From an uncultured Clostridia bacterium (GTDB lineage Bacteria > Bacillota > Clostridia > Christensenellales > Borkfalkiaceae), in assembly GCA_947626105.1 (NCBI GenBank), contig CANQQY010000007.1, forward strand, positions 1 to 64,000: a stretch of DNA of 64,000 nucleotides. The letters are read 5' to 3'. Shown here piece by piece: positions 1-64,000 of the stretch. Both the position numbers and the translations under genes were made by a program. A model generated the notes under the pieces. That model was not told the origin of the DNA, made no database searches, and saw only the letters and a list, made by a program, of their open reading frames with translations. Within the stretch, counting starts at the first letter, position 1. Each line of letters begins with the position of its first letter.

Positions 1-175
1 TGTCACGAGCTTGCGAGTGACAGAGGATCTTGTCGCCCCTCTTAGGGGAGATGTCACGAGCTTGCGAGTGACAGAGGGGTTTCCGAAACCCCTTTCCCCT
101 CACTTTGTTCGGGGACTTCCCCTAAAAGGGGCAGCGAGGAAGGCTTCCCCCCTTCGGGGGTAATGACGCGGAAAC
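1..175. repeat. Dispersed palindromic repeats (family A)
   Basis: This non-coding stretch is built from short hairpins: a unit reading tgtcacgag-cttg-cgagtgaca appears twice, each followed by a cccct...agggg hairpin. The same units recur between genes across the window, for example at 3723-3772, 10789-10840 and 51393-51490. No promoter or gene is visible. It lies just downstream of the leftward LRR lipoprotein gene, and I see no clear U-tract terminator for that gene here. Confidence 0.7.
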
Positions 176-1930
176 TTACTTCCTCGTAACCGTTCCGTCC
201 TTTGCGATCGTCCCGTCCGTGCAGACGATCGTATAATCCGCTTCGGAACTTATGACATAATTCAATCCCACATCTCGTATGGTTTTCTGATTATATCCTT
301 CCTTGACTATGATATTGAACCATTCGTCGACTGTTCCGCGGAACTCGATTTCGGTCAACCCGCTCGAATCCAAAGCCCCCCATCCGAGCCCTCTGAGACT
401 CCTCGGAAGCACGATTTTCTGAAATGCCCCGCAGATTGCGGCGTTACCGATCTCCGTCACGCCCTCGGGGATCGTGATACTGTTGAGCGAATCGCACCCT
501 CGAAATGCCCACATCCCGATCTCCGTCACGCCCTCGGGGATCGTGATACTTGTCAAGAATTGGCAGCCTTCGAAAGCGGAAGCCCCGATACTTTTCACGC
601 TCTTCGGAAGTTCGATACTCTCGATCGCACAACCCACGAAAAGCCCTGCTTCAATCGCCGTCAAATCTTCGGGAAGGGTTACGGACGTGACGCCGAGGCA
701 ACCACGGAATGCGCCGCCCGCGATCGCCGTCGTGCCTTCCCGCACCGTATAGTGCCCCTCAAAGTCGGGATTTACCTTGACAAGGCAGTTTCCGTTGTAG
801 ACCTCATCCCCCTGTATGTTGTATTCATACAGGCTTGACCTGATATTCTCGCTTTCATAGGCGGTATCTAAGAAAGCATTCGAGCCAACCCGCCTCACGC
901 TGTCGGGAATACGGATCTCAGACAGCGAAATACACCGTTCAAACGCCGCTCCGCCAATCGTTTCCAATCCGTCGGGAAGATCAATTTCCGTCAGCGACCA
1001 GCAGCCATAAAACGCTAAGCTGTCGATCCTTTTCAGATTGCTGTTTTCGCCGAAAACGACCTTCTTCGGTGATTCATGTTCCCCGAGTATTACATATGGA
1101 AATGAAAACGCGCCGTTCCCGATCTCCGTCACGCTGTCCGGGATGCGGATCTCCTCGATTACCGAGTCGTACATGTCACATGCCCCGGCGGCGATCCCCT
1201 TCGTCCCCTCTTTCACCGTAAAAGTACGTCCGGCAACGGATCTTGCGTAAATGAGATAGTCTCCTATGTACAGTGCTCCGTCTTGATAGTTCTGTGAAAT
1301 CGGAGTACTCATACCCTCATAATTCCCGAAGAGAGCAGAAAAAGAGAGCGGTAAAGCGTCGGTACTACCCGTGACGCTTCCGAGATTTGGCTCATAGGGA
1401 AGTACGAGCTCTTCGAGGCTTACACAGAAGGGAAACGCGCCTTCAACCTGCGGAGTCCCAAAGGAAAAGACGCTGTCGGGGATCGTGATCTTTTTTACGG
1501 TAGCGGAGCTGCAAGAATGATAGTAGCCCACACTGATGACGGGCTTGCCCTCATGGACGCAGGGGAGCACGATCTCCTCTTCCTCATAGGGTTTTCCCTT
1601 CGTGACGGGATCGCCGTAGACAAGACGCCCGAATTCATCTAAAATTTGGGTCAATTCAACATATTCCCCGAACATGACGTCGTACCCGTCGACGCCGTCG
1701 AGCACAATGGGCATAAAGGTATAGGCGTCCGTCTCGGTAGCGTGCCATTCTTCGCCGCATAGATCGCACTTGCTCTTTGTCGTGTAGACGTGGCTGTGTT
1801 CGCCGAGGGGCGTTTTCTGCTGCTCCTCCTCGGAGCCCCCTTCCGTACCGCTCGGATTTCCGTCCGAGCCGCAGGCGGCAAGTGAAAAACACATGCATGC
1901 CGCCAAAAAGATTGCCAAAAACTTTTTCAT
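176..1930 (-). CDS. BspA-like leucine-rich-repeat lipoprotein
   Basis: A 584-residue surface lipoprotein. Residues 1-20 form a signal peptide ending in the lipobox SLAAC, so it should be exported and lipid-anchored at Cys20. A short Cys-containing segment (KCDLCGEEW, about residues 54-62) resembles one repeated in the larger LRR protein at 22506. From about residue 120 to 560 there are LRR_5/TpLRR repeats of the type IPDSVTEIGNGAF and IPEGVTEIG, as in Bacteroides and Treponema BspA. In that family such repeats bind host or partner-cell ligands; the ligand here is unknown. The start is set by AGGAGT six bases upstream of the ATG. It stands alone, with its own promoter (2121-2149) and a long structured leader containing an intrinsic terminator, so expression is probably controlled by attenuation. 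Confidence 0.85.
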   Translation of the reverse strand: MKKFLAIFLAACMCFSLAACGSDGNPSGTEGGSEEEQQKTPLGEHSHVYTTKSKCDLCGEEWHATETDAYTFMPIVLDGVDGYDVMFGEYVELTQILDEFGRLVYGDPVTKGKPYEEEEIVLPCVHEGKPVISVGYYHSCSSATVKKITIPDSVFSFGTPQVEGAFPFCVSLEELVLPYEPNLGSVTGSTDALPLSFSALFGNYEGMSTPISQNYQDGALYIGDYLIYARSVAGRTFTVKEGTKGIAAGACDMYDSVIEEIRIPDSVTEIGNGAFSFPYVILGEHESPKKVVFGENSNLKRIDSLAFYGCWSLTEIDLPDGLETIGGAAFERCISLSEIRIPDSVRRVGSNAFLDTAYESENIRSSLYEYNIQGDEVYNGNCLVKVNPDFEGHYTVREGTTAIAGGAFRGCLGVTSVTLPEDLTAIEAGLFVGCAIESIELPKSVKSIGASAFEGCQFLTSITIPEGVTEIGMWAFRGCDSLNSITIPEGVTEIGNAAICGAFQKIVLPRSLRGLGWGALDSSGLTEIEFRGTVDEWFNIIVKEGYNQKTIRDVGLNYVISSEADYTIVCTDGTIAKDGTVTRK

Positions 1931-1954
1931 ACAACTACTCCTAAAAATGTATTT

Positions 1955-2116
1955 GCGGGCAAAAAAATAAGGACGCTCCGATCACGGAACGCCCGCATGA
2001 GTATCCCGTGATTGTTGCGACACAATTGCGATTTCCAAACATTTCATTACGGAAAAAAGGATACACCTATGCCCGTTGTAGCCCTCATGAAATGTTTTTA
2101 TTCAATTGTGCCGCAA
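1955..2116 (-). promoter_or_regulatory. Structured attenuator-like 5' leader
   Basis: Read leftward, the leader starts with a long imperfect hairpin: outer arms 2103-2116 and 2015-2028 (13 of 14 pairs), middle arms 2087-2097 and 2037-2047 (11 pairs), and inner arms 2077-2083 and 2059-2065 (one mismatch). A terminator follows, with arms 1985-1994 and 1971-1980, loop TGAT, then TTATTTTTTT. The ATCACGG segment at 2006-2012 can pair with 1981-1987, which would break the terminator stem. This is the layout of a riboswitch or protein-controlled attenuator. I do not recognise it as a known class, and a palindromic element that happens to lie here is the alternative. Confidence 0.6.
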
Positions 2117-2120
2117 ATTC

Positions 2121-2149
2121 AGTATAACACCAAATACGGGAAAAATCAA
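2121..2149 (-). promoter_or_regulatory. Sigma-A type promoter for the LRR lipoprotein
   Basis: Read leftward, a -35 of TTGATT (2144-2149) and a -10 of TATACT (2121-2126) are separated by 17 bases, with a TG one base before the -10 (extended -10). Transcription should begin near 2112-2118, exactly at the first arm of the structured leader. That gives a leader of about 185 nt before the ATG at 1930. Confidence 0.7.
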
Positions 2150-2218
2150 TCAAAATCTTATTTTTTCTTCCGCGCACCCGAATTTCTTTGCGGGCGAGCG
2201 GCTTGACGTGATTGGAAG

Positions 2219-2435
2219 CATGCCCCCCTCAGTCACCTGTGGTGACAGCTCCTCCTTGGGAGGAGCCATTCAGCCCCCTCCGTGGGGGAGGAGCGGCGTC
2301 ATTCTCCTCAACAGCCCGATGGGCTGTGAGGGACGCCGCGACAGGAGGCGTGGCCTCGCCGACGGGGTTGCGGCGGTCCCTGCCGCCGCAACGGACTAAG
2401 GGGGTGGGGCGAGTATATATCACTCTTCCCTGCCG
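2219..2435. repeat. Palindromic repeats between clpX and the LRR gene
   Basis: Starts with a family A unit (cccctcagtcacctg followed by tggtgacagctcc) and continues with several further GC-rich stem-loops. No gene is credible here; the open frames across it are by-products of the palindromes. Bases 2150-2218 hold nothing recognisable apart from the region upstream of the promoter. Confidence 0.65.
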
Positions 2436-2438
2436 CAC

Positions 2439-2467
2439 AAAAAAAGCTCTCCCGAAAGGGAGAGCCA
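2439..2467 (-). terminator. Terminator of tig-clpP-clpX
   Basis: Read leftward, GCTCTCCC-TTTC-GGGAGAGC is followed by TTTTTTTG, six bases after the clpX stop codon. A perfect eight-pair stem plus U-tract makes this a strong intrinsic terminator for the operon. Confidence 0.9.
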
Positions 2468-2472
2468 AGCGT

Positions 2473-3705
2473 TTACGCGGATTTTTTATATACAAGCCGC
2501 GGTTTTGCGCCGTCCGTCACGCAGTCGCGGGTAATGATGACTTCCTCGACGTTCTTCTCGGACGGGATATCGAACATCACGTCGATCATGAGCCCCTCAA
2601 TGATCGTCCTAAGTCCCCTTGCGCCCGTCTTTAAGCGGATCGCGGTATTTGCGATCTCGCGCACTGCGCCGTCCTCAACGGTGAGTTTCACCCCGTCCAG
2701 CCCCACGAGCTTCTGATATTGCTTGATGATCGCGTTCTTGGGCTTGGTGAGGATGCTCACGAGGGCGTCCTCGTCGAGCGCCTGCAAGCTCACGACGATG
2801 GGAATACGCCCCACAAATTCGGGAATGAGCCCGAACTTTGTGAGATCCTGCGGTTTGACGTCCTCGAGAAGGGTATAGTCGACGTCCTTCTCCCCGAGCT
2901 TTACCTTGCCGCCGAAGCCGAGCCCCGAATCGTCCTTCCTTGCGGAGACGATCTTATCGAGCCCCACGAACGCGCCGCCGCAGATAAAGAGGATATTCGT
3001 CGTGTCGATCCGCATGCAGTCCTGCTGGGGGTGCTTTCTCCCGCCCTGCGGGGGGACGTTGGCGACGGTGCTCTCGATGATTTTGAGGAGCGCCTGCTGC
3101 ACGCCTTCGCCCGAGACGTCCCGCGTGATGGAGACGTTCTCCCCCTTCCGCGCGATCTTGTCGATCTCGTCGATATAGATGATCCCCCTCTGCGCCTTTT
3201 CGATGTCGTAATCGGCGTTCTGGATGAGTTTCAAGAGGATATTTTCGACGTCCTCTCCGACGTAACCCGCTTCGGTGAGCGTCGTCGCGTCCGAGGTTGC
3301 AAAGGGCACGTTGAGGATCTTGGCGAGCGTACGCGCGAGGAGCGTCTTGCCGCTTCCCGTGGGACCCAAAAGAAGAATATTGCTCTTTTCGATCTCCACG
3401 TCGTCGCTTTTGAGCCCTTCCGCCATCGCATTGATGCGCTTATAGTGATTGTAGACGGCGACGGAGAGGACGCGCTTCGCCTTGTCCTGCCCGATGATAT
3501 ATTTATCGAGCTCCTCTTTGATCTCCGTGGGTTTTTTGAGTTCGACCTTCTCCGCGGGCATGGAGGACGGGGTCTTGTCGAGCATATCCCGGCAGAGCTC
3601 CACGCACTCGTCGCAGATAAAGATCCCCTCGGGACCCGCGATGAGTTTTTTTGTTTTCGCCTTCTCCTTCCCGCAGAAGGAACAGCGTTGTTCGTATTTT
3701 GCCAT
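2473..3705 (-). CDS. clpX: ClpX, ATPase subunit of the ClpXP protease
   Basis: A 410-residue AAA+ unfoldase that recognises tagged or damaged proteins and threads them into ClpP. The N-terminal zinc-binding domain has Cys8, Cys11, Cys31 and Cys34. Walker A is GPTGSGKT (114-121), the pore loop is GYVG (147-150), and Walker B is IIYIDEID (175-182). The C-terminal small AAA domain ends at residue 410, the usual length. It is the last gene after tig and clpP, so folding and degradation functions are transcribed together, and a strong terminator follows directly. It is separated from clpP by 485 bases of dispersed repeats, an unusually long gap for this operon. Confidence 0.98.
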
Positions 3706-3772
3706 ATAAACTCCTGTTTTTGAAACCCCTCAGTCACCTGCGGTGACAGCTCCCCTATGAGGGGCGCCAAGG
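3706..3772. repeat. Family A palindromic repeat upstream of clpX
   Basis: After the clpX ribosome-binding site (AGGAG) comes cccctcagtcacctg-cggtgacagctcccc-tatgaggggcgcc, two adjacent hairpins. The unit is nearly identical to those at 10789-10840 and 51393-51490. Confidence 0.7.
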
Positions 3773-3780
3773 TAGTAGCC

Positions 3781-3872
3781 CTCATCCCGAGCGAAGCGAG
3801 CGGATCTCATAGACCCACAAACGTCCGTACTTACGAGGGGATTCTCTCGCCCCTTACGGGGCTCGGAATGAG
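3781..3872. repeat. Dispersed repeat with inverted ends CTCATYCCGAG (family F)
   Basis: A 92-base block begins ctcatcccgag and ends ctcggaatgag, so its ends are inverted repeats of each other. A near-identical copy in the opposite orientation lies at 27724-27817. Internal hairpins differ between the copies while staying paired (cgaagcg against ggcgaagcc). It is non-coding. Confidence 0.7.
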
Positions 3873-3884
3873 GGATGCCCTTCG

Positions 3885-4185
3885 TTCTAAATTACTTGCC
3901 TTAGGCGGAATTCACTTCCGCCGTGGGCGACTCAATTTGTCGAACCCCTTCGACTTAATGTAATTGCAAAGCGATATTCGCAGTGACTTGATTGATGCAC
4001 AGGGAAGGTTCCTCGTTCATTTCTTTTCGAAGCCCTGCGAGATTTCTCGACTCCGCTTCGCTCCGCTACTTCGCACTTCGTGCTCGTGCCGCCCTTGGTG
4101 CACAATAGAAGTGCGGGCGGGGCGAAATGACGGAATAGGCGCGCGTCCGCGGGGCGAGCAAAGAAATGAACGAAATCAATCGAGC
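3885..4185. repeat. Composite hairpin repeat (family C) at the clpP 3' end
   Basis: The element has, in order, an inner stem GGCGGAA/TTCCGCC, a GTCGAA-CCCC-TTCGAC hairpin, a GCGA/TCGC stem, and then a terminal pairing between ctcgttcatttctt (4011-4024) and aagaaatgaacga (about 4160-4173). Its right end lies about 10-20 bases past the clpP stop codon. The terminal loop is enlarged by about 130 bases of another palindromic repeat. Nothing coding is visible. Confidence 0.65.
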
Positions 4186-4190
4186 GAAAT

Positions 4191-4781
4191 TTACCGTGTG
4201 GTATAGACCTTATCAATCAGTCCGTACTCCATTGCCTCGTCTGCGGTGAGATAGTTATCCCTGTCCGTGTCGCGGGCGATCACCTCGTAGGGTTTCCCCG
4301 TGTTTTCGGAAAGGATCTTCGTCATCTTATCCTTGATACGGAGAATATGCTCCGCCTGGATCTTAATATCGCTCGCCTGACCCTGCGCGCCGCCGAGGGG
4401 CTGGTGGATCATAATCTCGCTGTTTTTGAGCGCATACCGCTTGCCCTTCGCGCCCGCCGCGAGGAGAAACGCCCCCATGGACGCCGCAAGCCCGATACAG
4501 ATGGTGGAAACGTCGCATTTGATATAGTTCATCGTATCGTAGATCGCCATGCCCGCGGAAACGGATCCCCCGGGGCTGTTGATATACAGGCTTACGTCTT
4601 TCCCGGGATCCTTGCCTTCAAGATAGATGAGCTGTGCGACGACGGTATTGGCAAGCGCGTCGTCGATCTCGCCCGAGAGGAAGATGATCCTGTCCTCCAA
4701 AAGGCGGGAATAGAGATCGTAACTGCGCTCGCCGCTCGACGTGCGCTCTACAACATAGGGAATGAGGACGTTGTTCGTCAT
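4191..4781 (-). CDS. clpP: ClpP, serine protease subunit of ClpXP
   Basis: A 196-residue protease that assembles into the two-ring degradation chamber used by ClpX. The catalytic triad is Ser101 (in GLAASMG), His126 (in [10 protein letters not shown]) and an Asp in the segment DTDRD (171-175). The oxyanion-forming stretch SPGGSV is at 69-74. Length and order match the family. The start has AAGGAGAGACCTC before the ATG. The gene starts 17 bases after tig, so the two are certainly co-transcribed. Confidence 0.98.
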
Positions 4782-4798
4782 GAGGTCTCTCCTTAAAG

Positions 4799-6115
4799 TT
4801 ACTCTGCCTTGGGCTCTTCTTTATAGGCGACCATCTCGTTGTTTGCGAGAAGGAAGTCAAAGAGCTTGGTGATACGAATGTCGTTTTCGATGTATTCGCG
4901 CTGGCGGGGATCGAGCGTCTTTTCATATTCCGCGGGCTCCTTGCCGACGGAAGCCGCCTGCTCGGCGATCTTTGCCGCGATCTCTTCCTCGCTCGCCGTG
5001 ATGTGCTCGACGTCCAGAAGTTTTTCGATGATGAGCTGGTGCAGCACCGACGTGTGCGCCTCTTGTTCGAAATTCTTCTTGTATGCGTCGCGCGTCGTGC
5101 CGATATAGTTATAATAATCCTCCGCACGGATACCCTGATACATCAGGTTCTGTTCGAGCCTGCGCACGGACATCTCTTCCTGCCGTTCGATGAGCGCGTC
5201 GGGGATCTCCGCGGAAGCGGTCTTGGCGATCTCGGTGAGGATGGAATTTTCGGTCTCGTTGCGGGCACGGTTCTCGGCGTTCTTTTCGAGACGCTCGCGC
5301 ACCTTCGCCTTGTAGGCGTCGAGGTTGTCCGAGCCCAGCTTCTTCGCAAGCTCGTCGTCGAGCGCGGGAAGCTCCTTCCCCGTGATCTTATGCAGGGTCA
5401 CGGTGAACACGGCGGGCTTGCCTTTGAGGTTTTCCGCCTGGTAATCTTCGGGGAATACGACGTCGATATCGCGCGTCTCGCCGATCGTCATGCCGGCGAC
5501 CGCTTCCTCGAACCCGGGGATAAAGCTGTGGGAACCGAGTTCGAGATCGTGCCCCTTTGCGGAGCCGCCTTCAAACTCCTTCCCGTCCATCTTGCCCACA
5601 AAGTCGATGTTTACGACGTCGCCCATCGCGGCGGGACGGTCGGTGACGTCCACGCTCTTTGCGATGCGTTCGCGGGTCGCTTGGATATCCGCGTCCACGT
5701 CGGCGTCCGTAACAGTATACTCATATTTGTTGATTTTTATACCCTTGTACTGCCCGATGGCAACGTCGGGTTTTACAGGCACCGTCGCGATCAAAACGAC
5801 GTTCTCTTCCGAGAAATTCTCGCCGAGGGAGAGTTCGGGCTCCCCGACCGCGGTGAAGTTGTCCTTCTCCTTTTCGAGGATCGCGTCGTAGTGCTCCTGA
5901 TAGAGAAGGTTGAGCGCTTCCTCATAAAAGAGCGCCTTGCCGTAGTACATTTCGAGCACCGCCTTGGGCGCCTTGCCCTTGCGGAAGCCGTTGACCGTAT
6001 AGCGCTTTCTGTTCTGCACATACGCCTTTTGGTTCGCCTCCGCCCATTCTTCGGGCGTGAAGGTGATCTCCACCTTGACTGTGCTCTTTTCTGCGGGTGT
6101 CACTTTGTAATCCAT
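4799..6115 (-). CDS. tig: Trigger factor, ribosome-associated chaperone and prolyl isomerase
   Basis: A 438-residue chaperone that binds the ribosome exit tunnel near L23 and shields nascent chains. Its N-terminal ribosome-binding domain contains [14 protein letters not shown] (about residues 42-55), the family signature. An FKBP-type isomerase domain (about 150-245; [19 protein letters not shown] is split across its start) and a helical C-terminal chaperone domain follow. I place the start at 6115, where AGGAG precedes ATG-GAT-TAC; an upstream in-frame ATG lacks a ribosome-binding site. It leads the tig-clpP-clpX operon and is divergent from rqcH, pairing nascent-chain folding with ribosome quality control. 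Confidence 0.96.
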
Positions 6116-6160
6116 TTTATTTACTCCTGTCTGTTTGATTTCCGTATTCTGCCAAATCAC

Positions 6161-6189
6161 ATTTTAACATATCGCACGCCAAAAGGAAA
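6161..6189 (-). promoter_or_regulatory. Candidate promoter of tig-clpP-clpX
   Basis: Read leftward, TG-T-TAAAAT (extended -10, box at 6161-6166) lies 17 bases from a weak -35, TTTCCT (6184-6189). No CIRCE or CtsR-type operator is evident next to it. It is back to back with the rqcH promoter. Confidence 0.5.
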
Positions 6190-6198
6190 GCGATTTTA

Positions 6199-6227
6199 TT
6201 TACAATTTTGTTTTTTTGGGGTATAAT
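6199..6227 (+). promoter_or_regulatory. Promoter of rqcH
   Basis: TTTACA (6199-6204), 17 bases, TATAAT (6222-6227). Transcription should start near 6234, giving a leader of about 20 bases with AAGGAGG at 6241-6247 and a GTG start at 6255. Confidence 0.75.
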
Positions 6228-6254
6228 GAGACGAAACCGCAAGGAGGAACCGCC

Positions 6255-7913
6255 GTGCCGCAGGACGCCTTTACGTTGCGCCTCGTCGCAAAAGAACTCA
6301 ACGCCGCCCTCTCGGGGGGGAAGATCAACCGCATCAACCAGCCGTCGAGGGAGGAGCTTTCCCTTATTATATACACGGGAAAAGGGACGGTCAAACTCGT
6401 TTTGAGCGCAAACGCCGCGACGTGCGGCGCCTATTTTTGCGGGGACGGGGAAGAAAACCCGCTCGTCGCCCCCGCCTTTTGCATGCTTTTGAGAAAACAT
6501 TTGCAGGGCGCGGAGATCCTCGGGGTGGAAACGCCCGGGTTCGAGCGCATCTTGCGGTTCAGGCTCATGTGCCGCACCGAATTTACCGTCTCCGAGCGGG
6601 TGCTCGTCGCCGAGATCATGGGGAAGTACTCCAATCTCATTTTGACGGAGAACGGCGTCATTTTGGGCGCGCTCAAAACGACTTCCCTCGACGAACAGAC
6701 AAAGCGCGTCATCTTTGCGGGTGTGAAATACCTTCCCCCCATTCCGCAGGACAAGGTCGACCCCTCGGACATGGGTGCCCTCTCCGCCCTTTTGAAAGGG
6801 GAGATCGCGGACATGGGTCGCTTCCTTTTTATGAACGTGCGCGGGCTCGCGCCCACGACGGCGGAGGACATCGCAAAGACCTATCGCGGCGGGGATCTCG
6901 CCCGCCATGTGCACGACTACATCTTTTCGGACGAGATCTCTCCCCACGTCATCGAACGGGACGGAGCCGCCGTCGATTTCACGGCGCGCGGCACGGAGGG
7001 GATCTCTTATCCGACCCTCTCCGAAGCCCAATCCGCCTTTTATGAGCGGAAACGCGCCGAAAAACGCACGCTGGCGCTCAGCCGCAAGCTCCTTTCGGCC
7101 CTTCGGAACGCCAAAAAGAAGCAGGAAAAACAGCTCGCGCAGATCCTCGAAAAACAGCTCGCTTCGGCGGACGCGGAGGAAAACAGAATGCGCGGGGATC
7201 TCGTCACCGCCAATCTATACGCGCTCGCGCGGGGGATGAAGGGATTCGAGGCGGAAAATTGGTTCTCGGGGACGGGAGAAAAGGTCGCCGTTCCCCTCGA
7301 CCCCCGTCTGACCCCCTCCGAAAACGCGCAGGCGTACTATAAAAAATACAGAAAGCAGAAGCGCACGCTCGAAGCGCTCGCCCCCCGCGAAAAGGAGACC
7401 AAAGAGGAGCTCTCCTATCTCGACAGTCTCCTGGCGCTCGCGGAGAGCGCGAAAGAGGAAGAAGATCTCAAAAGCGTCGAGGAAGAGCTGTATTCTGCGG
7501 GGCTCTTGGAACAGCCCGCGGTGAAAAAGAAGAAAACGGCGCCTCCCGTGGGCTTCCGCACATATGAGATCGGCGGCATGCGGATCTATGCGGGCAGGAA
7601 TAATCTGCAAAACGACGCACTTGTGCGCCAAAGTGCGCCCGAGGACATATGGCTGCACGCGCAGAGGTACCATTCCTGCCACTGTGTGATCAAATCGGGC
7701 GGGAAAGAGGTGCCCGAAAACGTCCTTGCCTTTGCGGCGGGGCTGTGCGCGCTCTATTCGGACGCCCACGGCGAAAAGATCCCCGTCGATTACTGCCCCG
7801 TAAAATTCGTCAAAAAGCCGCCCAAGTCCAAGGCGGGCTTCGTGATCTATTCGAACTTCCGCACGACCCTCGGCGACCCCGCCGCCGCACAGCTACCCCC
7901 TCTGACGCGGTAG
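6255..7913 (+). CDS. rqcH: RqcH, NFACT-family ribosome quality-control factor
   Basis: A 552-residue homologue of bacterial RqcH, eukaryotic Rqc2/NEMF and FbpA. In Bacillus subtilis, RqcH binds stalled 50S-peptidyl-tRNA complexes and adds C-terminal alanine tails that mark the chain for ClpXP and other proteases. The NFACT-N domain is at about 1-200, a charged coiled coil at about 260-420, and the NFACT-R domain (with IYAGRNNLQND and DIWLHAQ) at about 435-550. The usual PGSH-type loop after DIWLH reads RYHSCHC here. The GTG start is chosen because AAGGAGG lies eight bases upstream and transcription starts only about 20 bases before it. It sits divergently beside tig-clpP-clpX, the machinery that would remove its tagged products. 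Confidence 0.92.
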   Translation: MPQDAFTLRLVAKELNAALSGGKINRINQPSREELSLIIYTGKGTVKLVLSANAATCGAYFCGDGEENPLVAPAFCMLLRKHLQGAEILGVETPGFERILRFRLMCRTEFTVSERVLVAEIMGKYSNLILTENGVILGALKTTSLDEQTKRVIFAGVKYLPPIPQDKVDPSDMGALSALLKGEIADMGRFLFMNVRGLAPTTAEDIAKTYRGGDLARHVHDYIFSDEISPHVIERDGAAVDFTARGTEGISYPTLSEAQSAFYERKRAEKRTLALSRKLLSALRNAKKKQEKQLAQILEKQLASADAEENRMRGDLVTANLYALARGMKGFEAENWFSGTGEKVAVPLDPRLTPSENAQAYYKKYRKQKRTLEALAPREKETKEELSYLDSLLALAESAKEEEDLKSVEEELYSAGLLEQPAVKKKKTAPPVGFRTYEIGGMRIYAGRNNLQNDALVRQSAPEDIWLHAQRYHSCHCVIKSGGKEVPENVLAFAAGLCALYSDAHGEKIPVDYCPVKFVKKPPKSKAGFVIYSNFRTTLGDPAAAQLPPLTR

Positions 7914-8060
7914 TCCCCTTGGCGCCCCCTTGAGGGGGAGCTGTCGAGGCGCAGCCGAGACTGAGGGGGTGTCGTTCTCAATTCTCTGACACCCCTTCCG
8001 TCACGGCAAGGGCAGCCGTGCCACCTTCCCCTCGAGGGGAAGGCAAGAAAGTACCTGAAT
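7914..8060. repeat. Family A palindromic repeats after rqcH
   Basis: Contains ggcgccccctt-gagggggagctg and cgaggcgcagccgag hairpins, then a related unit with cacggcaagggcagccgtg. It is non-coding and belongs to the dispersed repeats seen throughout the window. Confidence 0.6.
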
Positions 8061-8068
8061 CCACATAC

Positions 8069-8100
8069 AAAAAAACCGACAGCGAGCTGTCGGTTTTTTT
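8069..8100. terminator. Bidirectional terminator between rqcH and the 8122 gene
   Basis: AAAAAAACCGACAGC and GCTGTCGGTTTTTTT form a near-perfect symmetric hairpin with A- and T-tracts on both sides. It can therefore end transcription of rqcH (rightward) and of the convergent gene at 8122-8775 (leftward). Confidence 0.88.
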
Positions 8101-8121
8101 CCTGTTCCGTAGAGAGATAAA

Positions 8122-8775
8122 TTATTTCTTGCTGCACGCCCTTCCCTGCGGGTAGAGGGGCAGTTCGAAGAAGCCCGAACAGACTTCCTGCGAATACTCC
8201 TGTGCGGGCGGGATGGCGCAGTAGCCATAGCTGGGAACGAGAAGTTCCACCTGCATCGCCACTTTCAGAATGACGGTGACGCACGCGCTGATGTTGAAAG
8301 AGTTCGTGCTCGGATCGAACGTTCCGTCCGGGGAGACGCAGGACGCCACGCTCGTCACCGTGAAAGGCATGACGGATGCGGGCGGTACATACATCAGAAC
8401 GTCCTCGCTCAATACGAGATTGCTCGTCGCTCTGCCCTCCACCCCGTTTGCGTCCATATAGACGACTTCGAGGGGCACGGTGACCGTCGCCTGTACGCGG
8501 GCGAGGCAGCCTTCCGCCTGCCGCTCGACGGAGAGATCGGAGACGATGCCCGTGCTCGTCACGGAACGGGCGCTTACAAAAGTGAGAGGATATGTAGGAT
8601 TGGAGGGAGTGAGATCCGTAAGGGGGATATTGTAGTTTTCAAGACGGGTCTGGATGATGCCCGCATCGAAAATTTTCTCCGCCTGGATGCACACCTTCTC
8701 GTTCAGTCCGCTGAGCGGATTACCCGAGATCGTCCCGGGGCAGTGGTCAGATGAAAAATTCGAAAAAAATGACAT
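8122..8775 (-). CDS. Conserved Clostridia protein of unknown function
   Basis: A 217-residue protein with no signal peptide and no long membrane segment. It is beta-rich, with scattered Cys residues (VCIQAEKIFDAG near residue 28 and GYCAIPPAQEYSQEVC near 185-200). I recall similar proteins in many Clostridia, annotated only as hypothetical. The Cys pattern and the neighbouring LysM gene are compatible with a spore-coat or cell-surface role, but that is inference. The start has GGAGGAAACAA before the ATG. It follows the LysM gene by 65 bases on the same strand and is probably co-transcribed with it. Confidence 0.75.
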   Translation of the reverse strand: MSFFSNFSSDHCPGTISGNPLSGLNEKVCIQAEKIFDAGIIQTRLENYNIPLTDLTPSNPTYPLTFVSARSVTSTGIVSDLSVERQAEGCLARVQATVTVPLEVVYMDANGVEGRATSNLVLSEDVLMYVPPASVMPFTVTSVASCVSPDGTFDPSTNSFNISACVTVILKVAMQVELLVPSYGYCAIPPAQEYSQEVCSGFFELPLYPQGRACSKK

Positions 8776-8840
8776 TTGTTTCCTCCGTAAACCGTATTCG
8801 GTCTATTGCATTGTATGCGGCAAAGAAAAGATGTGTTCGT

Positions 8841-9128
8841 TTAAGAGAGATACACGGTCTGCCCGATATAGAGGGCGGACGTGCCGTTGATCCTTTCGAA
8901 CTGCTCCTCCGAACCGCAGAGGAGCGCCTTTCTCTCGCCGCCCCGCACGCAATACGCATTGCCGCGGGGCGCGGGAACGGAGAGCACCTGCCCCGCCCAA
9001 ATCTCTCCGCAGAGGGCGTTTTCTTTGCACAGAAGAGGCAGGGGGACGCGGAAGGCTTGAGCGATGATCGCGAGCGTCTGCCCCCCCTTGACGCGGTAAA
9101 AGGCGGGGCGGGAAGAGATAAGTTCCAT
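8841..9128 (-). CDS. Small LysM-domain protein
   Basis: A protein of about 95 residues, from MELISSRPAF to TVYLS. It contains a LysM-like unit (FYRVKGGQTLAIIAQAF, about residues 10-26; later WAGQVLSVPA) and possibly a second one (YCVRGGER to LYIGQTVYLS). LysM modules bind peptidoglycan or chitin-like glycans and often occur in spore or wall proteins. No signal peptide is visible. Either the ATG at 9128 or the one at 9152 may be the start; neither has a good ribosome-binding site. It is divergent from the flippase at 9183 and lies ahead of the unknown gene at 8122. Confidence 0.65.
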   Translation of the reverse strand: MELISSRPAFYRVKGGQTLAIIAQAFRVPLPLLCKENALCGEIWAGQVLSVPAPRGNAYCVRGGERKALLCGSEEQFERINGTSALYIGQTVYLS

Positions 9129-9182
9129 GCGCCATTCTATGCGCGCGCTCATAAATCGGTGACAAAAACAATAGAATACAAC

Positions 9183-10691
9183 ATGAACTTGTACCGTACG
9201 GCGGCGGTCGTCACCGTCTTTTCCGCGCTCGAACACGGGCTCGGATTCCTCTACCGCATCATTCTCTCCCGCACCCTCGGGCCCGAGGGCTTGGGGATCT
9301 ACCAAGTCTCCCTGACGGTCTTCGCCGTCTTTCTTACGGTCTGCTCCTCGGGGCTCCCCATCACTTTGTCCCGCGTGATCTCCAAGCACCGCGCACACCG
9401 TTACAAGCGGGGAGAGTATGCCGCGACGACTGCCGCCATGCTCATCACCCTGCTTTTCAGCGTGCCGCTCACGATCCTCTTGTTCCTTTTGAGAAAACCC
9501 TTCTCGAACGTCTTTTCCGATCCGAGATGCGCCGACGTCTTTTATATCTTCCTCATGGGACTTTCCTTTACGTCGGTATACGCCATTATCCGCGGAAGTT
9601 TTTGGGGGAATAAACGCTTTTTTGCCTATTCCCTCATTGAGCTCATCGAGGAGATCGTGATGATCTTCGTCGGCGTGCTCCTTCTCATCGTATTCTCGAC
9701 GGGGGCGGCGGACGTCAACAAGGCGGCGATCGCCGTGCTCATCTCCTATCTTTGCTCCTTTACGATCGCCTCCGTCTACTTTTTCGTGCGGGGCGGGCGG
9801 CTCGCGTCGCCGCGCGGGGAAATGCTTCCCCTTCTGAAAGCCTCCCTGCCCGTCACGGCGATGCGCACTTCCTCCTCGCTCATGTCCTCTTTGATCTCCG
9901 TCCTCTTCCCCATGCGTCTCATGGCGGCGGGATACTCCTCCGCACGCGCCATGGCGGAATACGGCGTCGTCTACGGCATGGTAATGCCCGTGCTCATGAT
10001 CCCCTCTTCGCTCATCGGTTCCATCGCCCTCGTGCTCGTGCCGGAGCTTTCGGAATGCTTCTATAAGGGGGAAAAGGAGAAAGTCTCCGCGCTCGTCGAA
10101 AAGGCGCTCAATGCGACGCTCCTCATCGCCTGCATGCTCATCCCCTTCTTTATCGCCTGCGGCGAGGGCGTGGGCGTTCTGCTCTACTCCAATGCCGAGA
10201 GCGGGAAAATGATCGTGAGAAGCGCGCTCATCCTCATTCCCATGAGCCTCACGATGATCTCCACGAGCCTTCTCAACTCCCTCGGCTGCGAACGGCAGAC
10301 CCTCATCGTCTTTATGCTCGGGTCTCTTTCGATGCTCCTCTGCGTCTGGATCCTGCCGCAATTTCTCGGAAGCGGGGCGCTCATCGTCGGCATGGCGTGC
10401 GACTATTTGCTCTGCGCCCTCTTCTCCCTCTTTTTGTTGCAAAAAAAGACGGGAAAACTGCGTTCGGGCAAATATATCCTGAAACTTGCCCTTGCGACGT
10501 TTCCCGTCACCGTTTGCGGCGTGCTTTTGCGCATGTTCCTCATGCGGTATTTGAGTTATGTTCCCGCGCTTACGATCACGATCCTTGTACTGCTCGCGCT
10601 GGAAGCGGCCGTTCTGACCCTCTTCAAACTGTTCGATCTCCGCGCCTTCTTCCTGAAATTTTTGCCGAAGAAAAAACTCAAAGCTATGTAA
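9183..10691 (+). CDS. SpoVB/MurJ-like polysaccharide flippase (MATE-fold)
   Basis: A 502-residue membrane protein of the polysaccharide-transport (SpoVB/RfbX) family, with about 14 hydrophobic segments. The N-terminus (SALEHGLGFLYRIILSRTLGPEGLGIYQ, split around residues 10-37) is the typical SpoVB signature. Members translocate lipid-linked saccharides across the membrane; SpoVB acts in spore cortex synthesis in Bacillus. It could serve cortex or wall synthesis, separate from the Wzx at 11028. No ribosome-binding site precedes ATG 9183, but TAGAAT lies six bases upstream, so a leaderless transcript is possible. It ends beside dispersed repeats and is convergent with the polysaccharide operon. 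Confidence 0.85.
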   Translation: MNLYRTAAVVTVFSALEHGLGFLYRIILSRTLGPEGLGIYQVSLTVFAVFLTVCSSGLPITLSRVISKHRAHRYKRGEYAATTAAMLITLLFSVPLTILLFLLRKPFSNVFSDPRCADVFYIFLMGLSFTSVYAIIRGSFWGNKRFFAYSLIELIEEIVMIFVGVLLLIVFSTGAADVNKAAIAVLISYLCSFTIASVYFFVRGGRLASPRGEMLPLLKASLPVTAMRTSSSLMSSLISVLFPMRLMAAGYSSARAMAEYGVVYGMVMPVLMIPSSLIGSIALVLVPELSECFYKGEKEKVSALVEKALNATLLIACMLIPFFIACGEGVGVLLYSNAESGKMIVRSALILIPMSLTMISTSLLNSLGCERQTLIVFMLGSLSMLLCVWILPQFLGSGALIVGMACDYLLCALFSLFLLQKKTGKLRSGKYILKLALATFPVTVCGVLLRMFLMRYLSYVPALTITILVLLALEAAVLTLFKLFDLRAFFLKFLPKKKLKAM

Positions 10692-11027
10692 CAATGATTC
10701 TCCAAAGCGGAACGCGGTGGATAACGCGGATGCCTCTCGCTTCCCCTCTTAGGGGAAGTGGCGAACATCGTGAGCCAAAGGGGTTTCTAAAACCCCTCAG
10801 TCACCTGCGGCGACAGCTCCCCTAAAAGGGGCGCCAAGGCAACCCCCACCTGTCGCGCTACGCGCGCCACCTCTCTCACGCGGATAGAGACCCGCGTTCG
10901 GTCACCGTTCGCGCGAAATAATGCGCTCACTCCTGTCGCAACGCGCCAAAGATTATCAATCTTTGGCAGAACGCGTTGCTCCACCCCTTCAAAGGGGGCG
11001 GGTCCCCCTAAAAGGGGAGCCGATTCG
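10692..11027. repeat. Family A and B repeats between two convergent flippase genes
   Basis: Family A occupies about 10789-10840. Family B (about 10845-11020) runs from acccccacctgtcgcgc through cggtcaccgttcgcgcg and caacgcgccaaagatt to gttgctccaccccttc. Family B recurs at 31255-31430, 32985-33200, 40826-40960, 44625-44750 and 51670-51835, in either orientation. No gene is present. Confidence 0.7.
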
Positions 11028-12539
11028 TTATTTTTGTTCTTCCGTCTTATCGGGCTCCTCCGCCTCTGCGGTCTCTTCCGCGGGCGCGGGGGAGCTCTTG
11101 CGTTTCAGCATGCCGGCCGCCTTACGGATGAGGTCGATGAGGAAGGGATCGCGCATGAGAAGGAGCGCAAGAAAATAGATCGCAACGCCCGACGCGATGA
11201 GCACGGCGAGGCTCCACACGGCGGCAGGCATGAGATATTTGAGCCCGAAGAGTGCGCCGCCCATCACAATGCCGCCGATCCAATACCGCCACGAACAGGA
11301 AAAGACGGGGCGAAGAGAAAACAGCTTTGTCTTGTAGATATAGAGAAAGCCCGTGAGCGTCACGGCGAATTCCGCGACGGCGGAGGCGACCGCCGCCCCC
11401 ACGGAGGCATACAGGGGGATCAAAACCATATTGAGCGCAAAGTTGACGACCGCCCCCACCGCCACCGTAAGCGTCAGGATCTTTTCCTTGCCGATCGACA
11501 CGAACAGCTGGATCCCGTTGACGTTGGAGAGCCCGATAAAGACGGTAAGCGTACTGAAAATGGGAAGAAGAATGGCGCATTTCTCATATCCCGCCCCATA
11601 GTAGACGGGCGTAAAGACGCTTGCGATCGAAATGAATCCGAACATGATTGGGATCGCCATCATCCAGACATAGCGATAGGAATTGTAGAGATAATATTTT
11701 ACCTTTTCCATATCCCCTGCCTTGTATCTTCCCGCGATGCGGGGGATCATGACGACGCCGAGCGCGGTGACCGCCGTAATCGCGATCTTTACGATCTTTT
11801 CCGCCTGTTCGTAGTAGCCGTTTTCATTGTACCCGTCCGAAAACCAGCCGATCATGGATTTATCGAGCACCGTGTAGACCTGCGTCGCAACGGTGGGAAT
11901 GAAGAGCATGAGAACGGATCTCATGTCGCGGAACGGGTTGAGCCCCTTCACGCGGACGAGATATTTGGGCAGATACAGCCAAAGGGAGAGGTTTCCGAGG
12001 ACGGTGAAGGCGGTCATGAAGATCACATAGAGAACAAGATCGTCCTCGCCCTTTACAAAGACAAAGATCGCAATGACGCATGCGAGGCGGAAGAGAATGC
12101 TGCGCAGCGCCGTCTTGCCGAATTCTTCGAGCCCTTGCAAAAACCACGTGACGTCGAAAGCAACATTGATGATGTTGAGGGAGAGAATGAGCGTGATGAT
12201 GAAATTCTCCCGCGCGAACAAAAAGGCGTACCCGATATACGCGCCGAGCGTCACGGCGGACGTCATGAGGCGGAGAAGAAAGATCTCCCAAAAGGCGCGG
12301 CTGCGCCCCTCTTTATCCTCCTGCACATAGCTGATGGCGCGCTGCCCGAACGTCGTCGTTCCGAGCACGGCAACGAGCACGAAATATGCCGCCATGGAGT
12401 CCGCATAGCTGTAAAGCCCCACGCTGCCCGCGCCGAGAACGCGGGAAATATAGGGCGTCACAACGAGAGGCGACACCAACATCGTCACTTGGTAGATCAG
12501 ATTATAGATGAAGTTTTTCTTGATGCTTTTGTTTGCCAT
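11028..12539 (-). CDS. wzx: Wzx-type lipid-linked oligosaccharide flippase
   Basis: A 503-residue membrane protein with about 12-14 helices, starting MANKSIKKNFIYNLIYQV, typical of capsule and O-unit flippases. It should move the undecaprenyl-linked repeat unit, finished by the upstream glycosyltransferases, to the outer face for polymerisation by Wzy. The C-terminus is a charged, Ala/Glu-rich cytoplasmic tail (from about residue 480). It is the last gene of the nine-gene operon, starting six bases after wzy. Confidence 0.92.
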   Translation of the reverse strand: MANKSIKKNFIYNLIYQVTMLVSPLVVTPYISRVLGAGSVGLYSYADSMAAYFVLVAVLGTTTFGQRAISYVQEDKEGRSRAFWEIFLLRLMTSAVTLGAYIGYAFLFARENFIITLILSLNIINVAFDVTWFLQGLEEFGKTALRSILFRLACVIAIFVFVKGEDDLVLYVIFMTAFTVLGNLSLWLYLPKYLVRVKGLNPFRDMRSVLMLFIPTVATQVYTVLDKSMIGWFSDGYNENGYYEQAEKIVKIAITAVTALGVVMIPRIAGRYKAGDMEKVKYYLYNSYRYVWMMAIPIMFGFISIASVFTPVYYGAGYEKCAILLPIFSTLTVFIGLSNVNGIQLFVSIGKEKILTLTVAVGAVVNFALNMVLIPLYASVGAAVASAVAEFAVTLTGFLYIYKTKLFSLRPVFSCSWRYWIGGIVMGGALFGLKYLMPAAVWSLAVLIASGVAIYFLALLLMRDPFLIDLIRKAAGMLKRKSSPAPAEETAEAEEPDKTEEQK

Positions 12540-12545
12540 AGAGAA

Positions 12546-13739
12546 TCAGACCGTTCCCGCCGCGACTGCCGATCTCGCCGCCGTGCTCTTGCGCCGTTCG
12601 GCGCGCAGCCCCATATTCAGGACGAGCAGGAACGGATTGAACCAATATTCGAAGAAGTGATGATCTACCACGCTCGTCAGGGCGACGAAAAAGAGAATGA
12701 TGGGAAGAATATGATCCCCCTCTTTGAAACTTCTCCTCGAAACGGCGGTATAGACCGCGCAGACAAACACGACCATGGCGATCCCGTATTGCAACGCGAG
12801 CGAGAGCCAGCCGCAGTCCACAAAATAGTAGCCGAGCTCCTTGTCCCACTCGGTCGTCGTGAATCCCCAGCCCTGCATCCTGACCGTCTGCCCGAAGAGG
12901 GTAAAGCCGTAATCGTTGACGGCGAGATTGCCGTAGTACAGCCTTCCCGAGAGGAGATCGTTCAGCCACACCAAAAAACGGTTATCCGGCGTATAGACGA
13001 CGTGCAAAAGGATCGAAACGACGCAGAGTACGGGGATCATAAGCCAAAGGACGGCCTGTACCCCGCGGAAGGAAAACAGCTTCGGGACATATGCCGCAAG
13101 GAGCATCGCCCACGCAAGGCAGAAGATCAAAACAAAATCCAGCCGCGCGACGCAAAAGATGAGGACAAAGAAGGAGACAAAGATCCAGAAAAAGAAGTTC
13201 CGCAGATTGTAGTTTTTCCCTTTCAGATAGGCATGGGCGAGCTCGATATAGAAGAGCGTCGCGGCGAAATCCGTCGCATAGACGTTGCCGAACGCATAGC
13301 GCGGTTTCAGCCCCGCATAAGTCACGACGTTCTCGATGGCGCCGAAGAGGCTCAAAAGGAAGAGCGCGCCGCAGATGACGCCCGCCGTGCGATAGAAAAC
13401 GCGCACGGCGTCTTTCAGGGGCACGCCGTGAACGCCGACGATCAGAACCGCAATGTCCACAAGGTTAGAATGGCGGTTGAAGGCGATCATCAGGGCGACC
13501 GCGCAGGCAAAGATCACATAACGGAGAAAGGTATGTTTGTAATAGTGATCCTGCGTACAGATCTTTACGGCGATGGGGATCAGGGCGGCAATGCGCAGGA
13601 TATATCTGAAAAAGAACCCGTCCGTCCCGATTATGACGGAGAGCGTCGACGCCGAAAGGAGCGACCGCACGAGCATGAGGATATAAGAAGCATAGAACAG
13701 CTTCTTCCCCAATTCCGTTGTGCGGTCAAGCGTCTGCAT
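12546..13739 (-). CDS. wzy: Wzy-type repeat-unit polymerase
   Basis: A 397-residue integral membrane protein with about 10-12 hydrophobic segments and one long extracytoplasmic loop (about residues 250-305; contains SGRLYYGNLAVNDYG and VDCGWLSLALQYG). This is the layout of Wzy/O-antigen polymerases, whose primary sequences vary strongly. It should join repeat units at the outer face of the membrane. The call rests on topology and on its place between glf and wzx; a different O-antigen-ligase-family protein is possible. Confidence 0.82.
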   Translation of the reverse strand: MQTLDRTTELGKKLFYASYILMLVRSLLSASTLSVIIGTDGFFFRYILRIAALIPIAVKICTQDHYYKHTFLRYVIFACAVALMIAFNRHSNLVDIAVLIVGVHGVPLKDAVRVFYRTAGVICGALFLLSLFGAIENVVTYAGLKPRYAFGNVYATDFAATLFYIELAHAYLKGKNYNLRNFFFWIFVSFFVLIFCVARLDFVLIFCLAWAMLLAAYVPKLFSFRGVQAVLWLMIPVLCVVSILLHVVYTPDNRFLVWLNDLLSGRLYYGNLAVNDYGFTLFGQTVRMQGWGFTTTEWDKELGYYFVDCGWLSLALQYGIAMVVFVCAVYTAVSRRSFKEGDHILPIILFFVALTSVVDHHFFEYWFNPFLLVLNMGLRAERRKSTAARSAVAAGTV

Positions 13740-13756
13740 CCCCTCTTTCTCCCTTT

Positions 13757-14854
13757 TTACAGTGTTTTCAGCGCTTCGAACGCGCTCAGAATCACGTCGT
13801 CCATGTCGAAATATTTATACTGCCCGAGCCGTCCGCCGAACACGACGTTTTGCTCTTTGTCCGCAAGCGCCCTGTATTTTGCGTAAAGTGCGCCGTTCCT
13901 TTCGTCGTTGACGGGATAATAGGGCTCGTCGCCCGGTTTCCATGCCGAAGAATATTCCCGCGAGATGACGGTTTTCGGCTGCGTCCCGAATTCGAAATGT
14001 TTGTGCTCGATGATGCGGGTATAGGGCACTTCCGCCGCCGTGTAGTTGACGACCGCGTTACCCTGAAAGTTTTGAATGTCCAAAACTTCCGTCTCGAACC
14101 GCACGGAGCGGTATTCGAGGGGCCCGTAAATATAGTCGAAATAGCGGTCGATCGCGCCCGTATAGATCACCTTCTCCGCCGCCGCCGAAAGTTCGCTCTT
14201 ATGGTCGAAAAAGTCGCAATTGAGCCTTACTTCCACCCCTTTGAGCATGTTTTCGATCATCTTCGTATAGCCGCCTACGGGGATCCCCTGATAGCGGTCG
14301 CTGAAATAATTGTTGTCGAAGGTGAACCGTACGGGCAGACGCTTGATGATGAATGCGGGAAGTTCGCTGCACTTCTTCCCCCACTGCTTTTCGGTATATC
14401 CCTTGACGAGCTTTTCGTAGACGGTCTTGCCGACGAGGTTGATCGCCTGCTCTTCGAGGTTTTTGGGATTTTCCACATAGGATTCCCCGCGCTCCTTTGC
14501 GATGCGCGCCTCCGCCTCTGCGGGCGTAAAGACGTCGGGCCAGAGCTTGGTGAAGGTATTCATGTTGAAGGGCAGATTGTAACACTCCCCATGATAGCGC
14601 GCAACGGGGCTGTTGACGTAGTTATTGAATTCCGCAAACTTGTTGACGTATTCCCAGACCGCCTTGTCCGAGGTGTGTAAAATATGCGCGCCGTAGCGGT
14701 GAACGTTGATCCCCTCGACGCTTTCCGTATAGACGTTCCCGCCGATGTGCGGACGTTTTTCGACGACGAGGCACTGTTTGCCCCGCTTTGTGAGCTCATG
14801 GGCGCACACCGCGCCGTACAGTCCGCTCCCGACGATGAGATAGTCGTATTTCAT
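13757..14854 (-). CDS. glf: UDP-galactopyranose mutase
   Basis: A 365-residue flavoenzyme that interconverts UDP-galactopyranose and UDP-galactofuranose. The FAD-binding N-terminus is YLIVGSGLYGAVCAHEL (5-21) with VVEKRPHIGGN (29-39). Further family motifs are HRYGAHILHT (52-61) and PVARYHGECYNLPFN (84-98). Length matches the family. It shows that the polymer made by this cluster contains galactofuranose, in keeping with the galactofuranosyltransferase-like gene directly upstream (one base between them). Confidence 0.96.
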   Translation of the reverse strand: MKYDYLIVGSGLYGAVCAHELTKRGKQCLVVEKRPHIGGNVYTESVEGINVHRYGAHILHTSDKAVWEYVNKFAEFNNYVNSPVARYHGECYNLPFNMNTFTKLWPDVFTPAEAEARIAKERGESYVENPKNLEEQAINLVGKTVYEKLVKGYTEKQWGKKCSELPAFIIKRLPVRFTFDNNYFSDRYQGIPVGGYTKMIENMLKGVEVRLNCDFFDHKSELSAAAEKVIYTGAIDRYFDYIYGPLEYRSVRFETEVLDIQNFQGNAVVNYTAAEVPYTRIIEHKHFEFGTQPKTVISREYSSAWKPGDEPYYPVNDERNGALYAKYRALADKEQNVVFGGRLGQYKYFDMDDVILSAFEALKTL

Positions 14855-14855
14855 T

Positions 14856-15935
14856 TCAAATCTCCTTTTCGAACGCGTTCTTCAAAGCCTTTTCGGTGAA
14901 ATAACCTTTCCGCAGGAGCGCCCCGACCGCAGCGGCATTTGCGCATAGCTGCCGATACCGCTCTTCGCTCATGGATGACGTTATGGCGGGAAGTTCCGCC
15001 AAATCGCTCACCGGAATGCCGCAGTCGTGTTCGGTGACAAACTCTGCGAGCGCCGCTTCTTTCCAAATGATGACGGGCATTCCGCAGGCGAGATACAACG
15101 AGCACTTATGCGGATCGTTATAGCGAAGATATTCCCCATAGCTTCCGGAACATGTCGCCGTCGTTTCGCCATCCCAGACAAGTCCGAAAGAGCCCTCCAT
15201 GATGAGGGGGAGCTCATCGGGCGGGAATGCCCCCGCATAATGCACGCTGTTGCCCTTCCCCTCAAAATACGGACCGTACAAATTCCATTGCACCGTTTCG
15301 GGAAGAGAATAGGCGTATCTCGCTTTATCAGGCGAGAGATTCCCCGCGACTACAATGGGGTCGGTCGGCAAAGCATGCCGTTCGTTTGCCCGCTTTTCGA
15401 GCGCCTCGCCGGCAAGATAATCGAAGATCCCGAGGGAAACAAATTTCGCGTTCAGTTCGCCGCGAAGCAGGGCGGCCATTTTTTCGTTATGTACGATCAG
15501 AATATCCGCAAACCGGAGCGTCTTTTTTTCGATCTTCTCTTTGAGCTTCGCCCGCACGCCCGAAGCGGAAACGCGGAACCAGTTCACATCATGCGCCAAT
15601 ATGACGAGCGTAACGCCCCGCTTTTTCAGGCGGCGGAAGATTTTATTCTGTTTCAAAAAACAGACCAATAACGGATATTGCAGAACGAGCGTATCCCCCG
15701 CACGGAGCGGACTCGTCGCGCGGCGCCACGCACGGTATGTCGCCCCGTGCCTCGCAAGTTTATGCAAGATCCCGCCCGTTCTGTCCGCCGTAAGCGGAAT
15801 ATCGACGGGCGTTTCCGCGATCCGGGAAAGCACGGTATCCACGTCCACACGCGGTTTGAACGCCGCCGTTTTTCTATGGGCGCTTTCCAGCGCCTTGCTC
15901 GCACTGTCTGCGGTTTCTCTGATATAATAAATCAT
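14856..15935 (-). CDS. Glycosyltransferase, likely galactofuranosyltransferase
   Basis: A 359-residue cytoplasmic GT-B-like enzyme. Visible features are a YPLLVCFLKQNKIFRRL segment (about 90-106), LVILAHDVNWFR (about 110-121), VHNEKMAALL (about 150-159), and a C-terminal donor-site region with GLVWDGETTATCSGSYGEY and NDPHKCSLYLACGMPVI. These resemble beta-1,6-galactofuranosyltransferases of lactic-acid and gut Firmicutes capsule clusters. The acceptor is unknown. It overlaps the upstream gene by four bases (ATGA), and glf follows directly, supporting UDP-galactofuranose as donor. Confidence 0.78.
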   Translation of the reverse strand: MIYYIRETADSASKALESAHRKTAAFKPRVDVDTVLSRIAETPVDIPLTADRTGGILHKLARHGATYRAWRRATSPLRAGDTLVLQYPLLVCFLKQNKIFRRLKKRGVTLVILAHDVNWFRVSASGVRAKLKEKIEKKTLRFADILIVHNEKMAALLRGELNAKFVSLGIFDYLAGEALEKRANERHALPTDPIVVAGNLSPDKARYAYSLPETVQWNLYGPYFEGKGNSVHYAGAFPPDELPLIMEGSFGLVWDGETTATCSGSYGEYLRYNDPHKCSLYLACGMPVIIWKEAALAEFVTEHDCGIPVSDLAELPAITSSMSEERYRQLCANAAAVGALLRKGYFTEKALKNAFEKEI

Positions 15936-16894
15936 AAAAACCCCTCTAAGATATGCCGATATACCGTGCCCTCGCTTAAAACCGCTTCCTCGGCTTCCTG
16001 CTCCGACATTCGGAAGATATCCGCAAACCTGTACGTGAGCTTATGGACGGGGGAATTTGCGGTGACGATATCCCAGACATCCTGCCGGAACGGTTCAAAC
16101 AGCATCGTTTGGAGAAGATCGCAGGGGCCGCGCACGGCGGGCGGAACGTCCTCCCATTCCGCGGGAAAGCGTTCGATCGCGATCTCCATAAAATCATACC
16201 AAAGAAAGTAATCCGCCAACGTCTTATGTTTTTCGAGGTAGAGATACAGGAGTTTTTGCGCGAGCAACAGAATTTTTTCGTTGCGACAGGCGCTCAAAAA
16301 CCAACTCTCCATACGGGTTGCCTGCAACGCGGCATCGTTTCCGCCGATACGGAACATGAACAGGTCGCTCTCGAGCATATATCCGGGCACTTCGCCGCTC
16401 AAAAAGACCGTCGCGTCGATCCATGTGCCGCCGTGGCGGATGAGGAGCTCGGTGCGGAGCAAATCAGAAAAAAGCGCGGGGCTGATGATCCCCGTCTCGA
16501 AACGTTCTGTAATAAATTTGGGGAATGCGGCGTACTCTGCGTAGTTTTCCCGCGTGATCACGACGATTTTTCTCTTCTCTCCCATAGTGCGGCAGACCGA
16601 ACGGTAGCACGCCTGCACGATGGGCGGGGCGTTCTCCATTCCCTGAAACCAACAGATCCAAACGGTATCGTCCTTCCCGTGATCCAAAGAGGCGTCCGCC
16701 GCCTCGATCTCATCGCCGAATGCGGAAATCTGTTTTCTGTATTTCTTGCGCAATTTTCCCATGACCTTTTTGCGCATGACCGTGCCCCAATACCTTTCCG
16801 CAACGCCGCCGAGTTTGAGCGTCGTTCCCAAGAGAAGGGAATAGGCGCCCAAATGCAATGTGGAATATTCCTTGACTCTCTTCCAAATTCCCAT
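15932..16894 (-). CDS. Capsular polysaccharide synthesis glycosyltransferase (GT32-like)
   Basis: A protein of about 320 residues of the Caps_synth/GT32-like family. The core motif DTVWICWFQGMENAPPIVQACYRS is split across about residues 75-98. It is followed by VVITRENYAEY and the acidic DXD-type region SDLLRTELLIRHGGTWIDATV. The start at 16894 has AGGGGA five bases upstream; longer in-frame forms lack a ribosome-binding site. It lies seven bases after the second GT2 gene and shares four bases with the next. Sugar specificity cannot be read from the sequence. Confidence 0.85.
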   Translation of the reverse strand: MGIWKRVKEYSTLHLGAYSLLLGTTLKLGGVAERYWGTVMRKKVMGKLRKKYRKQISAFGDEIEAADASLDHGKDDTVWICWFQGMENAPPIVQACYRSVCRTMGEKRKIVVITRENYAEYAAFPKFITERFETGIISPALFSDLLRTELLIRHGGTWIDATVFLSGEVPGYMLESDLFMFRIGGNDAALQATRMESWFLSACRNEKILLLAQKLLYLYLEKHKTLADYFLWYDFMEIAIERFPAEWEDVPPAVRGPCDLLQTMLFEPFRQDVWDIVTANSPVHKLTYRFADIFRMSEQEAEEAVLSEGTVYRHILEGFL

Positions 16895-16901
16895 ATTCCC
16901 C

Positions 16902-17957
16902 TCACGCCGCCTTTTTCCCGCGGTACCGGATCGAAGCCAGAATACGGAGCACAAAACACCAACGGCGCCGCATGCAGAAGATCACCGTCCGCCGCGCGAA
17001 AGAGAGCCCCTTCCTGCTCGGCGAGCGAAGGGTCGCCTTCACGGCGTCCTGCGCAACGAATGCCCGAAACTGCCTTTTCTTCTCACGATATTTTATCTGA
17101 TTGCACGGATGGAAAAACCCGCTGATCGCGATCGCCGACAGCATGAAGAGGTATCTGTAATCGACCGCCTTCAAAAACATCTCTTCATGGGGCATACCCG
17201 CGATCGACGAGCGCAATTTTTCAATGCAGACGACAGAGCTCGCCGCATTCTCGGCAGTAATGCGCGAAGTGAGCGAGGACGGATTGCAGACATAATGATG
17301 CGCGCAATCGTTCAGGACGACGACCCGCCGCACGGCGCCGAACAGACGGAAACTCCATTCGAAATCTTCGGCGTAATTTTTCAGCCCTTCATCGAAATAC
17401 ACCTCATGTTCCGTGAGGCAAGCGCGTCTGACGATCTTTCCGAAGGGCGAGGACAGCGGCGCGGCAAGATCCATCGTCGCAAGGCGAAGCTCTTCGCATG
17501 CGTCCCCCTCGTATAGCGTGTTTTCGCGGAGATAGGACGGCGTGGCGCAGAGGACGCTCTTGTCCCCGTATTCGCGGACCGTCCCCCATGCGACGATATC
17601 GAGCCCGTCTTTCTCCGCCGTATCGTACGCCTTTCGGAGAATGTCCCCATCGATCCAATCGTCCGCGTCCAAAAAGGAGATATATTTCCCGCGCGCCTTA
17701 ACGATCCCCAAGTTGCGCGCCGACGATACGCCGCCGTTCTCTTTGTGAAACACGCGGATCCGATCGTCCTGCGCCGCAAACTGATCGGCAAGTTTTTCTA
17801 CGCCGCTCGTCGAACCGTCGTCCACGACGACGATCTCGATGTCCGAAAGCGTCTGCTCCCGCACACTCGCAATACATTTTGCAAAATATTTTTCGGGCAC
17901 GTTGTATAGCGGCACGATGACGCTGACGAGCGGCTCCGATTGCTTTTCTTTCTCCAT
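16902..17957 (-). CDS. GT2 glycosyltransferase (copy B)
   Basis: A 351-residue GT-A transferase. It begins SVIVPLYNVPEKYF, continues with VVVDDGSTSG (about 39-48) and ENGGVSSARNLG (about 73-84), and has the metal-binding FLDADDWIDGD (about 94-104). The C-terminal third ends in a basic, aromatic stretch that may contact the membrane. It is a tandem paralogue of the gene at 17959-19014: N- and C-terminal parts are nearly the same while the middle differs, suggesting the two add different sugars or act on different acceptors. One base separates the two genes. Confidence 0.92.
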   Translation of the reverse strand: MEKEKQSEPLVSVIVPLYNVPEKYFAKCIASVREQTLSDIEIVVVDDGSTSGVEKLADQFAAQDDRIRVFHKENGGVSSARNLGIVKARGKYISFLDADDWIDGDILRKAYDTAEKDGLDIVAWGTVREYGDKSVLCATPSYLRENTLYEGDACEELRLATMDLAAPLSSPFGKIVRRACLTEHEVYFDEGLKNYAEDFEWSFRLFGAVRRVVVLNDCAHHYVCNPSSLTSRITAENAASSVVCIEKLRSSIAGMPHEEMFLKAVDYRYLFMLSAIAISGFFHPCNQIKYREKKRQFRAFVAQDAVKATLRSPSRKGLSFARRTVIFCMRRRWCFVLRILASIRYRGKKAA

Positions 17958-17958
17958 A

Positions 17959-19014
17959 TCACGCCGCCTTCTTTTCGCGGTAGCGCACCGACGCCAGGAT
18001 GCGGAGCGCGAAACACCAACGGTGCCGCATGCAGAAGATCACCGTCCGTTGCGCAAAAGAGAGCCGCTTCCTGCTCGGCGAGCGGAGCGTCCGCCGCACC
18101 TCGTCCTGTGCGACATATGCCTTGAACGCCCGCTTTTTTTCGGAATAGCTTGCCTCGTTTTTCGGATGAAAAAAACCGCAGATCGAGATCGCCGTCAACA
18201 TAAAGAGAAACCGATAGTCGATCTGCCCCTGCAACTGTTCTTCATCGGGAGTATGTTTGATCCCGCCTCTGATCTTCTCGAAACACAAAACCGCGCATTT
18301 GGCATTCTGTTCTGTGATCAAGGATGTGAGCGAGGCGGGATGATAGACATAGTGATGCGCGTATTCGCTTAAAATGACCGCCCTACGGACGGATGCAAAC
18401 AGACGGAAATTCCATTCCACATCTTCCGCATAGTTCAGAAGTTCTTCGTCGAAAAAAATGTGGTTTTCCGCGACGATATCGCGGCGGATCAGTTTCCCGA
18501 AGGGCGCCCCGAGCTCGGCGTTGCAATCCAGCACCGCCGCCCGTAATTTGGCGCATTCTGCGCCTTCGTAAAGTTTATCCAGCTGCAAGTACGGCGAAAA
18601 TTCATGGCGCACCGCCCTGTCCCCGTACTCGCGGACTACCCCCCATGCGACGATATCGAGCCCGTCCCTTTCCGCGGCGCCGTACGCCTTTTCGAGAATG
18701 TCCCCGTCGATCCAATCGTCCGCGTCCAAAAAGGAGATATATTTCCCGCGCGCCTTCGAGATCCCCAAGTTGCGCGCCGACGACACGCCGCCGTTCTCTT
18801 TGTGGAACACGCGGATCCGTTCGTCCTGCGCCGCAAATTCGTCGGCAAGATTTTTTACGCCGCTCGTCGAACCGTCGTCCACGACGACGATCTCGATGTC
18901 CGAAAGCGTCTGCGCGCGCAGATGCGCAATGCAGTCGGTAAAATATTTTTCGGGAGCATTGAAAAGCGGCACGATCACGCTGATGAGCGGCGCGCCGTCA
19001 GAAACTTGTTTCAT
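17959..19014 (-). CDS. GT2 glycosyltransferase (copy A)
   Basis: A 351-residue GT-A transferase with the same plan as copy B: SVIVPLFNAPEKYF, VVVDDGSTSG, FLDADDWIDGD, and a C-terminal region with RSPSRKRLSFAQRTVIF. It probably extends the lipid-linked oligosaccharide at the inner membrane face. It starts inside the 3' end of the DUF4422 gene (17-base overlap), so translation is likely coupled. High DNA similarity to copy B around 18690-18920 (against 17640-17860) makes recombination between the two genes possible. Confidence 0.92.
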   Translation of the reverse strand: MKQVSDGAPLISVIVPLFNAPEKYFTDCIAHLRAQTLSDIEIVVVDDGSTSGVKNLADEFAAQDERIRVFHKENGGVSSARNLGISKARGKYISFLDADDWIDGDILEKAYGAAERDGLDIVAWGVVREYGDRAVRHEFSPYLQLDKLYEGAECAKLRAAVLDCNAELGAPFGKLIRRDIVAENHIFFDEELLNYAEDVEWNFRLFASVRRAVILSEYAHHYVYHPASLTSLITEQNAKCAVLCFEKIRGGIKHTPDEEQLQGQIDYRFLFMLTAISICGFFHPKNEASYSEKKRAFKAYVAQDEVRRTLRSPSRKRLSFAQRTVIFCMRHRWCFALRILASVRYREKKAA

Positions 19015-19804
19015 ATTTTTTATGGAAGAACTTTGCGCCCAAAAATCCCGCTACTTTCTTAAAGAAATGCACTTTTTCGGTATAGATTACGGGCAGTTCG
19101 GCAAGGTCTTTTTCGGTGAGAACGGAAGTCTCCAACATGTGCAGGAGCCACACGTTAAAGAGGCGCTCGCCCACCCTGCCGCCGAAACGCCGCTGAAAGT
19201 CGTTCATGCCCGTTTTGTCGATACGGGTTTCGAGCTCGTCCAAAATGGGGAAAAGCCATTCGCAATAACGTTCCGCAAGATCGCGCCGCATGATGAACAT
19301 GTTAAAGAGATACGCGCTCCGCCCCTTCATCGTCTTGTCGAAGGCGGCAAGATACTCGGGACAGCGCGCAGAAATGATCTCCCGCGCGGCGTCGAGATGC
19401 GCCCCCGAGAACGTATGGGCGTAATGGGAGTAGATCGTTTCGATATAATAATGTCTCTTTTTGGGGAGCAGGACGGCGTATTTGCTGAGGAGCTTGTCCA
19501 ATTTTTCCTCGTGCAAGACCTTTTCGATCTTCTTTTTCCCCTTTCCCCGAAAATATCTTCTGTAATGGACGAGCCCGAGATAATCGGCTTGGAGATTTTT
19601 CCAGCCCCAGTATAGCCCCGTCAATTCGCACAGACAATCGTTTTTCAGAGAGATGTTGTCCCCCCCGTCGTCGCGCACGGTGTTGGGCGGAAACCCTTCC
19701 GCGTCCCGTCCTGCCGAACCGACGAACACGGGCACATAAAAGCTGTCCTGCGCGGCGATCCCCGGCTTGTGCATGGCGACCAAAACTTTGGCGTTATGAT
19801 TCAT
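18998..19804 (-). CDS. DUF4422-family glycosyltransferase
   Basis: A 268-residue protein of the DUF4422 family, whose members are glycosyltransferases in capsule clusters. Diagnostic stretches are KVLVAMHKPG (6-15), CELTGLYWGWKNLQADYLGLVHYRRYF (about 58-84, split), YSHYAHTFSGAHLDAAREII (about 130) and a C-terminal GRVGERLFNVWLLH. It has its own near-consensus promoter at 19970-19998, and AAAGGGA precedes the ATG. It likely adds the second sugar, after the initiating transferase. Confidence 0.88.
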   Translation of the reverse strand: MNHNAKVLVAMHKPGIAAQDSFYVPVFVGSAGRDAEGFPPNTVRDDGGDNISLKNDCLCELTGLYWGWKNLQADYLGLVHYRRYFRGKGKKKIEKVLHEEKLDKLLSKYAVLLPKKRHYYIETIYSHYAHTFSGAHLDAAREIISARCPEYLAAFDKTMKGRSAYLFNMFIMRRDLAERYCEWLFPILDELETRIDKTGMNDFQRRFGGRVGERLFNVWLLHMLETSVLTEKDLAELPVIYTEKVHFFKKVAGFLGAKFFHKKYETSF

Positions 19805-19963
19805 GAAATTTTTTCCCTTTGAAGTAGAGACTGCGGTTCATTTTGCGCGGTGCGCCCGAAAGCGCCGGCCGCAGATTCAAAGATGATCTTCCTATCCCGC
19901 CGCACGGACGGTGATCTGCGAAATCGTTCGCATCCGTTCCGCACACAGCGGAAAACACGGATT
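19805..19963 (-). promoter_or_regulatory. Leader of the DUF4422-wzx transcript
   Basis: The 288-base gap between the initiating transferase and the DUF4422 gene holds no gene. From the promoter at 19970-19998 a leader of about 159 nt would run to the ATG at 19804. It contains small hairpins such as TTCCGC-TGTGT-GCGGAA and GCGC-TTTCGG-GCGC, but no obvious terminator. Bases 20000-20092 hold a weak hairpin with T-rich flank after the upstream stop codon. Confidence 0.45.
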
Positions 19964-19969
19964 TTTCCC

Positions 19970-19998
19970 ATTATAACGCAAGCCATACGGGAAGTCAA
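19970..19998 (-). promoter_or_regulatory. Internal promoter of the polysaccharide operon
   Basis: Read leftward, TTGACT (19993-19998), 17 bases, TATAAT (19970-19975). It matches the operon's first promoter exactly in both boxes and spacing, so eight of the nine genes can be transcribed independently of the initiating transferase. Confidence 0.75.
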
Positions 19999-20092
19999 TC
20001 GGTTTTGGCATGATCCCGTAAACGTCCATACGTCACAACTTCCCGAAACCGCGCGTATGTTTGAAACAAAACCCGAGGTTTGCGCGGTATTC

Positions 20093-20770
20093 TTATATCG
20101 CGCCGTCGTGTTTGAGGACTCCGCCGATCGTTTTGAATACGATCTTGATGTCGAGTCCCACGGAGCAGTGATCCACGTAGTAGAGTTCCTTTTTCTGCCG
20201 CTCGCCGCTCTCGTACGTGCAGTTGCTTCTCCCATACGCCGCCCACATTCCGATCATGCCGGGGCGCACCGAGAGGAGTTTCTCCTTGTCCTCCCCGTAC
20301 TTCTCCTCGATCTCCTGCCGCATGAGCGGGCGGGGACCGATGACGGAGATCCGTCCCGTAAAGACCGCCCAAACGTTGGGGAGCTCGTCGAGACTTGTCT
20401 TGCGGAGAAACGCCCCGACCTTGGTGACGCGGGGGTCATGGTCGATCTTATACTCCCGCCTGTACTGTTCGAGCTGTTCGGGCGTGAGCATATCTTCAAG
20501 CTTGTCCGCATTCTTCTTCATGCTGCGGAATTTGGGAAGATAGATCGTCTTGCCGTTTTTCCCGACCCGTTCGTGGCGGTAGAAAACGCTCCCCCCGTCG
20601 CTGCATTTCACGACGATTGCGAGGATGAGATACAGCCACGAAAACAGAATGAGGAAGAGCCCAGATGCAAAAATATCGAACGTCCGCTTGAAGAAGCGGT
20701 AGCATAGCCAAGCAAATCCGCTCTTCTTGCGGGGCGGTTTAGGCGCTTTTTCCTGTTTGTTCTTTTTCAT
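20093..20770 (-). CDS. Initiating undecaprenyl-phosphate sugar phosphotransferase
   Basis: A 225-residue single-domain polyprenyl-phosphate phosphoglycosyltransferase (bacterial sugar transferase family, as in EpsL/WcaJ C-terminal domains). After a basic N-terminus there is one hydrophobic segment (about 35-55). The catalytic core follows, with FRSMKKNAD (about 82-90), the DPRVTKVGAFLRKTSLDELP region (about 112-131) and SVIGPRPLM (about 143-151). It should transfer a sugar-1-phosphate to undecaprenyl phosphate, the first step of repeat-unit assembly. It is the first gene of the operon, behind a strong promoter at 20824-20852. Confidence 0.94.
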   Translation of the reverse strand: MKKNKQEKAPKPPRKKSGFAWLCYRFFKRTFDIFASGLFLILFSWLYLILAIVVKCSDGGSVFYRHERVGKNGKTIYLPKFRSMKKNADKLEDMLTPEQLEQYRREYKIDHDPRVTKVGAFLRKTSLDELPNVWAVFTGRISVIGPRPLMRQEIEEKYGEDKEKLLSVRPGMIGMWAAYGRSNCTYESGERQKKELYYVDHCSVGLDIKIVFKTIGGVLKHDGAI

Positions 20771-20823
20771 TTTTCGTCTATTTTGAGCTTATCGGTATAA
20801 ATCACGACATTATATCGTTCACT

Positions 20824-20852
20824 ATTATACAGCATGCGGGATCCAAAGTCAA
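20824..20852 (-). promoter_or_regulatory. Main promoter of the surface-polysaccharide operon
   Basis: Read leftward, TTGACT (20847-20852), 17 bases, TATAAT (20824-20829). A second TATAAT-like sequence lies downstream in the leader. Transcription should start near 20817, giving a leader of about 46 bases. Confidence 0.8.
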
Positions 20853-20930
20853 ATGCTTTTTGTCACCATATCCCATGACAGAGCCGTCGGGGGCGCTCAT
20901 ATAAATTTTTGTAAAAATCAACGCCGACCC

Positions 20931-20959
20931 TTGCATATGAAAAAGAAATATGGTAAAAT
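20931..20959 (+). promoter_or_regulatory. Promoter of pgi
   Basis: TTGCAT (20931-20936), 17 bases, TAAAAT (20954-20959), followed by CAAGGAGG and ATG at 20985. It is divergent from the polysaccharide operon. Confidence 0.7.
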
Positions 20960-20984
20960 ATCCCTGAAATCAAGGAGGATTTTT

Positions 20985-22412
20985 ATGAAAGTTTCAAACG
21001 AGTATCGGAGCGCCATGCGCATCCGGGTAGACTACACCAATATGACCGATAAATACCTCGGCAACAAGGGGATCTCCCCCCAAACGATCAGTGCGCACCG
21101 AAGCCTTGCAAAAGCGGCGCACACCTTTGTGAATGACAACCGCGGAAAAGACGAACTCTTTATGGGCTGGACGGAACTGCCCTACAACCAGACGGAAGTC
21201 GTTGCCGATATTCTGGAAACGGCAAAAAAGATCCGCAGAAAGTTTGAATATTTCGTCGTGCTCGGCATCGGCGGCAGCGCGCTCGGCCCCATCATGGCGT
21301 TCAACGCGCTCTGCCATCTGCACTACAACGATCTTAAAAGAGGCAAACGTAAGGGTCCTAAGTTCTATGTGGAGGACAACGTGGATCCCGTCCGCATGAA
21401 AGAACTTTTGGACGTCATCGACGTGAAAAAGACCTGTTTCAACGTCATCTCGAAGTCCGGGGCGACGAGCGAGACGATGGCGCAATATCTCGTCATCTCC
21501 GATCTCTTGAAGAAGGCGGGCGAGGACGTCAAGGAGCACGTCGTCTTTACGACGGACGCCTCGCGCGGCAATCTTGTGAAGATCTCCGAAGAACTCGGCG
21601 GGGTGAAGAGCTTTGTGCTCGGCGACGGCGTGGGCGGAAGATTTTCGGAGCTCTCTCCCGTAGGGCTTCTCCCCGCCGCGGTGCTCGGCATAGATATCAA
21701 ACTGCTCTTGAAGGGGGCGGCGTACATGGATAAGCTCTGCGCGACGCCCGATCTCAAAAAGAATCCCGCCCTCATCTGCGCGACGCTTCAATATATCGCG
21801 ATGAAGGACGGCAAAAACATCGGCGTGCTCATGCCCTATTCCGACAATTTGCGCTATGTCTCCGATTGGTATGCCCAGCTCTGGGCGGAATCGCTCGGCA
21901 AAAATGTCACCCTTTCGGGCGGAAGGTGCAACATCGGCCAGACCCCCGTCAAGGCGCTCGGCGTCACCGACCAGCACTCGCAGGTCCAGCTCTATACCGA
22001 GGGTCCCTACGACAAGGTCGTGACCTTCCTCTCGGTGGATTCCTATAAGGAGAAGTCCCCCATTCCGCACGGGTGCGAGAACATTCCCGACGTCTCCTTC
22101 CTCGGCGGGCACACGATGGAAGAACTCATCCGCGCCGAAAACAAGGCGACGGCGTATGCCCTCACCAAGGCGGGACGGCTCAACTACACGATCTCTCTTC
22201 CCGCCGTCAACGAATTTACCCTCGGCGAGCTCCTCTATCTCTTTGAATTGCAGACCGCATACGCAGGCGCGATGCTGAACATCAACACCTTCAACCAGCC
22301 CGGCGTGGAAGCGGGCAAGAAAGCGACGTTCGCCCTCCTCGGCAAGCCCGGCTACGAGTCGCAGCGCGCCGAGCTCGACAACGCCGCCCCCGACGAGAAT
22401 TATATCGTATAA
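20985..22412 (+). CDS. pgi: Glucose-6-phosphate isomerase
   Basis: A 475-residue glycolytic enzyme interconverting glucose-6-phosphate and fructose-6-phosphate, which also supplies nucleotide-sugar precursors. Family signatures are VVLGIGGSALGP (about 89-100), VISKSGATSET (about 151-161), a conserved FSELSPVGLLPAA stretch (about 225-237), and a C-terminal AYAGAMLNINTFNQPGVEAGK region that includes the catalytic Lys zone. I chose ATG 20985 over the upstream in-frame ATG because AAGGAGG lies seven bases before it and the extra 44 codons cross the promoter. It is next to the capsule cluster, as is common for sugar-supply genes. Confidence 0.97.
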   Translation: MKVSNEYRSAMRIRVDYTNMTDKYLGNKGISPQTISAHRSLAKAAHTFVNDNRGKDELFMGWTELPYNQTEVVADILETAKKIRRKFEYFVVLGIGGSALGPIMAFNALCHLHYNDLKRGKRKGPKFYVEDNVDPVRMKELLDVIDVKKTCFNVISKSGATSETMAQYLVISDLLKKAGEDVKEHVVFTTDASRGNLVKISEELGGVKSFVLGDGVGGRFSELSPVGLLPAAVLGIDIKLLLKGAAYMDKLCATPDLKKNPALICATLQYIAMKDGKNIGVLMPYSDNLRYVSDWYAQLWAESLGKNVTLSGGRCNIGQTPVKALGVTDQHSQVQLYTEGPYDKVVTFLSVDSYKEKSPIPHGCENIPDVSFLGGHTMEELIRAENKATAYALTKAGRLNYTISLPAVNEFTLGELLYLFELQTAYAGAMLNINTFNQPGVEAGKKATFALLGKPGYESQRAELDNAAPDENYIV

Positions 22413-22425
22413 CGCGCATATGAAC

Positions 22426-22458
22426 TGCGGCGCAGACTTTCGTCTGCGCCGCTTTTTT
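22426..22458 (+). terminator. Terminator of pgi
   Basis: GCGGCGCAGAC-TTTC-GTCTGCGCCGC followed by TTTTTT, 14 bases after the pgi stop codon. Confidence 0.92.
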
Positions 22459-22505
22459 GTACACTTGCGCCCCGCAACATATGCCGCGGAGGGCAAAAGT
22501 TAATT

Positions 22506-25500
22506 TTATTGTTCCCTTTTTGTCCAAGTGTTGCTCGGGTCTTTCAAAGCGTTGGCAACGTCGGCGGGGTTGTCAAAACTCGGCGTGACGTCATATCCGT
22601 AGTGATCCGTCACCGTCCAGCCCGTATCGGCGAAGGTCGCTTCGGTCAAAGGATCGTCCCAAAACGCGCTCTTCCCGATCTCTTTTACGCTCGCGGGGAT
22701 CGTAACGCTCGTAAGCTCATGATTGAGAGCAAAGGCGTTTTCCCCGATGTGTTCTACCTTCTCGCCGAGCGCAAGGCTCGTAACGCCGCTTTGATAGAAC
22801 GCATAATCCCCGATATATGTGACATTCCCGGGAATGACGACCGCCCCGATGCCTACGCCCGCCGTCTCGTTCTTTGCAAACGCCCAATCGCCGATTTTCT
22901 CCACATTCTCGCCGAGTGTGAGGCTCTGGATCGTGCAAGATTCAAACGCGTGCGCGCCGATCTCCTTCACGGACGACGCGATCGTAACATTTGTGAAGAT
23001 CTTCCCCGAGAAAGCGTAGTCGCCGATCTTGTCGACGCCCTCGCCGATCGTACCGTAACCGTACGGCACCGTGCCGAGGATGAGCGTATTTGTTGCAATT
23101 TCAACGACGCCGCAATCTCTTACCTCGTAGGCAGAATTCCCCGCCGCCACCACGTAGTGGGAAAGATTGCCGTTCATGCCGAATGCCGTAGGGTCGATCT
23201 TTGTGACCGTCGAGGGAAGATGCAGCTCCTGCGTCGAGATATTCCAGAACGCGTACGCCTTGATTTCCGTCACGCCCTCGGGAATGGTGAGGATCGCCCC
23301 TCCGTTGCTGATTTCCGTCTCATTCTCACCCGCATGCGGGGCGGCGTAGATCGCCGCCGACTCCCACCGAAGCGGGTTCGCCCCATCGTCCGCAAAGTCT
23401 ATCTCGCACCACTTTGCAAGGTCTCTGATATGGTATGTGACGGAAACGTAGTACGGAGCCATCGCGCCGAAAAACGCCGATGCACCGACCGTTTTCAACC
23501 CCGTGCCGAGGGTGAGATCGGTAAAGGTCCCGCAGCTCATAAAAGCACGCTCGCCGATCTCCTCCACGCTGTCGGGAATGACGAACGTCGCGGAAAGCGG
23601 GATTTCGCGGAACACGTTGGCGGGAATGATCCTGATGCCGTCGGGGATCTGCGTTGCGGGGCAGCCGAGGGCAACGCTCATCGCCGTCTTATCGTAGACG
23701 CAGTTGGTCTCTGCGGCAAACGTTTGGTTCCCCGCCGCCACGGTGAGCGATGTGACGTTTTTGCATTCCATGAGCGCGCCTGCGCCGATTCTACTCACGT
23801 CCTTTCCGATTTGGACGGAATTCAGTTTCGCATATCCCGCAAAGGCGAGCGGTTTGAGCTCGGTGACGCCGTCGGGAATGATGACATCGGTCACGGGCGA
23901 ATCGTTCACATAGAGCGTTGCATTCGGCGCAGAGAGCGGATTGGTGCCCGCAACGAATTGCTCGGACGCAAACTCGATGGCAAGCCACCGTGTAAGGGAG
24001 GAAATGTTCACCGTTTGAATGGCGCTGCACCCGTCAAAGGCATATTCGCCGATCTTTTGGATGCCATTGCCGAAGGTCACCGTTTTGAGCGCCTTGCAGC
24101 CGTCGAACGCGCTGTGTTCGATCTCCGTCAAAGCGTCGTGGAAAATAGCCTCTTGGAGCAAAACGCAATTCTCAAATGCCCGATAGCGGATCTTCTTCAA
24201 GTGTTCACCGAAGGTCACGCTTGCAAGATTTTGGCATCCGCTGAACGCATATTCCTGCACGAACTTTGTGTCCGTATCCATCACAACGGAACTGATATTC
24301 GTATTCTCCGCGCCCACAAGCACGGTATAGGGGTGCTCCGTGTTGCCGAGGTACTTCACGCCGTCCTTCCGATTGTATTGAAGAGAAGGGCACCCGCCGA
24401 AAGGATCGTCGCCGATGTCGGCAATGTTGTTCCCGACGTTGAAGTTCGTAAGCTCGGAGCAACCGTAAAAGACAAAGTCGCCGAAGGAGATCTCCCCATT
24501 GCCGAGTGTAACGTCGGTAAGAGCGGGGCAGGAATTCACGGCATACGCGTCAAAGACGAGGTTACCGTTACCGACCGTCAAGTCGGTGAGCGCTTGGCAG
24601 CCCCATAGCGCGGCATAACCGAAATTTATGTTTCCCTCGCCCGCCGTGAAATGCTCCAAAGAACAGTTGCGGAAGGCATATTCGCCAATCTCCACGTTGC
24701 CGTCCCCGATGACGATATCGGTGAGAGCCTGGCAGTTCCAGACGAAATCCGTCCCGAGAACGACGTCCCCGTCACCGATCGTGATGGTTTCCAGCTTCGC
24801 GCAGCCTTGGAAGGTATAGGCTCCGATGGAGATATCCCCATCGCCGAAGTCAACGCCGGTAAGAGATGCGCATTGGAAGAAGCCGCCCTGCGCAATTTCA
24901 ATGTCGCTCCCCCCAAACGTAAGCGTTTTCAGCTCTGTACAGCCCTGAAACGCCCAATCCCCGATCGTCACCTTTCCGCTGCCGAACGTGACGTCGGTGA
25001 GCGCCGCACAGCGGAAGAATCCTCCCTGTGCAATCTCAATCTCGCCGTCGCCGATCGTGAGCGTTTCAAGCATCGTACAATCCTGGAACGCCCATTGTCC
25101 GATCGTGACCTTCCCGCCGCCAAAAGTGACATCGGTGAGAGACGGGCTGAAAAGGAAGCTCTCCCGACCGATATTGACCGTGCCCTCGCCGACGGTGAGC
25201 GTTTTCAGTTTCGCACAATTTTGGAATACATATTTTCCGATCGACACCGAACCGCCTTCGATCGTCACCGCTTCTACACCCGAACAACCGTAGAAGGCGT
25301 AATCGAAAATGCCGATCGCACCGCTGCCGATATTCACCGTCTCCATGCTTTCGCAACCGTAGAAAGCGTATTTGTCGATAACCGTCACGCTGTCGGGAAT
25401 GGTCACGCTCTTCAAAGCGGTATAGCCGAACGCGCAGTAGCCGATGCGAGCGACGTTTTTGCCGAATACGACCTCTTCGAGCGCCTTTCCGACTTCCTTG

Positions 25501-26324
25501 CTATCCCCGCGGAATGCATTCCCCGCGACCGCGGTAACGGGTTTGCCCTCGTATGTATCGGGAATGACGATCTTGGTAAGGGTCTGATTGCTCGCCCCCG
25601 TCACGGTGTAGCCGCCGTCGTCGTTTTCGGAATAGGTGAGCGAAGTCGTGCCGTCCGCGTGCCAATGGCAGACGGAACACTCGTAGTCGTTCACGATCGT
25701 GTGCGGCGCCTCGCTGCCTTCCTGTTTGTCTCCGCAACGGGTGCAGGCATAGTAATGCACGCTGTCATCCGAAGCGTAATGCGTCTCATCGTAACTGTGT
25801 CCGAGCGCGCCCGTTTGGGCGGGACGGGTGTCCGTCTCCGTGCAACGGGTGCAGTGCGCCGTCTCGGTGCCGTTCTCCGTGCACGTCGCGTCCCCGTTGG
25901 GGGTGTACGTCTCGAAGTTATGCCCGAGTTTACTCCCCGTGATCGTTCGCGTGTCCGTCTCCGTGCAGCCGTCATGCGTGCAATGCGCCGTCTCCGTGCC
26001 GTCCTCGGTACACGTCGCGTCGCCGTTGGGAATGTATGTCTCGAAGTTATGTCCGAGTTTGCTGCCTTGCGCCGTTCGCGTGTCCGTCTCCGTGCAACCG
26101 TCATGCGTGCAATGCGCCGTCTCCGTGCCGTCCTCGGTGCATGTCGCGTTTCCGTCGGAGATGTAGTCCGTAAATGTATGCTCATGCGGTTCTTCTCCGC
26201 CCGGTTGGGTCTGGGTGCCGCCCGTGGGTTCCTGAGGCGTCCCGTCATCGCATGCGGCAAGCCCGAAGCACAGGCACAGAGCCGCGGCAAGCATCAACAG
26301 CACTGTCAAAAATTTGCGTTTCAT
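22506..26324 (-). CDS. Giant BspA-like LRR lipoprotein with Cys-rich N-terminal repeats
   Basis: A 1272-residue surface lipoprotein. The signal peptide ends in the lipobox FGLAAC. Residues about 50-190 hold three tandem repeats of about 40 residues with the pattern ATCTEDGTETAHCTHDGCTE, the third shortened, then HYYACTRCGD and YECSVCHWH, all suggesting small metal or disulfide modules. From about residue 230 to the end there are dozens of LRR_5 repeats with alternating consensus (ALTDVTFGSGKVTIGDWAF type). In BspA relatives these mediate adhesion to host or other bacteria. I start at 26324, where AAGGGAG precedes the ATG; the upstream in-frame ATG is unsupported. It occupies the place where rimM-trmD-rplS often follow rpsP-khpA. 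Confidence 0.88.
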   Translation of the reverse strand: MKRKFLTVLLMLAAALCLCFGLAACDDGTPQEPTGGTQTQPGGEEPHEHTFTDYISDGNATCTEDGTETAHCTHDGCTETDTRTAQGSKLGHNFETYIPNGDATCTEDGTETAHCTHDGCTETDTRTITGSKLGHNFETYTPNGDATCTENGTETAHCTRCTETDTRPAQTGALGHSYDETHYASDDSVHYYACTRCGDKQEGSEAPHTIVNDYECSVCHWHADGTTSLTYSENDDGGYTVTGASNQTLTKIVIPDTYEGKPVTAVAGNAFRGDSKEVGKALEEVVFGKNVARIGYCAFGYTALKSVTIPDSVTVIDKYAFYGCESMETVNIGSGAIGIFDYAFYGCSGVEAVTIEGGSVSIGKYVFQNCAKLKTLTVGEGTVNIGRESFLFSPSLTDVTFGGGKVTIGQWAFQDCTMLETLTIGDGEIEIAQGGFFRCAALTDVTFGSGKVTIGDWAFQGCTELKTLTFGGSDIEIAQGGFFQCASLTGVDFGDGDISIGAYTFQGCAKLETITIGDGDVVLGTDFVWNCQALTDIVIGDGNVEIGEYAFRNCSLEHFTAGEGNINFGYAALWGCQALTDLTVGNGNLVFDAYAVNSCPALTDVTLGNGEISFGDFVFYGCSELTNFNVGNNIADIGDDPFGGCPSLQYNRKDGVKYLGNTEHPYTVLVGAENTNISSVVMDTDTKFVQEYAFSGCQNLASVTFGEHLKKIRYRAFENCVLLQEAIFHDALTEIEHSAFDGCKALKTVTFGNGIQKIGEYAFDGCSAIQTVNISSLTRWLAIEFASEQFVAGTNPLSAPNATLYVNDSPVTDVIIPDGVTELKPLAFAGYAKLNSVQIGKDVSRIGAGALMECKNVTSLTVAAGNQTFAAETNCVYDKTAMSVALGCPATQIPDGIRIIPANVFREIPLSATFVIPDSVEEIGERAFMSCGTFTDLTLGTGLKTVGASAFFGAMAPYYVSVTYHIRDLAKWCEIDFADDGANPLRWESAAIYAAPHAGENETEISNGGAILTIPEGVTEIKAYAFWNISTQELHLPSTVTKIDPTAFGMNGNLSHYVVAAGNSAYEVRDCGVVEIATNTLILGTVPYGYGTIGEGVDKIGDYAFSGKIFTNVTIASSVKEIGAHAFESCTIQSLTLGENVEKIGDWAFAKNETAGVGIGAVVIPGNVTYIGDYAFYQSGVTSLALGEKVEHIGENAFALNHELTSVTIPASVKEIGKSAFWDDPLTEATFADTGWTVTDHYGYDVTPSFDNPADVANALKDPSNTWTKREQ
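25790..26165 (-). repeat. In-frame tandem DNA repeats coding Cys-rich modules
   Basis: Roughly 125-130-base units repeat inside the giant LRR gene, with long stretches identical between copies (for example gtgtccgtctccgtgca and cacgtcgcgtc-ccgttggg). The last unit in the protein lost a HDG triplet. Such repeats can change copy number by recombination without breaking the reading frame. Confidence 0.75.
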
Positions 26325-26351
26325 TGTGTTCTCCCTTTGGGTTTTGTCGGG

Positions 26352-26377
26352 CAAAAATAAGGACGTTCATCGCGTCC
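26352..26377 (-). promoter_or_regulatory. Possible leader terminator of the giant LRR gene
   Basis: Read leftward, GGACG-CGATGAA-CGTCC-TTATTTTTG lies 28 bases before the ATG. The last part, CGTCCTTATTTTTGCCCG, matches the leader of the other LRR gene (1956-1974) apart from T-run length. A short ATGCC-ACGGAA-GGCAT hairpin precedes it. The stem has only five pairs, so termination is less certain than in the first leader. I found no clear promoter between the khpA terminator and this site. Confidence 0.4.
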
Positions 26378-26421
26378 CGCCGCATATGCCTTCCGTGGCA
26401 TGTGCGTTTGTTTTCATACCG

Positions 26422-26461
26422 AAAAAAGCGGGCGGAACGCCATTCATGGGCGCTCTCCCGC
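26422..26461 (-). terminator. Terminator of rpsP-khpA
   Basis: Read leftward, GCGGG...AGCGCC-CATGAAT-GGCGTT...CCCGC is followed by TTTTTT, beginning 18 bases after the khpA stop codon. It separates khpA from the LRR gene. Confidence 0.75.
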
Positions 26462-26479
26462 ATGTTTTCCGAAAGCAGT

Positions 26480-26719
26480 TTACGCTTCGCGTTCTTTGAT
26501 CTCGACGTTGTACTTCTTGGAGCCCTTGGGCGTCGCGGCGCGCACGAGCGTGCGGAGCGCCTTTGCGATCTTGCCCTGTTTGCCGATGACTTTGCCCATA
26601 TCGGAGTCCGAAAGAAGTACCGTGACGTTCACGGCGTCCTCCGTCTCCTCGACGACGTATTCGACGTGCTCCTTGTCCTCGGCGAATTGACCGACGATGT
26701 ACTTGATGAGTTCTAACAT
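26480..26719 (-). CDS. khpA: KhpA, RNA-binding KH-domain protein
   Basis: A 79-residue KH protein (YlqC family). The GxxG loop is GKVIGKQGK (about 42-50), and the C-terminus KKYNVEIKE completes the fold. In streptococci and bacilli, KhpA partners with KhpB/Jag to bind small RNAs and affect cell division and elongation. Its position after rpsP is conserved in Firmicutes. The start has AAAGGAGG upstream. Unlike the usual arrangement, rimM, trmD and rplS do not follow. Confidence 0.93.
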   Translation of the reverse strand: MLELIKYIVGQFAEDKEHVEYVVEETEDAVNVTVLLSDSDMGKVIGKQGKIAKALRTLVRAATPKGSKKYNVEIKEREA

Positions 26720-26774
26720 GGTTTAATCCTCCTTTTTTAAGGTGTGTTTGCGGTAGAGGAATATTGCCCCGACT

Positions 26775-27295
26775 CCGCCGATCAGCGGCCGACAGGGCTT
26801 AGAGATGTTGCAACTTAACCACCTCGCAAGCCACCGCACGCTTACTGTCTTTGAAAGCAATATGGTCGGCGGCCGACGGGACTTAGAGATATTGCAACTT
26901 AACCCCTCGTATAATTCTTTTCCAAAAAAATTTTACGAAACAAGGCTTCAAAATCCTTGCGCGAGCGGGGTCTCCCTGCGCTGCGCGCCCCCATTTGCTA
27001 AGCCACCGCACGCTTACTGTCTTTGAGGACAATACAATCAGCGGCCGACAGGGCTTAGAGATATTGCAACTTGACCCCTCGTAAAATTCTTTTTCCAAAA
27101 AAGAATTTTACGAAACAAGGCTTCCAAATCCTTGCGCGAGCAGGGTCTCCCTGCGCTGCGCGCCCCCATTTGCTAAGCCACCGCACGCTTACTGTCTTTG
27201 AGGACAATAAAGTCGGCGGCCGACGGGGCTTAGAGATGTTGCAACTTGACCCCTCGTAAAATTCTTTTTCCAAAAAAGAATTTTACGAAACGATT
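26775..27295. repeat. Tandem array of family C composite hairpin repeats
   Basis: Three successive copies with a period of about 170-175 bases fill the gap between khpA and rpsP. Each complete copy carries gcgagcagggtct-ccctgcgctgcgc, then ttgctaagccaccgcacgc-ttac, cggcggccga, and finally ctcgtaaaattctttttcc-aaaaaagaattttacgaaac (27078-27116 and 27252-27290; a degenerate copy at 26906-26940). The last hairpin ends six bases after the rpsP stop codon. The first copy is partial. Apparent small ORFs here only trace the repeat. Confidence 0.85.
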
Positions 27296-27589
27296 TTACT
27301 TCTTCTTTTTCTTGCCCTTCGTCTTGGGGGCGGAAAGCTTTGTGGGCTTTTCCATAGCGCCCGCCTGCACAAGAAGGCTCTTCACCGTCTCGGTGGGCTG
27401 AACGCCCTTTGCGAGCCATTCCTTCGCCTTCTCCACGTCTACGGTGAGCGTGACGGGGTTGGACTTGGGATCGTAGAAACCGACTTTCTCGATGTACTCG
27501 CCCGTCGCCGCCTTGCGCGCGTCGACCACTACGATACGGTAGACGGGGGACTTCTTGTCGCCCATTCTCACCAATCTCATTTTGACCAT
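27296..27589 (-). CDS. rpsP: Ribosomal protein S16
   Basis: A 97-residue small-subunit protein that binds 16S rRNA early in 30S assembly. It has the typical start MVKMRLVRMGDKKSPVYRIV and the Asp-Pro-Lys segment GFYDPKSNPVTL. A short Lys-rich tail (GKKKKK) follows. GAGAGG lies eight bases before the ATG. It is transcribed leftward toward khpA but separated from it by a repeat array of more than 500 bases. Confidence 0.97.
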   Translation of the reverse strand: MVKMRLVRMGDKKSPVYRIVVVDARKAATGEYIEKVGFYDPKSNPVTLTVDVEKAKEWLAKGVQPTETVKSLLVQAGAMEKPTKLSAPKTKGKKKKK

Positions 27590-27654
27590 TGTTTTTACCT
27601 CTCTTTATAATAATTTTTTATTTTGTACTTTGTTGATGTGTGCCAAGTTCTCGG

Positions 27655-27723
27655 GATAACGCGGTAAACCCCTCAGTCTCGGCTACGCCTCGCCAGCTCC
27701 CCTATGAGGGGCGACAAGGGTAC
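27655..27723. repeat. Family A palindromic repeat
   Basis: aacccctcagtctcggctacg and cctcgccagctcccc-tatgaggggcga form two hairpins. In this copy the first stem reads gcgag-type rather than gtgac-type while pairing is kept. Bases 27590-27654, between it and rpsP, are AT-rich and probably carry the rpsP promoter, but I cannot fix the boxes. Confidence 0.6.
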
Positions 27724-27817
27724 CTCATTCCGAGCCCCGCAAGGGGCGAGTGAATCCCCTCGTAAGTACGGACGCCCGTGGGTCTATGAGATCCGCTCGG
27801 CTTCGCCTCGGGATGAG
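27724..27817. repeat. Family F repeat, inverted copy of 3781-3872
   Basis: Starts ctcattccgag and ends ctcgggatgag. Its reverse complement matches 3781-3872 with few changes, several of them compensatory within hairpins. Confidence 0.7.
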
Positions 27818-27929
27818 GACTATTACCTCACCACCCTTCGTTCCAAATCACGGCGCGAGGCAGGGTGACGTATTTAGGAATCGTTGCCCACCCCCCTACC
27901 CCCCTCCTCGGGAGGGGGCATGTTCGGCG

Positions 27930-28130
27930 ATGCCCTTCGTTCCAAATTACTGCGCGAAGCAAAACCACGCTTTTGCGGCAGCGCACTCAATTTGTCGAAC
28001 CCCTTCGACTTAATGTCGTGACAAGCGACCGCGACAGTGACTCAATATCCCAAAAATGTCACTTTCCTCGTTGAATTTGTTTTTGAGCATGCGCCCCATA
28101 GGCGCAGACGAAAAAACAAATTCAACGAAA
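27930..28130. repeat. Family C composite hairpin repeat at the ffh 3' end
   Basis: Successive stems are TGCGC...GCAAAA/TTTTGC...GCGCA, GTCGAA-CCCC-TTCGAC, AGTGAC/GTCACT, and a terminal hairpin (28067-28128) with arms ctcgttgaatttg and caaattcaacga and inner arms atgcgcc and ggcgca. On the mRNA strand the terminal hairpin begins four bases after the ffh stop. Bases 27818-27929 hold further GC-rich palindromes and no gene. Confidence 0.75.
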
Positions 28131-28133
28131 TTA

Positions 28134-29447
28134 TCAAAACGGCATTTTCATCTTCTTCCCGCGGAAACGCTTCATGAGCTCTTTCGTCTGGTCGAATTGT
28201 TTCAGAAGCTGGTTGATCTCCTGCACCGTCGTGCCCGATCCCAAAGCGATCCTGCGCTTGCGGGAAGCGTTGATGATCTGCGGATTGTCCCGCTCCTTGG
28301 GCGTCATGGAGAGAATGATCGCGCGGATGCGTTCGATCTTTTTCTCGTCCACGTCCCCCTCTTTGAGTTTCATTTTTCCCGCGCCGGGAAGCATGCTCAC
28401 GAGGGCGCCCGCGCCGCCCATCTTTTTCAGCGTTTCGAACTGGGTAAGATAGTCGGTCAGCGTAAAGGAATTTTCGCGCATCTTGCGCTCCATGTCCTTG
28501 ATCTGCTGTTCTGTCACGGCTTCCTGCGCCTTCTCGATAAGGGAAAGAACGTCCCCCATGCCTAAGATCCTCGAAGCCATTCGGTCGGGATAGAAGGGTT
28601 CGAGATCGGTGATCTTCTCCCCCACGCCGATGAATTTGATGGGCTTCCCCGTCACGGCTTTGATGGAAAGGCATGCGCCGCCGCGGGTGTCGCCGTCGAG
28701 CTTGGTGAGGATCACACCCGTCACGTCGAGGCGGGAATTGAAGGTTTCGGCAACGTTCACGGCGTCCTGCCCCGTCATTGCGTCCACGGTGAGAAGGATC
28801 TCCGTGACCTCCACTTCTTTTTTGATATCTTCAAGCTCCTGCATGAGCTTTTCGTCGATATGAAGCCGCCCCGCCGTATCAATGACAACGGTGTCGAACC
28901 CCATCTTCCGCGCATATTCGACGGCTTGCTTTGCAGTCTTTTGGGGAGCCTGCGTGCCCCGTTCAAAGACCTCCGCACCCGCCTTTCCGCCGACGACTTT
29001 GAGCTGTTCGATCGCCGCGGGACGGTAGATGTCGCACGCGACGAGAAGGGGCTTTTTGCCCTGCTTTTTGAGCTGGACGGCAAGTTTTGCGCACATCGTC
29101 GTCTTGCCCGCGCCTTGAAGCCCGCACATCATGATGACAGTCGGGGGCTTGGGACTCACTTCAAGCTTGGCGTTGCCCGAGCCCATGAGGGCGATGAGCT
29201 CCTCGTTGACGATCTTGATGACCTGCTGGGCGGGGTTGAGGCTTTCGAGGACCTGCTGCCCCACCGCTTTCTCGCTGACATCCTCGATGAAGTTTTTGGC
29301 GACTTTCAGGTTGACGTCCGCTTCCAAAAGCGCAATGCGCACCTCGCGCATCGCCTGTTTTATCTCGAGCTCGGTGAGTTTCCCGCGCTTTGTGAGTTTT
29401 GAAAAGATATGGTTGAGCCGCTCCGAGAGCGATGCAAAGAGCGCCAT
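28134..29447 (-). CDS. ffh: Signal recognition particle GTPase Ffh
   Basis: A 437-residue SRP54 homologue that binds signal sequences on nascent chains and docks at FtsY. Domains are an N helical bundle (1-85), a G domain with GLQGAGKTT (109-117), DTAGR (about 190), TKLDGDTRGG (about 248) and the GVGEKITDLEPF closing motif, then a Met-rich M domain (about 300-437) for signal peptide and 4.5S RNA. The start follows the ylxM stop directly. It is the standard Firmicutes ylxM-ffh pair. Confidence 0.98.
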   Translation of the reverse strand: MALFASLSERLNHIFSKLTKRGKLTELEIKQAMREVRIALLEADVNLKVAKNFIEDVSEKAVGQQVLESLNPAQQVIKIVNEELIALMGSGNAKLEVSPKPPTVIMMCGLQGAGKTTMCAKLAVQLKKQGKKPLLVACDIYRPAAIEQLKVVGGKAGAEVFERGTQAPQKTAKQAVEYARKMGFDTVVIDTAGRLHIDEKLMQELEDIKKEVEVTEILLTVDAMTGQDAVNVAETFNSRLDVTGVILTKLDGDTRGGACLSIKAVTGKPIKFIGVGEKITDLEPFYPDRMASRILGMGDVLSLIEKAQEAVTEQQIKDMERKMRENSFTLTDYLTQFETLKKMGGAGALVSMLPGAGKMKLKEGDVDEKKIERIRAIILSMTPKERDNPQIINASRKRRIALGSGTTVQEINQLLKQFDQTKELMKRFRGKKMKMPF

Positions 29448-29825
29448 TCAATTCTCCTCTTTGTCGAGATCGACCGTTTCGCCGACCTGAACTTTTCCGA
29501 TGATATCGTCGATCTCCCGCGCAAATTCGGGATGGTTTGATTTGAATCCTTCGAGCGCACGCGTCACGTCCGTCATCATGAACGAGACTTCGAGCGAATA
29601 TTTTTGGTTCTGTTCGTTGAAATGCAGCTTCTCTTCGTAGGAATCGAGGAGCTCACGGCCGGTTTTCAGCGCATCGGAGACGGCCTGTTTGGTGATCCCC
29701 TTCTCTTCGGCAATCTCCGATAGGGAAAGGTCGTAGAGATAGTACTTCTCGCAGATCTCCCGCTGCGTTTCGGTGAGGAGCGGACCGTACGCGTCCCACA
29801 GTTGCAGATATCTGAGATCTTTCAT
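29448..29825 (-). CDS. ylxM: YlxM/p13, SRP-associated helix-turn-helix protein
   Basis: A 125-residue protein whose N-terminal half (LTETQREICEKYYLYDLSLSEIAEEKGITKQAVSDALKTG, split over about 16-55) is a sigma-70 region 4-like helix-turn-helix, the YlxM signature. Family members sit next to ffh and modulate the SRP GTPase cycle in streptococci. A longer than usual acidic C-terminus is present. It has its own promoter with a leader of about 14 bases. Confidence 0.93.
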   Translation of the reverse strand: MKDLRYLQLWDAYGPLLTETQREICEKYYLYDLSLSEIAEEKGITKQAVSDALKTGRELLDSYEEKLHFNEQNQKYSLEVSFMMTDVTRALEGFKSNHPEFAREIDDIIGKVQVGETVDLDKEEN

Positions 29826-29845
29826 TCCGCACTCCTGATATTGCC

Positions 29846-29874
29846 ATTATATCAAAGAAAAACTCCCCCGTCAA
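29846..29874 (-). promoter_or_regulatory. Promoter of ylxM-ffh
   Basis: Read leftward, TTGACG (29869-29874), 17 bases, TATAAT (29846-29851). The -35 box lies inside the terminator hairpin of the repressor gene immediately upstream, so readthrough and initiation may influence each other. Confidence 0.75.
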
Positions 29875-29893
29875 GCATTTTTGCTTGACAGGG
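29862..29893 (-). terminator. Terminator of the island HTH gene
   Basis: Read leftward, CCCC-TGTCAAGC-AAAAAT-GCTTGACG-GGGG is followed by AGTTTTTC, directly after the HTH gene. Its right half, in top-strand terms ctccccc-gtcaagcat-ttttgc, is repeated at the other edge of the island (31075-31102). Confidence 0.8.
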
Positions 29894-29894
29894 G

Positions 29895-30098
29895 TCAATT
29901 TCTTTTTGGGTTTTCCGTTCTTTCGAGCAGATAGTCAATAGATACGTCAAAATAGTCGGCAATCGCAATAAGCGTTTTATAATCCGCTTCCCGCTCGCCC
30001 GTTTCGTAACGTGAGATGCTATTTTGGCACAGCCCAAGATCCAGCGCCAGTTTCAACTGCGAAATATGTCTTCCCGTGCGCAGCTTTTTTAATCTCAT
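29895..30098 (-). CDS. Small Cro/CI-type repressor
   Basis: A 67-residue single-domain HTH_3 protein. Its helix-turn-helix is LKLALDLGLCQNSISRYETGE (split, about 15-35), followed by DYFDVSIDYLL, the standard dimer-type tail of stand-alone phage and Xre regulators. It is divergent from the two-gene AT-rich operon at 30177 and probably represses it and itself by binding the palindrome between them. Base composition here is clearly more AT-rich than the flanking housekeeping genes, pointing to acquisition. Confidence 0.9.
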   Translation of the reverse strand: MRLKKLRTGRHISQLKLALDLGLCQNSISRYETGEREADYKTLIAIADYFDVSIDYLLERTENPKRN

Positions 30099-30110
30099 TT
30101 TCCAAATTCC

Positions 30111-30139
30111 TTGACAATATTATACCGAAATGGTATAAT
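30111..30139 (+). promoter_or_regulatory. Consensus promoter of the island operon
   Basis: TTGACA (30111-30116), 17 bases, TATAAT (30134-30139), with TG one base before the -10. It is the closest match to consensus in the window, as expected for a promoter that is normally repressed. Confidence 0.9.
30119..30139. promoter_or_regulatory. Putative operator 1: ATTATACC-N5-GGTATAAT
   Basis: A perfect palindrome with eight-base arms overlaps the rightward -10 box and a leftward TATAAT (30119-30124) that could serve the HTH gene. Occupancy by the HTH dimer would block both directions. Confidence 0.75.
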
Positions 30140-30144
30140 AAAAA

Positions 30145-30161
30145 TATCCCGATACGGGATA
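30145..30161. promoter_or_regulatory. Putative operator 2: TATCCCG-ATA-CGGGATA
   Basis: A perfect palindrome with seven-base arms covers the expected transcription start of the rightward operon. Its sequence differs from operator 1, so it may bind another factor or form a 5'-end hairpin in the mRNA. Confidence 0.55.
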
Positions 30162-30176
30162 CATGAAAGGGGAATA

Positions 30177-30527
30177 ATGAAAAAATTAAAATTTGATATC
30201 TTTATCGGCCGTCCTATGATATTGAATCAAAATGAAAACGTCAATGCCGTTGTAATTCCATGCTTCTATTTGCCTCGCGGAAAATGCAACATAGACGGAT
30301 CGGAAGCAAAGGCATCCGATATTTGTTTTCAAAATCTTTTCGATTTGGGCACATATATCGCCGATTGGATCGACCTGCTTGGCAAGGAGAATATATCCGC
30401 CACTATTTATCTGAATACTCGATCCAATCAAAAATCGTTTACCGGTTTGACAATTATTGATTTGATTGACAAAATTGCCCTAACCGCCGATTATAAATCC
30501 ATAAAAAATTTCAGGGAGTTACTGTAA
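30177..30527 (+). CDS. Unknown 116-residue protein in AT-rich island
   Basis: Starts MKKLKFDIFIGRPMI with AAAGGGG before the ATG. It is predicted cytoplasmic, with no signal or membrane segment, and contains one Cys-containing stretch (FYLPRGKCNIDG). I do not recognise the family. It is first in a two-gene operon with a lipoprotein, controlled by the divergent HTH repressor. Low GC and codon choice differ from the surrounding genes. Confidence 0.75.
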   Translation: MKKLKFDIFIGRPMILNQNENVNAVVIPCFYLPRGKCNIDGSEAKASDICFQNLFDLGTYIADWIDLLGKENISATIYLNTRSNQKSFTGLTIIDLIDKIALTADYKSIKNFRELL

Positions 30528-31070
30528 ATGAAAAAAATAAAAATATGCGTGAAATACGCCGAGATCCTTCTCATAACCATTCTTCTTGTTTGTTCTTGCT
30601 TATTCATCGGCGGTTGCGCTACTGAAAATGACGGATTCAGATATGTTAGTTCGATTACTTTTATAACGAACGGCGAATATATAACGAAAAAATCAACTTA
30701 TATTGAGGATTATATCATTGTAGATCAAATAACAAAAGAGGAATACGATGCCGCTTCGGCAGAGGAAAGGTACCCTTATTCCACGGGAGAGATTCCAATT
30801 CAAACAAAGGCTTCTCTTCCTCCCGAAGAACAAATGGGAGTCACGAATTATACGTCTGCTTCCATAGATGCAGACCGTATATATTATCATGCTATATACC
30901 GAGAATTTGACATTCCCCACACCATTTATTGCACTGTCCGACATACGGGAAGATATTATAGATATATCCAAGTCAAGATTTTAGATAATACGACAATACA
31001 AATCAAAGAGCCAAGAGACAGAATAACGACTTATATAGTAACAAGATATTCTATAACCGAATTAAAATAA
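30528..31070 (+). CDS. Unknown lipoprotein in AT-rich island
   Basis: A 180-residue protein whose first 30 residues form a signal peptide with lipobox FIGGC, so it should be anchored on the outer membrane leaflet. The rest is Tyr/Ile-rich, with no recognised domain. Its ATG follows the upstream stop codon with no gap (TAAATG), so translation is coupled. A terminator follows. An immunity-like, adhesive or phage-exclusion role is conceivable, but nothing in the sequence decides. Confidence 0.75.
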   Translation: MKKIKICVKYAEILLITILLVCSCLFIGGCATENDGFRYVSSITFITNGEYITKKSTYIEDYIIVDQITKEEYDAASAEERYPYSTGEIPIQTKASLPPEEQMGVTNYTSASIDADRIYYHAIYREFDIPHTIYCTVRHTGRYYRYIQVKILDNTTIQIKEPRDRITTYIVTRYSITELK

Positions 31071-31074
31071 AAAT

Positions 31075-31120
31075 CTCCCCCTTGTCAAGCATCTTTTTTG
31101 CGAAGGGGGAGGATTTTATT
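31075..31120 (+). terminator. Terminator of the island operon
   Basis: CTCCCCCTT...AAGGGGGAG with a 19-base loop, then GATTTTATT. The left part matches the sequence at the other island boundary (29862-29884). Confidence 0.7.
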
Positions 31121-31134
31121 CTGAATGTGCCCTC

Positions 31135-31430
31135 GCCGGGAAGCCCCCCGACAGGGTGAGAACAGAGGATCTTGTCGCCCTATGAAGGGCGACAAGGGTT
31201 CGGACTCCGTTCTTCGGGATCCTTCACATTCGTTCAGGATGACGCGGGGGCGTCCGCGGAGTCTTGCCTGCCCCCTTTTCAAGGGGTGGAGCAACGCGCC
31301 AAAGATTGGTAATCTTTGGCGCGTTGCGACAGGAGTGAGCGCATCAGAGGCGCGAACGGTGACCGAACGTGGGTCTCTACCCGCGTGAGATAGGTGGCGC
31401 GCGAAGCGCGACAGGTGGGGGTTCGTTCAA
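31135..31430. repeat. Family A, E and B repeats after the island
   Basis: Family A lies at about 31147-31200 and family E at about 31198-31250 (ctccgttcttcggga-tccttc...aggatgacgc). Family B, in reverse orientation to 10845-11020, lies at about 31255-31430. None is coding. Confidence 0.7.
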
Positions 31431-31640
31431 AATTCACTTGCCTTAGGCGGAATTTACTTCCACCGCCCCGCGCGCATTCTATTGCACTAAGCGCGGCACG
31501 AGCCCGCAAGGCGAAGTAGGGCGACTCAATTTGGCACCCTACGGGAGCCTTACTGTCCTGTGAAACAGAAAGAGGGCGGCCGAACCGCTTTTACAAGGCA
31601 AAAATCTTAACCCCTCGCTCGATTTTATTTTTGAAGGACA
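31431..31640. repeat. Truncated family C composite repeat
   Basis: Has the first modules (cttgccttaggcggaat and ggcaccctacgggagcc, then cggccgaaccgc). It ends after the left arm of the terminal hairpin (ctcgctcgatttta), where a different GC-rich repeat begins and runs to about 31724. Confidence 0.65.
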
Positions 31641-31724
31641 CCCCTTCCGCCCCCTTCGGGGCACCCACAGCACAAGGCACGCCCTTCGGGTGCCCTCGAG
31701 GGGTGGGCAAGAATAAACGGCCGT

Positions 31725-31926
31725 CCTTTGTTCTAAATTACTGCGCGTGGCAGGGTCTCCCTGCCTAAGCGCACTCAATTTGGTACCCTACGGGAACCTT
31801 AATGTCGTGTGAAAAAGAACAGGGACGGCCGAATCGTAATTACAAGGCAGAAGCCTTAACCCCTCGCTCGTATTTATTTTTGAGCACGCGCCCACAAGGC
31901 GCGGACGAAAAAAGAAATCGAGCGAA
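31725..31926. repeat. Family C composite repeat at the ftsY 3' end
   Basis: Modules are TGCGC...GGCAGGG-TCT-CCCTGCC...GCGCA, GGT-ACCCTACGGGA-ACC, AAGGC-AGAA-GCCTT, and a terminal hairpin 31863-31925 with arms ctcgctcg/cgagcga and inner arms cacgcgcc/ggcgcg. The arms differ from the ffh, smc and infA copies yet stay paired. The hairpin begins seven bases after the ftsY stop. Confidence 0.75.
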
Positions 31927-31932
31927 ACACTC

Positions 31933-32829
31933 TCAAATAAATCCCTCGACAAACTGTTCGGCGTCGAAGAGCTCCAAATCGTCGATCTTTTCGCCGACGC
32001 CCGCAAAGACGACGGGTACTTTGAGCTCGCCGCAGAGGGAGAACACAAAGCCGCCCTTTGCGGTGCCGTCGAGCTTGGTGAGAACGATGCCGTCGAGATC
32101 GACCGCCTCGTTGAACACGCGCGCCTGCGAAAACGCGTTTTGCCCCGTGGTCGCGTCGAGCGCCAAAAACTTATAGAACGTCGCCTCGGGAAACTCCCGT
32201 CCGACGACCCTGTCCATCTTTTGCAGCTCCTTCATGAGGTTGTCTTTGACGTGGAGCCGCCCCGCCGTGTCGATGAGGAGCACGTCCGTTCCCCTCGCCT
32301 TCGCGGAAGAGACTGCGTCGAATACGACAGCCGAGGGGTCGCTCCCCTCCTCGTGCTTGACGATGCGGACCTTTGCGCGCTCCGCCCAGACTTCGAGTTG
32401 CCCGATCGCCGCCGCCCGGAAGGTATCCGCCGCCGCGACGGTGACGCTCTTTTTCTGTTTGACGAACCAGTTGGCGACTTTTCCGATCGTAGTTGTCTTT
32501 CCGACGCCATTGACGCCGACGAACATGATGACGCAAGGATAGCGAAACTCGGGCACGGGCGCCTCGTTCAGGGCGTCCTCGAGAATGTCTTTCAGAAGAT
32601 CGGTGACGAACGCTTCGTCCTTGATCTTGTTCCCGATCGCCTCCTCTTTGACCTGTTCCACGACGTCCTCGGCGGTCGTAACGCCGACGTCCGCGGAGAT
32701 GAGGATCTCCTCGAGCTCGTCGTAGAAGGCGTCGCCGAGTTTGTTTTTGAGAAAGAGCTGGCGCATTTTTGTCGCCACGGAGTCGCGTGTCTTTCTTAGC
32801 GCGTCTCTGATTTTACCGAATAATCCCAT
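31933..32829 (-). CDS. ftsY: SRP receptor FtsY
   Basis: A 298-residue GTPase that receives Ffh-ribosome complexes at the membrane and delivers them to SecY. It has a short N domain (1-90) with no long acidic A domain, as in many Firmicutes. The G domain has GVNGVGKT (105-112), DTAGRLH (about 187) and TKLDGTAKGG (about 245), and ends GVGEKIDDLELF. It follows smc in the rnc-smc-ftsY order but is separated from it by 588 bases of repeats. Confidence 0.97.
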   Translation of the reverse strand: MGLFGKIRDALRKTRDSVATKMRQLFLKNKLGDAFYDELEEILISADVGVTTAEDVVEQVKEEAIGNKIKDEAFVTDLLKDILEDALNEAPVPEFRYPCVIMFVGVNGVGKTTTIGKVANWFVKQKKSVTVAAADTFRAAAIGQLEVWAERAKVRIVKHEEGSDPSAVVFDAVSSAKARGTDVLLIDTAGRLHVKDNLMKELQKMDRVVGREFPEATFYKFLALDATTGQNAFSQARVFNEAVDLDGIVLTKLDGTAKGGFVFSLCGELKVPVVFAGVGEKIDDLELFDAEQFVEGFI

Positions 32830-32849
32830 AGTACTCCTTTTTTGTGTTG

Positions 32850-33200
32850 GTTTCGAAACCCCTCAGTCGCGCAAGGGCAGCGCGCCAGCTCCCCTACGAG
32901 GGGCGCCGAGATTGCCCCATGCCTTACCCCTTCGGGGGGGAAGGTGGCACGGCGTAGCCGTGACGGATGGGGGGATAAGGTAAATGGGGACAACCCCCAC
33001 CTGACGCGCTTCGCGCGCCACCCGCCCCCTTAAAAAGGGGGCAGGTTCCCCCCACCACCGCCTACGGCGGAGCCGTCTCGGGCAGGTAGCGTCCTGCCCT
33101 CGGTCACCGTTCGCGCTAGATAATGCGCTCACTCATGTCGCAACGCGCCAAAAGTTATCAACTTTTGGCAGGACGCGTTGCTCCACCCCGTAGGGGGTAG
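32850..33200. repeat. Family A and B repeats between smc and ftsY
   Basis: Family A is at 32857-32912, with further palindromes to about 32984. A full family B copy lies at 32985-33200, including cggtcaccgttcgcgct and caacgcgccaaaagtta...ctccacccc. There is no gene. Confidence 0.7.
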
Positions 33201-33204
33201 GCCT

Positions 33205-33412
33205 TGTAGTCGCCCTTTATTCCAATTTACGGTGCGAGGCGGGTTTCCCGCCGCTGCACGCCCCCATTTGGCACCCTACGGGAGCCTTACTGTCCTGTGA
33301 AACAGAAAGTCGGCGGCCGAATTGCATATACAAGGCAAGAGAATTAACCCCTCGTTGAATTTATTTTTGAGCATGCGCCCCAAGGCGCAGACGAAAAAAG
33401 AAATTCAACGAA
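33205..33412. repeat. Family C composite repeat at the smc 3' end
   Basis: The clearest full copy. Modules are GTGC-GAGGCGGG-TTT-CCCGCCGCT-GCAC (about 33232-33268), GGC-ACCCTACGGGA-GCC, CGGCGGCCGA, and a terminal hairpin 33351-33411 with arms ctcgttgaattt/aaattcaacga and inner atgcgcc/ggcgca. The hairpin begins six bases after the smc stop codon. Confidence 0.8.
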
Positions 33413-33417
33413 AAAAA

Positions 33418-36400
33418 TCACATGACCGTATCGCCGCCCAAACGCGATTCGACCTCGGAGAGCTTGACGGAGACGATCTTACTTACGCCCTTTTCCTCCA
33501 TCGTGACGCCGAACAGGCTGTCCGCCTGGTTCATCGTCGGCTTTCTGTGCGTGATGACGATAAACTGCGTATCCTGCGAGAATTTTTTGAGATATTTTGC
33601 GAATCTGTCCACGTTCGCCTCGTCGAGGGCGGCTTCGATCTCGTCGAGGATACAGAAAGGCATCGGGTTCGCCTTCAAGATCGCAAACAGGATCGCGATC
33701 GCGGTGAGCGCGCGCTCGCCGCCCGACAGGAGCGAGATCTTGGTGAGTTTTTTCCCGGGCGGGCAGGCGATGATCTCCACGCCCGCGTCGAGCGGATCGG
33801 CGCAGTCCGTGTAGTCGAGCTGCATTTCCGCCTTGCCGCCGCCGAAAAGTTCCTTAAAGATCTGGGTAAAGTTCTTGTTGATCTCGTTGAAGCCCTCGTC
33901 GAACCGCTTCTGCATCTCCGCTTTCAGCTGTTCGAGCACGGACGTGAGATCGACGATCCCCTTGTCGAGATCCTCTTTCTGGGTGACCATGTCCGAATAC
34001 CGCTCGAAAAGCGCCGCATAATCTTCCTCCGCGTGCGGGTTGACGGCGCCGAGCGAAGTGATCTTCCGCTTTAAGTTGGCGATGTTGTTTGCCGCCTGCG
34101 AGAGGTCGTACTCGGGATCGCGGTACGGGAGCGCCGTCTCGTAGGTGAGAGAGTACTCCTCCTCGATCCGCTGTTTCATGTTTTCGAGGCTGGATTCCGC
34201 TTTGGAGATCTCGAGCTCGCTCTGATGTTTTTTCTCGGAGAGGGTCATCTGCTTTGTGAGAAGCCCGCGCTTCTCCTCGGCGAGGGTGTTCTGTTTGAGA
34301 TAGACTTCCTTCTTCCGCGTTTCCGCCTCGGCGATCTTGTCGCGGAGAAGGGCGACTGCGTGCTGTTCCTCGAGGGTCAGCGCCGCCTTTTCCTCGTCCC
34401 GTTTGAGCGCTTCGATCTGCTGTTCCGTGCCCGCGACGGACGCCCGCGTCTCTTCCACTTTTTTGAGAAGGCTCTCCTTCTCCCCGAGGAGCCGTTTGAC
34501 GTTTTCGCTCTCCGCCGCCGACGTGCTCGCGAGCGTTGCGCTCTCGACTTGAAGGGCGTGGAGCTTTTCCGAGAGCGCGTCCCGCGTCTCTTTGAGTTTC
34601 CCGCTCTCCGCCTCCCGTTCGGTGGCCTCCTGCGCCGCTTCGCTGCGGATCCTGCTCAAAAGTTCTTCGCTCTCCGCCGAAGAGAGCACCTCGCTTTGCA
34701 GCTCGTCCGCCTTCTTCGTGAGCTGTGCAAGCAGGGCGGTGTAGTCCGAAATATCCTTTTCGGCGTCCGCGATCAGGGAATCCACGGCGATCTCGCGCTG
34801 GGAGACCGCGGCGAAATTTGCCGTCTCTTCCTGTACCTTGACGCGGAACGCCTCGTACTTTGCCCTTGCGGCGTCGAGATCCCTGCCGCAGGATTCGAGC
34901 GCGCCTTTCAGCTTTTCGGCGGTCGCTCTCTTCTTCGCGATCTCCTCTTCGCACTCCTTGATCTTGCGTTCGCCCGCGAGGAGCTGTCCGCTCTCCCGCC
35001 GCCGCGAGCCGCCCGTAATGGCGCCCGAGGTCGCGATCGTATCCCCGTCGAGCGTTACGATGCGGAAGGCGTGCGGATACCGCTTGGCGATCGCCGTCGC
35101 GCTCGCGATCGTGTCGCAGACGAGGGTATTCCCGAGAAGATTCGTAATGACGCTCTCGTAGTAGCGGTCGTATTTTACGAGCTCGTCGCAGAGCCCTACC
35201 GCGCCGCTTTCACGGAGCGCCATCTGCACCTCGCGGCTGTTCGCGCGGGCGCGCATACCGTCCACGGGCAGGAAGGTGACGATGCCCCAACCCGTCTTTT
35301 TGAGATATTCGACGAGATAGCGGGCGTCGTCCTGCGTGGCGGTGACGATGTTCTGCATCGCCGCGCCGAAGGCGGTCTCGACGGCGACCTCGTACTTTTT
35401 ATCGGTGCGGACGATATCCGCGATCGTGCCCTTGACTCTGCTCCCGACTTCGGGATTGCGCCGCGCTTCGAGCTGCAAACGGCGCACCGAGTCGCGGTAG
35501 CCCTCGAATTGGTTTTTGAGACTTTTGTACATCTCAAGGTTGTTGGTATAATTTGCGATGGAGGTATTGCAATCGACGATCTCCTGCGAGATCCTACGCT
35601 CGCTGTTGGCAAGGTCGGCGATCTCGGAGGCAAGTTCGCTCTCCTCTTCGCTGCGCTTGTCGAGGAAATCGGTACACGCCTTTTTGAGGGAAGCGCACTC
35701 CGCCTTTTGGCGGGAATATTCCTCTTTGCGCGCCTCTGCCTTGGCGATTGCCTCGCGCACTTCCGCCGCCCTGTCCTGCGCGGCGTCGCGCTTTGCCGCA
35801 AGACTTCCCGCGTTTGCCCTTAGATCTGCAAGATCTTCGACGGAAGAGAGTTCGCTCGCGCGCTTTTCGACGGAGACCTTTTCGTAGGCAAGGATACGCG
35901 CTTCCGCCTCTTGCAGTTTTCTCGTGAGCTCCGCGCTCTCCCGTCCGATTTCGGCGGAACGCTTCTCGCTTTCCGCCGTGCGCTTTGCGCTCTCCGCGAC
36001 GAGTCCCTCGATCTCCTTCGTGCGGCGGATGGAATAGGCGATCTCGTCCGAAGCCGCCGTGAGCTCGCGGCGGTACGCCTTGATGCGCTCGCCGAGCACC
36101 CTCGCTTCCCCCGTCTTGTGCTCCATGCCGACTTCGTAGAGGCGCAGATTGTCGTTGAGCGTGCGGAGCTCTTCGTCCGTCTGCCCGATCTTCCCGCGCG
36201 CCTCTATCTCCTCGCTGTCGAGGACGGCAAGGCGGGATTCCACACTGCCGAGCGCTTCCTCCGCCTCGCGGATCCGGGCGCGGTGCCGTTCGGTCTCCTC
36301 CGTGAAATTTTCGTAGCGGAGAAGGTATGTATTGACTTCCTCGCGGCGGAGCTCCTCATAATACCCGCGGTACTTGCGGGAGACTTCCGCCTGCTGTTCG

Positions 36401-37014
36401 AGGGGGCGGAGCTGTTTTTCCGCCTCGTCCATGCGCTGGACGAATACGGTGAGGTTGTCCTTTGCGCTCTCGAGCTTGCGCTCGATCTCCCCCTTTTGGA
36501 GTTTGAATTTCATGACGCCCGTCGCCTCTTCGAACACGGCGCGCCTGTCCTCGGGTTTGGCGTTCATGATGAGATCGACCCTGTTCTGCCCGATGATGGA
36601 ATAGCCCTCTTTGCCGATGCCGACGTCGTGCAGGAGCGCGACGATCTCTTTGAGACGGCAGGGCTGCATATTGAGGAGATATTCGCTCTCCCCCGAGCGG
36701 TAGAGACGGCGGGTCATGGCGACCTCGCTGTATTCGATATTGAAGAGGTGATTGGAGTTATCGAAAACGAGCGTCACCTCGCAGTAGCTAAGCTGGCGGC
36801 GGGTCTCCGTGCCGTTGAAAATGACGTCCTGCATGGAAGTGCCGCGCAGCGCCTTTGCGGACTGCTCGCCGAGCACCCACCGCACGGCGTCCGCGACGTT
36901 GGATTTTCCGCAGCCGTTGGGCCCCACGATACAGGTGACTCCGTCCTCGAATTTGATGGAAGTCTTATCCGCAAAGGATTTGAAGCCGACCACCCTGATT
37001 TCTTTCAGATTCAA
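33418..37014 (-). CDS. smc: Chromosome partition protein SMC
   Basis: A 1198-residue condensin ATPase that, with ScpA and ScpB, organises and segregates the chromosome. The N-terminal head has GPNGCGKSN (31-39). Two long coiled coils flank a hinge at about 500-660 (KGTIADIVRTDKKYEVAVE and TLDGDTIATSGAITGGS are hinge-typical). The C-terminal head carries LSGGERALTAIAILFA and the Walker B FCILDEIEAALD. No ATG is available at the conserved start; TTG 37014 is chosen because it gives MNLKEIRVVGFKSF, has AGAGGGA upstream, and overlaps the rnc stop codon (TTGA). Confidence 0.96.
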   Translation of the reverse strand: MNLKEIRVVGFKSFADKTSIKFEDGVTCIVGPNGCGKSNVADAVRWVLGEQSAKALRGTSMQDVIFNGTETRRQLSYCEVTLVFDNSNHLFNIEYSEVAMTRRLYRSGESEYLLNMQPCRLKEIVALLHDVGIGKEGYSIIGQNRVDLIMNAKPEDRRAVFEEATGVMKFKLQKGEIERKLESAKDNLTVFVQRMDEAEKQLRPLEQQAEVSRKYRGYYEELRREEVNTYLLRYENFTEETERHRARIREAEEALGSVESRLAVLDSEEIEARGKIGQTDEELRTLNDNLRLYEVGMEHKTGEARVLGERIKAYRRELTAASDEIAYSIRRTKEIEGLVAESAKRTAESEKRSAEIGRESAELTRKLQEAEARILAYEKVSVEKRASELSSVEDLADLRANAGSLAAKRDAAQDRAAEVREAIAKAEARKEEYSRQKAECASLKKACTDFLDKRSEEESELASEIADLANSERRISQEIVDCNTSIANYTNNLEMYKSLKNQFEGYRDSVRRLQLEARRNPEVGSRVKGTIADIVRTDKKYEVAVETAFGAAMQNIVTATQDDARYLVEYLKKTGWGIVTFLPVDGMRARANSREVQMALRESGAVGLCDELVKYDRYYESVITNLLGNTLVCDTIASATAIAKRYPHAFRIVTLDGDTIATSGAITGGSRRRESGQLLAGERKIKECEEEIAKKRATAEKLKGALESCGRDLDAARAKYEAFRVKVQEETANFAAVSQREIAVDSLIADAEKDISDYTALLAQLTKKADELQSEVLSSAESEELLSRIRSEAAQEATEREAESGKLKETRDALSEKLHALQVESATLASTSAAESENVKRLLGEKESLLKKVEETRASVAGTEQQIEALKRDEEKAALTLEEQHAVALLRDKIAEAETRKKEVYLKQNTLAEEKRGLLTKQMTLSEKKHQSELEISKAESSLENMKQRIEEEYSLTYETALPYRDPEYDLSQAANNIANLKRKITSLGAVNPHAEEDYAALFERYSDMVTQKEDLDKGIVDLTSVLEQLKAEMQKRFDEGFNEINKNFTQIFKELFGGGKAEMQLDYTDCADPLDAGVEIIACPPGKKLTKISLLSGGERALTAIAILFAILKANPMPFCILDEIEAALDEANVDRFAKYLKKFSQDTQFIVITHRKPTMNQADSLFGVTMEEKGVSKIVSVKLSEVESRLGGDTVM

Positions 37015-37685
37015 TGTTTTTCCCTCTCTTTGAGTTTTTGAAGTAGCCTCGCGGCGGCTTCCTCCTTCGCCGCCTGTTTGCTCCTGCCCTTTCCTTCCGC
37101 GCGCACCCCGAGCGCTTCGGCCTCGGCAGAAAAGCCGTCCTCCGTCCGTCCGAGACGGTACGCGGGGGGTTCCTTGACCCGCTCCTGCGTGTATTCCTGT
37201 AACACCGTAATGGGGTTTGCGGGACTCGTATAGGAAAGATTTCTGTCGAGAAAGGCGCGGGCGGCGGAAAGCCCCCCGTCCAGATAGATCCCCGCGACGA
37301 CCGCCTCGAAGAGGCTCGAACGGAGTTTCCCGTCCTTGCCGCCGAGATCGCTCTCCTGGTTGGAGTGCCTCAAAAAGTCCATCAGGCGGAGTTTCTCGGC
37401 GACGGGCGTCAGCGCCTCTTTTGAAACGTATCCCTTTCGAAGATCGGTGAGTTTCCCCTCTCCCGCGTGGGTCGAGCGGTAGAGCTCGTCCGAGACGATG
37501 AACTGCAAAACGGCGTCCCCCAAAAATTCCAGCCGCTCGTTGTCCTCGCCCCCGTGGGCGACGTTGTTGCGGTAGGTGGAATGGGTGAAGCATGTTTTCA
37601 GAAGTTCCTTATCGCGGAAGGTATAGCCGATCGCCCTCTCCGCCTGCAAAAAGGTCTCCTCCGACCAGTCCTGCCCGTTTTTCAC
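37011..37685 (-). CDS. rnc: Ribonuclease III
   Basis: A 224-residue double-strand-specific endoribonuclease for rRNA and mRNA processing. The catalytic signature is ERLEFLGDAVLQF (about 43-55), with SLFEAVVAGIYLDGG (about 118-132) holding the second acidic pair. A C-terminal dsRNA-binding domain runs from about 150 to 222. It overlaps plsX by four bases and smc by four bases. Given the many long hairpins in this genome's intergenic regions, it is a plausible processor of them. Confidence 0.96.
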   Translation of the reverse strand: MKNGQDWSEETFLQAERAIGYTFRDKELLKTCFTHSTYRNNVAHGGEDNERLEFLGDAVLQFIVSDELYRSTHAGEGKLTDLRKGYVSKEALTPVAEKLRLMDFLRHSNQESDLGGKDGKLRSSLFEAVVAGIYLDGGLSAARAFLDRNLSYTSPANPITVLQEYTQERVKEPPAYRLGRTEDGFSAEAEALGVRAEGKGRSKQAAKEEAAARLLQKLKEREKH

Positions 37686-38701
37686 GCTTCCTCCGTAAAC
37701 CCGACGTGCGAAAGCATTTCGGAGATCCTTCCGATGAGATCCCCCTCGTAGGCTTCCACCACTTGCAGGACGGCGGGAGTGATGCTGTCCGCCTTAGAGG
37801 AACCGTGGCACTTGACGACGAGTTTTTTGAGCCCCAAAAAGGGCGAACCGCCGAGGCGCGCATAATCGAGCATCCCCCTCAAACGGTTGATCTGCTTGCG
37901 GGCGCAGAGATAGCTTAGCTTACCCGAAAAATTCTTTTTGAACTCCGCTTTGAGCACGGCGGAGACCGTCTTTCCGCAGCCCTCTACGGATTTTAAGGCG
38001 ATATTGCCCGAGAACCCGTCCGCGACGACGATATCGACGTCCCCGTACATGATGTCCCGCCCCTCGACGTTTCCCACAAAATCAATGTCGGGAAGCTCTT
38101 TGAGGAGCCGGTACGCCTCTTGGTGGAGTTGGTCTCCCTTGTGATCCTCCGTGCCGTTGTTGAGAAGTCCCACCTTCGGATCCTTGACGCCGCGCGCCAT
38201 GGCGTAAGCGGTCGCCATGATGCCGAACTGGGCAAGATAGGCAGGCTTACACTCCGCATTCGCGCCGCAGTCGCAAAGAAGCGTCTGCGTGCCGCGCACA
38301 TTCGGGATCCCGGGGCAGAGCGCGGGGCGCATGATCCCCTTGATCCTGCCGATGTGCATGATCCCCCCCGTGAGCACGGCGCCGGTGCTCCCCGCCGAGA
38401 GGAACCCCGCGACGGTATCGTCCTCTTTCAGCCGTCTGAGCCCGACGACGAGAGAGCTGTCCCGCTTCTGCCGTACGGCGAGCGTGGGACTGTCGTCGTT
38501 CGTGATGACTTCGGTGCACGGAACGACTTCCACGCGGCTGTCGTCGAAACTGTATTTGTCGAGCTCGTGCGCGACGAGGGCTTCGTCCCCCGTGAACACG
38601 AGCATAATATCCTTTCTCTTTTCCAGCGCAAGAAGCGCGCCTTTTACGATCTCGGACGGGGCGTTGTCCCCGCCCATAGCGTCCACAATGACTTTCAACA
38701 T
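37682..38701 (-). CDS. plsX: Phosphate acyltransferase PlsX
   Basis: A 339-residue enzyme making acyl-phosphate from acyl-ACP for PlsY, the first committed step of phospholipid synthesis in Firmicutes. It begins KVIVDAMGGDNAPSEIVKGA (split, 3-22) and has GFLSAGSTGAVLTGG (about 98-112) and VVADGFSGNIALKSVEG (about 219-235). It leads plsX-rnc-smc; acpP, often between plsX and rnc, is absent here. Confidence 0.97.
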   Translation of the reverse strand: MLKVIVDAMGGDNAPSEIVKGALLALEKRKDIMLVFTGDEALVAHELDKYSFDDSRVEVVPCTEVITNDDSPTLAVRQKRDSSLVVGLRRLKEDDTVAGFLSAGSTGAVLTGGIMHIGRIKGIMRPALCPGIPNVRGTQTLLCDCGANAECKPAYLAQFGIMATAYAMARGVKDPKVGLLNNGTEDHKGDQLHQEAYRLLKELPDIDFVGNVEGRDIMYGDVDIVVADGFSGNIALKSVEGCGKTVSAVLKAEFKKNFSGKLSYLCARKQINRLRGMLDYARLGGSPFLGLKKLVVKCHGSSKADSITPAVLQVVEAYEGDLIGRISEMLSHVGFTEEA

Positions 38702-38736
38702 TTTGTTATCTCCTTGGCATACAGCGATACGGAATG

Positions 38737-38765
38737 ATTATAGCATTTTTTTCCCGAAAAGTAAA
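38737..38765 (-). promoter_or_regulatory. Promoter of plsX-rnc-smc
   Basis: Read leftward, TTTACT (38760-38765), 17 bases, TATAAT (38737-38742). AAGGAG precedes the plsX ATG. Confidence 0.75.
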
Positions 38766-38798
38766 CCTTTTCAACGAAAAACCCGAAAATGAAAGAGG

Positions 38799-38804
38799 TA
38801 TAAT
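38799..38804 (+). promoter_or_regulatory. -10 box of mazF
   Basis: TATAAT with no good -35 at the expected distance (sequence gaaaaa). Initiation near 38811 would give a leader of about 86 nt that contains the hairpin at 38835-38884. Confidence 0.5.
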
Positions 38805-38834
38805 CGGGGGAAACACTGTCAAAACTTTGACTGC

Positions 38835-38884
38835 GGTGAGCATGCAACTTTCCCGCTACATAGAATGATAGCGGAAGGCTCACC
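38835..38884 (+). promoter_or_regulatory. Leader hairpin of mazF with a UACAU site
   Basis: Outer arms GGTGAGC (38835-38841) and GCTCACC (38878-38884) enclose an inner stem CCGCTA/TAGCGG (38853-38858 and 38869-38874) flanked by TT/AA pairs. The pentamer UACAU (38857-38861), the known cleavage site of Bacillus MazF/EndoA, spans the stem-loop junction. The hairpin ends five bases before AGAGGT, the ribosome-binding site. Auto-cleavage control is my inference. Confidence 0.6.
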
Positions 38885-38896
38885 AAAGAGGTAATT

Positions 38897-39247
38897 ATGA
38901 TCGTCAAACGCGGAGAACTCTATTATGCGGATTTGAGCCCCGTCGTGGGGAGCGAACAGGGCGGCGTGCGCCCCGTGCTCGTCGTGCAGAACGACACGGG
39001 AAACAAGTATTCCCCCACCGTGATCGCGGCGGCGGTGACGAGCAAGATCCACAAGGCGAGGCTCCCCACGCACATCGAGCTGCCCTCCGCCTTCGGGCTC
39101 GCAAAGGACAGCGTCATCCTCCTCGAACAGATCCGCACCATCGACAAAAAACGTCTGATGTCGCGCATCGGAGAGCTCCCCCCCGCCACGATGTCGCGCG
39201 TCAACCGCGCCATTCTCATCAGCCTCGGCTTCGGAGAAAGCGTGTGA
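38897..39247 (+). CDS. mazF: MazF/EndoA-type mRNA interferase
   Basis: A 116-residue endoribonuclease toxin very like Bacillus EndoA (NdoA). It starts [20 protein letters not shown] (1-20), then [13 protein letters not shown], and has the catalytic Thr in [16 protein letters not shown] and [14 protein letters not shown]. Family members cut single-stranded mRNA at UACAU or related sites and are normally held inactive by MazE encoded just upstream. No MazE-sized ORF is present here: the space to plsX is a leader hairpin. The antitoxin must be elsewhere, or control must differ. A terminator follows. Confidence 0.95.
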
Positions 39248-39266
39248 TTTTTCTGTTTTATCAAAG

Positions 39267-39292
39267 GAATCCGCCCGCAAGGGCGGTTTTCT
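39267..39292 (+). terminator. Terminator of mazF
   Basis: CCGCCC-GCAA-GGGCGG followed by TTTTCT, ending just before the -35 of the aminopeptidase promoter. Confidence 0.85.
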
Positions 39293-39293
39293 C

Positions 39294-39322
39294 TTGCCCC
39301 GAACCGTTTATTGTGCTATAAT
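39294..39322 (+). promoter_or_regulatory. Promoter of the M18 aminopeptidase
   Basis: TTGCCC (39294-39299), 17 bases, TATAAT (39317-39322). GGAGGG lies just before the ATG at 39358. Confidence 0.7.
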
Positions 39323-39357
39323 CTGTGGTATAAAAAAAGAAAACAACGGAGGGTATC

Positions 39358-40755
39358 ATGTCCGAAAAGACCAAAGGGCAAAAGCTCTTAAAGGAGCTTT
39401 CTTACAAAAAACAGAACTACTTCGAAGCCGCTTCCGAAGAGGAAAAAAAGGCGATCTTCGACTATGCGGAAGGCTACAAAGCCTTTCTCGACGCCGCAAA
39501 GACGGAGCGGGAAGCCTGCGCGGAGAGCGTCGCGCTCGCAAAGAAAAAAGGATTTTCGGAGTACAAATTCGGCGATCCGCTGAAAGCGGGCGATCAAAAG
39601 TACTTCGTCAACCGCGGAAAGTCCGTCGTCGTGTTCCGCGTGGGGTCTCTTCCCCTCGAAGAGGACGGCATCCGCATCATCGCCTCCCATATCGACGCGC
39701 CCCGCGTGGATATCAAGCAAAATCCGCTCTATGAGGACAGCGGCATGGCGTTTTTGAAAACGCATTACTACGGCGGGATCAAAAAATACCAATGGACGGC
39801 GATCCCGCTCGCCCTGCACGGCGCCGTCGTCTTAAAGGACGGCACAAAGGTTGAGATCCGCGTCGGCGAGGACGCGGGCGACCCCGTATTCTACATCAAC
39901 GACCTTCTCCCCCACCTCGGGCAGGAGCAGATGAGCGGCCACGCCAACAAACTCATCGAGGGAGAACAGCTCAACGTCCTCGTGGGCGGGCTTCCCTATC
40001 CCGACGAGGAAGTGAGCGACAAAATCAAGCTCACCGTCCTCTCCATCCTGCACGACAAATACGGCATGTGCGAAGAGGATTTCCTCTCCGCGGAGCTCTC
40101 GGCAGTCCCCGCCTATCCCGCGCGGGACGTCGGGTTCGACAGGGCGCTCATCGGCGCCTACGGGCATGACGACAGAGTCTGCGCCTACCCCGCCCTCACG
40201 GCAGTCCTCGACAACGAGACGCCGCACACCGTGCTTGCAATGCTCGTCGACAAAGAGGAGATCGGCAGCGAGGGAAACACGGGGATCCAGTCCAAAGTGT
40301 ATGAGGATCTCATGGAAGAGATCTCGATCGCCCTCGGGGCGAACTTCCGCAAGGTGAGAGCGGCTTCCAAGTGCCTTTCCTCGGACGTCACGGCGGCGTA
40401 CGACCCCAACTTTGCAAATGTGTACGAGAAGATGAACGCCGCCATTCTTTCCTGCGGCACGGCGATGTGCAAATTCACGGGTTCCCGCGGCAAGAGCGGA
40501 AGCAACGACGCAAACGCCGAATTTATCGGCGAAGTCAGGAAGATGTTTGAAAAAGACGGCGTCGTCTGGCAGACGGCGGAACTCGGCAAGGTGGATATCG
40601 GCGGCGGGGGGACGGTCGCGAAATTCGTCGCAAATCTCAATATCGACACCGTGGATCTGGGCGTGCCCGTCATCTCGATGCACGCCCCGTGGGAAGTCAT
40701 CTCCAAAGCCGACCTTTACAGCAACTACAAGGCATTTTTGGCATTTATGAAATAA
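39358..40755 (+). CDS. M18-family aminopeptidase
   Basis: A 465-residue cytosolic zinc aminopeptidase of the aspartyl aminopeptidase/LAP4 type, releasing N-terminal residues from peptides. Metal and active-site regions visible are IIASHIDAPRVD (first His, about 102-113), YGHDDRVCAYPAL (about 263), DKEEIGSEGNTGI (about 298) and the C-terminal VPVISMHAPWEVISK with the last His. Length is typical. It is monocistronic, between two terminators. Confidence 0.95.
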   Translation: MSEKTKGQKLLKELSYKKQNYFEAASEEEKKAIFDYAEGYKAFLDAAKTEREACAESVALAKKKGFSEYKFGDPLKAGDQKYFVNRGKSVVVFRVGSLPLEEDGIRIIASHIDAPRVDIKQNPLYEDSGMAFLKTHYYGGIKKYQWTAIPLALHGAVVLKDGTKVEIRVGEDAGDPVFYINDLLPHLGQEQMSGHANKLIEGEQLNVLVGGLPYPDEEVSDKIKLTVLSILHDKYGMCEEDFLSAELSAVPAYPARDVGFDRALIGAYGHDDRVCAYPALTAVLDNETPHTVLAMLVDKEEIGSEGNTGIQSKVYEDLMEEISIALGANFRKVRAASKCLSSDVTAAYDPNFANVYEKMNAAILSCGTAMCKFTGSRGKSGSNDANAEFIGEVRKMFEKDGVVWQTAELGKVDIGGGGTVAKFVANLNIDTVDLGVPVISMHAPWEVISKADLYSNYKAFLAFMK

Positions 40756-40773
40756 GCGTTTGAAAACATGGAA

Positions 40774-40800
40774 AAAGCGCCTCTCGGCGCTTTTTTATTT
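40774..40800 (+). terminator. Terminator of the aminopeptidase gene
   Basis: AAGCGCC-TCTC-GGCGCTT followed by TTTTATTT. Confidence 0.9.
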
Positions 40801-41030
40801 CTCGTTTGTCCCTCGCCAAGCCCTACCCCCTTCGGGGTGGAGCAACGCATTCTGCCAAAAAGTTGGGAACTTTTGGCGCGTTGCTCCACCCCTTCAAAGG
40901 GGGCAGGTTCCCCCCACCACCGCCTGCGGCGGAGCCTCCCCCCAAAGGGGGTAGGCCTTGCGTCGTTTGTCTCAAAAAGGGTAGGCCTTAGCGGGGCGAG
41001 CAAAGAAATCGCGCGAAAACAAACGAATAC
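40801..41030. repeat. Family B repeat and family C right-end remnant
   Basis: Family B lies at about 40826-40960 (ttggcgcgttgctccacccc, split copies). Bases 40985-41020 resemble the right arm of family C (gagcaaagaaatcgcgcg-aaaac), without a matching left arm. No gene is present. Confidence 0.6.
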
Positions 41031-41058
41031 AAAAAAGAGAGGCAAACCTCTCTTTTTT
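41031..41058. terminator. Bidirectional terminator
   Basis: AAAAAAGAGAGG-CAAA-CCTCTCTTTTTT, symmetric with tracts on both sides. It likely ends the leftward surface-lipoprotein transcript (stop 41162). Bases 41059-41161 hold nothing I recognise. Confidence 0.85.
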
Positions 41059-41161
41059 GTTGTGTGGATATTTACGGGCAAGGAGATTACCCGTCTGTGA
41101 GCTTTGTTGGTTTTTACCGCACTTCATTTTTCAAAATGATGCAACGGAGCTCGAAGCCCGA

Positions 41162-43972
41162 TCACTTTTTGTTCTCCGGCATAGGCGTGCTTCTTTCATC
41201 GACGACGCCCATTTCCGCCCCTATCTGCGGTGTACTGTTCCGATACTGCGTGTTATTTACGCTGGAAACATAATATCCGACGTTGTTCTCTTCGCTCCCA
41301 AGAATGTTGATATTCAGATCCTGATAGACGTAGATCGCAGGTGCGCTTGCACAGCCGATCGCATACGCTTTTGCCCCGTCCGCCGCGCTAAGATTGATCG
41401 TAACGCCGCCGCCGACATGGTACTCCTTGTTTCCATAGGCGCCTGACTTATTGGCACCGATCGCAAGCGCTCCGCCCGAAGTAGGCTTCACATTGATCAC
41501 GCCGCCGCTGACATAGATCATGCCATAGGTAGCATCGAAGTCCGTGATCGCCTGCACATACTGCCAATCTATGGTATTTTTGAGATCGGGCTCTTCCGCC
41601 TGTCCCTCGAGGTTGATGGTCCCGCCGGTCATGCGGATCGTTCCGCACTCCTTCACTTTTGTGACTTTCCCGCTCGTACTGCTGTCACCTGCATCGATCG
41701 CAAGCACAGAACTTCCCTTCGCGCCGCGCGCCGTGATCGTACCCGACTTGAAGTTGATGTCGGTATACTTCCCGAGCGCAACGAACGGGGTAACGAGCCC
41801 GCCGACTTCCACCGTCGCTCCGTCAAGGTTCAGGATCGTATGATAATCGGCGCTGGAACCCGCTTCGACGGAGACAATGTACGCCTCTTTCGTGAGTTTT
41901 CTGCCTATGTAGTTACCGGAATTCAGATGATATATTTCATTTGACTCGTTATCATATGCCGAAATATGCGTTCCGCCAAGGAAATTGACGACCGCGCCGC
42001 TGCTTGCCTTGATCGCGGGGCTGTGCATGAAATACATACCCCGATAGTTCATGTAAGTGCTCTTGCACTCGACATTCACATTTTCGAAAGTCACACTCGA
42101 ACGTGTGCCGTCGGAATGCTTCCCGGTGACGTAAATGGGGCTTCCGCCGTTTGCAATGAGATGCAACGTTCCCGTCTCCTTGCTGTTTGTGATCTTGAGA
42201 CTTGACCCATTGGTGACACGGATGCCGTTCGCGTCGATGATCGTGAAATAAGTCACCGTGTCGTCGACATGCTGATAGGACTTGATGGTGAGATCATGCC
42301 CGTTGAGGTCGATCGTGAGATCTACCCTTGTCTGCTCCTGCTGCGTGGATGTGTCCTTGCTGCGGCCGAGCGCATACCCCCATTTGTACGTCTTCTCTTC
42401 CGCGGGGATCATTGAGGCGTCGAACTCCACATTCTCGGTGAGCACCATGCCCAACTCTCCGCCGCTTGCATTTGTTTCGCCGATCAAATCCACGATCGAT
42501 TTTGCGGCGGCAATGGGATGGGTTACTTTTGTGTTTCCTTGATCGTCCCATTCCGTCTTTCCGCCATTTTCATCTGCCATGACGGAACCGGTGACGGTGA
42601 CATTCTCGACTGCGCCCTTGTCGCCGATGAGATCCTTTGCGCCGGAGCCCTCGAAGGAACTGCCTTCGACAGTCACCTTCGTCTCTTCGTTGCTTCCCGC
42701 AAGGCTTCCGACGAGGCCGCCGACCGTTGCGCTATCCTGCGCTTCGCATTTTGCGTCGACAGTGACATTGTTGAAAGCCACCTCGCCCGTCGCCTGTCCG
42801 ACGACGACTGCCGCAACGGCGCCGTCGCCGCTCGCCGTCACGGTCGCGCCGACAAAGTGCAGATGTTCGATCGTCGCGCCGTCGACATAGCCGAAAAATC
42901 CTGCGGCTTGAATGTCGTCCGTCGTCTTTGCCGAGAAATTGGAAATGATGTGTCCTTCGCCGTCAAACGTACCTTTGAAAGGAGTTTTGCTCGTTCCGAT
43001 CGGCTCCCACTCAACAGCGCCGTCGATCGTATTCACCGCGCGGCGCGAAAGCACGGATCCCGTTTCGAAATCGATATTCTCTTTCAGATGAACTTCCTTC
43101 CCCTCATAGCTGTCGCCGTTTGCGACCTTCTGTCCGAAGGCTTTCAGCTGATCGAGGGAATAGATGTCGAGCTGGTTTTCCTTGATGCTCTCCATGAGAA
43201 CATCCCACGTTGTTCCGTTGTAGCGATAAAGACGGGAACCTGCGCCGCTACCGTCGCTCCCTGTGAACTGTCCGATATACAGGTCGCCCACTTGGGCTTT
43301 CTCCGAAACTTCGGCATCGGGTTCGCCGTCGCCGTTAAAGAACTGCACGGGATCCTTGGCGTCATCTCCCGGATCTCCTTTGATGGTGCCGAGGGGATCC
43401 CCCCATGTTTTGTCCGCTTTGAGCTGATAGACGTCGAACTTGCTGTAATCGAGGTAGAAGTCGCCCGGTTGAGCGTCTTTGAGGGCGGGATCGTCCTCTT
43501 CGGGAGCCTTGTCGCCCGAGAACCATACGACGCCGTCGCGACCCTTTTCGCCTTGGAGCGTCAGAATGGGATCGCCCCAACCGCCCGCGGATTTTTGATA
43601 GAGTTCGCCCGTCTTGGTGTTGAGGTAGAAGTCGTTGGGGCTTCCGAGGTTTGCGTTGGGTTCGGCGGTACCGTAGTACCAGCTGCCGACCTCTCCGTTC
43701 GCTGCCGCGCGCCACGTCTTGCCTTCCTTGACGTAGCTTGCAAGCGTCTCGGTGTTGAGATAGTAGTCCCCTTCCCTGCCGAGATCTTGCGCGGGCTCTT
43801 TGTCGCCGTAGTACCACGTCGACCCGCTTGCGCTATCGTTTGCGCCGTTCTCTTCCGTACTTGCGCTCTCGCTTCCGCATGCGCAGAAGATACCCAGCGA
43901 CAAAACGAGCACGAACAGAGAGGCGAGTACAAACAGAAGTGCGCTGAAAGAACGCTTTCTTGTCTTGTTCAT
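41162..43972 (-). CDS. Large surface lipoprotein 1, beta-helix type, phase-variable promoter
   Basis: A 936-residue exported protein. The N-terminal signal (1-33) ends in a Cys-containing FCACGS motif, probably lipid-modified. Residues about 45-260 hold repeats of the type WYYGDKEPAQDLGREGDYYL with DFYLNTKTGELYQKS, linked by collagen-like Gly-X-Y shorts (GEKGRDG, KGDPGDD), as in phage-fibre and surface collagen-like proteins. From about 300 on there are GLUG-like and parallel beta-helix repeats (WEPIGTSKTPFKGTFDGEG; TVGGLVGSLAG), then an Asn/Gly-rich beta-solenoid to the C-terminus. An adhesin or glycan-interacting role is likely but unproven. It is a paralogue of the next gene, with which it shares the N-terminus and promoter. 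Confidence 0.85.
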   Translation of the reverse strand: MNKTRKRSFSALLFVLASLFVLVLSLGIFCACGSESASTEENGANDSASGSTWYYGDKEPAQDLGREGDYYLNTETLASYVKEGKTWRAAANGEVGSWYYGTAEPNANLGSPNDFYLNTKTGELYQKSAGGWGDPILTLQGEKGRDGVVWFSGDKAPEEDDPALKDAQPGDFYLDYSKFDVYQLKADKTWGDPLGTIKGDPGDDAKDPVQFFNGDGEPDAEVSEKAQVGDLYIGQFTGSDGSGAGSRLYRYNGTTWDVLMESIKENQLDIYSLDQLKAFGQKVANGDSYEGKEVHLKENIDFETGSVLSRRAVNTIDGAVEWEPIGTSKTPFKGTFDGEGHIISNFSAKTTDDIQAAGFFGYVDGATIEHLHFVGATVTASGDGAVAAVVVGQATGEVAFNNVTVDAKCEAQDSATVGGLVGSLAGSNEETKVTVEGSSFEGSGAKDLIGDKGAVENVTVTGSVMADENGGKTEWDDQGNTKVTHPIAAAKSIVDLIGETNASGGELGMVLTENVEFDASMIPAEEKTYKWGYALGRSKDTSTQQEQTRVDLTIDLNGHDLTIKSYQHVDDTVTYFTIIDANGIRVTNGSSLKITNSKETGTLHLIANGGSPIYVTGKHSDGTRSSVTFENVNVECKSTYMNYRGMYFMHSPAIKASSGAVVNFLGGTHISAYDNESNEIYHLNSGNYIGRKLTKEAYIVSVEAGSSADYHTILNLDGATVEVGGLVTPFVALGKYTDINFKSGTITARGAKGSSVLAIDAGDSSTSGKVTKVKECGTIRMTGGTINLEGQAEEPDLKNTIDWQYVQAITDFDATYGMIYVSGGVINVKPTSGGALAIGANKSGAYGNKEYHVGGGVTINLSAADGAKAYAIGCASAPAIYVYQDLNINILGSEENNVGYYVSSVNNTQYRNSTPQIGAEMGVVDERSTPMPENKK

Positions 43973-44063
43973 AATCTTTCTCCCTTTTTATTTTTGCACG
44001 GTTTCACGGTCGGTCTTTTCCACACGAAAATGACAAAACCATGAAACAATCTATGTACTTTTT

Positions 44064-44094
44064 ATTTTACCCCCCCCCGGTTTTTGATTGTCAA
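44064..44094 (-). promoter_or_regulatory. Poly-G promoter of surface lipoprotein 1
   Basis: Read leftward, TTGACA (44089-44094), a 19-base spacer ending in nine G (top-strand C at 44070-44078), then TAAAAT (44064-44069). The spacer is two bases longer than optimal, so loss of two G would give the ideal 17. The upstream region is A/T-tract rich. Confidence 0.8.
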
Positions 44095-44159
44095 GGGTTT
44101 TTTCGCAAAAAAACGCTCTTGATTGAAAAAATTTTTCAAAAGTTGGGAGAGAGTTATCA

Positions 44160-44800
44160 ACGGGAAGCTCTTGTCGCCCCTGAAAAAGGCTCCTCCCTAG
44201 GAGGAGCTGTCACCGCAGGTGACTGAGGTGGGCATGTTTCTAAAATATGTCATTTCGACCGAAGCGAAGCGGAGAAATCTCCACCTTATTTCTGCCGAGA
44301 TTTCTCCACGCGGGCACTTGTGCTCTTGGTCGAAATGACAGACATCTTGTCGCCCCTTTCAGAGGAGATGTCGCCCCGCCCGCACTTCTTTTTGTACACT
44401 AAGGGCGGCACGCCCCGTGCGATTCTATTGCACTAAGCACGGCACGAGAAGCGCTAGCGACGAAGTAGCCCGTAAGGGCGAAGTAGCGTTAGCGAGACAG
44501 AGTCTTGTCGCCCCTCTTAGGGGAGATGTCGAGCATTAGCGAGACAGAGGGGTTTCAAAACCCCTTCGGCTCACTGCGTTCGCCACTTCCCCTAAAAGGG
44601 GCAGCGAGAATAAGGTAAACGTGATTAAAATGAACCCCCACCTGACGCGCTATGCGCGCCACCCGCCCCCTTCAAAGGGGGCAGGTTCCCCCCCACCACC
44701 GCCTGCGGCGGAGCCTCCCCCCAAAGGGGGTAGGCCTTGCGTTGTTTGTCTCAAAAGGGGGAGGCCTTAGTGGGACAAGCAAAAAAACGCGAAAACAAAT
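44160..44800. repeat. Mixed dispersed repeats between the two surface lipoproteins
   Basis: Family A units are at 44170-44230 and 44505-44560. A palindromic block with catttcgaccgaagcg and cttggtcgaaatgac is at 44250-44345, and cacggcacgag-type units at 44380-44500. Family B lies at 44625-44750, followed by a short remnant resembling the family C right end (gacaagcaaaaaaacgcg). No gene is seen. Confidence 0.65.
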
Positions 44801-44803
44801 CAA

Positions 44804-44835
44804 CAAGGCTCCTCGAAAAAGAGGAGCCTTGCGTA
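44804..44835 (-). terminator. Terminator of surface lipoprotein 2
   Basis: Read leftward, AAGGCTCCTC-TTTTTC-GAGGAGCCTT then GTTGATTTGTTTT. Ten perfect pairs with a modest T-rich tail. Confidence 0.75.
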
Positions 44836-44853
44836 AATTTTTTTGAGGTGCGA

Positions 44854-47559
44854 TTATTCGGTGACGATCCCCATTGCCTTTTTGGTGTATTCACAACCGG
44901 TACGGTCATCCGACATCTTTGTTGCTTTCATGAACCCACTACCATCATACAAAAGCCAGCCGCTATCACCAAGATAGCCTCCTCCGATTGACGATGTGGG
45001 TAACTTAAAGTTGTTGGTAGTCTCTCCTATTTTTATATCCGCATCGCTAAAAAGGATACCAACGAGCCCATTGCCCATATCTTCGCTCGCGAGCGCATAA
45101 GCCTTTCCGTTTCCTGTTGCCTGTACATTGATGGCCGCTCCATCGCCCACAAATGCTCTAATCCCATAGTAGCCAACTCCACCAACTGCAATAGCGGATC
45201 CTCCCGTGTTTTTGAGGTTAATGGTGCCGCCGTTGACAACAATCAAACCATCCTCGGGCTCAATCGTCGTCGCGCCGATTGCGATAGCAAAATTTTTCAA
45301 ATTCGGATCGACTTGCGTTCCTTCAAGGTTCCCCGTGATATTGATCTCGCCGCCGGAGAATACGATTTCACCATAATTGCCTTTCCCCAGGCCGAGCGCA
45401 ACGTTGAAGCTGCCGCCCGTCATATCGATCCTGCCGCTTCTGAAATCGATCTTACCGCCCTCTTGCGCATACAGCCCGGTGGCATTGTCCAAGGTAATCA
45501 TAATATCCTCGCCATTGACCATAATGGTAGAGCCTTCCCCATTCGCCGCGGCGATCTGCGGTTCTTTATAGGACATCTCGTTGCCTTGACCGTGTGCGGT
45601 AATGCTGGTACCGCTGCCGATATTCACCGTGCCCTTGTTTTCCGCAACGATCGCAGGGGCAATTTTGTAAGTATTACGTTCATTCTTGCAGTCATATGTA
45701 TTATTGACATCAACTTTTACGTTCTCAAAGTTCAATGCAGAGCCCACGCCGTTCACGGAGATGACGGGATTTTTTTCCACTCTGCCCATGTGCACGACGC
45801 CTGTACCCGTCTGATCGGTCACGGTAAGTTTGGAGCCGCCCGAAACGGTGAATTGTGCATTTTTTTCTGCCGAATTGAGCGTGAGATCGTTCCCTGCAAG
45901 GTCAAGGACAAGATCCTTTCCCGCAAGGTCAAGGGTAAAGCTCTCTTCTGCCGTCCCGTCCAAAGTAAGGTCGCTTTCGAGGGTTACGTTGACGGTTTTG
46001 CCCGCTTCCGCCTTAGAGACAAGGTTTGTGATGTCCTCTGCGGAGCCGACAAAGTAAGACTGATTCCCCTCCTTGTCTTCCGCATAATGATTTCCACCCT
46101 CGTCCCAAGCCGTTTTATTGCCTTCGCCGTCCGTGACAGAGGAATCGGTAATCGTAACATCCTCGACTGTGCCCTTGTCGGCGACGAGATCGGTCGCACC
46201 GCTGCCCGTGAAAGAGCTGCCCTCTACTGTAAGCGTCGTCTGATCCGCGGTCTCGGAGCTTTCGAGCTTGCCGACGAGGCCGCCGACGGTAGCATTGTTC
46301 TCCTCTGCCCCATTTACGGTGGCATTCGTGACGGTGACGTCCTTCACCGTGACCGCACCCTGTGCCTGTCCGACAACGACCGCGCCGACCGCCCCGACAG
46401 GGCCGCTGACGGCTTCCGTCGCGTCCACGACAACATCCACAAAGTGAAGGTGCTGAATGGTCGCCCCGTCGATATTTCCGAAGAATCCGACTTCCGTCGC
46501 ATCCGTCGATACTGCCGTTTTGAAGTTCCTGATCGTGTTCCCCTCGCCGTCGAAGGTGCCGCGGAAAGGATGATCCTTCGTCCCAATAGGCAACCAATCG
46601 CTCGCCTCACGCGATTCAATGGCACGGCGAAGGCTTACACTTTCTATTTCGTTGAAGTCGATATCGTTTTTCAGGTGGACTTCCATCCCCGCATAGTCCT
46701 TTCCGCCCTGTATATTCGTCGCAAGCGTGACGAGCTGGGCATAGGAATGAACGTCGACCCGGGTTTCCTTCATGTTCTCCATGAGGACGACCCAACTGCC
46801 GTCAAGATAGCGGTAGAGCCGCGTCCCGGCGCCCTTGCCATCCAAACCGTCGAACTTGCCGAGGTACAGATCGCCTTGATGGGGATCTTGCGTCTCGGGA
46901 TTGTCCTCACCGGGGGCGCCGTCGCCGTTGGCAAAATGGATGGGATCCTTGGCGTTCTCCCCCTTGCTCCCTTTCAGAGTCCCGAGTTCTGTCCATGCGA
47001 GTACCCCATTTTCGTCCTCTTGATAACGGTATACAATGAAACCGTCTGTATTCAGGTAGAAGTCGCCCTTCACAGCGTCGTCGATTGTCCCGGGGATCCC
47101 TACGCCCGAGAACCACATGACGCCGTCGCGGCCTTTCTGACCCTGAAGGGTAAGGATAGCTGTACCCCAACCGGTTTCGGACTTTTGATAGAGTTCGCCC
47201 GTCGCGGTGTTGAGGTAGAAGTCTCCTGCGTTGCCCGCTTCACCCATCGCGTCCTGCGGGGCAGTAATGCCGTAGTGCCATTCACCCGTTTCGCCTTCCG
47301 CCGCAAGCCGCCACGTCTTTCCTTCCTTGACGTAGCTTGCGAGCGTCTCGGTATTGAGGTAGAAGTCTCCTGCCTTACCGAGGGTTTCCGCGGGCTCTTT
47401 GTCGCCGTAGTACCATGTCGATCCGCTTGCGCTATCGTCGATATTCGCAGTCTCATTGCTTCCGCATGCGCTAAAAATGCCGAGCGACAAAACGAGCACG
47501 AACAGAGAAGCGAGCACAAACAATAGCGCAGTGAAAGAACGCTTTCTTGTCTTGTTCAT
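44854..47559 (-). CDS. Large surface lipoprotein 2, paralogue of lipoprotein 1
   Basis: A 901-residue exported protein with the same plan as the 41162 gene. It has a nearly identical signal peptide with lipobox-like FSACGS, repeats of the GDFYLNTETLASYVKEGKTW type, collagen-like links (GQKGRDG, KGSKGE), GLUG-like repeats (WLPIGTKDHPFRGTFDGEG) and a long beta-helix C-terminus. The first 70 residues and 5' region match lipoprotein 1 closely while the distal two thirds diverge. GGGAGAAAGATT precedes the ATG. Its promoter carries the same G9 tract. Confidence 0.85.
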   Translation of the reverse strand: MNKTRKRSFTALLFVLASLFVLVLSLGIFSACGSNETANIDDSASGSTWYYGDKEPAETLGKAGDFYLNTETLASYVKEGKTWRLAAEGETGEWHYGITAPQDAMGEAGNAGDFYLNTATGELYQKSETGWGTAILTLQGQKGRDGVMWFSGVGIPGTIDDAVKGDFYLNTDGFIVYRYQEDENGVLAWTELGTLKGSKGENAKDPIHFANGDGAPGEDNPETQDPHQGDLYLGKFDGLDGKGAGTRLYRYLDGSWVVLMENMKETRVDVHSYAQLVTLATNIQGGKDYAGMEVHLKNDIDFNEIESVSLRRAIESREASDWLPIGTKDHPFRGTFDGEGNTIRNFKTAVSTDATEVGFFGNIDGATIQHLHFVDVVVDATEAVSGPVGAVGAVVVGQAQGAVTVKDVTVTNATVNGAEENNATVGGLVGKLESSETADQTTLTVEGSSFTGSGATDLVADKGTVEDVTITDSSVTDGEGNKTAWDEGGNHYAEDKEGNQSYFVGSAEDITNLVSKAEAGKTVNVTLESDLTLDGTAEESFTLDLAGKDLVLDLAGNDLTLNSAEKNAQFTVSGGSKLTVTDQTGTGVVHMGRVEKNPVISVNGVGSALNFENVKVDVNNTYDCKNERNTYKIAPAIVAENKGTVNIGSGTSITAHGQGNEMSYKEPQIAAANGEGSTIMVNGEDIMITLDNATGLYAQEGGKIDFRSGRIDMTGGSFNVALGLGKGNYGEIVFSGGEINITGNLEGTQVDPNLKNFAIAIGATTIEPEDGLIVVNGGTINLKNTGGSAIAVGGVGYYGIRAFVGDGAAINVQATGNGKAYALASEDMGNGLVGILFSDADIKIGETTNNFKLPTSSIGGGYLGDSGWLLYDGSGFMKATKMSDDRTGCEYTKKAMGIVTE

Positions 47560-47648
47560 AATCTTTCTCCCTTTTATTTTTGCACGGTTTCACAGTCTGT
47601 CTTTCCACACGAAAATGACGAAATCATGAAACAATCTGTGCACCTTTT

Positions 47649-47679
47649 ATTTTACCCCCCCCCGGTTTTTGATTGTCAA
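47649..47679 (-). promoter_or_regulatory. Poly-G promoter of surface lipoprotein 2
   Basis: Read leftward, TTGACA (47674-47679), a 19-base spacer with nine G (top-strand C at 47655-47663), then TAAAAT (47649-47654). The arrangement is the same as at 44064-44094, and the leader is nearly identical. Confidence 0.8.
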
Positions 47680-47739
47680 GAGTTTTTCGCAAAAAAATTG
47701 CTTTTGATTGAAAAAAATTTTCAAAAGTCGGGAGAGGGT

Positions 47740-48020
47740 TATCAACACGGGGAGCTCTTGTCACCTCTGAAAAAGGCTCCCCCCTAGGAGGAGCCGAGAG
47801 GCGGACTCCGTTCTTCGGGATCCTTCACATTCGTTCAGGATGACGCCGCACTGTTCCCCCCCATCACCACCTGCGGCGGAGCCTCCCCCCCGAAGGGGGA
47901 GGCCTTGGGACGCCCCCTTCAAAAGGGGGCAGGTCCTGCTGCCCCTCTTAGGGGCGACAAGGTTCAGACTGGATCTTCGGGATCCTTCGGGCTTCGCCAT
48001 CAGAATGACGCGTACGAAGG
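47740..48020. repeat. Dispersed repeats between lipoprotein 2 and rplQ
   Basis: Family A is at about 47755-47800, and family E at 47800-47850 and again at 47955-48012. Family B-like gcggagcctccccccgaag sequence is at 47852-47940. It is non-coding. Confidence 0.65.
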
Positions 48021-48047
48021 GGGAGCCAAGAAATCAGGTGGAGCAAA

Positions 48048-48076
48048 ATGAAAAAACCACCCCATTGGGGTGGTTC
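48048..48076 (-). terminator. Terminator of the ribosomal operon
   Basis: Read leftward, AACCACCCC-AAT-GGGGTGGTT followed by TTTTCATTTT, 11 bases after the rplQ stop. It ends the S10-spc-alpha transcript. Confidence 0.93.
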
Positions 48077-48087
48077 TCCGTGCAATG

Positions 48088-48594
48088 TCAGACAAGTTCG
48101 ATGATCGCGGTCTCGGAACCGTCGCCGCGGCGCTCGCCGAGGAGATAGATCCTCGTATAACCGCCGCCCTGTCCAAGCTCTTCCTTCCTCTGCGCGTACT
48201 TGGGCGCAAGCTCGTCGAAGAGTTTCTCCATCAGGGGATGTTCGTGCTTCTGCGTGCGCTTTTTGTAATCGCTCTTCTTTTCGTGGAATTCCTTGATCTC
48301 TTGAAGGTCGTACGTCTTTGCCATGACGGCGCGGCGGGCGGCAAGTTTCTTGGGACCGTCCTTATAGGTCTTTGTCCTCACTTCCTTGCCCTTCTTGTCC
48401 TTCGCGACGACCTCTACCTCGACGACGTCGTCGTAGGTATTGACCGCCTTCGTGATGAGCTTTTCGACATACGGACGGAGCTGTTTCGCTCTCGCCGCCG
48501 TCGTTTCGATTTTTCCGTACCAAAGGAGCTGCGACGCCTGATTCCTCAAAATTGCGAGCCGCTGCTCCGTTGTTCTGCCAAGTTTACCGGGCAT
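48088..48594 (-). CDS. rplQ: Ribosomal protein L17
   Basis: A 168-residue large-subunit protein, with the conserved start KLGRTTEQRLAILRNQAS and end GGGYTRIYLLGERRGDG. It is about 40-50 residues longer than usual; the extra is a charged Lys/Glu-rich segment at about 70-125 in place of a short linker. It is the last gene of the operon, three bases after rpoA. Confidence 0.96.
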   Translation of the reverse strand: MPGKLGRTTEQRLAILRNQASQLLWYGKIETTAARAKQLRPYVEKLITKAVNTYDDVVEVEVVAKDKKGKEVRTKTYKDGPKKLAARRAVMAKTYDLQEIKEFHEKKSDYKKRTQKHEHPLMEKLFDELAPKYAQRKEELGQGGGYTRIYLLGERRGDGSETAIIELV

Positions 48595-48597
48595 CTT

Positions 48598-49551
48598 TTA
48601 ATCCTCCTTTTTTTCGAGCGAAAGACCGTACTGTTCGAGTTTTTGCATGACTTCGTCGAGCGATTTCTTGCCGAGGTTTCTCACCTTGAGCATCTCGTCC
48701 TCCGTCTTGCGGATCAGGTCTTCCACGGTGTGAATGTTTGCGCGTTTGAGACAGTTGTAGGAACGGACCGAAAAATCCATTTCCTCGATCTTCATATTGA
48801 GGATCTGCTGCTGTTTATCGTCGTCCGTCTTGACGAGGATATCCATATCCTTGATGGTATCCGAGAGATTGACGAACAGATTGATGTGATCCTGCATGAT
48901 CTTCGCGGCCAGCGACACGATCTCTTTCCCCGAGAATGTGCCGTCCGTCCAGACTTCGATCGTCAGACGGTCGTAGTCGATGTTCTGGCCGACGCGGGCA
49001 GGCTCCACCTGATAGTTGACCTTCTGCACGGGCGTGTAGATGGAGTCGATGGGAATATAGTCGATGACGGCCTGCTTATTGTCCTTTGCGGGATGATATC
49101 CTCTCCCGCGCCCGATCGTGATCTCCATATCCAGCTTTCCGCCCGCGTCCACCGTGCAGATGTACTGGTCGGAATTGATGATCTCCACCTCAGCGTCCTG
49201 TGAGATGTCCGCGGCGGTGACCACAGCGGGCCCTTCCACGGTGAGACGAAGCGTCTTGGTATAGTCCTTATCGGTAACTCTCGTCTTGATTGCAAGCAGT
49301 TTGAGATTCAGAATGATCTCGGTAACGTCCTCTTTGACCCCGGGGATGGAGGAAAACTCGTGCTTGACGGTCCCGTCCATGAACTTGATCCCCTGCGCCG
49401 CCGCTCCGGGAAGTGCGGAGAGCAGAATTCTTCTCAGACAGTTGCCTATCGTAAGACCGAACCCCTTTTCGAGCGGTTCCACGACGACTTTTGCATAGGA
49501 CTTTGCATCGTTCTCCGTGACCTCGATTTTGGGCATATCCATTTCAATCAT
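48598..49551 (-). CDS. rpoA: RNA polymerase alpha subunit
   Basis: A 317-residue subunit. The N-terminal domain (1-230), which dimerises and nucleates polymerase assembly, has EPLEKGFGLTIGNCLRRILLSALPG (split, about 26-50). The C-terminal domain (about 250-317; SVRSYNCLKRANIHTVEDL and VRNLGKKSLDEVMQKL) contacts UP elements and activators. A/T tracts upstream of the poly-G promoters could be such UP elements. Confidence 0.98.
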   Translation of the reverse strand: MIEMDMPKIEVTENDAKSYAKVVVEPLEKGFGLTIGNCLRRILLSALPGAAAQGIKFMDGTVKHEFSSIPGVKEDVTEIILNLKLLAIKTRVTDKDYTKTLRLTVEGPAVVTAADISQDAEVEIINSDQYICTVDAGGKLDMEITIGRGRGYHPAKDNKQAVIDYIPIDSIYTPVQKVNYQVEPARVGQNIDYDRLTIEVWTDGTFSGKEIVSLAAKIMQDHINLFVNLSDTIKDMDILVKTDDDKQQQILNMKIEEMDFSVRSYNCLKRANIHTVEDLIRKTEDEMLKVRNLGKKSLDEVMQKLEQYGLSLEKKED

Positions 49552-49572
49552 AGGGGCTACCTCCTTATTCGA

Positions 49573-50196
49573 TTACTTGGAGTACAACTCGACGATCATA
49601 TGCTCCGCGATCTGGCTGTCGACGTCCTCGCGGGTAGGAAGCGCCAAGACTTTGCCTTCCAGTTTCTCCGGATCGAATTCAAGCCACTTGGGCATGTTTG
49701 CGACCTTCATCCCTTTGATCTGCTCAAAGAATTTGTTGTCTTTGCGGTTTTCCTTGACGGCGATGACGTCCCCCGCTTTCACGCTGTAAGAAGGAACGGT
49801 GACCGTCCTGCCGTTGACCGTGAAATGCGCGTGGTTGACGAGCTGTCTCGCCTGCGTGCGGGATACGCCGATCCCCATGCGGTAGATCACGTTGTCGAGC
49901 CTTCTTTCGAGAAGGGAGAGCATGTTCTCGCCCGTGATGCCCTTCATCTTATCCGCGACTTCATAGTAGTGGCGGAACTGGCCTTCCTGTACGCCGTAGA
50001 TACGCTTTGTCTTCTGCTTTTCGCGAAGCTGCAAGCCGTATTCGGATACCTTCTTTCTGCCTGCGCCGTGCTGTCCGGGAGGAAGGGGCCGCTTATTGAA
50101 AGGGCACTTTTCCATATAGCACTTCTCGCCCTTCAAAAAGAGCTTCGCGCCCTCTCTTCTGCAAAGTTTGCATTTTGCGTCTCTGTAAACTGCCAT
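49573..50196 (-). CDS. rpsD: Ribosomal protein S4
   Basis: A 207-residue 16S-binding assembly initiator. The N-terminus has a zinc-type Cys cluster (CKLCRREG, then KCYMEKC, residues 9-31), and an S4 RNA-binding domain begins at about 95 ([22 protein letters not shown]). In other bacteria S4 represses its own operon through the rpsM leader. Confidence 0.98.
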
Positions 50197-50211
50197 CTTT
50201 GATTCCTCCTG

Positions 50212-50610
50212 TTATACTCTTCTGCGCTTGGGCGGGCGGCAGCCGTTGTGGGCGATGGGCGAAACGTCGGAGATGAGCGTAACCTCGAGCTCGCAGTTCG
50301 CGAGCGCGCGGATCGCGGACTCTCTTCCCGCGCCGGGACCCTTTACATAGACTTCGACGAAGCGGAGACCGTGCTCTTTCGCAGCCTTTGCTGCCGTTTC
50401 GGTCGCCATCTGTGCGGCGAACGGCGTGCCCTTTCTGGAACCTTTGAAGCCCAAAGAGCCCGCGCTCGACCACGAGATCGCATTTCCGCTCATATCGGTG
50501 ATGGTGACGAGCGTATTATTGAAAGTGGACTGGATATGAACCTGCCCCCTGTCAACCTTTTTGATTTCTCTGCGCTTACCGCGCGAGACCGTCTTTCTCT
50601 TATCAGCCAT
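50212..50610 (-). CDS. rpsK: Ribosomal protein S11
   Basis: A 132-residue protein of the 30S platform, contacting the mRNA exit region. Conserved stretches are [16 protein letters not shown] and the C-terminal [20 protein letters not shown]. It lies between rpsM and rpsD in alpha-operon order. Confidence 0.98.
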
Positions 50611-50622
50611 GTGTCATTCTCC

Positions 50623-50991
50623 TTACTTCTTCTTGTTCGCAACGGTGCGGCGGGGACCCTTGCGCGTCCTCGCGTTGCGCTTGGTGCTCTGTCCGCGGAC
50701 GGGCAGACCCTTTCTGTGGCGAACGCCGCGATAGCATCCGATTTCCATCAGACGCTTGATGTTAAGGCTCACCTGCCCTCTGAGCTCGCCCTCCACGGTA
50801 TAGTGGTGGTCGATGTATTCTCTGAGCTTGGATACGTCGTTTTCATCGAGATCTTTCACGCGCGTATCGGGATTGATGCCCGTCTCCGCAAGGATCTTCT
50901 TGGACGTGGTGAGACCGATTCCGTAAATGTAGGTGAGACCGATTTCGATTCTCTTTTCTCTCGGCAAATCCACACCGGCAATACGTGCCAT
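50623..50991 (-). CDS. rpsM: Ribosomal protein S13
   Basis: A 122-residue protein of the 30S head, contacting 50S and P-site tRNA. It has the start [20 protein letters not shown] and the basic tail [17 protein letters not shown]. It is the first gene after a 200-base leader with its own promoter. Confidence 0.98.
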
Positions 50992-51194
50992 TGATTTCTA
51001 ACCTCCGTGTTGAATCTGAAAAATTTTTTGTATGTGTTTCCGCAGACCCCCTCGGCAGTGGAAAATGCCCCGGCGGGAAAGCGTGTTGTTTTCGGATTTT
51101 TCGTTTAAGACGCAAAGCAAGCCGACTTTCCGCACATGCCCGTGCGGAAATTCAGCTTCATTCGCTTATTTTCTTTGCGGTTATCCGAACCGTA
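50992..51194 (-). promoter_or_regulatory. Structured leader of rpsM-rplQ
   Basis: About 200 nt without a gene between rpmJ and rpsM. Read leftward it contains TTTCCGCAC-GGGCAT-GTGCGGAAA, a perfect nine-pair hairpin, plus weaker stems. In Escherichia coli and Bacillus, S4 binds the equivalent leader to shut down the alpha operon; a similar role is inferred here from position only. Confidence 0.5.
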
Positions 51195-51200
51195 AGGAAA

Positions 51201-51229
51201 ATTATACCAAATTTTTTCGGACAAGTCAA
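51201..51229 (-). promoter_or_regulatory. Internal promoter for rpsM-rpsK-rpsD-rpoA-rplQ
   Basis: Read leftward, TTGACT (51224-51229), 17 bases, TATAAT (51201-51206), just after the rpmJ stop. It has the same boxes and spacing as the two polysaccharide-operon promoters. Confidence 0.8.
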
Positions 51230-51236
51230 CTGATTT

Positions 51237-51353
51237 TCAGCCCTGTCTTTGCTTGTGGCTCTTGTTTTTGGAACAAATCACCATAACTTTGCCGTTTCTC
51301 TTGATGACCTTGCACTTATCGCACATGGGTTTTACGGAAGGTCTGACTTTCAT
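51237..51353 (-). CDS. rpmJ: Ribosomal protein L36
   Basis: A 38-residue zinc-ribbon protein of the 50S subunit, too short for most gene calls. Translation gives [20 protein letters not shown] for the first 20 residues and ends [11 protein letters not shown]. Cys11, Cys14, Cys27 and His33 are the zinc ligands (zinc-dependent form). It follows infA in the normal order, but 683 bases of repeats lie between them. Confidence 0.97.
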
Positions 51354-51384
51354 GATATGTTACCTCTTTGTTTATTTTTGGTTG

Positions 51385-51835
51385 TACAGATCCCCTCGGC
51401 TCCCCTCACAGGAGAGCTGTCACCGCAGGTGACTGAGGATCTTGGCTCCCCTCTTAGGGGAGCTGTCACCGCAGGTGACTAAGGGGTTTTGAGGGAAACC
51501 CTATCCCCCGCTACGCGGGGACTTCCCCTACAAGGGGAAGCAAGGGGTGCAGCTGCGCGGGGACTTCCCCTAAGAGGGAAAGCAAGGATCGGACTGCGTT
51601 CTTCGGGATCCTTCCCCTTCGGCTACGCTCAGGGTCAAGATGACGCGGTAGACGGCAAGCCTTTCCATGACCTGCCCCCTTTCGAAGGGGTGGAGCAACG
51701 CGTCCTGCCAAGGGTTGATAATCTTTGGCGCGTTGCGACAGGAGTGAGCGCATTCTCTCGCGCGAACGGTGACCGAACGCGGGTCTCTACCCGCGTGAGA
51801 TAGGTGGCGCGCAAAGCGCGTCAGGTGGGGGTTTA
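51385..51835. repeat. Family A, E and B repeats between infA and rpmJ
   Basis: Two family A units at 51393-51490, further hairpins to about 51590, family E at 51590-51650 and family B in reverse orientation at 51670-51835. No gene is present; this splits an otherwise tight operon. Confidence 0.7.
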
Positions 51836-52034
51836 ATCCTAATTTACTTGCCTTAGGCGGAATTCACTTCCGCCGTGGGCGACCCAATTTGCCGAACCCC
51901 TTCGGCTTATTGCCGTGTGAAACAGAAGGGTAGCGGCCGAATCGCAATTACAAGGCAGAAGCCTTAACCCCTCGTTGAATTTATTTTTGAGCATGCGCCC
52001 AAAAGGCGCAGACGAAAAAAGAAATTCAACGAAA
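51836..52034. repeat. Family C composite repeat at the infA 3' end
   Basis: Modules are GGCGGAA-TTCAC-TTCCGCC, GCCGAA-CCCC-TTCGGC, AAGGC-AGAA-GCCTT, and a terminal hairpin 51971-52032 with arms ctcgttgaattt/aaattcaacga and inner atgcgcc/ggcgca. The second stem is GCCGAA/TTCGGC here but GTCGAA/TTCGAC at clpP and ffh, a compensatory pair change. Confidence 0.78.
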
Positions 52035-52036
52035 AA

Positions 52037-52258
52037 CTAATTCTTCGATCTCCACGTAATGCGTCCCTTGGTGAGATCGTAGGGACTCATTTCGAGCTTT
52101 ACCGCGTCGCCCTCGATGATACGGATATAGTTCATTCTCAACTTCCCGGAAATGTACGCCGTGATGATGTGTCCGTTTGAAAGTTTCACTTTGAAAGTTG
52201 CGTTGGGGAGCGCCTCGATGACCCTGCCCTCCGCTTCTATGACGTCGTCTTTCGACAT
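52037..52258 (-). CDS. infA: Translation initiation factor IF-1
   Basis: A 73-residue OB-fold factor that binds the 30S A site during initiation. The start [20 protein letters not shown] and end [13 protein letters not shown] are diagnostic. It lies 13 bases after map. Confidence 0.98.
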
Positions 52259-52271
52259 AAATTCCCTCGCC

Positions 52272-53015
52272 TTATAATGTTAGGATCTCAACGCCGTCCT
52301 CGCGGACGACGAGGGTGTTTTCGTAATGCGCGGCGCTCTTGCCGTCGGCCGTGACGGCCGTCCAGCCGTCGTCGAGGACGCGGACGCGCCAGCCTCCCGC
52401 GGCGATCATCGGCTCGACGCAGATGACCGTCCCCGCTTGGAGCCGCGGCCCCGTTCCCTTTCTTCCGAAGTTCGGAACGGAGGGATCCTCGTGCATCTCT
52501 CTCCCGATCCCGTGCCCCGTGTAGGAGCGGATGACCGAAAAACCGTTCGCTTCCGCATGCTGCTGTACGCGATAGCTGATGTCGTAGAGCGGCGTTCCCG
52601 CTTTGAGCCCGTCGATCCCCTTGAAGAAGCACTCCTCGGTGACCCGTACGAGCTTGTCTTTTTCCGCGCTCACCTGTCCGATCTTGAACGTCCTCGCGCC
52701 GTCGCCGTGGAAGCCGTTCTTATAGGCGCATAGGTCTACGCTGACGATGTCCCCTTCTTCGAGTACTCTGCCGTCCGGAATGCCGTGCACGACGGTCTCG
52801 TTGACGGAGACGCAGGCGGAGGCGGGATAGCCATAGTAGCCGAGGCAGCTCGGCTCCGCGCCGCTCGCCTTGATGAAGTCATAGACGAGGGCGTCGACCT
52901 CCTTTGTCGTCATGCCCGCACGGATCCGTTCCCCCACAAAGGAGAGGCAGTCCCGCACGATACGGCAGGGCTCACGCATGAGCCCGATCTCTTCCTCGGT
53001 CTTGACGCGGATCAT
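52272..53015 (-). CDS. map: Methionine aminopeptidase type I
   Basis: A 247-residue metalloenzyme that removes initiator Met from new proteins. Metal ligands are visible: two Asp in [20 protein letters not shown] (about 93-112), His in [12 protein letters not shown] (about 170), Glu in CVEPM (about 201) and Glu near HYENTLV (about 232). It overlaps adk by four bases. Confidence 0.97.
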
Positions 53016-53647
53016 TTCGAAAGAGGGTCGAGCACGGCCTTGACGTCCTCGAAGAGGACTTCCGCGGGCGCTTCCGTACCCGTGACGTTGAGGATGATGC
53101 CTTTCTTTGTGTAGTAGTCGATGAGGGGCGCCGTCTGCTCGTTATAGACCGCAAGGCGGGCGCCGACCGTTTCGGGATTGTCGTCCTTTCTCTGGTAAAG
53201 TTCGCCGCCGCAGCGCGCGCACTTCGTCGCGCCGTTCAGAGAGGAGACGTGATAGCTCTCGCCGCACTCCTTGCAGACTCTTCTGCCGCACAGACGGTCC
53301 ATCAGGAGCTTATGGTCGATGTTGATGTTGACGACGCCGTCGATCTTTGCGAACTTATCGAGTTCTTCCGCCTGATAGAGGTTGCGGGGGAAGCCGTCGA
53401 GGAGATACCCGTTCTTGCAGTCCTCCCACGTCAGCCTGTCCTTGACGATGGCGCAGGTCACTTCGTCGGGGACGAGAAGCCCCTGCTCGGTATACGACTT
53501 TGCGAGAAGGCCGATCTCCGTGCCCATTTTAATGTTCGCACGGAAGATGTCCCCCGTGGAAATATGGACGAGACCGTACCGCTCTGCGATCTTGGTCGCC
53601 TGTGTTCCTTTGCCCGCGCCGGGTGCGCCGAGAAGTATCAGATTCAT
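53012..53647 (-). CDS. adk: Adenylate kinase
   Basis: A 211-residue enzyme keeping AMP, ADP and ATP in balance. The P-loop is GAPGAGKGTQ (7-16). The LID domain is the zinc-binding long form with VCKECGESYH and KCARCGG (about 130-152). AGGAGT precedes the ATG. Directly upstream lies a family C hairpin repeat in inverted orientation, so the adk-map-infA leader would contain it. Confidence 0.98.
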   Translation of the reverse strand: MNLILLGAPGAGKGTQATKIAERYGLVHISTGDIFRANIKMGTEIGLLAKSYTEQGLLVPDEVTCAIVKDRLTWEDCKNGYLLDGFPRNLYQAEELDKFAKIDGVVNINIDHKLLMDRLCGRRVCKECGESYHVSSLNGATKCARCGGELYQRKDDNPETVGARLAVYNEQTAPLIDYYTKKGIILNVTGTEAPAEVLFEDVKAVLDPLSK

Positions 53648-53656
53648 ATTGACTCC

Positions 53657-53860
53657 TATTTCGTTTGATTTCTTTTCTCGTCTGCGGCTTTCTGCCGCAT
53701 GCTCGAAAATAAATCAAACGAGGAATTTAACTTTTTTGGAATATCAAGTTGCGGCTCGATTCCGCTCGCCCCGACATGAAGCCTACGGTGGTGTGGCGAA
53801 TGGGGGCGTGCAGCGGCGGGTGGCGACCCGCCTCGCACCATGATTTGTACAGGAAGGACT
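53657..53860. repeat. Inverted family C composite repeat in the adk leader
   Basis: The terminal hairpin (53659-53722) has arms tcgtttgatttc/aaatcaaacga and inner arms tgcggc/gccgca; both differ from other copies but pair fully. Moving toward secY come a GCGAGCGG...CCGC stem and GTGCGAGGCGGGT/ACCCGCCGCTGCAC. Here the hairpin lies just upstream of a start codon, not after a stop codon. Confidence 0.75.
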
Positions 53861-54086
53861 CCGTTTATCGGGTTCCTTCGGGCTTTGCCCTCAGGATGAC
53901 GCCGGTAGCGCACTTGGCGCCCCTTTCAGGGGAGCTGTCACGCGCCCTTGCGTGACTGAGGGGTTTCTGAAACCCTATCCCCCGCTACGCGGGTACTTCC
54001 CCTAAGAGGGGAAGCAAGGAACCCCTTTCCCCCTCGGAACCCCCCAAAGGGGTAGGGCTTGGGGACGAGCAAAGAAATGAACGAAA
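53852..54086. repeat. Family E and A repeats and family C right-end remnant after secY
   Basis: Family E is at 53855-53905 and family A at 53918-53975, followed by more hairpins. Bases 54064-54084 (gacgagcaaagaaatgaacg) match the right arm of the clpP copy, but no left arm is present, so this copy looks broken by later insertion. Confidence 0.6.
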
Positions 54087-55421
54087 TTACTTCAAGAACC
54101 CCTTGTAGTTCTTCATCATGATCTGCGATTGCAACTGTTTATCGAATTCGAGCGCAACCTCGACGACGATGAGGATACCTGTCGTAGAGAACACGTTCAC
54201 GAGGTCCTGACCCGCCCACGCGAATGCGATGGAAGGGATGAACGCCATGAGCGTCAGGAAGATCGCGCCGAACAGCGTAATGCGCTTGTTGATCTTATTG
54301 AGATACTGCGCCGTAGGCTTCCCGGGACGGATCCCCTGGATAAAGCCGCCGTTCTGCTGGATGTTCCGCGCCACGTCCTCGGGATTGAACTGGATCTGCG
54401 CGTAGAAGAACGCAAACGCGAAGATGAGGACTGCCAGAACGAGAATGTACCATACGGTACCGCTCGAGAAGTTTGCGCTCCACCATGCGAGCGCGCCGCT
54501 CCATGCGGGCACAAGGCTCATGAGCATGGAAGGGAAAGAGATGATCGCGAACGCGAAGATGAGGGGCATGACGCCGCCGCCCGTGATCTTCATGGGGATC
54601 ACGGAGGACTGCCCGCCGTACATCTTTGTGCCGCGCACCTGCTTTGCATACTGGACGGGGATCTTTCTCTCCGCGAGGTCTACATAGACGACCGCGAAGA
54701 AGATGACGATCGCAAGAACGATGAAGAGCGCGATGTTCCAGAGCTGGTTGATGTCCTGCACGACGCCTTCGCCGATCCCGAACGCAACCTTGAACTTCTC
54801 GACAATGGCGATACCTGCCGTGGAGATGATACCGACGAAGATGATGAGCGAAATGCCGTTACCTACGCCGAAGTCGGTGATGCGCTCGCCGAGCCACATG
54901 ACGAGGCATGCGCCCGCCGTATAGACTACGGTCATGAAGATGCCCGCAAGCCATGTCTGCCCGAAGAAGAGATTGGTCTGGATCGCGCCCGTCGCCCCGG
55001 CGTTCGTCGTGGCGGCATTCTGCCCGAAGAGGACGATGATGCCGACGGACTGGACGACCGCGAGAACGATCGTAATGATCCTTGTGAGGTTGGTGATCTT
55101 TTTGGTCCCTTCCTCGCCTTGCTTGCTCCATCTCTCAAGGGCGGGAATACCGACCGTGAGAAGCTGGACGATAATGGACGCGTTGATGTACGGTCCGATC
55201 CCAAGCGCAAAAAGCGTACCGTTTTGGAGCGCTTCCCCCGTGACGCCGCTCATGAGAGCGAGGAAATCGTTGCCCGTGATCGCAGTCTCGAACGAGCTGC
55301 GCACAAGTCCGGGAACGGGGATATAGCAACCCAGACGGAAAATGAAGAGAAGCAGCAGCGTCAAAAGCAGCTTCTTCCTGATATCCTTATTGCGAAAGGC
55401 GTTTTTTATCGTTTCAAACAT
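54087..55421 (-). CDS. secY: Protein translocase subunit SecY
   Basis: A 444-residue channel protein with ten transmembrane helices, accepting preproteins from SecA and ribosomes from the SRP route (ffh and ftsY are in this window). Typical regions are the FRLGCYIPVPGL plug-side motif (about 29-40), GERITDFGVGNGISLIIF (about 177-194) and RRIPVQYAKQ-like RKIPVQYAKQVRG in cytosolic loop 4 (about 250). Confidence 0.98.
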   Translation of the reverse strand: MFETIKNAFRNKDIRKKLLLTLLLLFIFRLGCYIPVPGLVRSSFETAITGNDFLALMSGVTGEALQNGTLFALGIGPYINASIIVQLLTVGIPALERWSKQGEEGTKKITNLTRIITIVLAVVQSVGIIVLFGQNAATTNAGATGAIQTNLFFGQTWLAGIFMTVVYTAGACLVMWLGERITDFGVGNGISLIIFVGIISTAGIAIVEKFKVAFGIGEGVVQDINQLWNIALFIVLAIVIFFAVVYVDLAERKIPVQYAKQVRGTKMYGGQSSVIPMKITGGGVMPLIFAFAIISFPSMLMSLVPAWSGALAWWSANFSSGTVWYILVLAVLIFAFAFFYAQIQFNPEDVARNIQQNGGFIQGIRPGKPTAQYLNKINKRITLFGAIFLTLMAFIPSIAFAWAGQDLVNVFSTTGILIVVEVALEFDKQLQSQIMMKNYKGFLK

Positions 55422-55452
55422 AGTTGACTCCTTTCTGCACCGGGTGAGAAGC

Positions 55453-55902
55453 TCAACCGATGACTTCTGCCGTGCCGCCCGCCTTCTCGATGGCTTCTTT
55501 TGCAGCCTCGGAATACTTCGCCGCGCGGACGGTGAGTTTGACGGAGAGCTCCCCGCCGCCGAGTACTTTCAGACCGACGTTGTTCTTGACTTCCTTCGCA
55601 AGTCCGTTTTCGAGAACATAGCCGAGGTCTACGACCGTACCCTCGGACAGATCGTTGAGTCTGTCGAGGTTGACGATGACGTACTCCTTTCTCCATTTGT
55701 TGTTGAAGCCGCGCTTAGGCACTCTGCGCGCGATGGGCATCTGGCCGCCTTCGAAGCCCGGCCTTACGCCGCCGCCCGAACGCGCCCATTGACCCTTGTG
55801 TCCCTTGCCGCTCGTCTTGCCGAGCCCGGAGCCGATGCCGCGCCCGAGACGCTTTGCGGGAGTTCTTGACCCCTCTCTGGGGGTTAAAGTATCAATTCTC
55901 AT
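55453..55902 (-). CDS. rplO: Ribosomal protein L15
   Basis: A 149-residue late-assembly 50S protein. The basic glycine-rich N-terminus ([20 protein letters not shown]) and [18 protein letters not shown] are diagnostic. The start at 55902 has AAGGAGACAGCT before ATG-AGA; longer in-frame starts overlap rpmD and are rejected. Confidence 0.97.
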
Positions 55903-55912
55903 AGCTGTCTCC

Positions 55913-56092
55913 TTAAACGCTCTCCACCTTGACGAGGTGCCCCACCTTCTTGATCTGCCCCATGGTAGCGGGCGTATCTTCAAGGGTGTTGGACGAACGG
56001 ATCTTTTTAAGCCCGAGCGCCGCGACCGTCGCCTTGACGGATTCGATTTCCCCGATGGTGCTCTTGACGAGCGTAACTTTGATCTTTGCCAT
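55913..56092 (-). CDS. rpmD: Ribosomal protein L30
   Basis: A 59-residue 50S protein, short enough to be missed. It starts [20 protein letters not shown] and ends [15 protein letters not shown], with the usual [15 protein letters not shown] core. It lies between rpsE and rplO with gaps of about 12 and 10 bases. Confidence 0.97.
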
Positions 56093-56104
56093 CTTTGTGC
56101 CTCC

Positions 56105-56620
56105 TCAGATGATTTCCTCGACGGTCTTGCCGCGGAGCGCCGCGATCTCTTCTACGGTTCTAAGCTCCGCAAGCCCCGCGATGGTCGCCTTCACGCAGTT
56201 AACGGGGTTTTGCGTCCCGTGGGACTTCGTCCTGATATTCTTGATGCCCGCGGCCTCCATGACCGCACGCACGGGACCGCCCGCAATGACGCCGGTACCT
56301 TCGGCGGCGGGAAGCATGAGCACCGCGCCCTTTCCGAACCGTCCGAGCACTTCGTGAGGAATGGTCGTTTCAACGATCGGAACATTGATCATGTTCTTCT
56401 TGGCGGCCTGCGTCGCCTTCTCGATCGCTTCGGGGACTTCCTTGCTCTTGCCCTGGCCCAAGCCTACCTTGCCGTTGCCGTCGCCCACGACGACGAGCGC
56501 CGCAAAACGCATATTCTTGCCGCCCTTGACGGTTTTCGAAACGCGGTTGATACCGATGGTCTTCTTGATGAGACCGTCGTCCTGTTCCTGCCTTCTCTGA
56601 GGTCTGTTCTCTCTTGCCAT
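56105..56620 (-). CDS. rpsE: Ribosomal protein S5
   Basis: A 171-residue 30S protein affecting decoding accuracy. The S5 motif [22 protein letters not shown] (split, about 31-52) and the C-terminal [19 protein letters not shown] are clear. Standard spc-operon position. Confidence 0.98.
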
Positions 56621-56636
56621 TTGTTCCTCTCCTCCG

Positions 56637-57005
56637 TCAGAAATTCAGTCCGGCTTCGCGTGCGCCGTCCGCGAGCGCCTGTACGCGCCCGGTGTAGTGA
56701 TAGCCGCCTCTGTCGAACACGACGTCCGTGATCCCCGCGTTCTTCGCGCGTTCGCCCGCGATCTTGCCGACGATCTTTGCGGCTTCCGTCTTGGTCTTGC
56801 CGGCGATCTCGCTCTTTACCGCCCCTTCCAGCGTGGAAGCGGACGCGAGCGTCTTGCCGTTGACGTCGTCGATGAACTGCACATAGATGTTCTTCGTGCT
56901 CCTGTATACGGAGAGACGGGGGCATTCGGGAGTCCCGGAAACGTTTTTCCGGACGCGGGCGTGACGACGCTGTCTTACTTGATTTTTATCTACTTTATTG
57001 ATCAT
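56637..57005 (-). CDS. rplR: Ribosomal protein L18
   Basis: A 122-residue 5S rRNA-binding protein. It has [18 protein letters not shown] (about 30-47) and ends [20 protein letters not shown]. Normal length and position. Confidence 0.98.
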
Positions 57006-57018
57006 GTTTCACGCTCCT

Positions 57019-57567
57019 TTACTTCTTGCCCTTGCCCGAAGTCTTACCTTCCTTATGCTCGACATGCTCGCCCTTGTAGCGGATGCCGTAGCCGTGATAG
57101 GGCTCAGGCTTGCGGATGGATCTGAGATCCGCCGCGACCTGTCCGACCTTCACCTTGTCGATCCCGCTGACGGTGACTTCCGTCGCCGTGGGGCATGCGA
57201 TCACGATGCCCTCGGGCTGTTCGACCTCGACGGGATGGGAATAGCCGACGTTGAGAACGAGCTTATTGCCCTGCATCGCCGCCTTCCAGCCGACGCCCTT
57301 GATTTCGAGCGAACGGACGAAGCCCTCCGAAACGCCCTTCACCATGTCGGCGATGAGCGCGCGGTAAAGCCCGTGCAGCGCGTTGGTCTCCGTGCTCTCG
57401 TCCAGCGCAAGAACGTGCATATTTACGCCCTCGTGCCTGATGTCGATATTGCCTTTGACTTCCCGCGTGAGCTGACCCTTGGGTCCCTTGACCGTGACGA
57501 CGCCGTTTTCGAATTCCACGGAGACGCCTGCGGGAACGGGAATGACCTTCTTACCGATTCTTGACAT
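57019..57567 (-). CDS. rplF: Ribosomal protein L6
   Basis: A 182-residue 50S protein near the factor-binding site. It has MSRIGKKVIPVPAGVSVEF (1-19) and the C-terminal signature KPEPYHGYGIRYKGEHVEHKE (split). Two duplicated domains give the usual length. Confidence 0.98.
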   Translation of the reverse strand: MSRIGKKVIPVPAGVSVEFENGVVTVKGPKGQLTREVKGNIDIRHEGVNMHVLALDESTETNALHGLYRALIADMVKGVSEGFVRSLEIKGVGWKAAMQGNKLVLNVGYSHPVEVEQPEGIVIACPTATEVTVSGIDKVKVGQVAADLRSIRKPEPYHGYGIRYKGEHVEHKEGKTSGKGKK

Positions 57568-57579
57568 ACCGCTCCCTCC

Positions 57580-57972
57580 TTACCAAACGTAGCAGAGCAC
57601 TTCGCCGCCGACGTTCTGCGCCTTTGCCTGCTTATCCGTCAAGATGCCTTTGTTCGTGGAGACGATCGCGATGCCGTATCCGCCGAGCACCTTGGGCATG
57701 TTATCCGCGCCGCTGTAAGTGCGGAGCCCCGGTTTGGAGACTCTTTGAAGCCCGCTGATGACGGACTTGTGCGAATCGGTGTATTTGAGCGTAACGACAA
57801 GCTTGCCGTTGTAGTCGTCCTCAACGAGCTTGACGTCCTTGACATACCCCTCTTTGAGGAGAATGTCTGCGATCGCCTTCTTCATGTTGGAGGAAGGGAT
57901 CTCGACGGTCTCCTTCTTCACCATGAGTGCGTTTCTGATTCTTGTGAGCATATCTGCGATGGGATCTGTCAT
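57580..57972 (-). CDS. rpsH: Ribosomal protein S8
   Basis: A 130-residue 16S-binding protein that also represses the spc operon in some bacteria. [16 protein letters not shown] (1-16) and the C-terminal [17 protein letters not shown] are diagnostic. The start at 57972 has GGAGGCGCAAG before the ATG. Confidence 0.98.
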
Positions 57973-57983
57973 CTTGCGCCTCC

Positions 57984-58169
57984 TTACCAGCTCGATTTCT
58001 TGACGCCGGGGATCTGCCCCTTGTACGCAAGATTTCTGAAACAAATACGGCAGACGCCGTACTTGCGGAGCACCGCGTGCGGTCTCCCGCAGATCGAACA
58101 GCGCGTATAGGCGCGCGTCGAAAACTTGGGCTCACGTTGCTGTTTATTGATCATTGATTTCTTCGCCAT
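57984..58169 (-). CDS. rpsN: Ribosomal protein S14, zinc-binding type
   Basis: A 61-residue protein with Cys24, Cys27, Cys40 and Cys43 ([18 protein letters not shown]). This is the short zinc form (also called rpsZ) typical of Gram-positive bacteria. Confidence 0.98.
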
Positions 58170-58179
58170 GTCTTCTTCC

Positions 58180-58767
58180 TCACTTCTTGAAGGGCATTCC
58201 GAGGAGCCTAAGGAGCTCTCTCGCTTCCTCGTCCGTCTGCGCCGTCGTGACGATGCAGACGTCCATGCCGCGGATCTTCTCGACCTGATCGTAGGTGATC
58301 TCGGGGAAGATCAGCTGCTCTTTGAGTCCCAAGGCATAGTTGCCTCTGCCGTCGAACGCCTTGTCCGACACGCCGCGGAAGTCGCGGACGCGGGGAAGCG
58401 CGATGGATACAAGCTTATCGTAGAAGTCGTACATCCTTCTGCCGCGGAGCGTCACTTTGAGCCCGATGTTCATGCCCTCGCGGAGCTTGAAGTTCGCAAC
58501 GGACTTGGTCGCCTTGCGGTAGACGGGCTTCTGCCCTGTGATCTGGGTAAGTTCCTTCTCCACCGTCTGCATGGACTTCTGGTTGTCTTTGATGTCGCCG
58601 AGTCCCGTATTCACGACGATCTTTTCGATCTTCGGGACCTGCATGACCGATTTATACCCGAATTTCTTTTGAAGCGCGGGAACGACCTCGGTCTCGTAAT
58701 AGACCTTGACCCTGCTCGGCTCGAGGGCGACGGGCGCTGTCTCTTTCTTTTCAACTTTCTTTGCCAT
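58180..58767 (-). CDS. rplE: Ribosomal protein L5
   Basis: A 195-residue 5S rRNA-binding protein forming the bridge to S13. Core motifs are [13 protein letters not shown] (about 47-59) and [18 protein letters not shown] (about 103-120). The N-terminus is about 15 residues longer than usual and Lys/Glu-rich. Confidence 0.97.
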
Positions 58768-58786
58768 GATTTATTCCTCCGCCCGC

Positions 58787-59212
58787 TTAGTCCTGATTCT
58801 CTTCCGCCGCTTTCTGGCTGCGCTTTCTCGTACGCTTCTTGGGAGCTTCCTCCTCCACGACGGGCGCCGCCTTCTTGCCTTTCTTCGCCGCGCCGGTATC
58901 GAGCGGCTTGCCGCAGCCGTCCTTGCCGCCGTGGATCCTCAGCTTCTTGCCGTCCACGACCGCATGATAGACGCGCGTAGGCTTGTTGCATGCGGGGCAA
59001 ACGACCATGACGTTGGACGCGTCGATGTACGATTCCTCGTTGACGATCCTGCTCGTCTCGTTCGCCTTTCTCGCTTTTTCGTGCTTAAAGACCATGTTGA
59101 CGCCCTCGACGATGACTCTGCCCGTCTTGGGATCGGTTTTGAGCACTTTGCCCTGCTTTCCCTTGTATTTGCCCGTGATCACGAGCACATTATCATTTAA
59201 TTTTACGTTCAT
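58787..59212 (-). CDS. rplX: Ribosomal protein L24 with C-terminal extension
   Basis: A 141-residue protein; the normal L24 part is residues 1-105, with the KOW motif VLVITGKYKGKQGKVLK (9-25) and CPACNKPTRV zinc-like pair. About 35 extra residues of Lys/Ala/Glu composition (KKGKKAAPVVEEEAPKKRTR) follow. The extension resembles histone-like tails; its role is unknown. Confidence 0.96.
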   Translation of the reverse strand: MNVKLNDNVLVITGKYKGKQGKVLKTDPKTGRVIVEGVNMVFKHEKARKANETSRIVNEESYIDASNVMVVCPACNKPTRVYHAVVDGKKLRIHGGKDGCGKPLDTGAAKKGKKAAPVVEEEAPKKRTRKRSQKAAEENQD

Positions 59213-59224
59213 CCCGGCGCCTCC

Positions 59225-59593
59225 TTACAGAACCTCGGGAGCGAGCGAGATGATACGCATGTAATCTTTCTCTCTCAACTCTCTTGCGATGGGCCCGAAG
59301 ATACGCGTGCCCTTGGGCTGTTTCTGCGCGTCGATGATGACTGCCGCATTGTCGTCAAAACGGATATACGTTCCGTCCGGACGGCGGATCCCCTTTGCGC
59401 TCCTTACGATGACTGCCTTCACGACGTCGCCCTTCTTCACGGCGCCGCCGGGCGTCGCTGTCTTTACGCTCGCCACGATGACGTCGCCGATGTTGCCCGT
59501 CCTTCTGAAAGAGCCGCCGAGAACACGGATGCACATGAGTTCCTTCGCGCCCGAATTGTCCGCTGCCTTTAATCTTGTTTGAGGTTGTATCAT
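59225..59593 (-). CDS. rplN: Ribosomal protein L14
   Basis: A 122-residue protein at the subunit interface, also the docking site of Rsf[21 protein letters not shown] (1-20) and RGIRRPDG-type [18 protein letters not shown] are diagnostic. Confidence 0.98.
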
Positions 59594-59611
59594 TTCCGTT
59601 GTCCTCCCGCC

Positions 59612-59866
59612 TTACTTCGCCTTCTCGACGATCTCGGCGACGCGCCAATTCTTGTCTTTCGAAAGCTTTCTCGTCTCGACGATGCGGACGGTGTCGCCCT
59701 CGACGCAGGAATTTTCCTCGTCGTGCGCCTTGAAGCGCTTCGTACGCGTGATCGTCTTCTTGTAGACGGGGTGCTTGCGCTTCTCCGTCACCGCGACGAC
59801 GACCGTTTTATCCATTTTGTCGGAAACCACGATGCCGACTCTTTCTTTTCTGAGATTTCTTTCCAT
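59612..59866 (-). CDS. rpsQ: Ribosomal protein S17
   Basis: An 84-residue primary 16S-binding protein. The start at 59866 ([20 protein letters not shown]) has AAGGAGTGCAATC upstream; a longer frame into rpmC is rejected. [20 protein letters not shown] is the family signature. Confidence 0.98.
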
Positions 59867-59877
59867 GATTGCACTCC

Positions 59878-60069
59878 TTACGCCTTCGCCTGACGGGCAC
59901 GGAGCTCCGTATTCACCCTTGCGATGTCCCGTTTGCACGTTCTGATCGACAGAGGATTTTCAAGCTGCCCGCTCGTGTGGCGGAAACGCAGATTGAAGAG
60001 TTCGCTTTTGAGATCTTTCAGCTTCTTCTCGAGCTCGACGTCGGTCATGTTCTTGAATTCTCCTTTCAT
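59878..60069 (-). CDS. rpmC: Ribosomal protein L29
   Basis: A 63-residue protein at the tunnel exit, beside L23, where trigger factor and SRP bind. [20 protein letters not shown] (about 19-38) is diagnostic. Its start overlaps the rplP stop. Confidence 0.97.
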
Positions 60070-60521
60070 CAGCCTTCACCGCCTTCTGCTGTATTTGCGG
60101 CGGGAACTTCCGCCGTCTCTTTCTTGATAAACTTGCACTTGACGGGCAGCTTGTGTGCCGCAAGGCGCATTGCCTCGCGCGCCACGTCCTCGGTGACGCC
60201 CGCCATCTCGAACATCACCCTGCCCGGCTTCACGACCGCGACCCAATATTCGACGCCGCCTTTCCCGGAACCCATACGGGCTTCCGCAGGGTGGCGCGTG
60301 ATGGGCTTGTGGGGGAAGATGTCGATCCAGACCTGCCCGCCGCGCTTGATGAAACGGGTCATTGCGATACGAGCGGCTTCGATCTGGTTGGACTTGATGC
60401 GCGCAGCGCCTTCCGCAACGAGGCCGTACTCGCCGTAAGCGATCGTATTGCCCTTGTTCGCCTGTCCCTTCATGGAACCGCGGTGCTGCTTTCTTCTCTT
60501 AACTCTCTTCGGGATTAACAT
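60069..60521 (-). CDS. rplP: Ribosomal protein L16
   Basis: A 150-residue protein that organises the A-site tRNA region of 50S. It starts [20 protein letters not shown] and has [20 protein letters not shown] (about 80-99). The start at 60521 overlaps the rpsC stop by one base. Confidence 0.98.
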
Positions 60522-61180
60522 TATTTGCCTCCTTCCGCTCTTTTGGAGCCTTTGAGGACTTCGCCCTTGTAGATCCAGCACTTGACGCCGATCATGCCGA
60601 ACGTCGTGTGCGCTTCCGCAAAGCCGTAGTCGATGTCCGCGCGGAGCGTTTGAAGGGGAATGGAGCCCTCGTGATAGTGCTCGCAACCCGCGATCTCCCT
60701 GCCGTCGAGACGGCCCGAGACCTGCATCTTGACGCCCTTGACGCCCGCGCGCATCGTCCTGCCGATCGCCTGTTTGATGGCGCGGCGGAACGCGATACGC
60801 TTTTCGAGCTGGGCGGCGACGCTCTCTGCAACGAGCTGTGCGTCCGCGTCGACCTTTCTCACTTCCGTGACGTTGATGATCACCTGCTTTCCGCCCGTGA
60901 GACGCGCGAGATCCTTCTTGATGACCTCGATCTCGGCGCCCTGCTTTCCGATGAGAACGCCGGGACGCCCCGTCTGCACGGTGACGACGATCTTGCCCGC
61001 GGCACGCTCGATCAGGATCTTCGAAACAGCCGCCGCATAGTACTTCTTTTTGATGAAGGTGCGGATGACGTGATCTTCCTTCAAAAAGGCGGAGAACTCC
61101 TTCTTATCGGCATACCACTGCGTATCCCAGCCTTTGATGATACCTACTCTCAACCCGTGGGGATTTACTTTCTGACCCAT
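60521..61180 (-). CDS. rpsC: Ribosomal protein S3
   Basis: A 219-residue 30S protein at the mRNA entry channel. The KH domain has [18 protein letters not shown] (about 72-89), and the C-terminal domain has [19 protein letters not shown]. Normal length. Confidence 0.98.
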
Positions 61181-61181
61181 G

Positions 61182-61583
61182 TTAAATCTCTCCCTCCGCT
61201 TTCTTCACGTCAAGAATGACGGTGATGTGGCTCGTTCTCTTCAAGATCGCATGTCCTCTGCCCTTGCTGACGGGCTGCATGCGTTTGAGGCTCGTACCGC
61301 CGTCCGCATAGCACGCCGCGACGTAGAGGTCGCCCCTGTCCATGCCCTGGTTGTGTTCCGCATTGGCGACCGCGCTCATGAGCACCTTATAGGCGGGCGC
61401 CGCGCCTCCGTTGACGCTGTTTTTCAGGATCGCCTGCGCTTCGGCAACGGACTTGCCGCGGATGAGGTCGAGGACCGTTCTCACCTTGTAGGGAGAAACT
61501 CTGATGTATTTCGCGACCGCATAGGGGCGTTTCTCTCTTTGAGCTTCCACCCGTTCGGCCTTCTTTTTCATATTTCCTGCCAT
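61182..61583 (-). CDS. rplV: Ribosomal protein L22
   Basis: A 133-residue protein whose beta-hairpin lines the exit tunnel. Core [20 protein letters not shown] (about 27-46) and [12 protein letters not shown] are clear. The N-terminal 20 residues are an unusual Lys/Glu-rich extension; AAGGAG supports the start at 61583. Confidence 0.97.
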
Positions 61584-61595
61584 CTCTTATTCTCC

Positions 61596-61880
61596 TTACT
61601 TCTTCCCGCCGGGCGCCGTCGTCTTTGCCGTGTGCCCTTTGAACGTTCTCGTGGGAGCGAACTCACCCAGCTTGCAGCCGACCATATCTTCCGTGATATA
61701 GACGGGAACGTGCTTCCTGCCGTCGTACACTGCGATCGTATGTCCGACCATCTGGGGGAAGATCGTCGATGCTCTCGACCAGGTTTTCAATACCTTTTTC
61801 TCGTTTGCCTCGTTCATTGCCTCGATCCTTGCAAGGAGTTTGGCTTCGACATAAGGCCCTTTCTTGATACTTCTCGACAT
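61596..61880 (-). CDS. rpsS: Ribosomal protein S19
   Basis: A 94-residue 30S head protein, partner of S13. [20 protein letters not shown] and [21 protein letters not shown] are diagnostic. Confidence 0.98.
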
Positions 61881-61895
61881 GTTCTCTTCCCTCCT

Positions 61896-62723
<828 letters not shown>

Positions 62724-62738
62724 TTCTCTATCCTCCGG

Positions 62739-63035
62739 TTACGACAACGAATTGAAGAATTCGATGGGCTTCGAGTCCTCGGTGAGGCACACGATCGCCT
62801 TCTTGGTGGTGGGGGTGTACCCCTCGTTGCGGCCCATTCTCTTGAGCTTGCCGGGCTGCGTCACCGTGTTGACGCTCTTGACCTTCACGGAAAACATCTT
62901 TTCGACCGCGATCTTGATCTGCGTCTTATTGGCGTCCTTTCTCACTTTGAAGGTGTATCTCTTCTCCGCGATCCCGTCGTAGCCCTTTTCGGTGAGGACG
63001 GGTTTCAGAATGATATCCTCGGGTAACATCAGCAA
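62739..63035 (-). CDS. rplW: Ribosomal protein L23
   Basis: A 98-residue tunnel-exit protein, the docking site for trigger factor and Ffh, both in this window. EDIILKPVLTEKGYDGIAEK and IKIAVEKMFSVKVKSVNTV are diagnostic. It overlaps rplD by seven bases. Confidence 0.98.
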   Translation of the reverse strand: MLMLPEDIILKPVLTEKGYDGIAEKRYTFKVRKDANKTQIKIAVEKMFSVKVKSVNTVTQPGKLKRMGRNEGYTPTTKKAIVCLTEDSKPIEFFNSLS

Positions 63036-63661
63036 TATACCTCCTCGAGTTTTTTCACGCTGCCCTTCGTCAGAACGACGACCGCGTTCGCCACCACCTC
63101 GTAGGTGTTGATCTCGTCCACGGAGAGGGTAGAAAGGGTGGGCAGGTTTCTTGCCGCCAGAATGACGTCCGCGTTGGGCTCGTCCATGACGACGAGGGTA
63201 CGTTTGTCGAGGTGGAGCGCCTTTCTGAACGCTTCCATTTCCTTTGTCTTGGGAGCGGAGACCGCAAGCCCGTCCACGACGAGGAGCTCACCGTCCGCGA
63301 GCTTCTTGGAGAGCGCGCAGAGGAGCGCCTTTCTCCTTGCCGTCGTATTCATCTTTTTGGAAAAATCACGGGGCTTGGGTGCGAACACGACGCCGCCCTT
63401 CGTCCACTGGGGCGCACGGATGGAACCCTGGCGGGCACGGCCCGTGTTCTTCTGTCTCCACGGCTTGATGCCGCCGCCGCGCACTTCCGTGCGGGTGAGG
63501 GTGCTCTTGGTGCCCTGTCTCTGGTTGCAGAGGTAAGTGACGACAGCCTGGTGGACGAGGTGCTCCGCGCACTCGTCGAACTCGACGCCGAACACGCCGT
63601 CGTTGAGTTCAAGCGTTTCGACCTCTTCGCCCTTCATATTGTATACCTTTACGTTAGCCAT
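63029..63661 (-). CDS. rplD: Ribosomal protein L4
   Basis: A 210-residue tunnel-wall protein. The extended loop carries GTKSTLTRTEVRGGGIKPWR (about 48-67) and TGRARQGSIRAPQWTKGG. In E. coli it also represses the S10 operon. The start at 63661 (MANVKVYNMKGEEVETLELN) is chosen over a longer frame into rplC. Confidence 0.98.
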   Translation of the reverse strand: MANVKVYNMKGEEVETLELNDGVFGVEFDECAEHLVHQAVVTYLCNQRQGTKSTLTRTEVRGGGIKPWRQKNTGRARQGSIRAPQWTKGGVVFAPKPRDFSKKMNTTARRKALLCALSKKLADGELLVVDGLAVSAPKTKEMEAFRKALHLDKRTLVVMDEPNADVILAARNLPTLSTLSVDEINTYEVVANAVVVLTKGSVKKLEEVYC

Positions 63662-63672
63662 TGTCTCACTCC

Positions 63673-64000
63673 TTATTTGCTCTTCACACTCGACCTGAGG
63701 GTCACGACGCTTCCCTTGGGGCCGGGAATGGCGCCCTTGACGAGGATGCAGTTTCTCGCAACATCCACGCGCACGACCTCGAGGTTGAGGATCGTCACGT
63801 TCTCGACGCCGTACTGTCCCGCAAGGTGCTTCTGCTTGAACACGCGCGAGGGGCTGGAATTCGCGCCCATGGAGCCGGGCTCCCTGTGGACGGGGCCCAC
63901 GCCGTGCGTTTCCTTCAAGCGGTGCTGGTTCCATCTCTTGATGACGCCCGTGTAGCCGTGCCCTTTGGTGACGCCGATCGCGTCAACATGGTCGCCCGCC
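63673..64000 (-). CDS. rplC: Ribosomal protein L3 (partial, N-terminus beyond window)
   Basis: The last 108 or so residues of L3, with [18 protein letters not shown] and the peptidyl-transferase-proximal loop [20 protein letters not shown]. It ends [11 protein letters not shown], 11 bases before rplD. The window edge cuts the gene; rpsJ is expected just outside. Confidence 0.98.

Follow-up and report, generated by a model that had tools for sequence, protein, structure and literature searches.

In adenine, lysine and SAM-type riboswitches, an aptamer strand or a linker competes for the antiterminator strand, and a structured domain occupies the 5′ end of the mRNA. The leader analysed here shares both the strand competition and the structured 5′ domain. 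We know of no regulation of the surface LRR lipoproteins of uncultured gut Clostridia, before which it lies. The guanidine-IV riboswitch and its Gd4v variant are reported to be ON switches, with sugE transporters downstream (PMC7736828, PMC9788692), and a catalogue of 3161 candidate structured RNAs has been compiled from human microbiomes (PMC8040213).

The comparisons below indicate that this leader is a real, conserved, riboswitch-like class, predicted to attenuate transcription before surface- and secreted-protein genes in many uncultured gut Clostridia. Single genomes carry as many as 15 copies of it, and it would offer a shared regulatory handle on LRR lipoproteins, one that a short synthetic RNA makes accessible to in vitro tests with no need to culture the host.

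Architecture of the leader

The window is the whole 64,000-nucleotide stretch of DNA that was analysed, and all leader features given here lie on its minus strand. The gene that the leader would regulate (176..1930, ATG at 1930) encodes a 584-aa secreted lipoprotein with BspA-type LRRs (LRR_5, E 3.4e-72), which agrees with the LRR lipoprotein gene named in the initial annotation. Upstream, the promoter (2121..2149) comprises TTGATT (2149-2144), a 17-nt spacer and TATACT (2126-2121), with an extended TG 5′ of the -10 hexamer. It had been called near-consensus, which was slightly generous for 9 of 12 consensus positions, although the promoter itself, with its extended -10, is present. A ribosome-binding site, AGGAG, was recognized from sequence at 1938..1942.

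Folding and covariation place a P1-P2-P3 hairpin domain at 2017..2114. P1 pairs 2114-2103 with 2028-2017; P2 pairs 2097-2087 with 2047-2037 and then GG 2083-2082 with CC 2052-2051; and the apical P3, inside P2, sets GGCTAC (2083-2078) against GTATCC (2064-2059) around the loop GGGCATAGG. The best-conserved unpaired stretch is AATA (2099..2102), the 5′ internal loop between P1 and P2. A long hairpin had been proposed at 2116-2015, and the stretch 2116-2000 does fold unusually well (z = -4.95; none of 200 shuffles was equally good). The element ACGGGCATAGG, read initially as an internal loop that could form a ligand pocket, belongs instead to the third stem, as its apical loop region; its GCAT (2069..2072) complements ATGC (1998-1995) in the linker.

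We refer to five strands from 5′ to 3′. Strand A is the P3 5′ arm, GGCTAC (2078..2083), and strand B the P3 3′ side, GTATCC (2059..2064), which has A or C as its partner. Strand C (ATCACGGGATACTC, 1999..2012), within the whole linker ATCACGGGATACTCATGC (2012-1995), pairs with B over long range or with D as antiterminator. Strand D (1980..1994) is the terminator 5′ arm (1994-1986) plus loop (1985-1980) and pairs with C (ON) or E (OFF), strand E (1961..1979) being the terminator 3′ arm (1979-1971) plus a T-rich tract (1970-1961). The intrinsic terminator read initially is thus present, as 1994-1986 against 1979-1971 followed by the U-tract. The antiterminator 2012-2006 with 1987-1981 is exactly as first described, and a forced fold extends it to 2003/1990; the competing pairing that the earlier reading overlooked is that of GTATCC (2064-2059) with GGATAC (2006-2001).

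A pattern scan of 1.2 kb found two promoter-like sites against 0.8 expected from shuffles, and three terminator-like sites against 1.5. On these counts the two features prove little by themselves, and the comparative evidence decides.

Two further kinds of sequence occur around the leaders. Directly past the T-rich tract, GCCCGCAAA (window 1960-1952) is common in members from the same genus and absent in others; it complements TTTGCGGGC of the terminator base. Short G+C-rich inverted repeats (TGTCACGAGCTTGCGAGTGACA, CTCAGTCACCTGYGGTGACAGCTCC, CCCCTCCTTGGGAGGGG) are intergenic and scattered through the genome, including window positions 1-75, 2225-2300 and 3725-3770, and such repeats also lie 3′ of the terminator at loci L003 and L004.

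Distribution of the leader

The initial annotation had raised the possibility that no similar leaders stand upstream of other genes; the opposite was found, in genome copies, in pattern matches and with covariance models. BLAST revealed three further strong places in the same genome besides the window leader. The broadest model found five copies there, each at E ≤1.7e-11 (C2, C3, C12, the window, and C7:68672-68817, outside the window); of its three further rows (E 0.002-0.04), two fall on copies already known but in the wrong orientation. Among 201 family genomes, a conserved-core pattern had 20 matches; these fell in 11 genomes, each of the leader's own genus, and the reversed pattern had no match. 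On the GTDB species set, the pattern gave 75 stretches: 68 in rabbit-gut metagenome-assembled Clostridia and seven chance-like ones, left out on the grounds of organism and of the absence, on reading, of promoter, P1 and terminator. The 68 kept stretches and the loci from the family genome pattern search made up 72 distinct alignment rows, from which model R1 was built.

The covariance search suggested at the outset recovered the leader across family, order and class samples. With R1, a match was present in 53 of the 61 genomes of the genus, one of which had as many as 15 copies, and in 123 of the 251 genomes sampled from the family, spread over 11 of 18 genera. A second model, R2, was then built on 101 aligned matches; it reached 49 of 297 genomes and 26 of 125 genera in the order sample and 46 of 291 genomes in the class sample; R3, rebuilt with distant members added, matched 65 of 274 genomes and 42 of 173 genera in the class sample, with up to 12 copies in one, where the genus, family, order and class samples all contain the leader's own lineage and are not mutually independent. 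Covariance-model E-values are rough, and model-based retrieval favours model-like members. In a phylum sample, R2 matched 0 of 298 other genomes, and its false-positive rate at E 1e-4 is therefore low; unmatched genomes of the class are also part of that sample.

Leaders were also seen in other settings. On IMG/VR contigs, classed as viral, 16 of 18 pattern-II stretches (L232-L247) have the full leader architecture by eye, several of them before a small protein; one of two such proteins tested had a marginal PASTA match (E 0.00093, under the family cut-off). The other two pattern-II stretches (L231, L248) are without the full architecture by eye. The type I pattern gave a single stretch on viral contigs, inside a coding sequence by eye and attributed to chance. 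One viral-contig leader compared by BLAST with phage and plasmid records had no match. Tandem pairs of complete leaders occur at L165 (3289-3421/3490-3624), L188 (543-674/766-901) and L200 (646-780/938-1072), an arrangement that resembles that of cooperative riboswitches. At L012, two larger leaders lie in tandem on the minus strand (G000:C5:83573 and 83968), which share the promoter type and have a P1 with a long outer helix (GCCAAACAGUUAAUC.../...GAUUACUGUUUGGC), the core GGUAAAAAUGC, the linker GGAGUUUGCGUUUUU and then a terminator; the models missed them, and they seem to be an enlarged relative of this RNA.

Covariation of the conserved helices

Among 100 distinct aligned members, 97.0% of 3775 cells in the four helices are paired, 32 of 38 pairs show changes on both sides, and covariation is 0.544 against 0.183 in shuffles; sliding the partners by 1-3 columns lowers pairing to 37-54%. 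A distant set of 42 members from the order and class samples, which R2 retrieved but was not built from, gave 96.2% pairing, both-side changes in 36 of 38 pairs and covariation of 0.718 against 0.220 in shuffles, both alignments being fitted to the model structure, a bias in its favour. The leader thus has the conserved secondary structure with covariation by which a riboswitch is judged.

Conservation centres on P1 and the AUA loop. The internal-loop A, U and A are conserved at 99/91/86% in the 100 members and 95/90/79% in the 42 distant ones, which makes AATA (2102-2099) a candidate recognition site. For a metabolite pocket, the leader has few unpaired nucleotides that are conserved. A -10 hexamer (at least 4/6) ends 6-7 nt 5′ of P1 in 71 of 72 members, and 69 of 72 have the extended TG.

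Mutually exclusive pairings

Because the covariance models contain none of the long-range pairs, these had no part in fitting the alignment. For each, duplexes between a member's own strands were compared with those between partners swapped among members, with the end-truncated L056 excluded. In the 42 distant members, own partners were better than swapped ones for B:C (-10.07 versus -6.83, s.d. 0.34), C:D (-15.53 versus -9.37, s.d. 0.44) and D:E (-13.94 versus -8.81, s.d. 0.33), with none of 500 shuffles as good in any case. The close set (n = 99) gave -9.86 versus -9.46, -15.76 versus -10.78 and -15.13 versus -12.81, respectively, again at 0/500 each. Non-neighbour controls A:C, B:D, C:E and A:D were reached in 280, 64, 55 and 373 of 500 shuffles in the distant set. 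In the close set, A:C (3/500) and C:E (0/500) also exceeded most shuffles, by margins of 0.2-0.4 kcal/mol, and relatedness therefore inflates these tests.

B:C is near-invariant in the close set, with three double changes, for example GUGUCC/GGGACAC (L177) and GUAUCUC/GAGAUAC (L175). In the distant members, the 3′ half of the apical core prefers its own linker (-12.14 versus -6.74, s.d. 0.39); the 5′ half has no such preference (-4.12 versus -3.99, reached in 153 of 500). By eye, the apical loop tracks the linker, GGCAU occurring with AUGC or GUGC, and GCCAA with UUGG in other families; the loop-linker duplex in the close set is -3.42 versus -2.89 (0/300). The antiterminator, formed by the linker start with the terminator loop, has 87.1% of its cells paired, compared with 68.8% in shuffles, and its duplexes prefer their own partners (-8.65 versus -4.13, s.d. 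0.24, n = 99; -9.77 versus -5.26, s.d. 0.33, n = 42). A:B is the weakest link: its half-core duplexes showed no gain over swapping in the close set (242/500) and were equalled by 1/500 in the distant set, and its support is the helix 3 pair count, 92.6% in the close and 89.2% in the distant set.

B:C and C:D overlap by at least 3 linker nt in 99 of 99 close and 42 of 42 distant members and are therefore mutually exclusive. On this comparative evidence, P1, P2, P3 and the terminator are shown to exist as RNA helices, and B:C, C:D and D:E as genuine alternatives with bases in common. The mutually exclusive coupling to an expression platform that is looked for in a riboswitch is accordingly found at the level of predicted pairing.

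The window leader folds almost equally well with terminator (-54.9 kcal/mol) or antiterminator (-54.0 kcal/mol), and in the growing chain the antiterminator fold is favoured once 1981 has been reached, losing its lead only when the terminator 3′ arm ends at 1971. On average, the terminator outweighs the alternatives by 5.6 kcal/mol in the 99 close members and by 4.1 kcal/mol in the 42 distant ones. With segment X swapped between members, this margin grows to 9.6 kcal/mol in the 99 and to 7.8 kcal/mol in those 30 of the 42 for which the exchange was feasible, pseudoknots being outside these fold energies.

Genes downstream of the leader

An ORF led by a ribosome-binding site lies within 450 nt downstream of 99 of 112 leaders examined, at a median gap of 28 nt from the leader end and at ≤60 nt in 72 of the 99. 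Regular expressions recognized a lipobox in 60 of these ORFs, an N-terminal zinc ribbon in 10 and a SDLYAIR-type N-terminus in seven; many of the 22 others are membrane or secreted proteins by eye. Pfam LRR_5 was found in 36 of the 99 ORFs and in 10 of 35 class-level ORFs (46/134), 19 of the 35 coming from a few chosen multi-copy genomes and one from the leader's own genome. Among 110 upstream ORFs taken as a control, LRR_5 did not rank with the 25 commonest families; the smallest of these had two members, so LRR_5 occurs in at most 2 of 110. The leaders thus precede a themed gene set, another feature by which riboswitches are judged, and the regulon would consist mostly of surface and secreted proteins. 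The gene contexts are too diverse to point to one ligand. The ORF that follows the fifth copy in the leader's own genome (C7:68672-68817, L294) encodes 86 aa and matches helix-turn-helix weakly (E 0.0076, under cut-off).

Proposed mechanism and alternatives

We propose that the leader is probably a cis-acting attenuator in which P1, the AUA internal loop and P2 together form a constant sensor domain that acts on the five-strand relay A:B/B:C/C:D/D:E, and in which a trigger would switch the gene ON. Neighbouring pairings of the relay would exclude each other. With A:B and C:D formed, E would be free and polymerase would read through; with B:C and D:E formed, the terminator, which we take to be functional, would arise and the gene would be OFF. 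OFF would be the resting state, because B:C would add to the terminator side, and the B:C plus D:E state would then prevail without the trigger. A trigger binding the constant domain would stabilize the local hairpin A:B and so turn the gene ON; it would most likely be a small molecule and, less likely, a protein. The relay would be a clean case of pairing strands that drift freely with mutual exclusion retained.

A more tentative extension is that the leaders form an unlisted riboswitch class, class-wide in the samples, with as many as 15 copies in a genome and with members on contigs classed as viral. Through it, one metabolite or second messenger might globally control BspA-type LRR surface proteins, along with other lipoproteins and membrane proteins of the zinc-ribbon type. 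If the leader is a true metabolite sensor, a large riboswitch class is absent from Rfam.

The sign of the switch may be the opposite, which we regard as unlikely: a ligand would stabilize the long-range B:C as a pseudoknot-type aptamer and favour the terminator, giving an OFF switch. Pseudoknots are a common form of ligand pocket, and B:C with its loop contacts is stronger than A:B (core against linker including loop contacts, -14.05 versus -7.90 shuffled, 42 members). A B:C that is already stronger would, however, leave the ligand little to switch.

It is also doubtful, to a similar degree, that the trigger is an RNA-binding protein or an antisense or trans RNA rather than a metabolite. The concentration of conservation in P1 and the AUA loop looks like a protein site, the weak helix-turn-helix ORF follows the fifth copy, and leaders L082 and L197 precede small ORFs that are winged-helix-like by eye, but no regulator consistently adjoins the leaders. 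P2 differs among paralogues, so that one antisense RNA would be unable to pair along it.

That the terminated leader is a free-standing small RNA, with the downstream gene incidental, is improbable. It has its own promoter and terminator, and some members are 200-450 nt from an ORF; against this, the gap is mostly short, the ribosome-binding site lies 3′ of the terminator, the LRR association holds on the downstream side only, and a bistable antiterminator would be useless in a pure small RNA. A ribosome-dependent attenuator with a leader peptide is very improbable: an ATG ORF of at least five codons exists in 38 of 100 and 19 of 42 members, but any start preceded by an SD-like 4-mer occurs in only 6 of 100 and 9 of 42, no leader peptide is conserved, and P1 starts at the predicted 5′ end, leaving no space for a ribosome-binding site ahead of it. 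The many copies per genome (up to 15) might suggest a MITE- or REP-like mobile repeat carrying promoter and hairpin, which is hardly credible given compensatory changes in four helices and in long-range pairs across families and a fixed site between promoter and genes led by ribosome-binding sites, features that a copy-spread repeat would not preserve.

Comparison with described RNAs

The initial annotation recognized no described class, and Rfam 15 (4227 models) bears this out: at gathering score, no family was found at the window leader or at any leader in 40 + 12 related loci. In E ≤10 mode, the window leader had weak matches only. Skipping-rope RNA (RF02924) exceeded its cut-off at L282 (30-129), in a distant genus and about 470 nt upstream of the leader there; it occurs in three of 12 chosen genomes, all of genus g153, and is absent from the leader's own genome, so it is not the leader. 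T-box (RF00230) was recognized at L219 (2345-2560) in the scan of the related loci, away from the leaders.

Surveys such as the human-microbiome catalogue might include this RNA as a numbered entry; in the main text of that catalogue, lipoprotein has no occurrence and zinc none (PMC8040213). Nor does the text of two genome-wide motif surveys, in the parts available, mention a lipoprotein or zinc-ribbon leader, and we found no description of the leader in the main texts of open-licence papers.

Like T-box (RF00230), the leader would be a Firmicutes attenuator that works through a terminator and an antiterminator. Of the described systems compared, guanidine-IV appears to be the nearest working analogue (PMC7736828, PMC9788692). 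There too, a terminator-embedded Firmicutes leader has a hairpin pseudoknotted to the terminator and many unrelated downstream genes. In guanidine-IV, however, the second hairpin is the terminator and the loops kiss, whereas the leader here has a linker that pairs with the hairpin 3′ arm or the terminator 5′ arm; the two-hairpin architecture is not seen here, and the genes downstream are different ones.

The strand competition shared with adenine, lysine and SAM-type riboswitches also differs in where constancy lies. Unlike in those classes, the sensor-side strands here vary freely yet stay complementary, and the constant part is P1 with the AUA loop.

Follow-up and report, generated by a model that had tools for sequence, protein, structure and literature searches.

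What kind of element lies behind the smc gene in the stretch of DNA shown above? The stretch (the window) comprises positions 1 to 64,000 of contig C7 of the genome G000, which is 94% complete. A preliminary description had seen, in a set of multi-hairpin copies, a sign that a folded form is under selection or is what propagates. It had offered a structured RNA, a 3'-UTR element and a mobile element of REP/IS200 type as explanations. The results presented here suggest that the copies probably form a genus-specific, dispersed and non-autonomous repeat family, which resembles BOX elements and BIMEs and in which hairpin modules are exchanged between copies.

Architecture of the element

The repeat unit is non-coding, spans about 170-200 nt and contains three hairpins with interchangeable sequence. 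Read 5' to 3' on the sense strand, a full copy opens with hairpin A, which is followed by some 60 nt of linker B, then by hairpin C, the motif AAATTGRG, the bipartite hairpin D and the tail ATTTGGAAC. The shared hairpin plan had been recognised in the preliminary description, but the order had not: hairpin A, there called terminal, comes first on the sense strand, next to the stop codon of the upstream gene.

Hairpin A is laid out as TTTCG-arm ... arm'-CGAGG, with arms of many paired sequence types (CGTTGAATTT, CGCTCGATTT, CGAACGATTT, CGCACAATTC, CGGCGAAAATC and others). Hairpin C occurs in a 16-nt type, with a 6-bp stem and a 4-nt loop, and in a 17-nt type, with 3+3 bp and a mismatch; about 46 distinct sequences of it were found. 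The A arms quoted earlier (TTGAATTT/AAATTCAA, GCTCG/CGAGC, TTTGATTT/AAATCAAA and TAAAATTC/GAATTTTA) are correct, as are the C stems GTCGAA, GCCGAA, GGC and GGT with their partners. Across all loci, a contingency comparison shows that C types and D types combine freely, as in a modular composite of the BOX kind.

With respect to terminal inverted repeats, the start of the element, (TG)TTTCG, and its end, ATTTGGAAC, pair only over a few bases, as judged by eye. A GTAG or CGTC tag beside a palindrome of 20-40 nt was not found. The foot of hairpin A is TTTCG/CGAGG in most copies, no constant GTAG tag is seen there, and CGTC, read from the sequence, is present only inside some A hairpins and missing from other A types.

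Copies in the window

All copies listed in the preliminary description are present at about the positions given there. The C-D core was also cast into a covariance model (R1), which independently recovers nine copies, at 3885, 27940, 33219, 31427, 31731, 27121, 26946 and 51837 on the minus strand and at 53767 on the plus strand. The gene names used here (smc, ffh, ftsY, infA, secY, adk, rpsP, clpP) were read from translations and gene order, not from a database search. The sense strand is the minus strand for every copy in the window except the one at 53657, for which it is the plus strand.

The originally reported copy behind smc (33212-33413, minus) begins a few nucleotides past the smc stop codon (33418) and contains hairpin A (33349-33413), linker B, C GGCTCCCGTAGGGTGCC, D4 and the tail (R1 match 33219-33300). 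The copy behind ftsY (31728-31927, minus; R1 31731-31812) has the A arm CGCTCGATTT, C GGTTCCCGTAGGGTACC and D2. In a partial copy at 31427-31640 (minus; R1 31427-31563), A is interrupted by another repeat and D carries an insert of about 50 nt (D5). The copy behind ffh (27935-28130, minus; R1 27940-28023) combines A CGTTGAATTT with an alternative linker B2, C GTCGAAGGGGTTCGAC and D3.

Behind rpsP, there is a tandem array on the minus strand. Its first copy (27118-27291; R1 27121-27202) has A CGTAAAATTC, C CGTGCGGTGGCTTAGC and D7, the second (26943-27116; R1 26946-27027) is 95% identical to the first, and the third (26775-26942) is truncated and accompanied by a duplicated linker fragment. The three copies counted here before are thus two complete ones and a truncated one. 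The copy behind clpP (3885-4172, minus; R1 3885-3968; A CGTTCATTTC, C GTCGAAGGGGTTCGAC, D1) exists as previously listed, but the loop of its hairpin A holds an insert of about 130 nt. In the ribosomal-protein operon, the copy behind infA (infA-rpmJ spacer, 51837-52036, minus; R1 51837-51920; A CGTTGAATTT, C GCCGAAGGGGTTCGGC, D1) starts adjoining the TAG stop codon. The reversed copy lies in the secY-adk spacer (53657-53851, plus; R1 53767-53851; A CGTTTGATTT, C GCCTACGGTGGTGTGGC, D4), where its A end adjoins the Shine-Dalgarno region of adk; a near species has the same modules. Directly past the secY stop codon, the sequence can be read as a remnant of the 5' arm of a hairpin A (54060-54086, minus).

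At least four further intergenic repeat families (CCCCTCAGTCACCTGCGGTGACAGCTCCCC; GCGTCATCCTGAG...; GCGTTGCGACAGGAGTGAGCGCAT; CCCACCTGACGCGCTTCGCGCGCCACC) are found in the window, at 3722-3772, 10789-10839, 51428-51489, 53900-54019 and elsewhere. They occupy the same spacers, nest mutually, and also start right after stop codons in relatives. Large ORFs at 22506-26354 and 176-1930, with a repeated GATCTCCGTCACGCCCTCGGGGAT-type unit on the minus strand, probably encode leucine-rich-repeat (BspA-like) surface proteins.

Folding and covariation

The claim that the arms change yet stay paired is borne out. Of the 624 stem cells in a set of 39 distinct sequences, drawn from many species, 98.7% pair, compared to 87.2% in shuffles. 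Seven pairs are altered on both sides, and 57 cells carry double changes, against 13.9 in shuffles; none of 500 shuffles reaches the observed values. Pairing is lost when the partner column is slid by 1-3 positions. Of 241 C hairpins, 110 have a partner arm for hairpin A upstream; in shuffled controls, 2 of 227 do. The fold z-scores are -4.9 for the infA copy as RNA and -5.2 for the smc copy as DNA. Very strong covariation backs the view that a folded form is under selection or is being propagated. Many of the 'compensatory' differences are whole-hairpin swaps between copies and not paired point mutations: both arms change together because whole hairpins are replaced at conserved sites. True two-sided changes occur as well, beside these swaps.

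Family size and range

With a 206-nt DNA query, about 60 copies were found in G000 (1.64 Mb, 32 contigs). The DNA search gave a match in 23 of the 37 congeneric genomes, G000 counted among them; 24 genomes that represent other families in the order gave none. The search with R1, a covariance analysis of the kind envisaged in the preliminary description, covered 121 genomes of the order and gave matches only in this genus of bacteria from the rabbit gut (3 of 5 sampled genomes, against 0 of the 116 others). A scan of 85,000 species genomes with a D-hairpin pattern returned, among the matches listed, which set no bound on the range, only uncultured Clostridia that belong to a single MAG set from the rabbit gut ('Lapin'). 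The element was not found in the viral contigs, phages and plasmids searched. That it matches no known class holds for Rfam 15, in which the window has no match at the gathering threshold and two copies searched at E<=5 give only irrelevant weak ones. In the literature search, no description of the repeat was found, and the papers bear out no more than the comparison with BOX and REP.

The genomes are metagenome assemblies, at least some of them from short reads, in which repeats can be mis-joined. Four contigs of G000 end inside or near copies of the element (C3 at its end, C12 at its start, C18 at its end, C29 at its start), and the repeats thus probably break the assembly.

Placement at gene ends

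Enough flank was available for 83 non-tandem copies, and 50 of them start no more than 20 nt, mostly 0-7 nt, past the stop codon of a frame on the same strand. For random positions, the figure is 99 of 2200 (4.5%); the counts rest on open frames of at least 100 codons rather than on curated annotation. Another 15 of the 83 are reversed and lie just ahead of a divergent start, a situation that the same loose test assigns to 434 of 2200 random positions. A few copies sit directly after the T-tract of a terminator. Hairpin A faces the gene, and copies form head-to-tail arrays. Simple scans detected neither a terminator at hairpin A nor a promoter in the copies. Since other repeat families of the genus also start right after stop codons, part of the preference may come from a filter that leaves the leader of the following gene intact.

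Comparison between related species

Some orthologous spacers in 40 stretches from relatives are near-minimal, others filled; the lengths are 31-606 nt for ffh-rpsP, 6-1118 nt for smc-ftsY, 14-1472 nt for rpsP-KH and 39-683 nt for infA-rpmJ. At the genes concerned, a copy is missing from many congeners. Spacers inside core operons are involved (secY-adk, infA-rpmJ, ffh-rpsP, rpsP-KH), so that the 3' flanks of many genes are new when one close species is compared with another.

G159 (contigs CANRIY, Lapin-024 bin61), a near species, has flanking coding DNA that is mostly 90-97% identical to that of G000. About 24 of about 29 orthologous sites are occupied in both, a fraction that is biased upward, as for 16 of these sites the G159 loci were fetched for holding the element; of the 13 that were located through the flank only, about 8 hold a copy. 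Occupancy is thus largely common to the two species, so that new insertions are not frequent. It is also far above the few per cent that would result (our estimate) from independent draws of about 50 sites out of roughly 1600 genes, which argues that most sites are old and have been rewritten, not hit anew. Only about three of the 24 or so doubly occupied sites have A, C and D unchanged, with modules scored partly by eye. As the hairpins change but stay folded, and close relatives differ at the same sites, this is a fast-evolving repeat family.

The clearest case is the pair L025 and L170, in which both coding flanks and the C-D-tail part are homologous, but A and B are unrelated. In L014 and L135, there is one copy against three, the two tandem copies that are additional in G159 relative to G000 being on the gene side. 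Both comparisons have homologous unique DNA on both sides, which speaks against mis-joining. Arrays also differ in size between G007 and G006, with 1 against 3 copies in infA-rpmJ and 1 against 5 in rpsP-KH, and tandem copies are up to 97-99% identical. Between G006 and G007, an infA copy is 94.7% identical, whereas fourfold sites of ffh and ftsY differ by 26-29%; its identity could reflect selection for a host function, perhaps at mRNA 3' ends.

A filled and an empty site with both flanks conserved were not found among the loci compared, and no target duplication was seen. The best candidate for an empty site (L007 against L304) was rejected because the downstream gene differs, and the second (L003 against L301) because it runs off the contig end. 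Between hairpins C and D of three loci (L012:1658; L029, minus, 1657; L008, minus, 1834), there is an additional structured repeat (GAGCGGCGCAATTCTGCTCAACAG...CTGTGAGCTGCGCCGC...), apparently inserted at one fixed point.

Search for a mobilizer

The element has no gene of its own, and no autonomous partner was found. The TnpA-REP-like transposase proposed earlier was sought without success, as G000 has no match to Y1_Tnp (PF01797). Matches are present in 10 of 41 genomes of the genus and absent from the other 31, which include most carriers; a Y1 transposase thus does not track the element and is not supported as its mobilizer. The same holds for a reverse transcriptase: RVT_1 (PF00078) has matches in 7 of the 41 genomes, and the seven RT-bearing loci examined contain no R1 match. 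In G000, the reverse transcriptase sits in a prophage-like region, in an apparent diversity-generating cassette; the 5.5 kb examined there contain no element. This DGR-like cassette (L244, G000:C3:68500-74000) has an RT ORF at 2062-3636 that is preceded by an N-rich template repeat, which matches the end (SSCDWWERSVNADYSNDFC) of a 365-aa ORF at 4196-5293.

Origin of the family

Among the explanations offered at the outset, a dispersed, probably non-autonomous mobile repeat fits best, because occupancy varies between species, tandem arrays are found and the family is restricted to one genus. Against it count the failure to find an autonomous partner, a terminal inverted repeat, a target duplication or a clean pair of filled and empty sites among the loci compared, the occupancy common to G000 and G159, the conserved infA copy and the possible mis-joining of repeats in metagenome assemblies. 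The REP/IS200 type is not supported. Hairpin ends, the intergenic location, the polar orientation, the tandem arrays and the apparent recognition of structure rather than sequence would all suit an element of REP/PATE type, moved by a Y1 (HUH) transposase that acts on single-stranded hairpins. The distribution of Y1_Tnp and the lack of a constant tag at the hairpin foot make this very unlikely. Even less credible is a retroelement relic, in which reverse transcription of a retron, group II intron or DGR RNA would have produced the copies: the unit is structured and is placed behind stop codons and terminators, but reverse transcriptases are rare in the genus, the one in G000 has no element nearby, and Rfam gives no match to a group II intron or retron.

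It is tempting to regard the copies as cis-acting RNAs, that is 3'-UTR elements that would protect or process the mRNA of the preceding gene and would have been spread by recombination because the hosts profit. Most copies are indeed co-directional with that gene and start close to its stop codon, covariation is strong, and site occupancy is conserved while the sequence turns over. In hairpin C, G.T pairs are also in excess of A.C (11 against 3 distinct cases), but most of the G.T cases come from one lineage, and hairpin A lacks strand asymmetry (8 G.T, 9 A.C). The antisense copies at divergent starts, one of which is the window copy at 53657, the many congeners without a copy at the same genes, and the scans for terminators and promoters also speak against this reading, which we therefore consider unlikely.

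For the preferred reading, a dispersed repeat family with exchange of hairpin modules, the following course may be envisaged. Copies would spread as a non-autonomous element that is recognised in a folded single-stranded form, DNA or RNA, by a putative enzyme. Resident copies might then be rewritten by ectopic recombination between dispersed copies, or by gain of copies on the gene side and subsequent collapse of the array. Exchange at the conserved linkers CGAGGGGTTAAG, AAATTGRG and ATTTGGAAC would swap a whole hairpin, so that both arms stay matched. A bolder and rather doubtful version is a structure-addressed system, in which a putative dedicated enzyme would place copies at gene ends and exchange whole hairpin cassettes between dispersed sites, a combinatorial shuffling that conserves the fold and not the sequence.

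Relation to known repeat families

Interspersed repeats of bacteria are commonly defined by their sequence. In this family, the hairpin sequence is replaceable and the plan is kept. Because the plan is kept while the modules differ at most sites shared by two close species, the origin of compensatory change, by point mutation or block exchange, is directly testable in this family. It is also a warning that, in repeat families, covariation scores can stem from an exchange of cassettes and not from RNA function.

Integron attC sites are folded, sequence-variable sites directly behind stop codons, and the element described here is likewise folded, variable in sequence and found directly past stop codons. 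In contrast to attC sites, its neighbours are single housekeeping genes, and R-box motifs are not seen by eye. ERIC is one long palindrome, whereas the unit has three separate hairpins, and neither a terminal inverted repeat nor a target duplication, as in an ERIC/RU-type MITE, was seen. With these MITEs of enterobacteria (PMC2759123), it shares an intergenic location, a folded structure, the lack of an own gene, and the size range, which is 100-200 bp for the MITEs.

REPs are 20-40 nt long and have a GTAG or CGTC tag (PMC3733652, PMC2817692). The REP/BIME and RAYT systems resemble the family in the abundance of extragenic palindromes, in mosaic combinations and in possible effects on mRNA (PMC3733652, PMC2817692). 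They differ from it in that the unit here is about 200 nt long, has three hairpins and no constant tag, and occurs in a genome without a Y1 transposase.

The BOX elements of Streptococcus pneumoniae, for which novel pneumococcal insertions arise at a relatively slow rate (PMC3049150), are also small, intergenic, non-coding and modular repeats, with variable tandem numbers, a folded structure and no gene of their own, and their flanking modules differ in other species (PMC3049150). No shared sequence is claimed. Unlike in BOX elements, every hairpin type is interchangeable and covarying here, the copies adjoin stop codons, and the modules differ at orthologous sites between close species.
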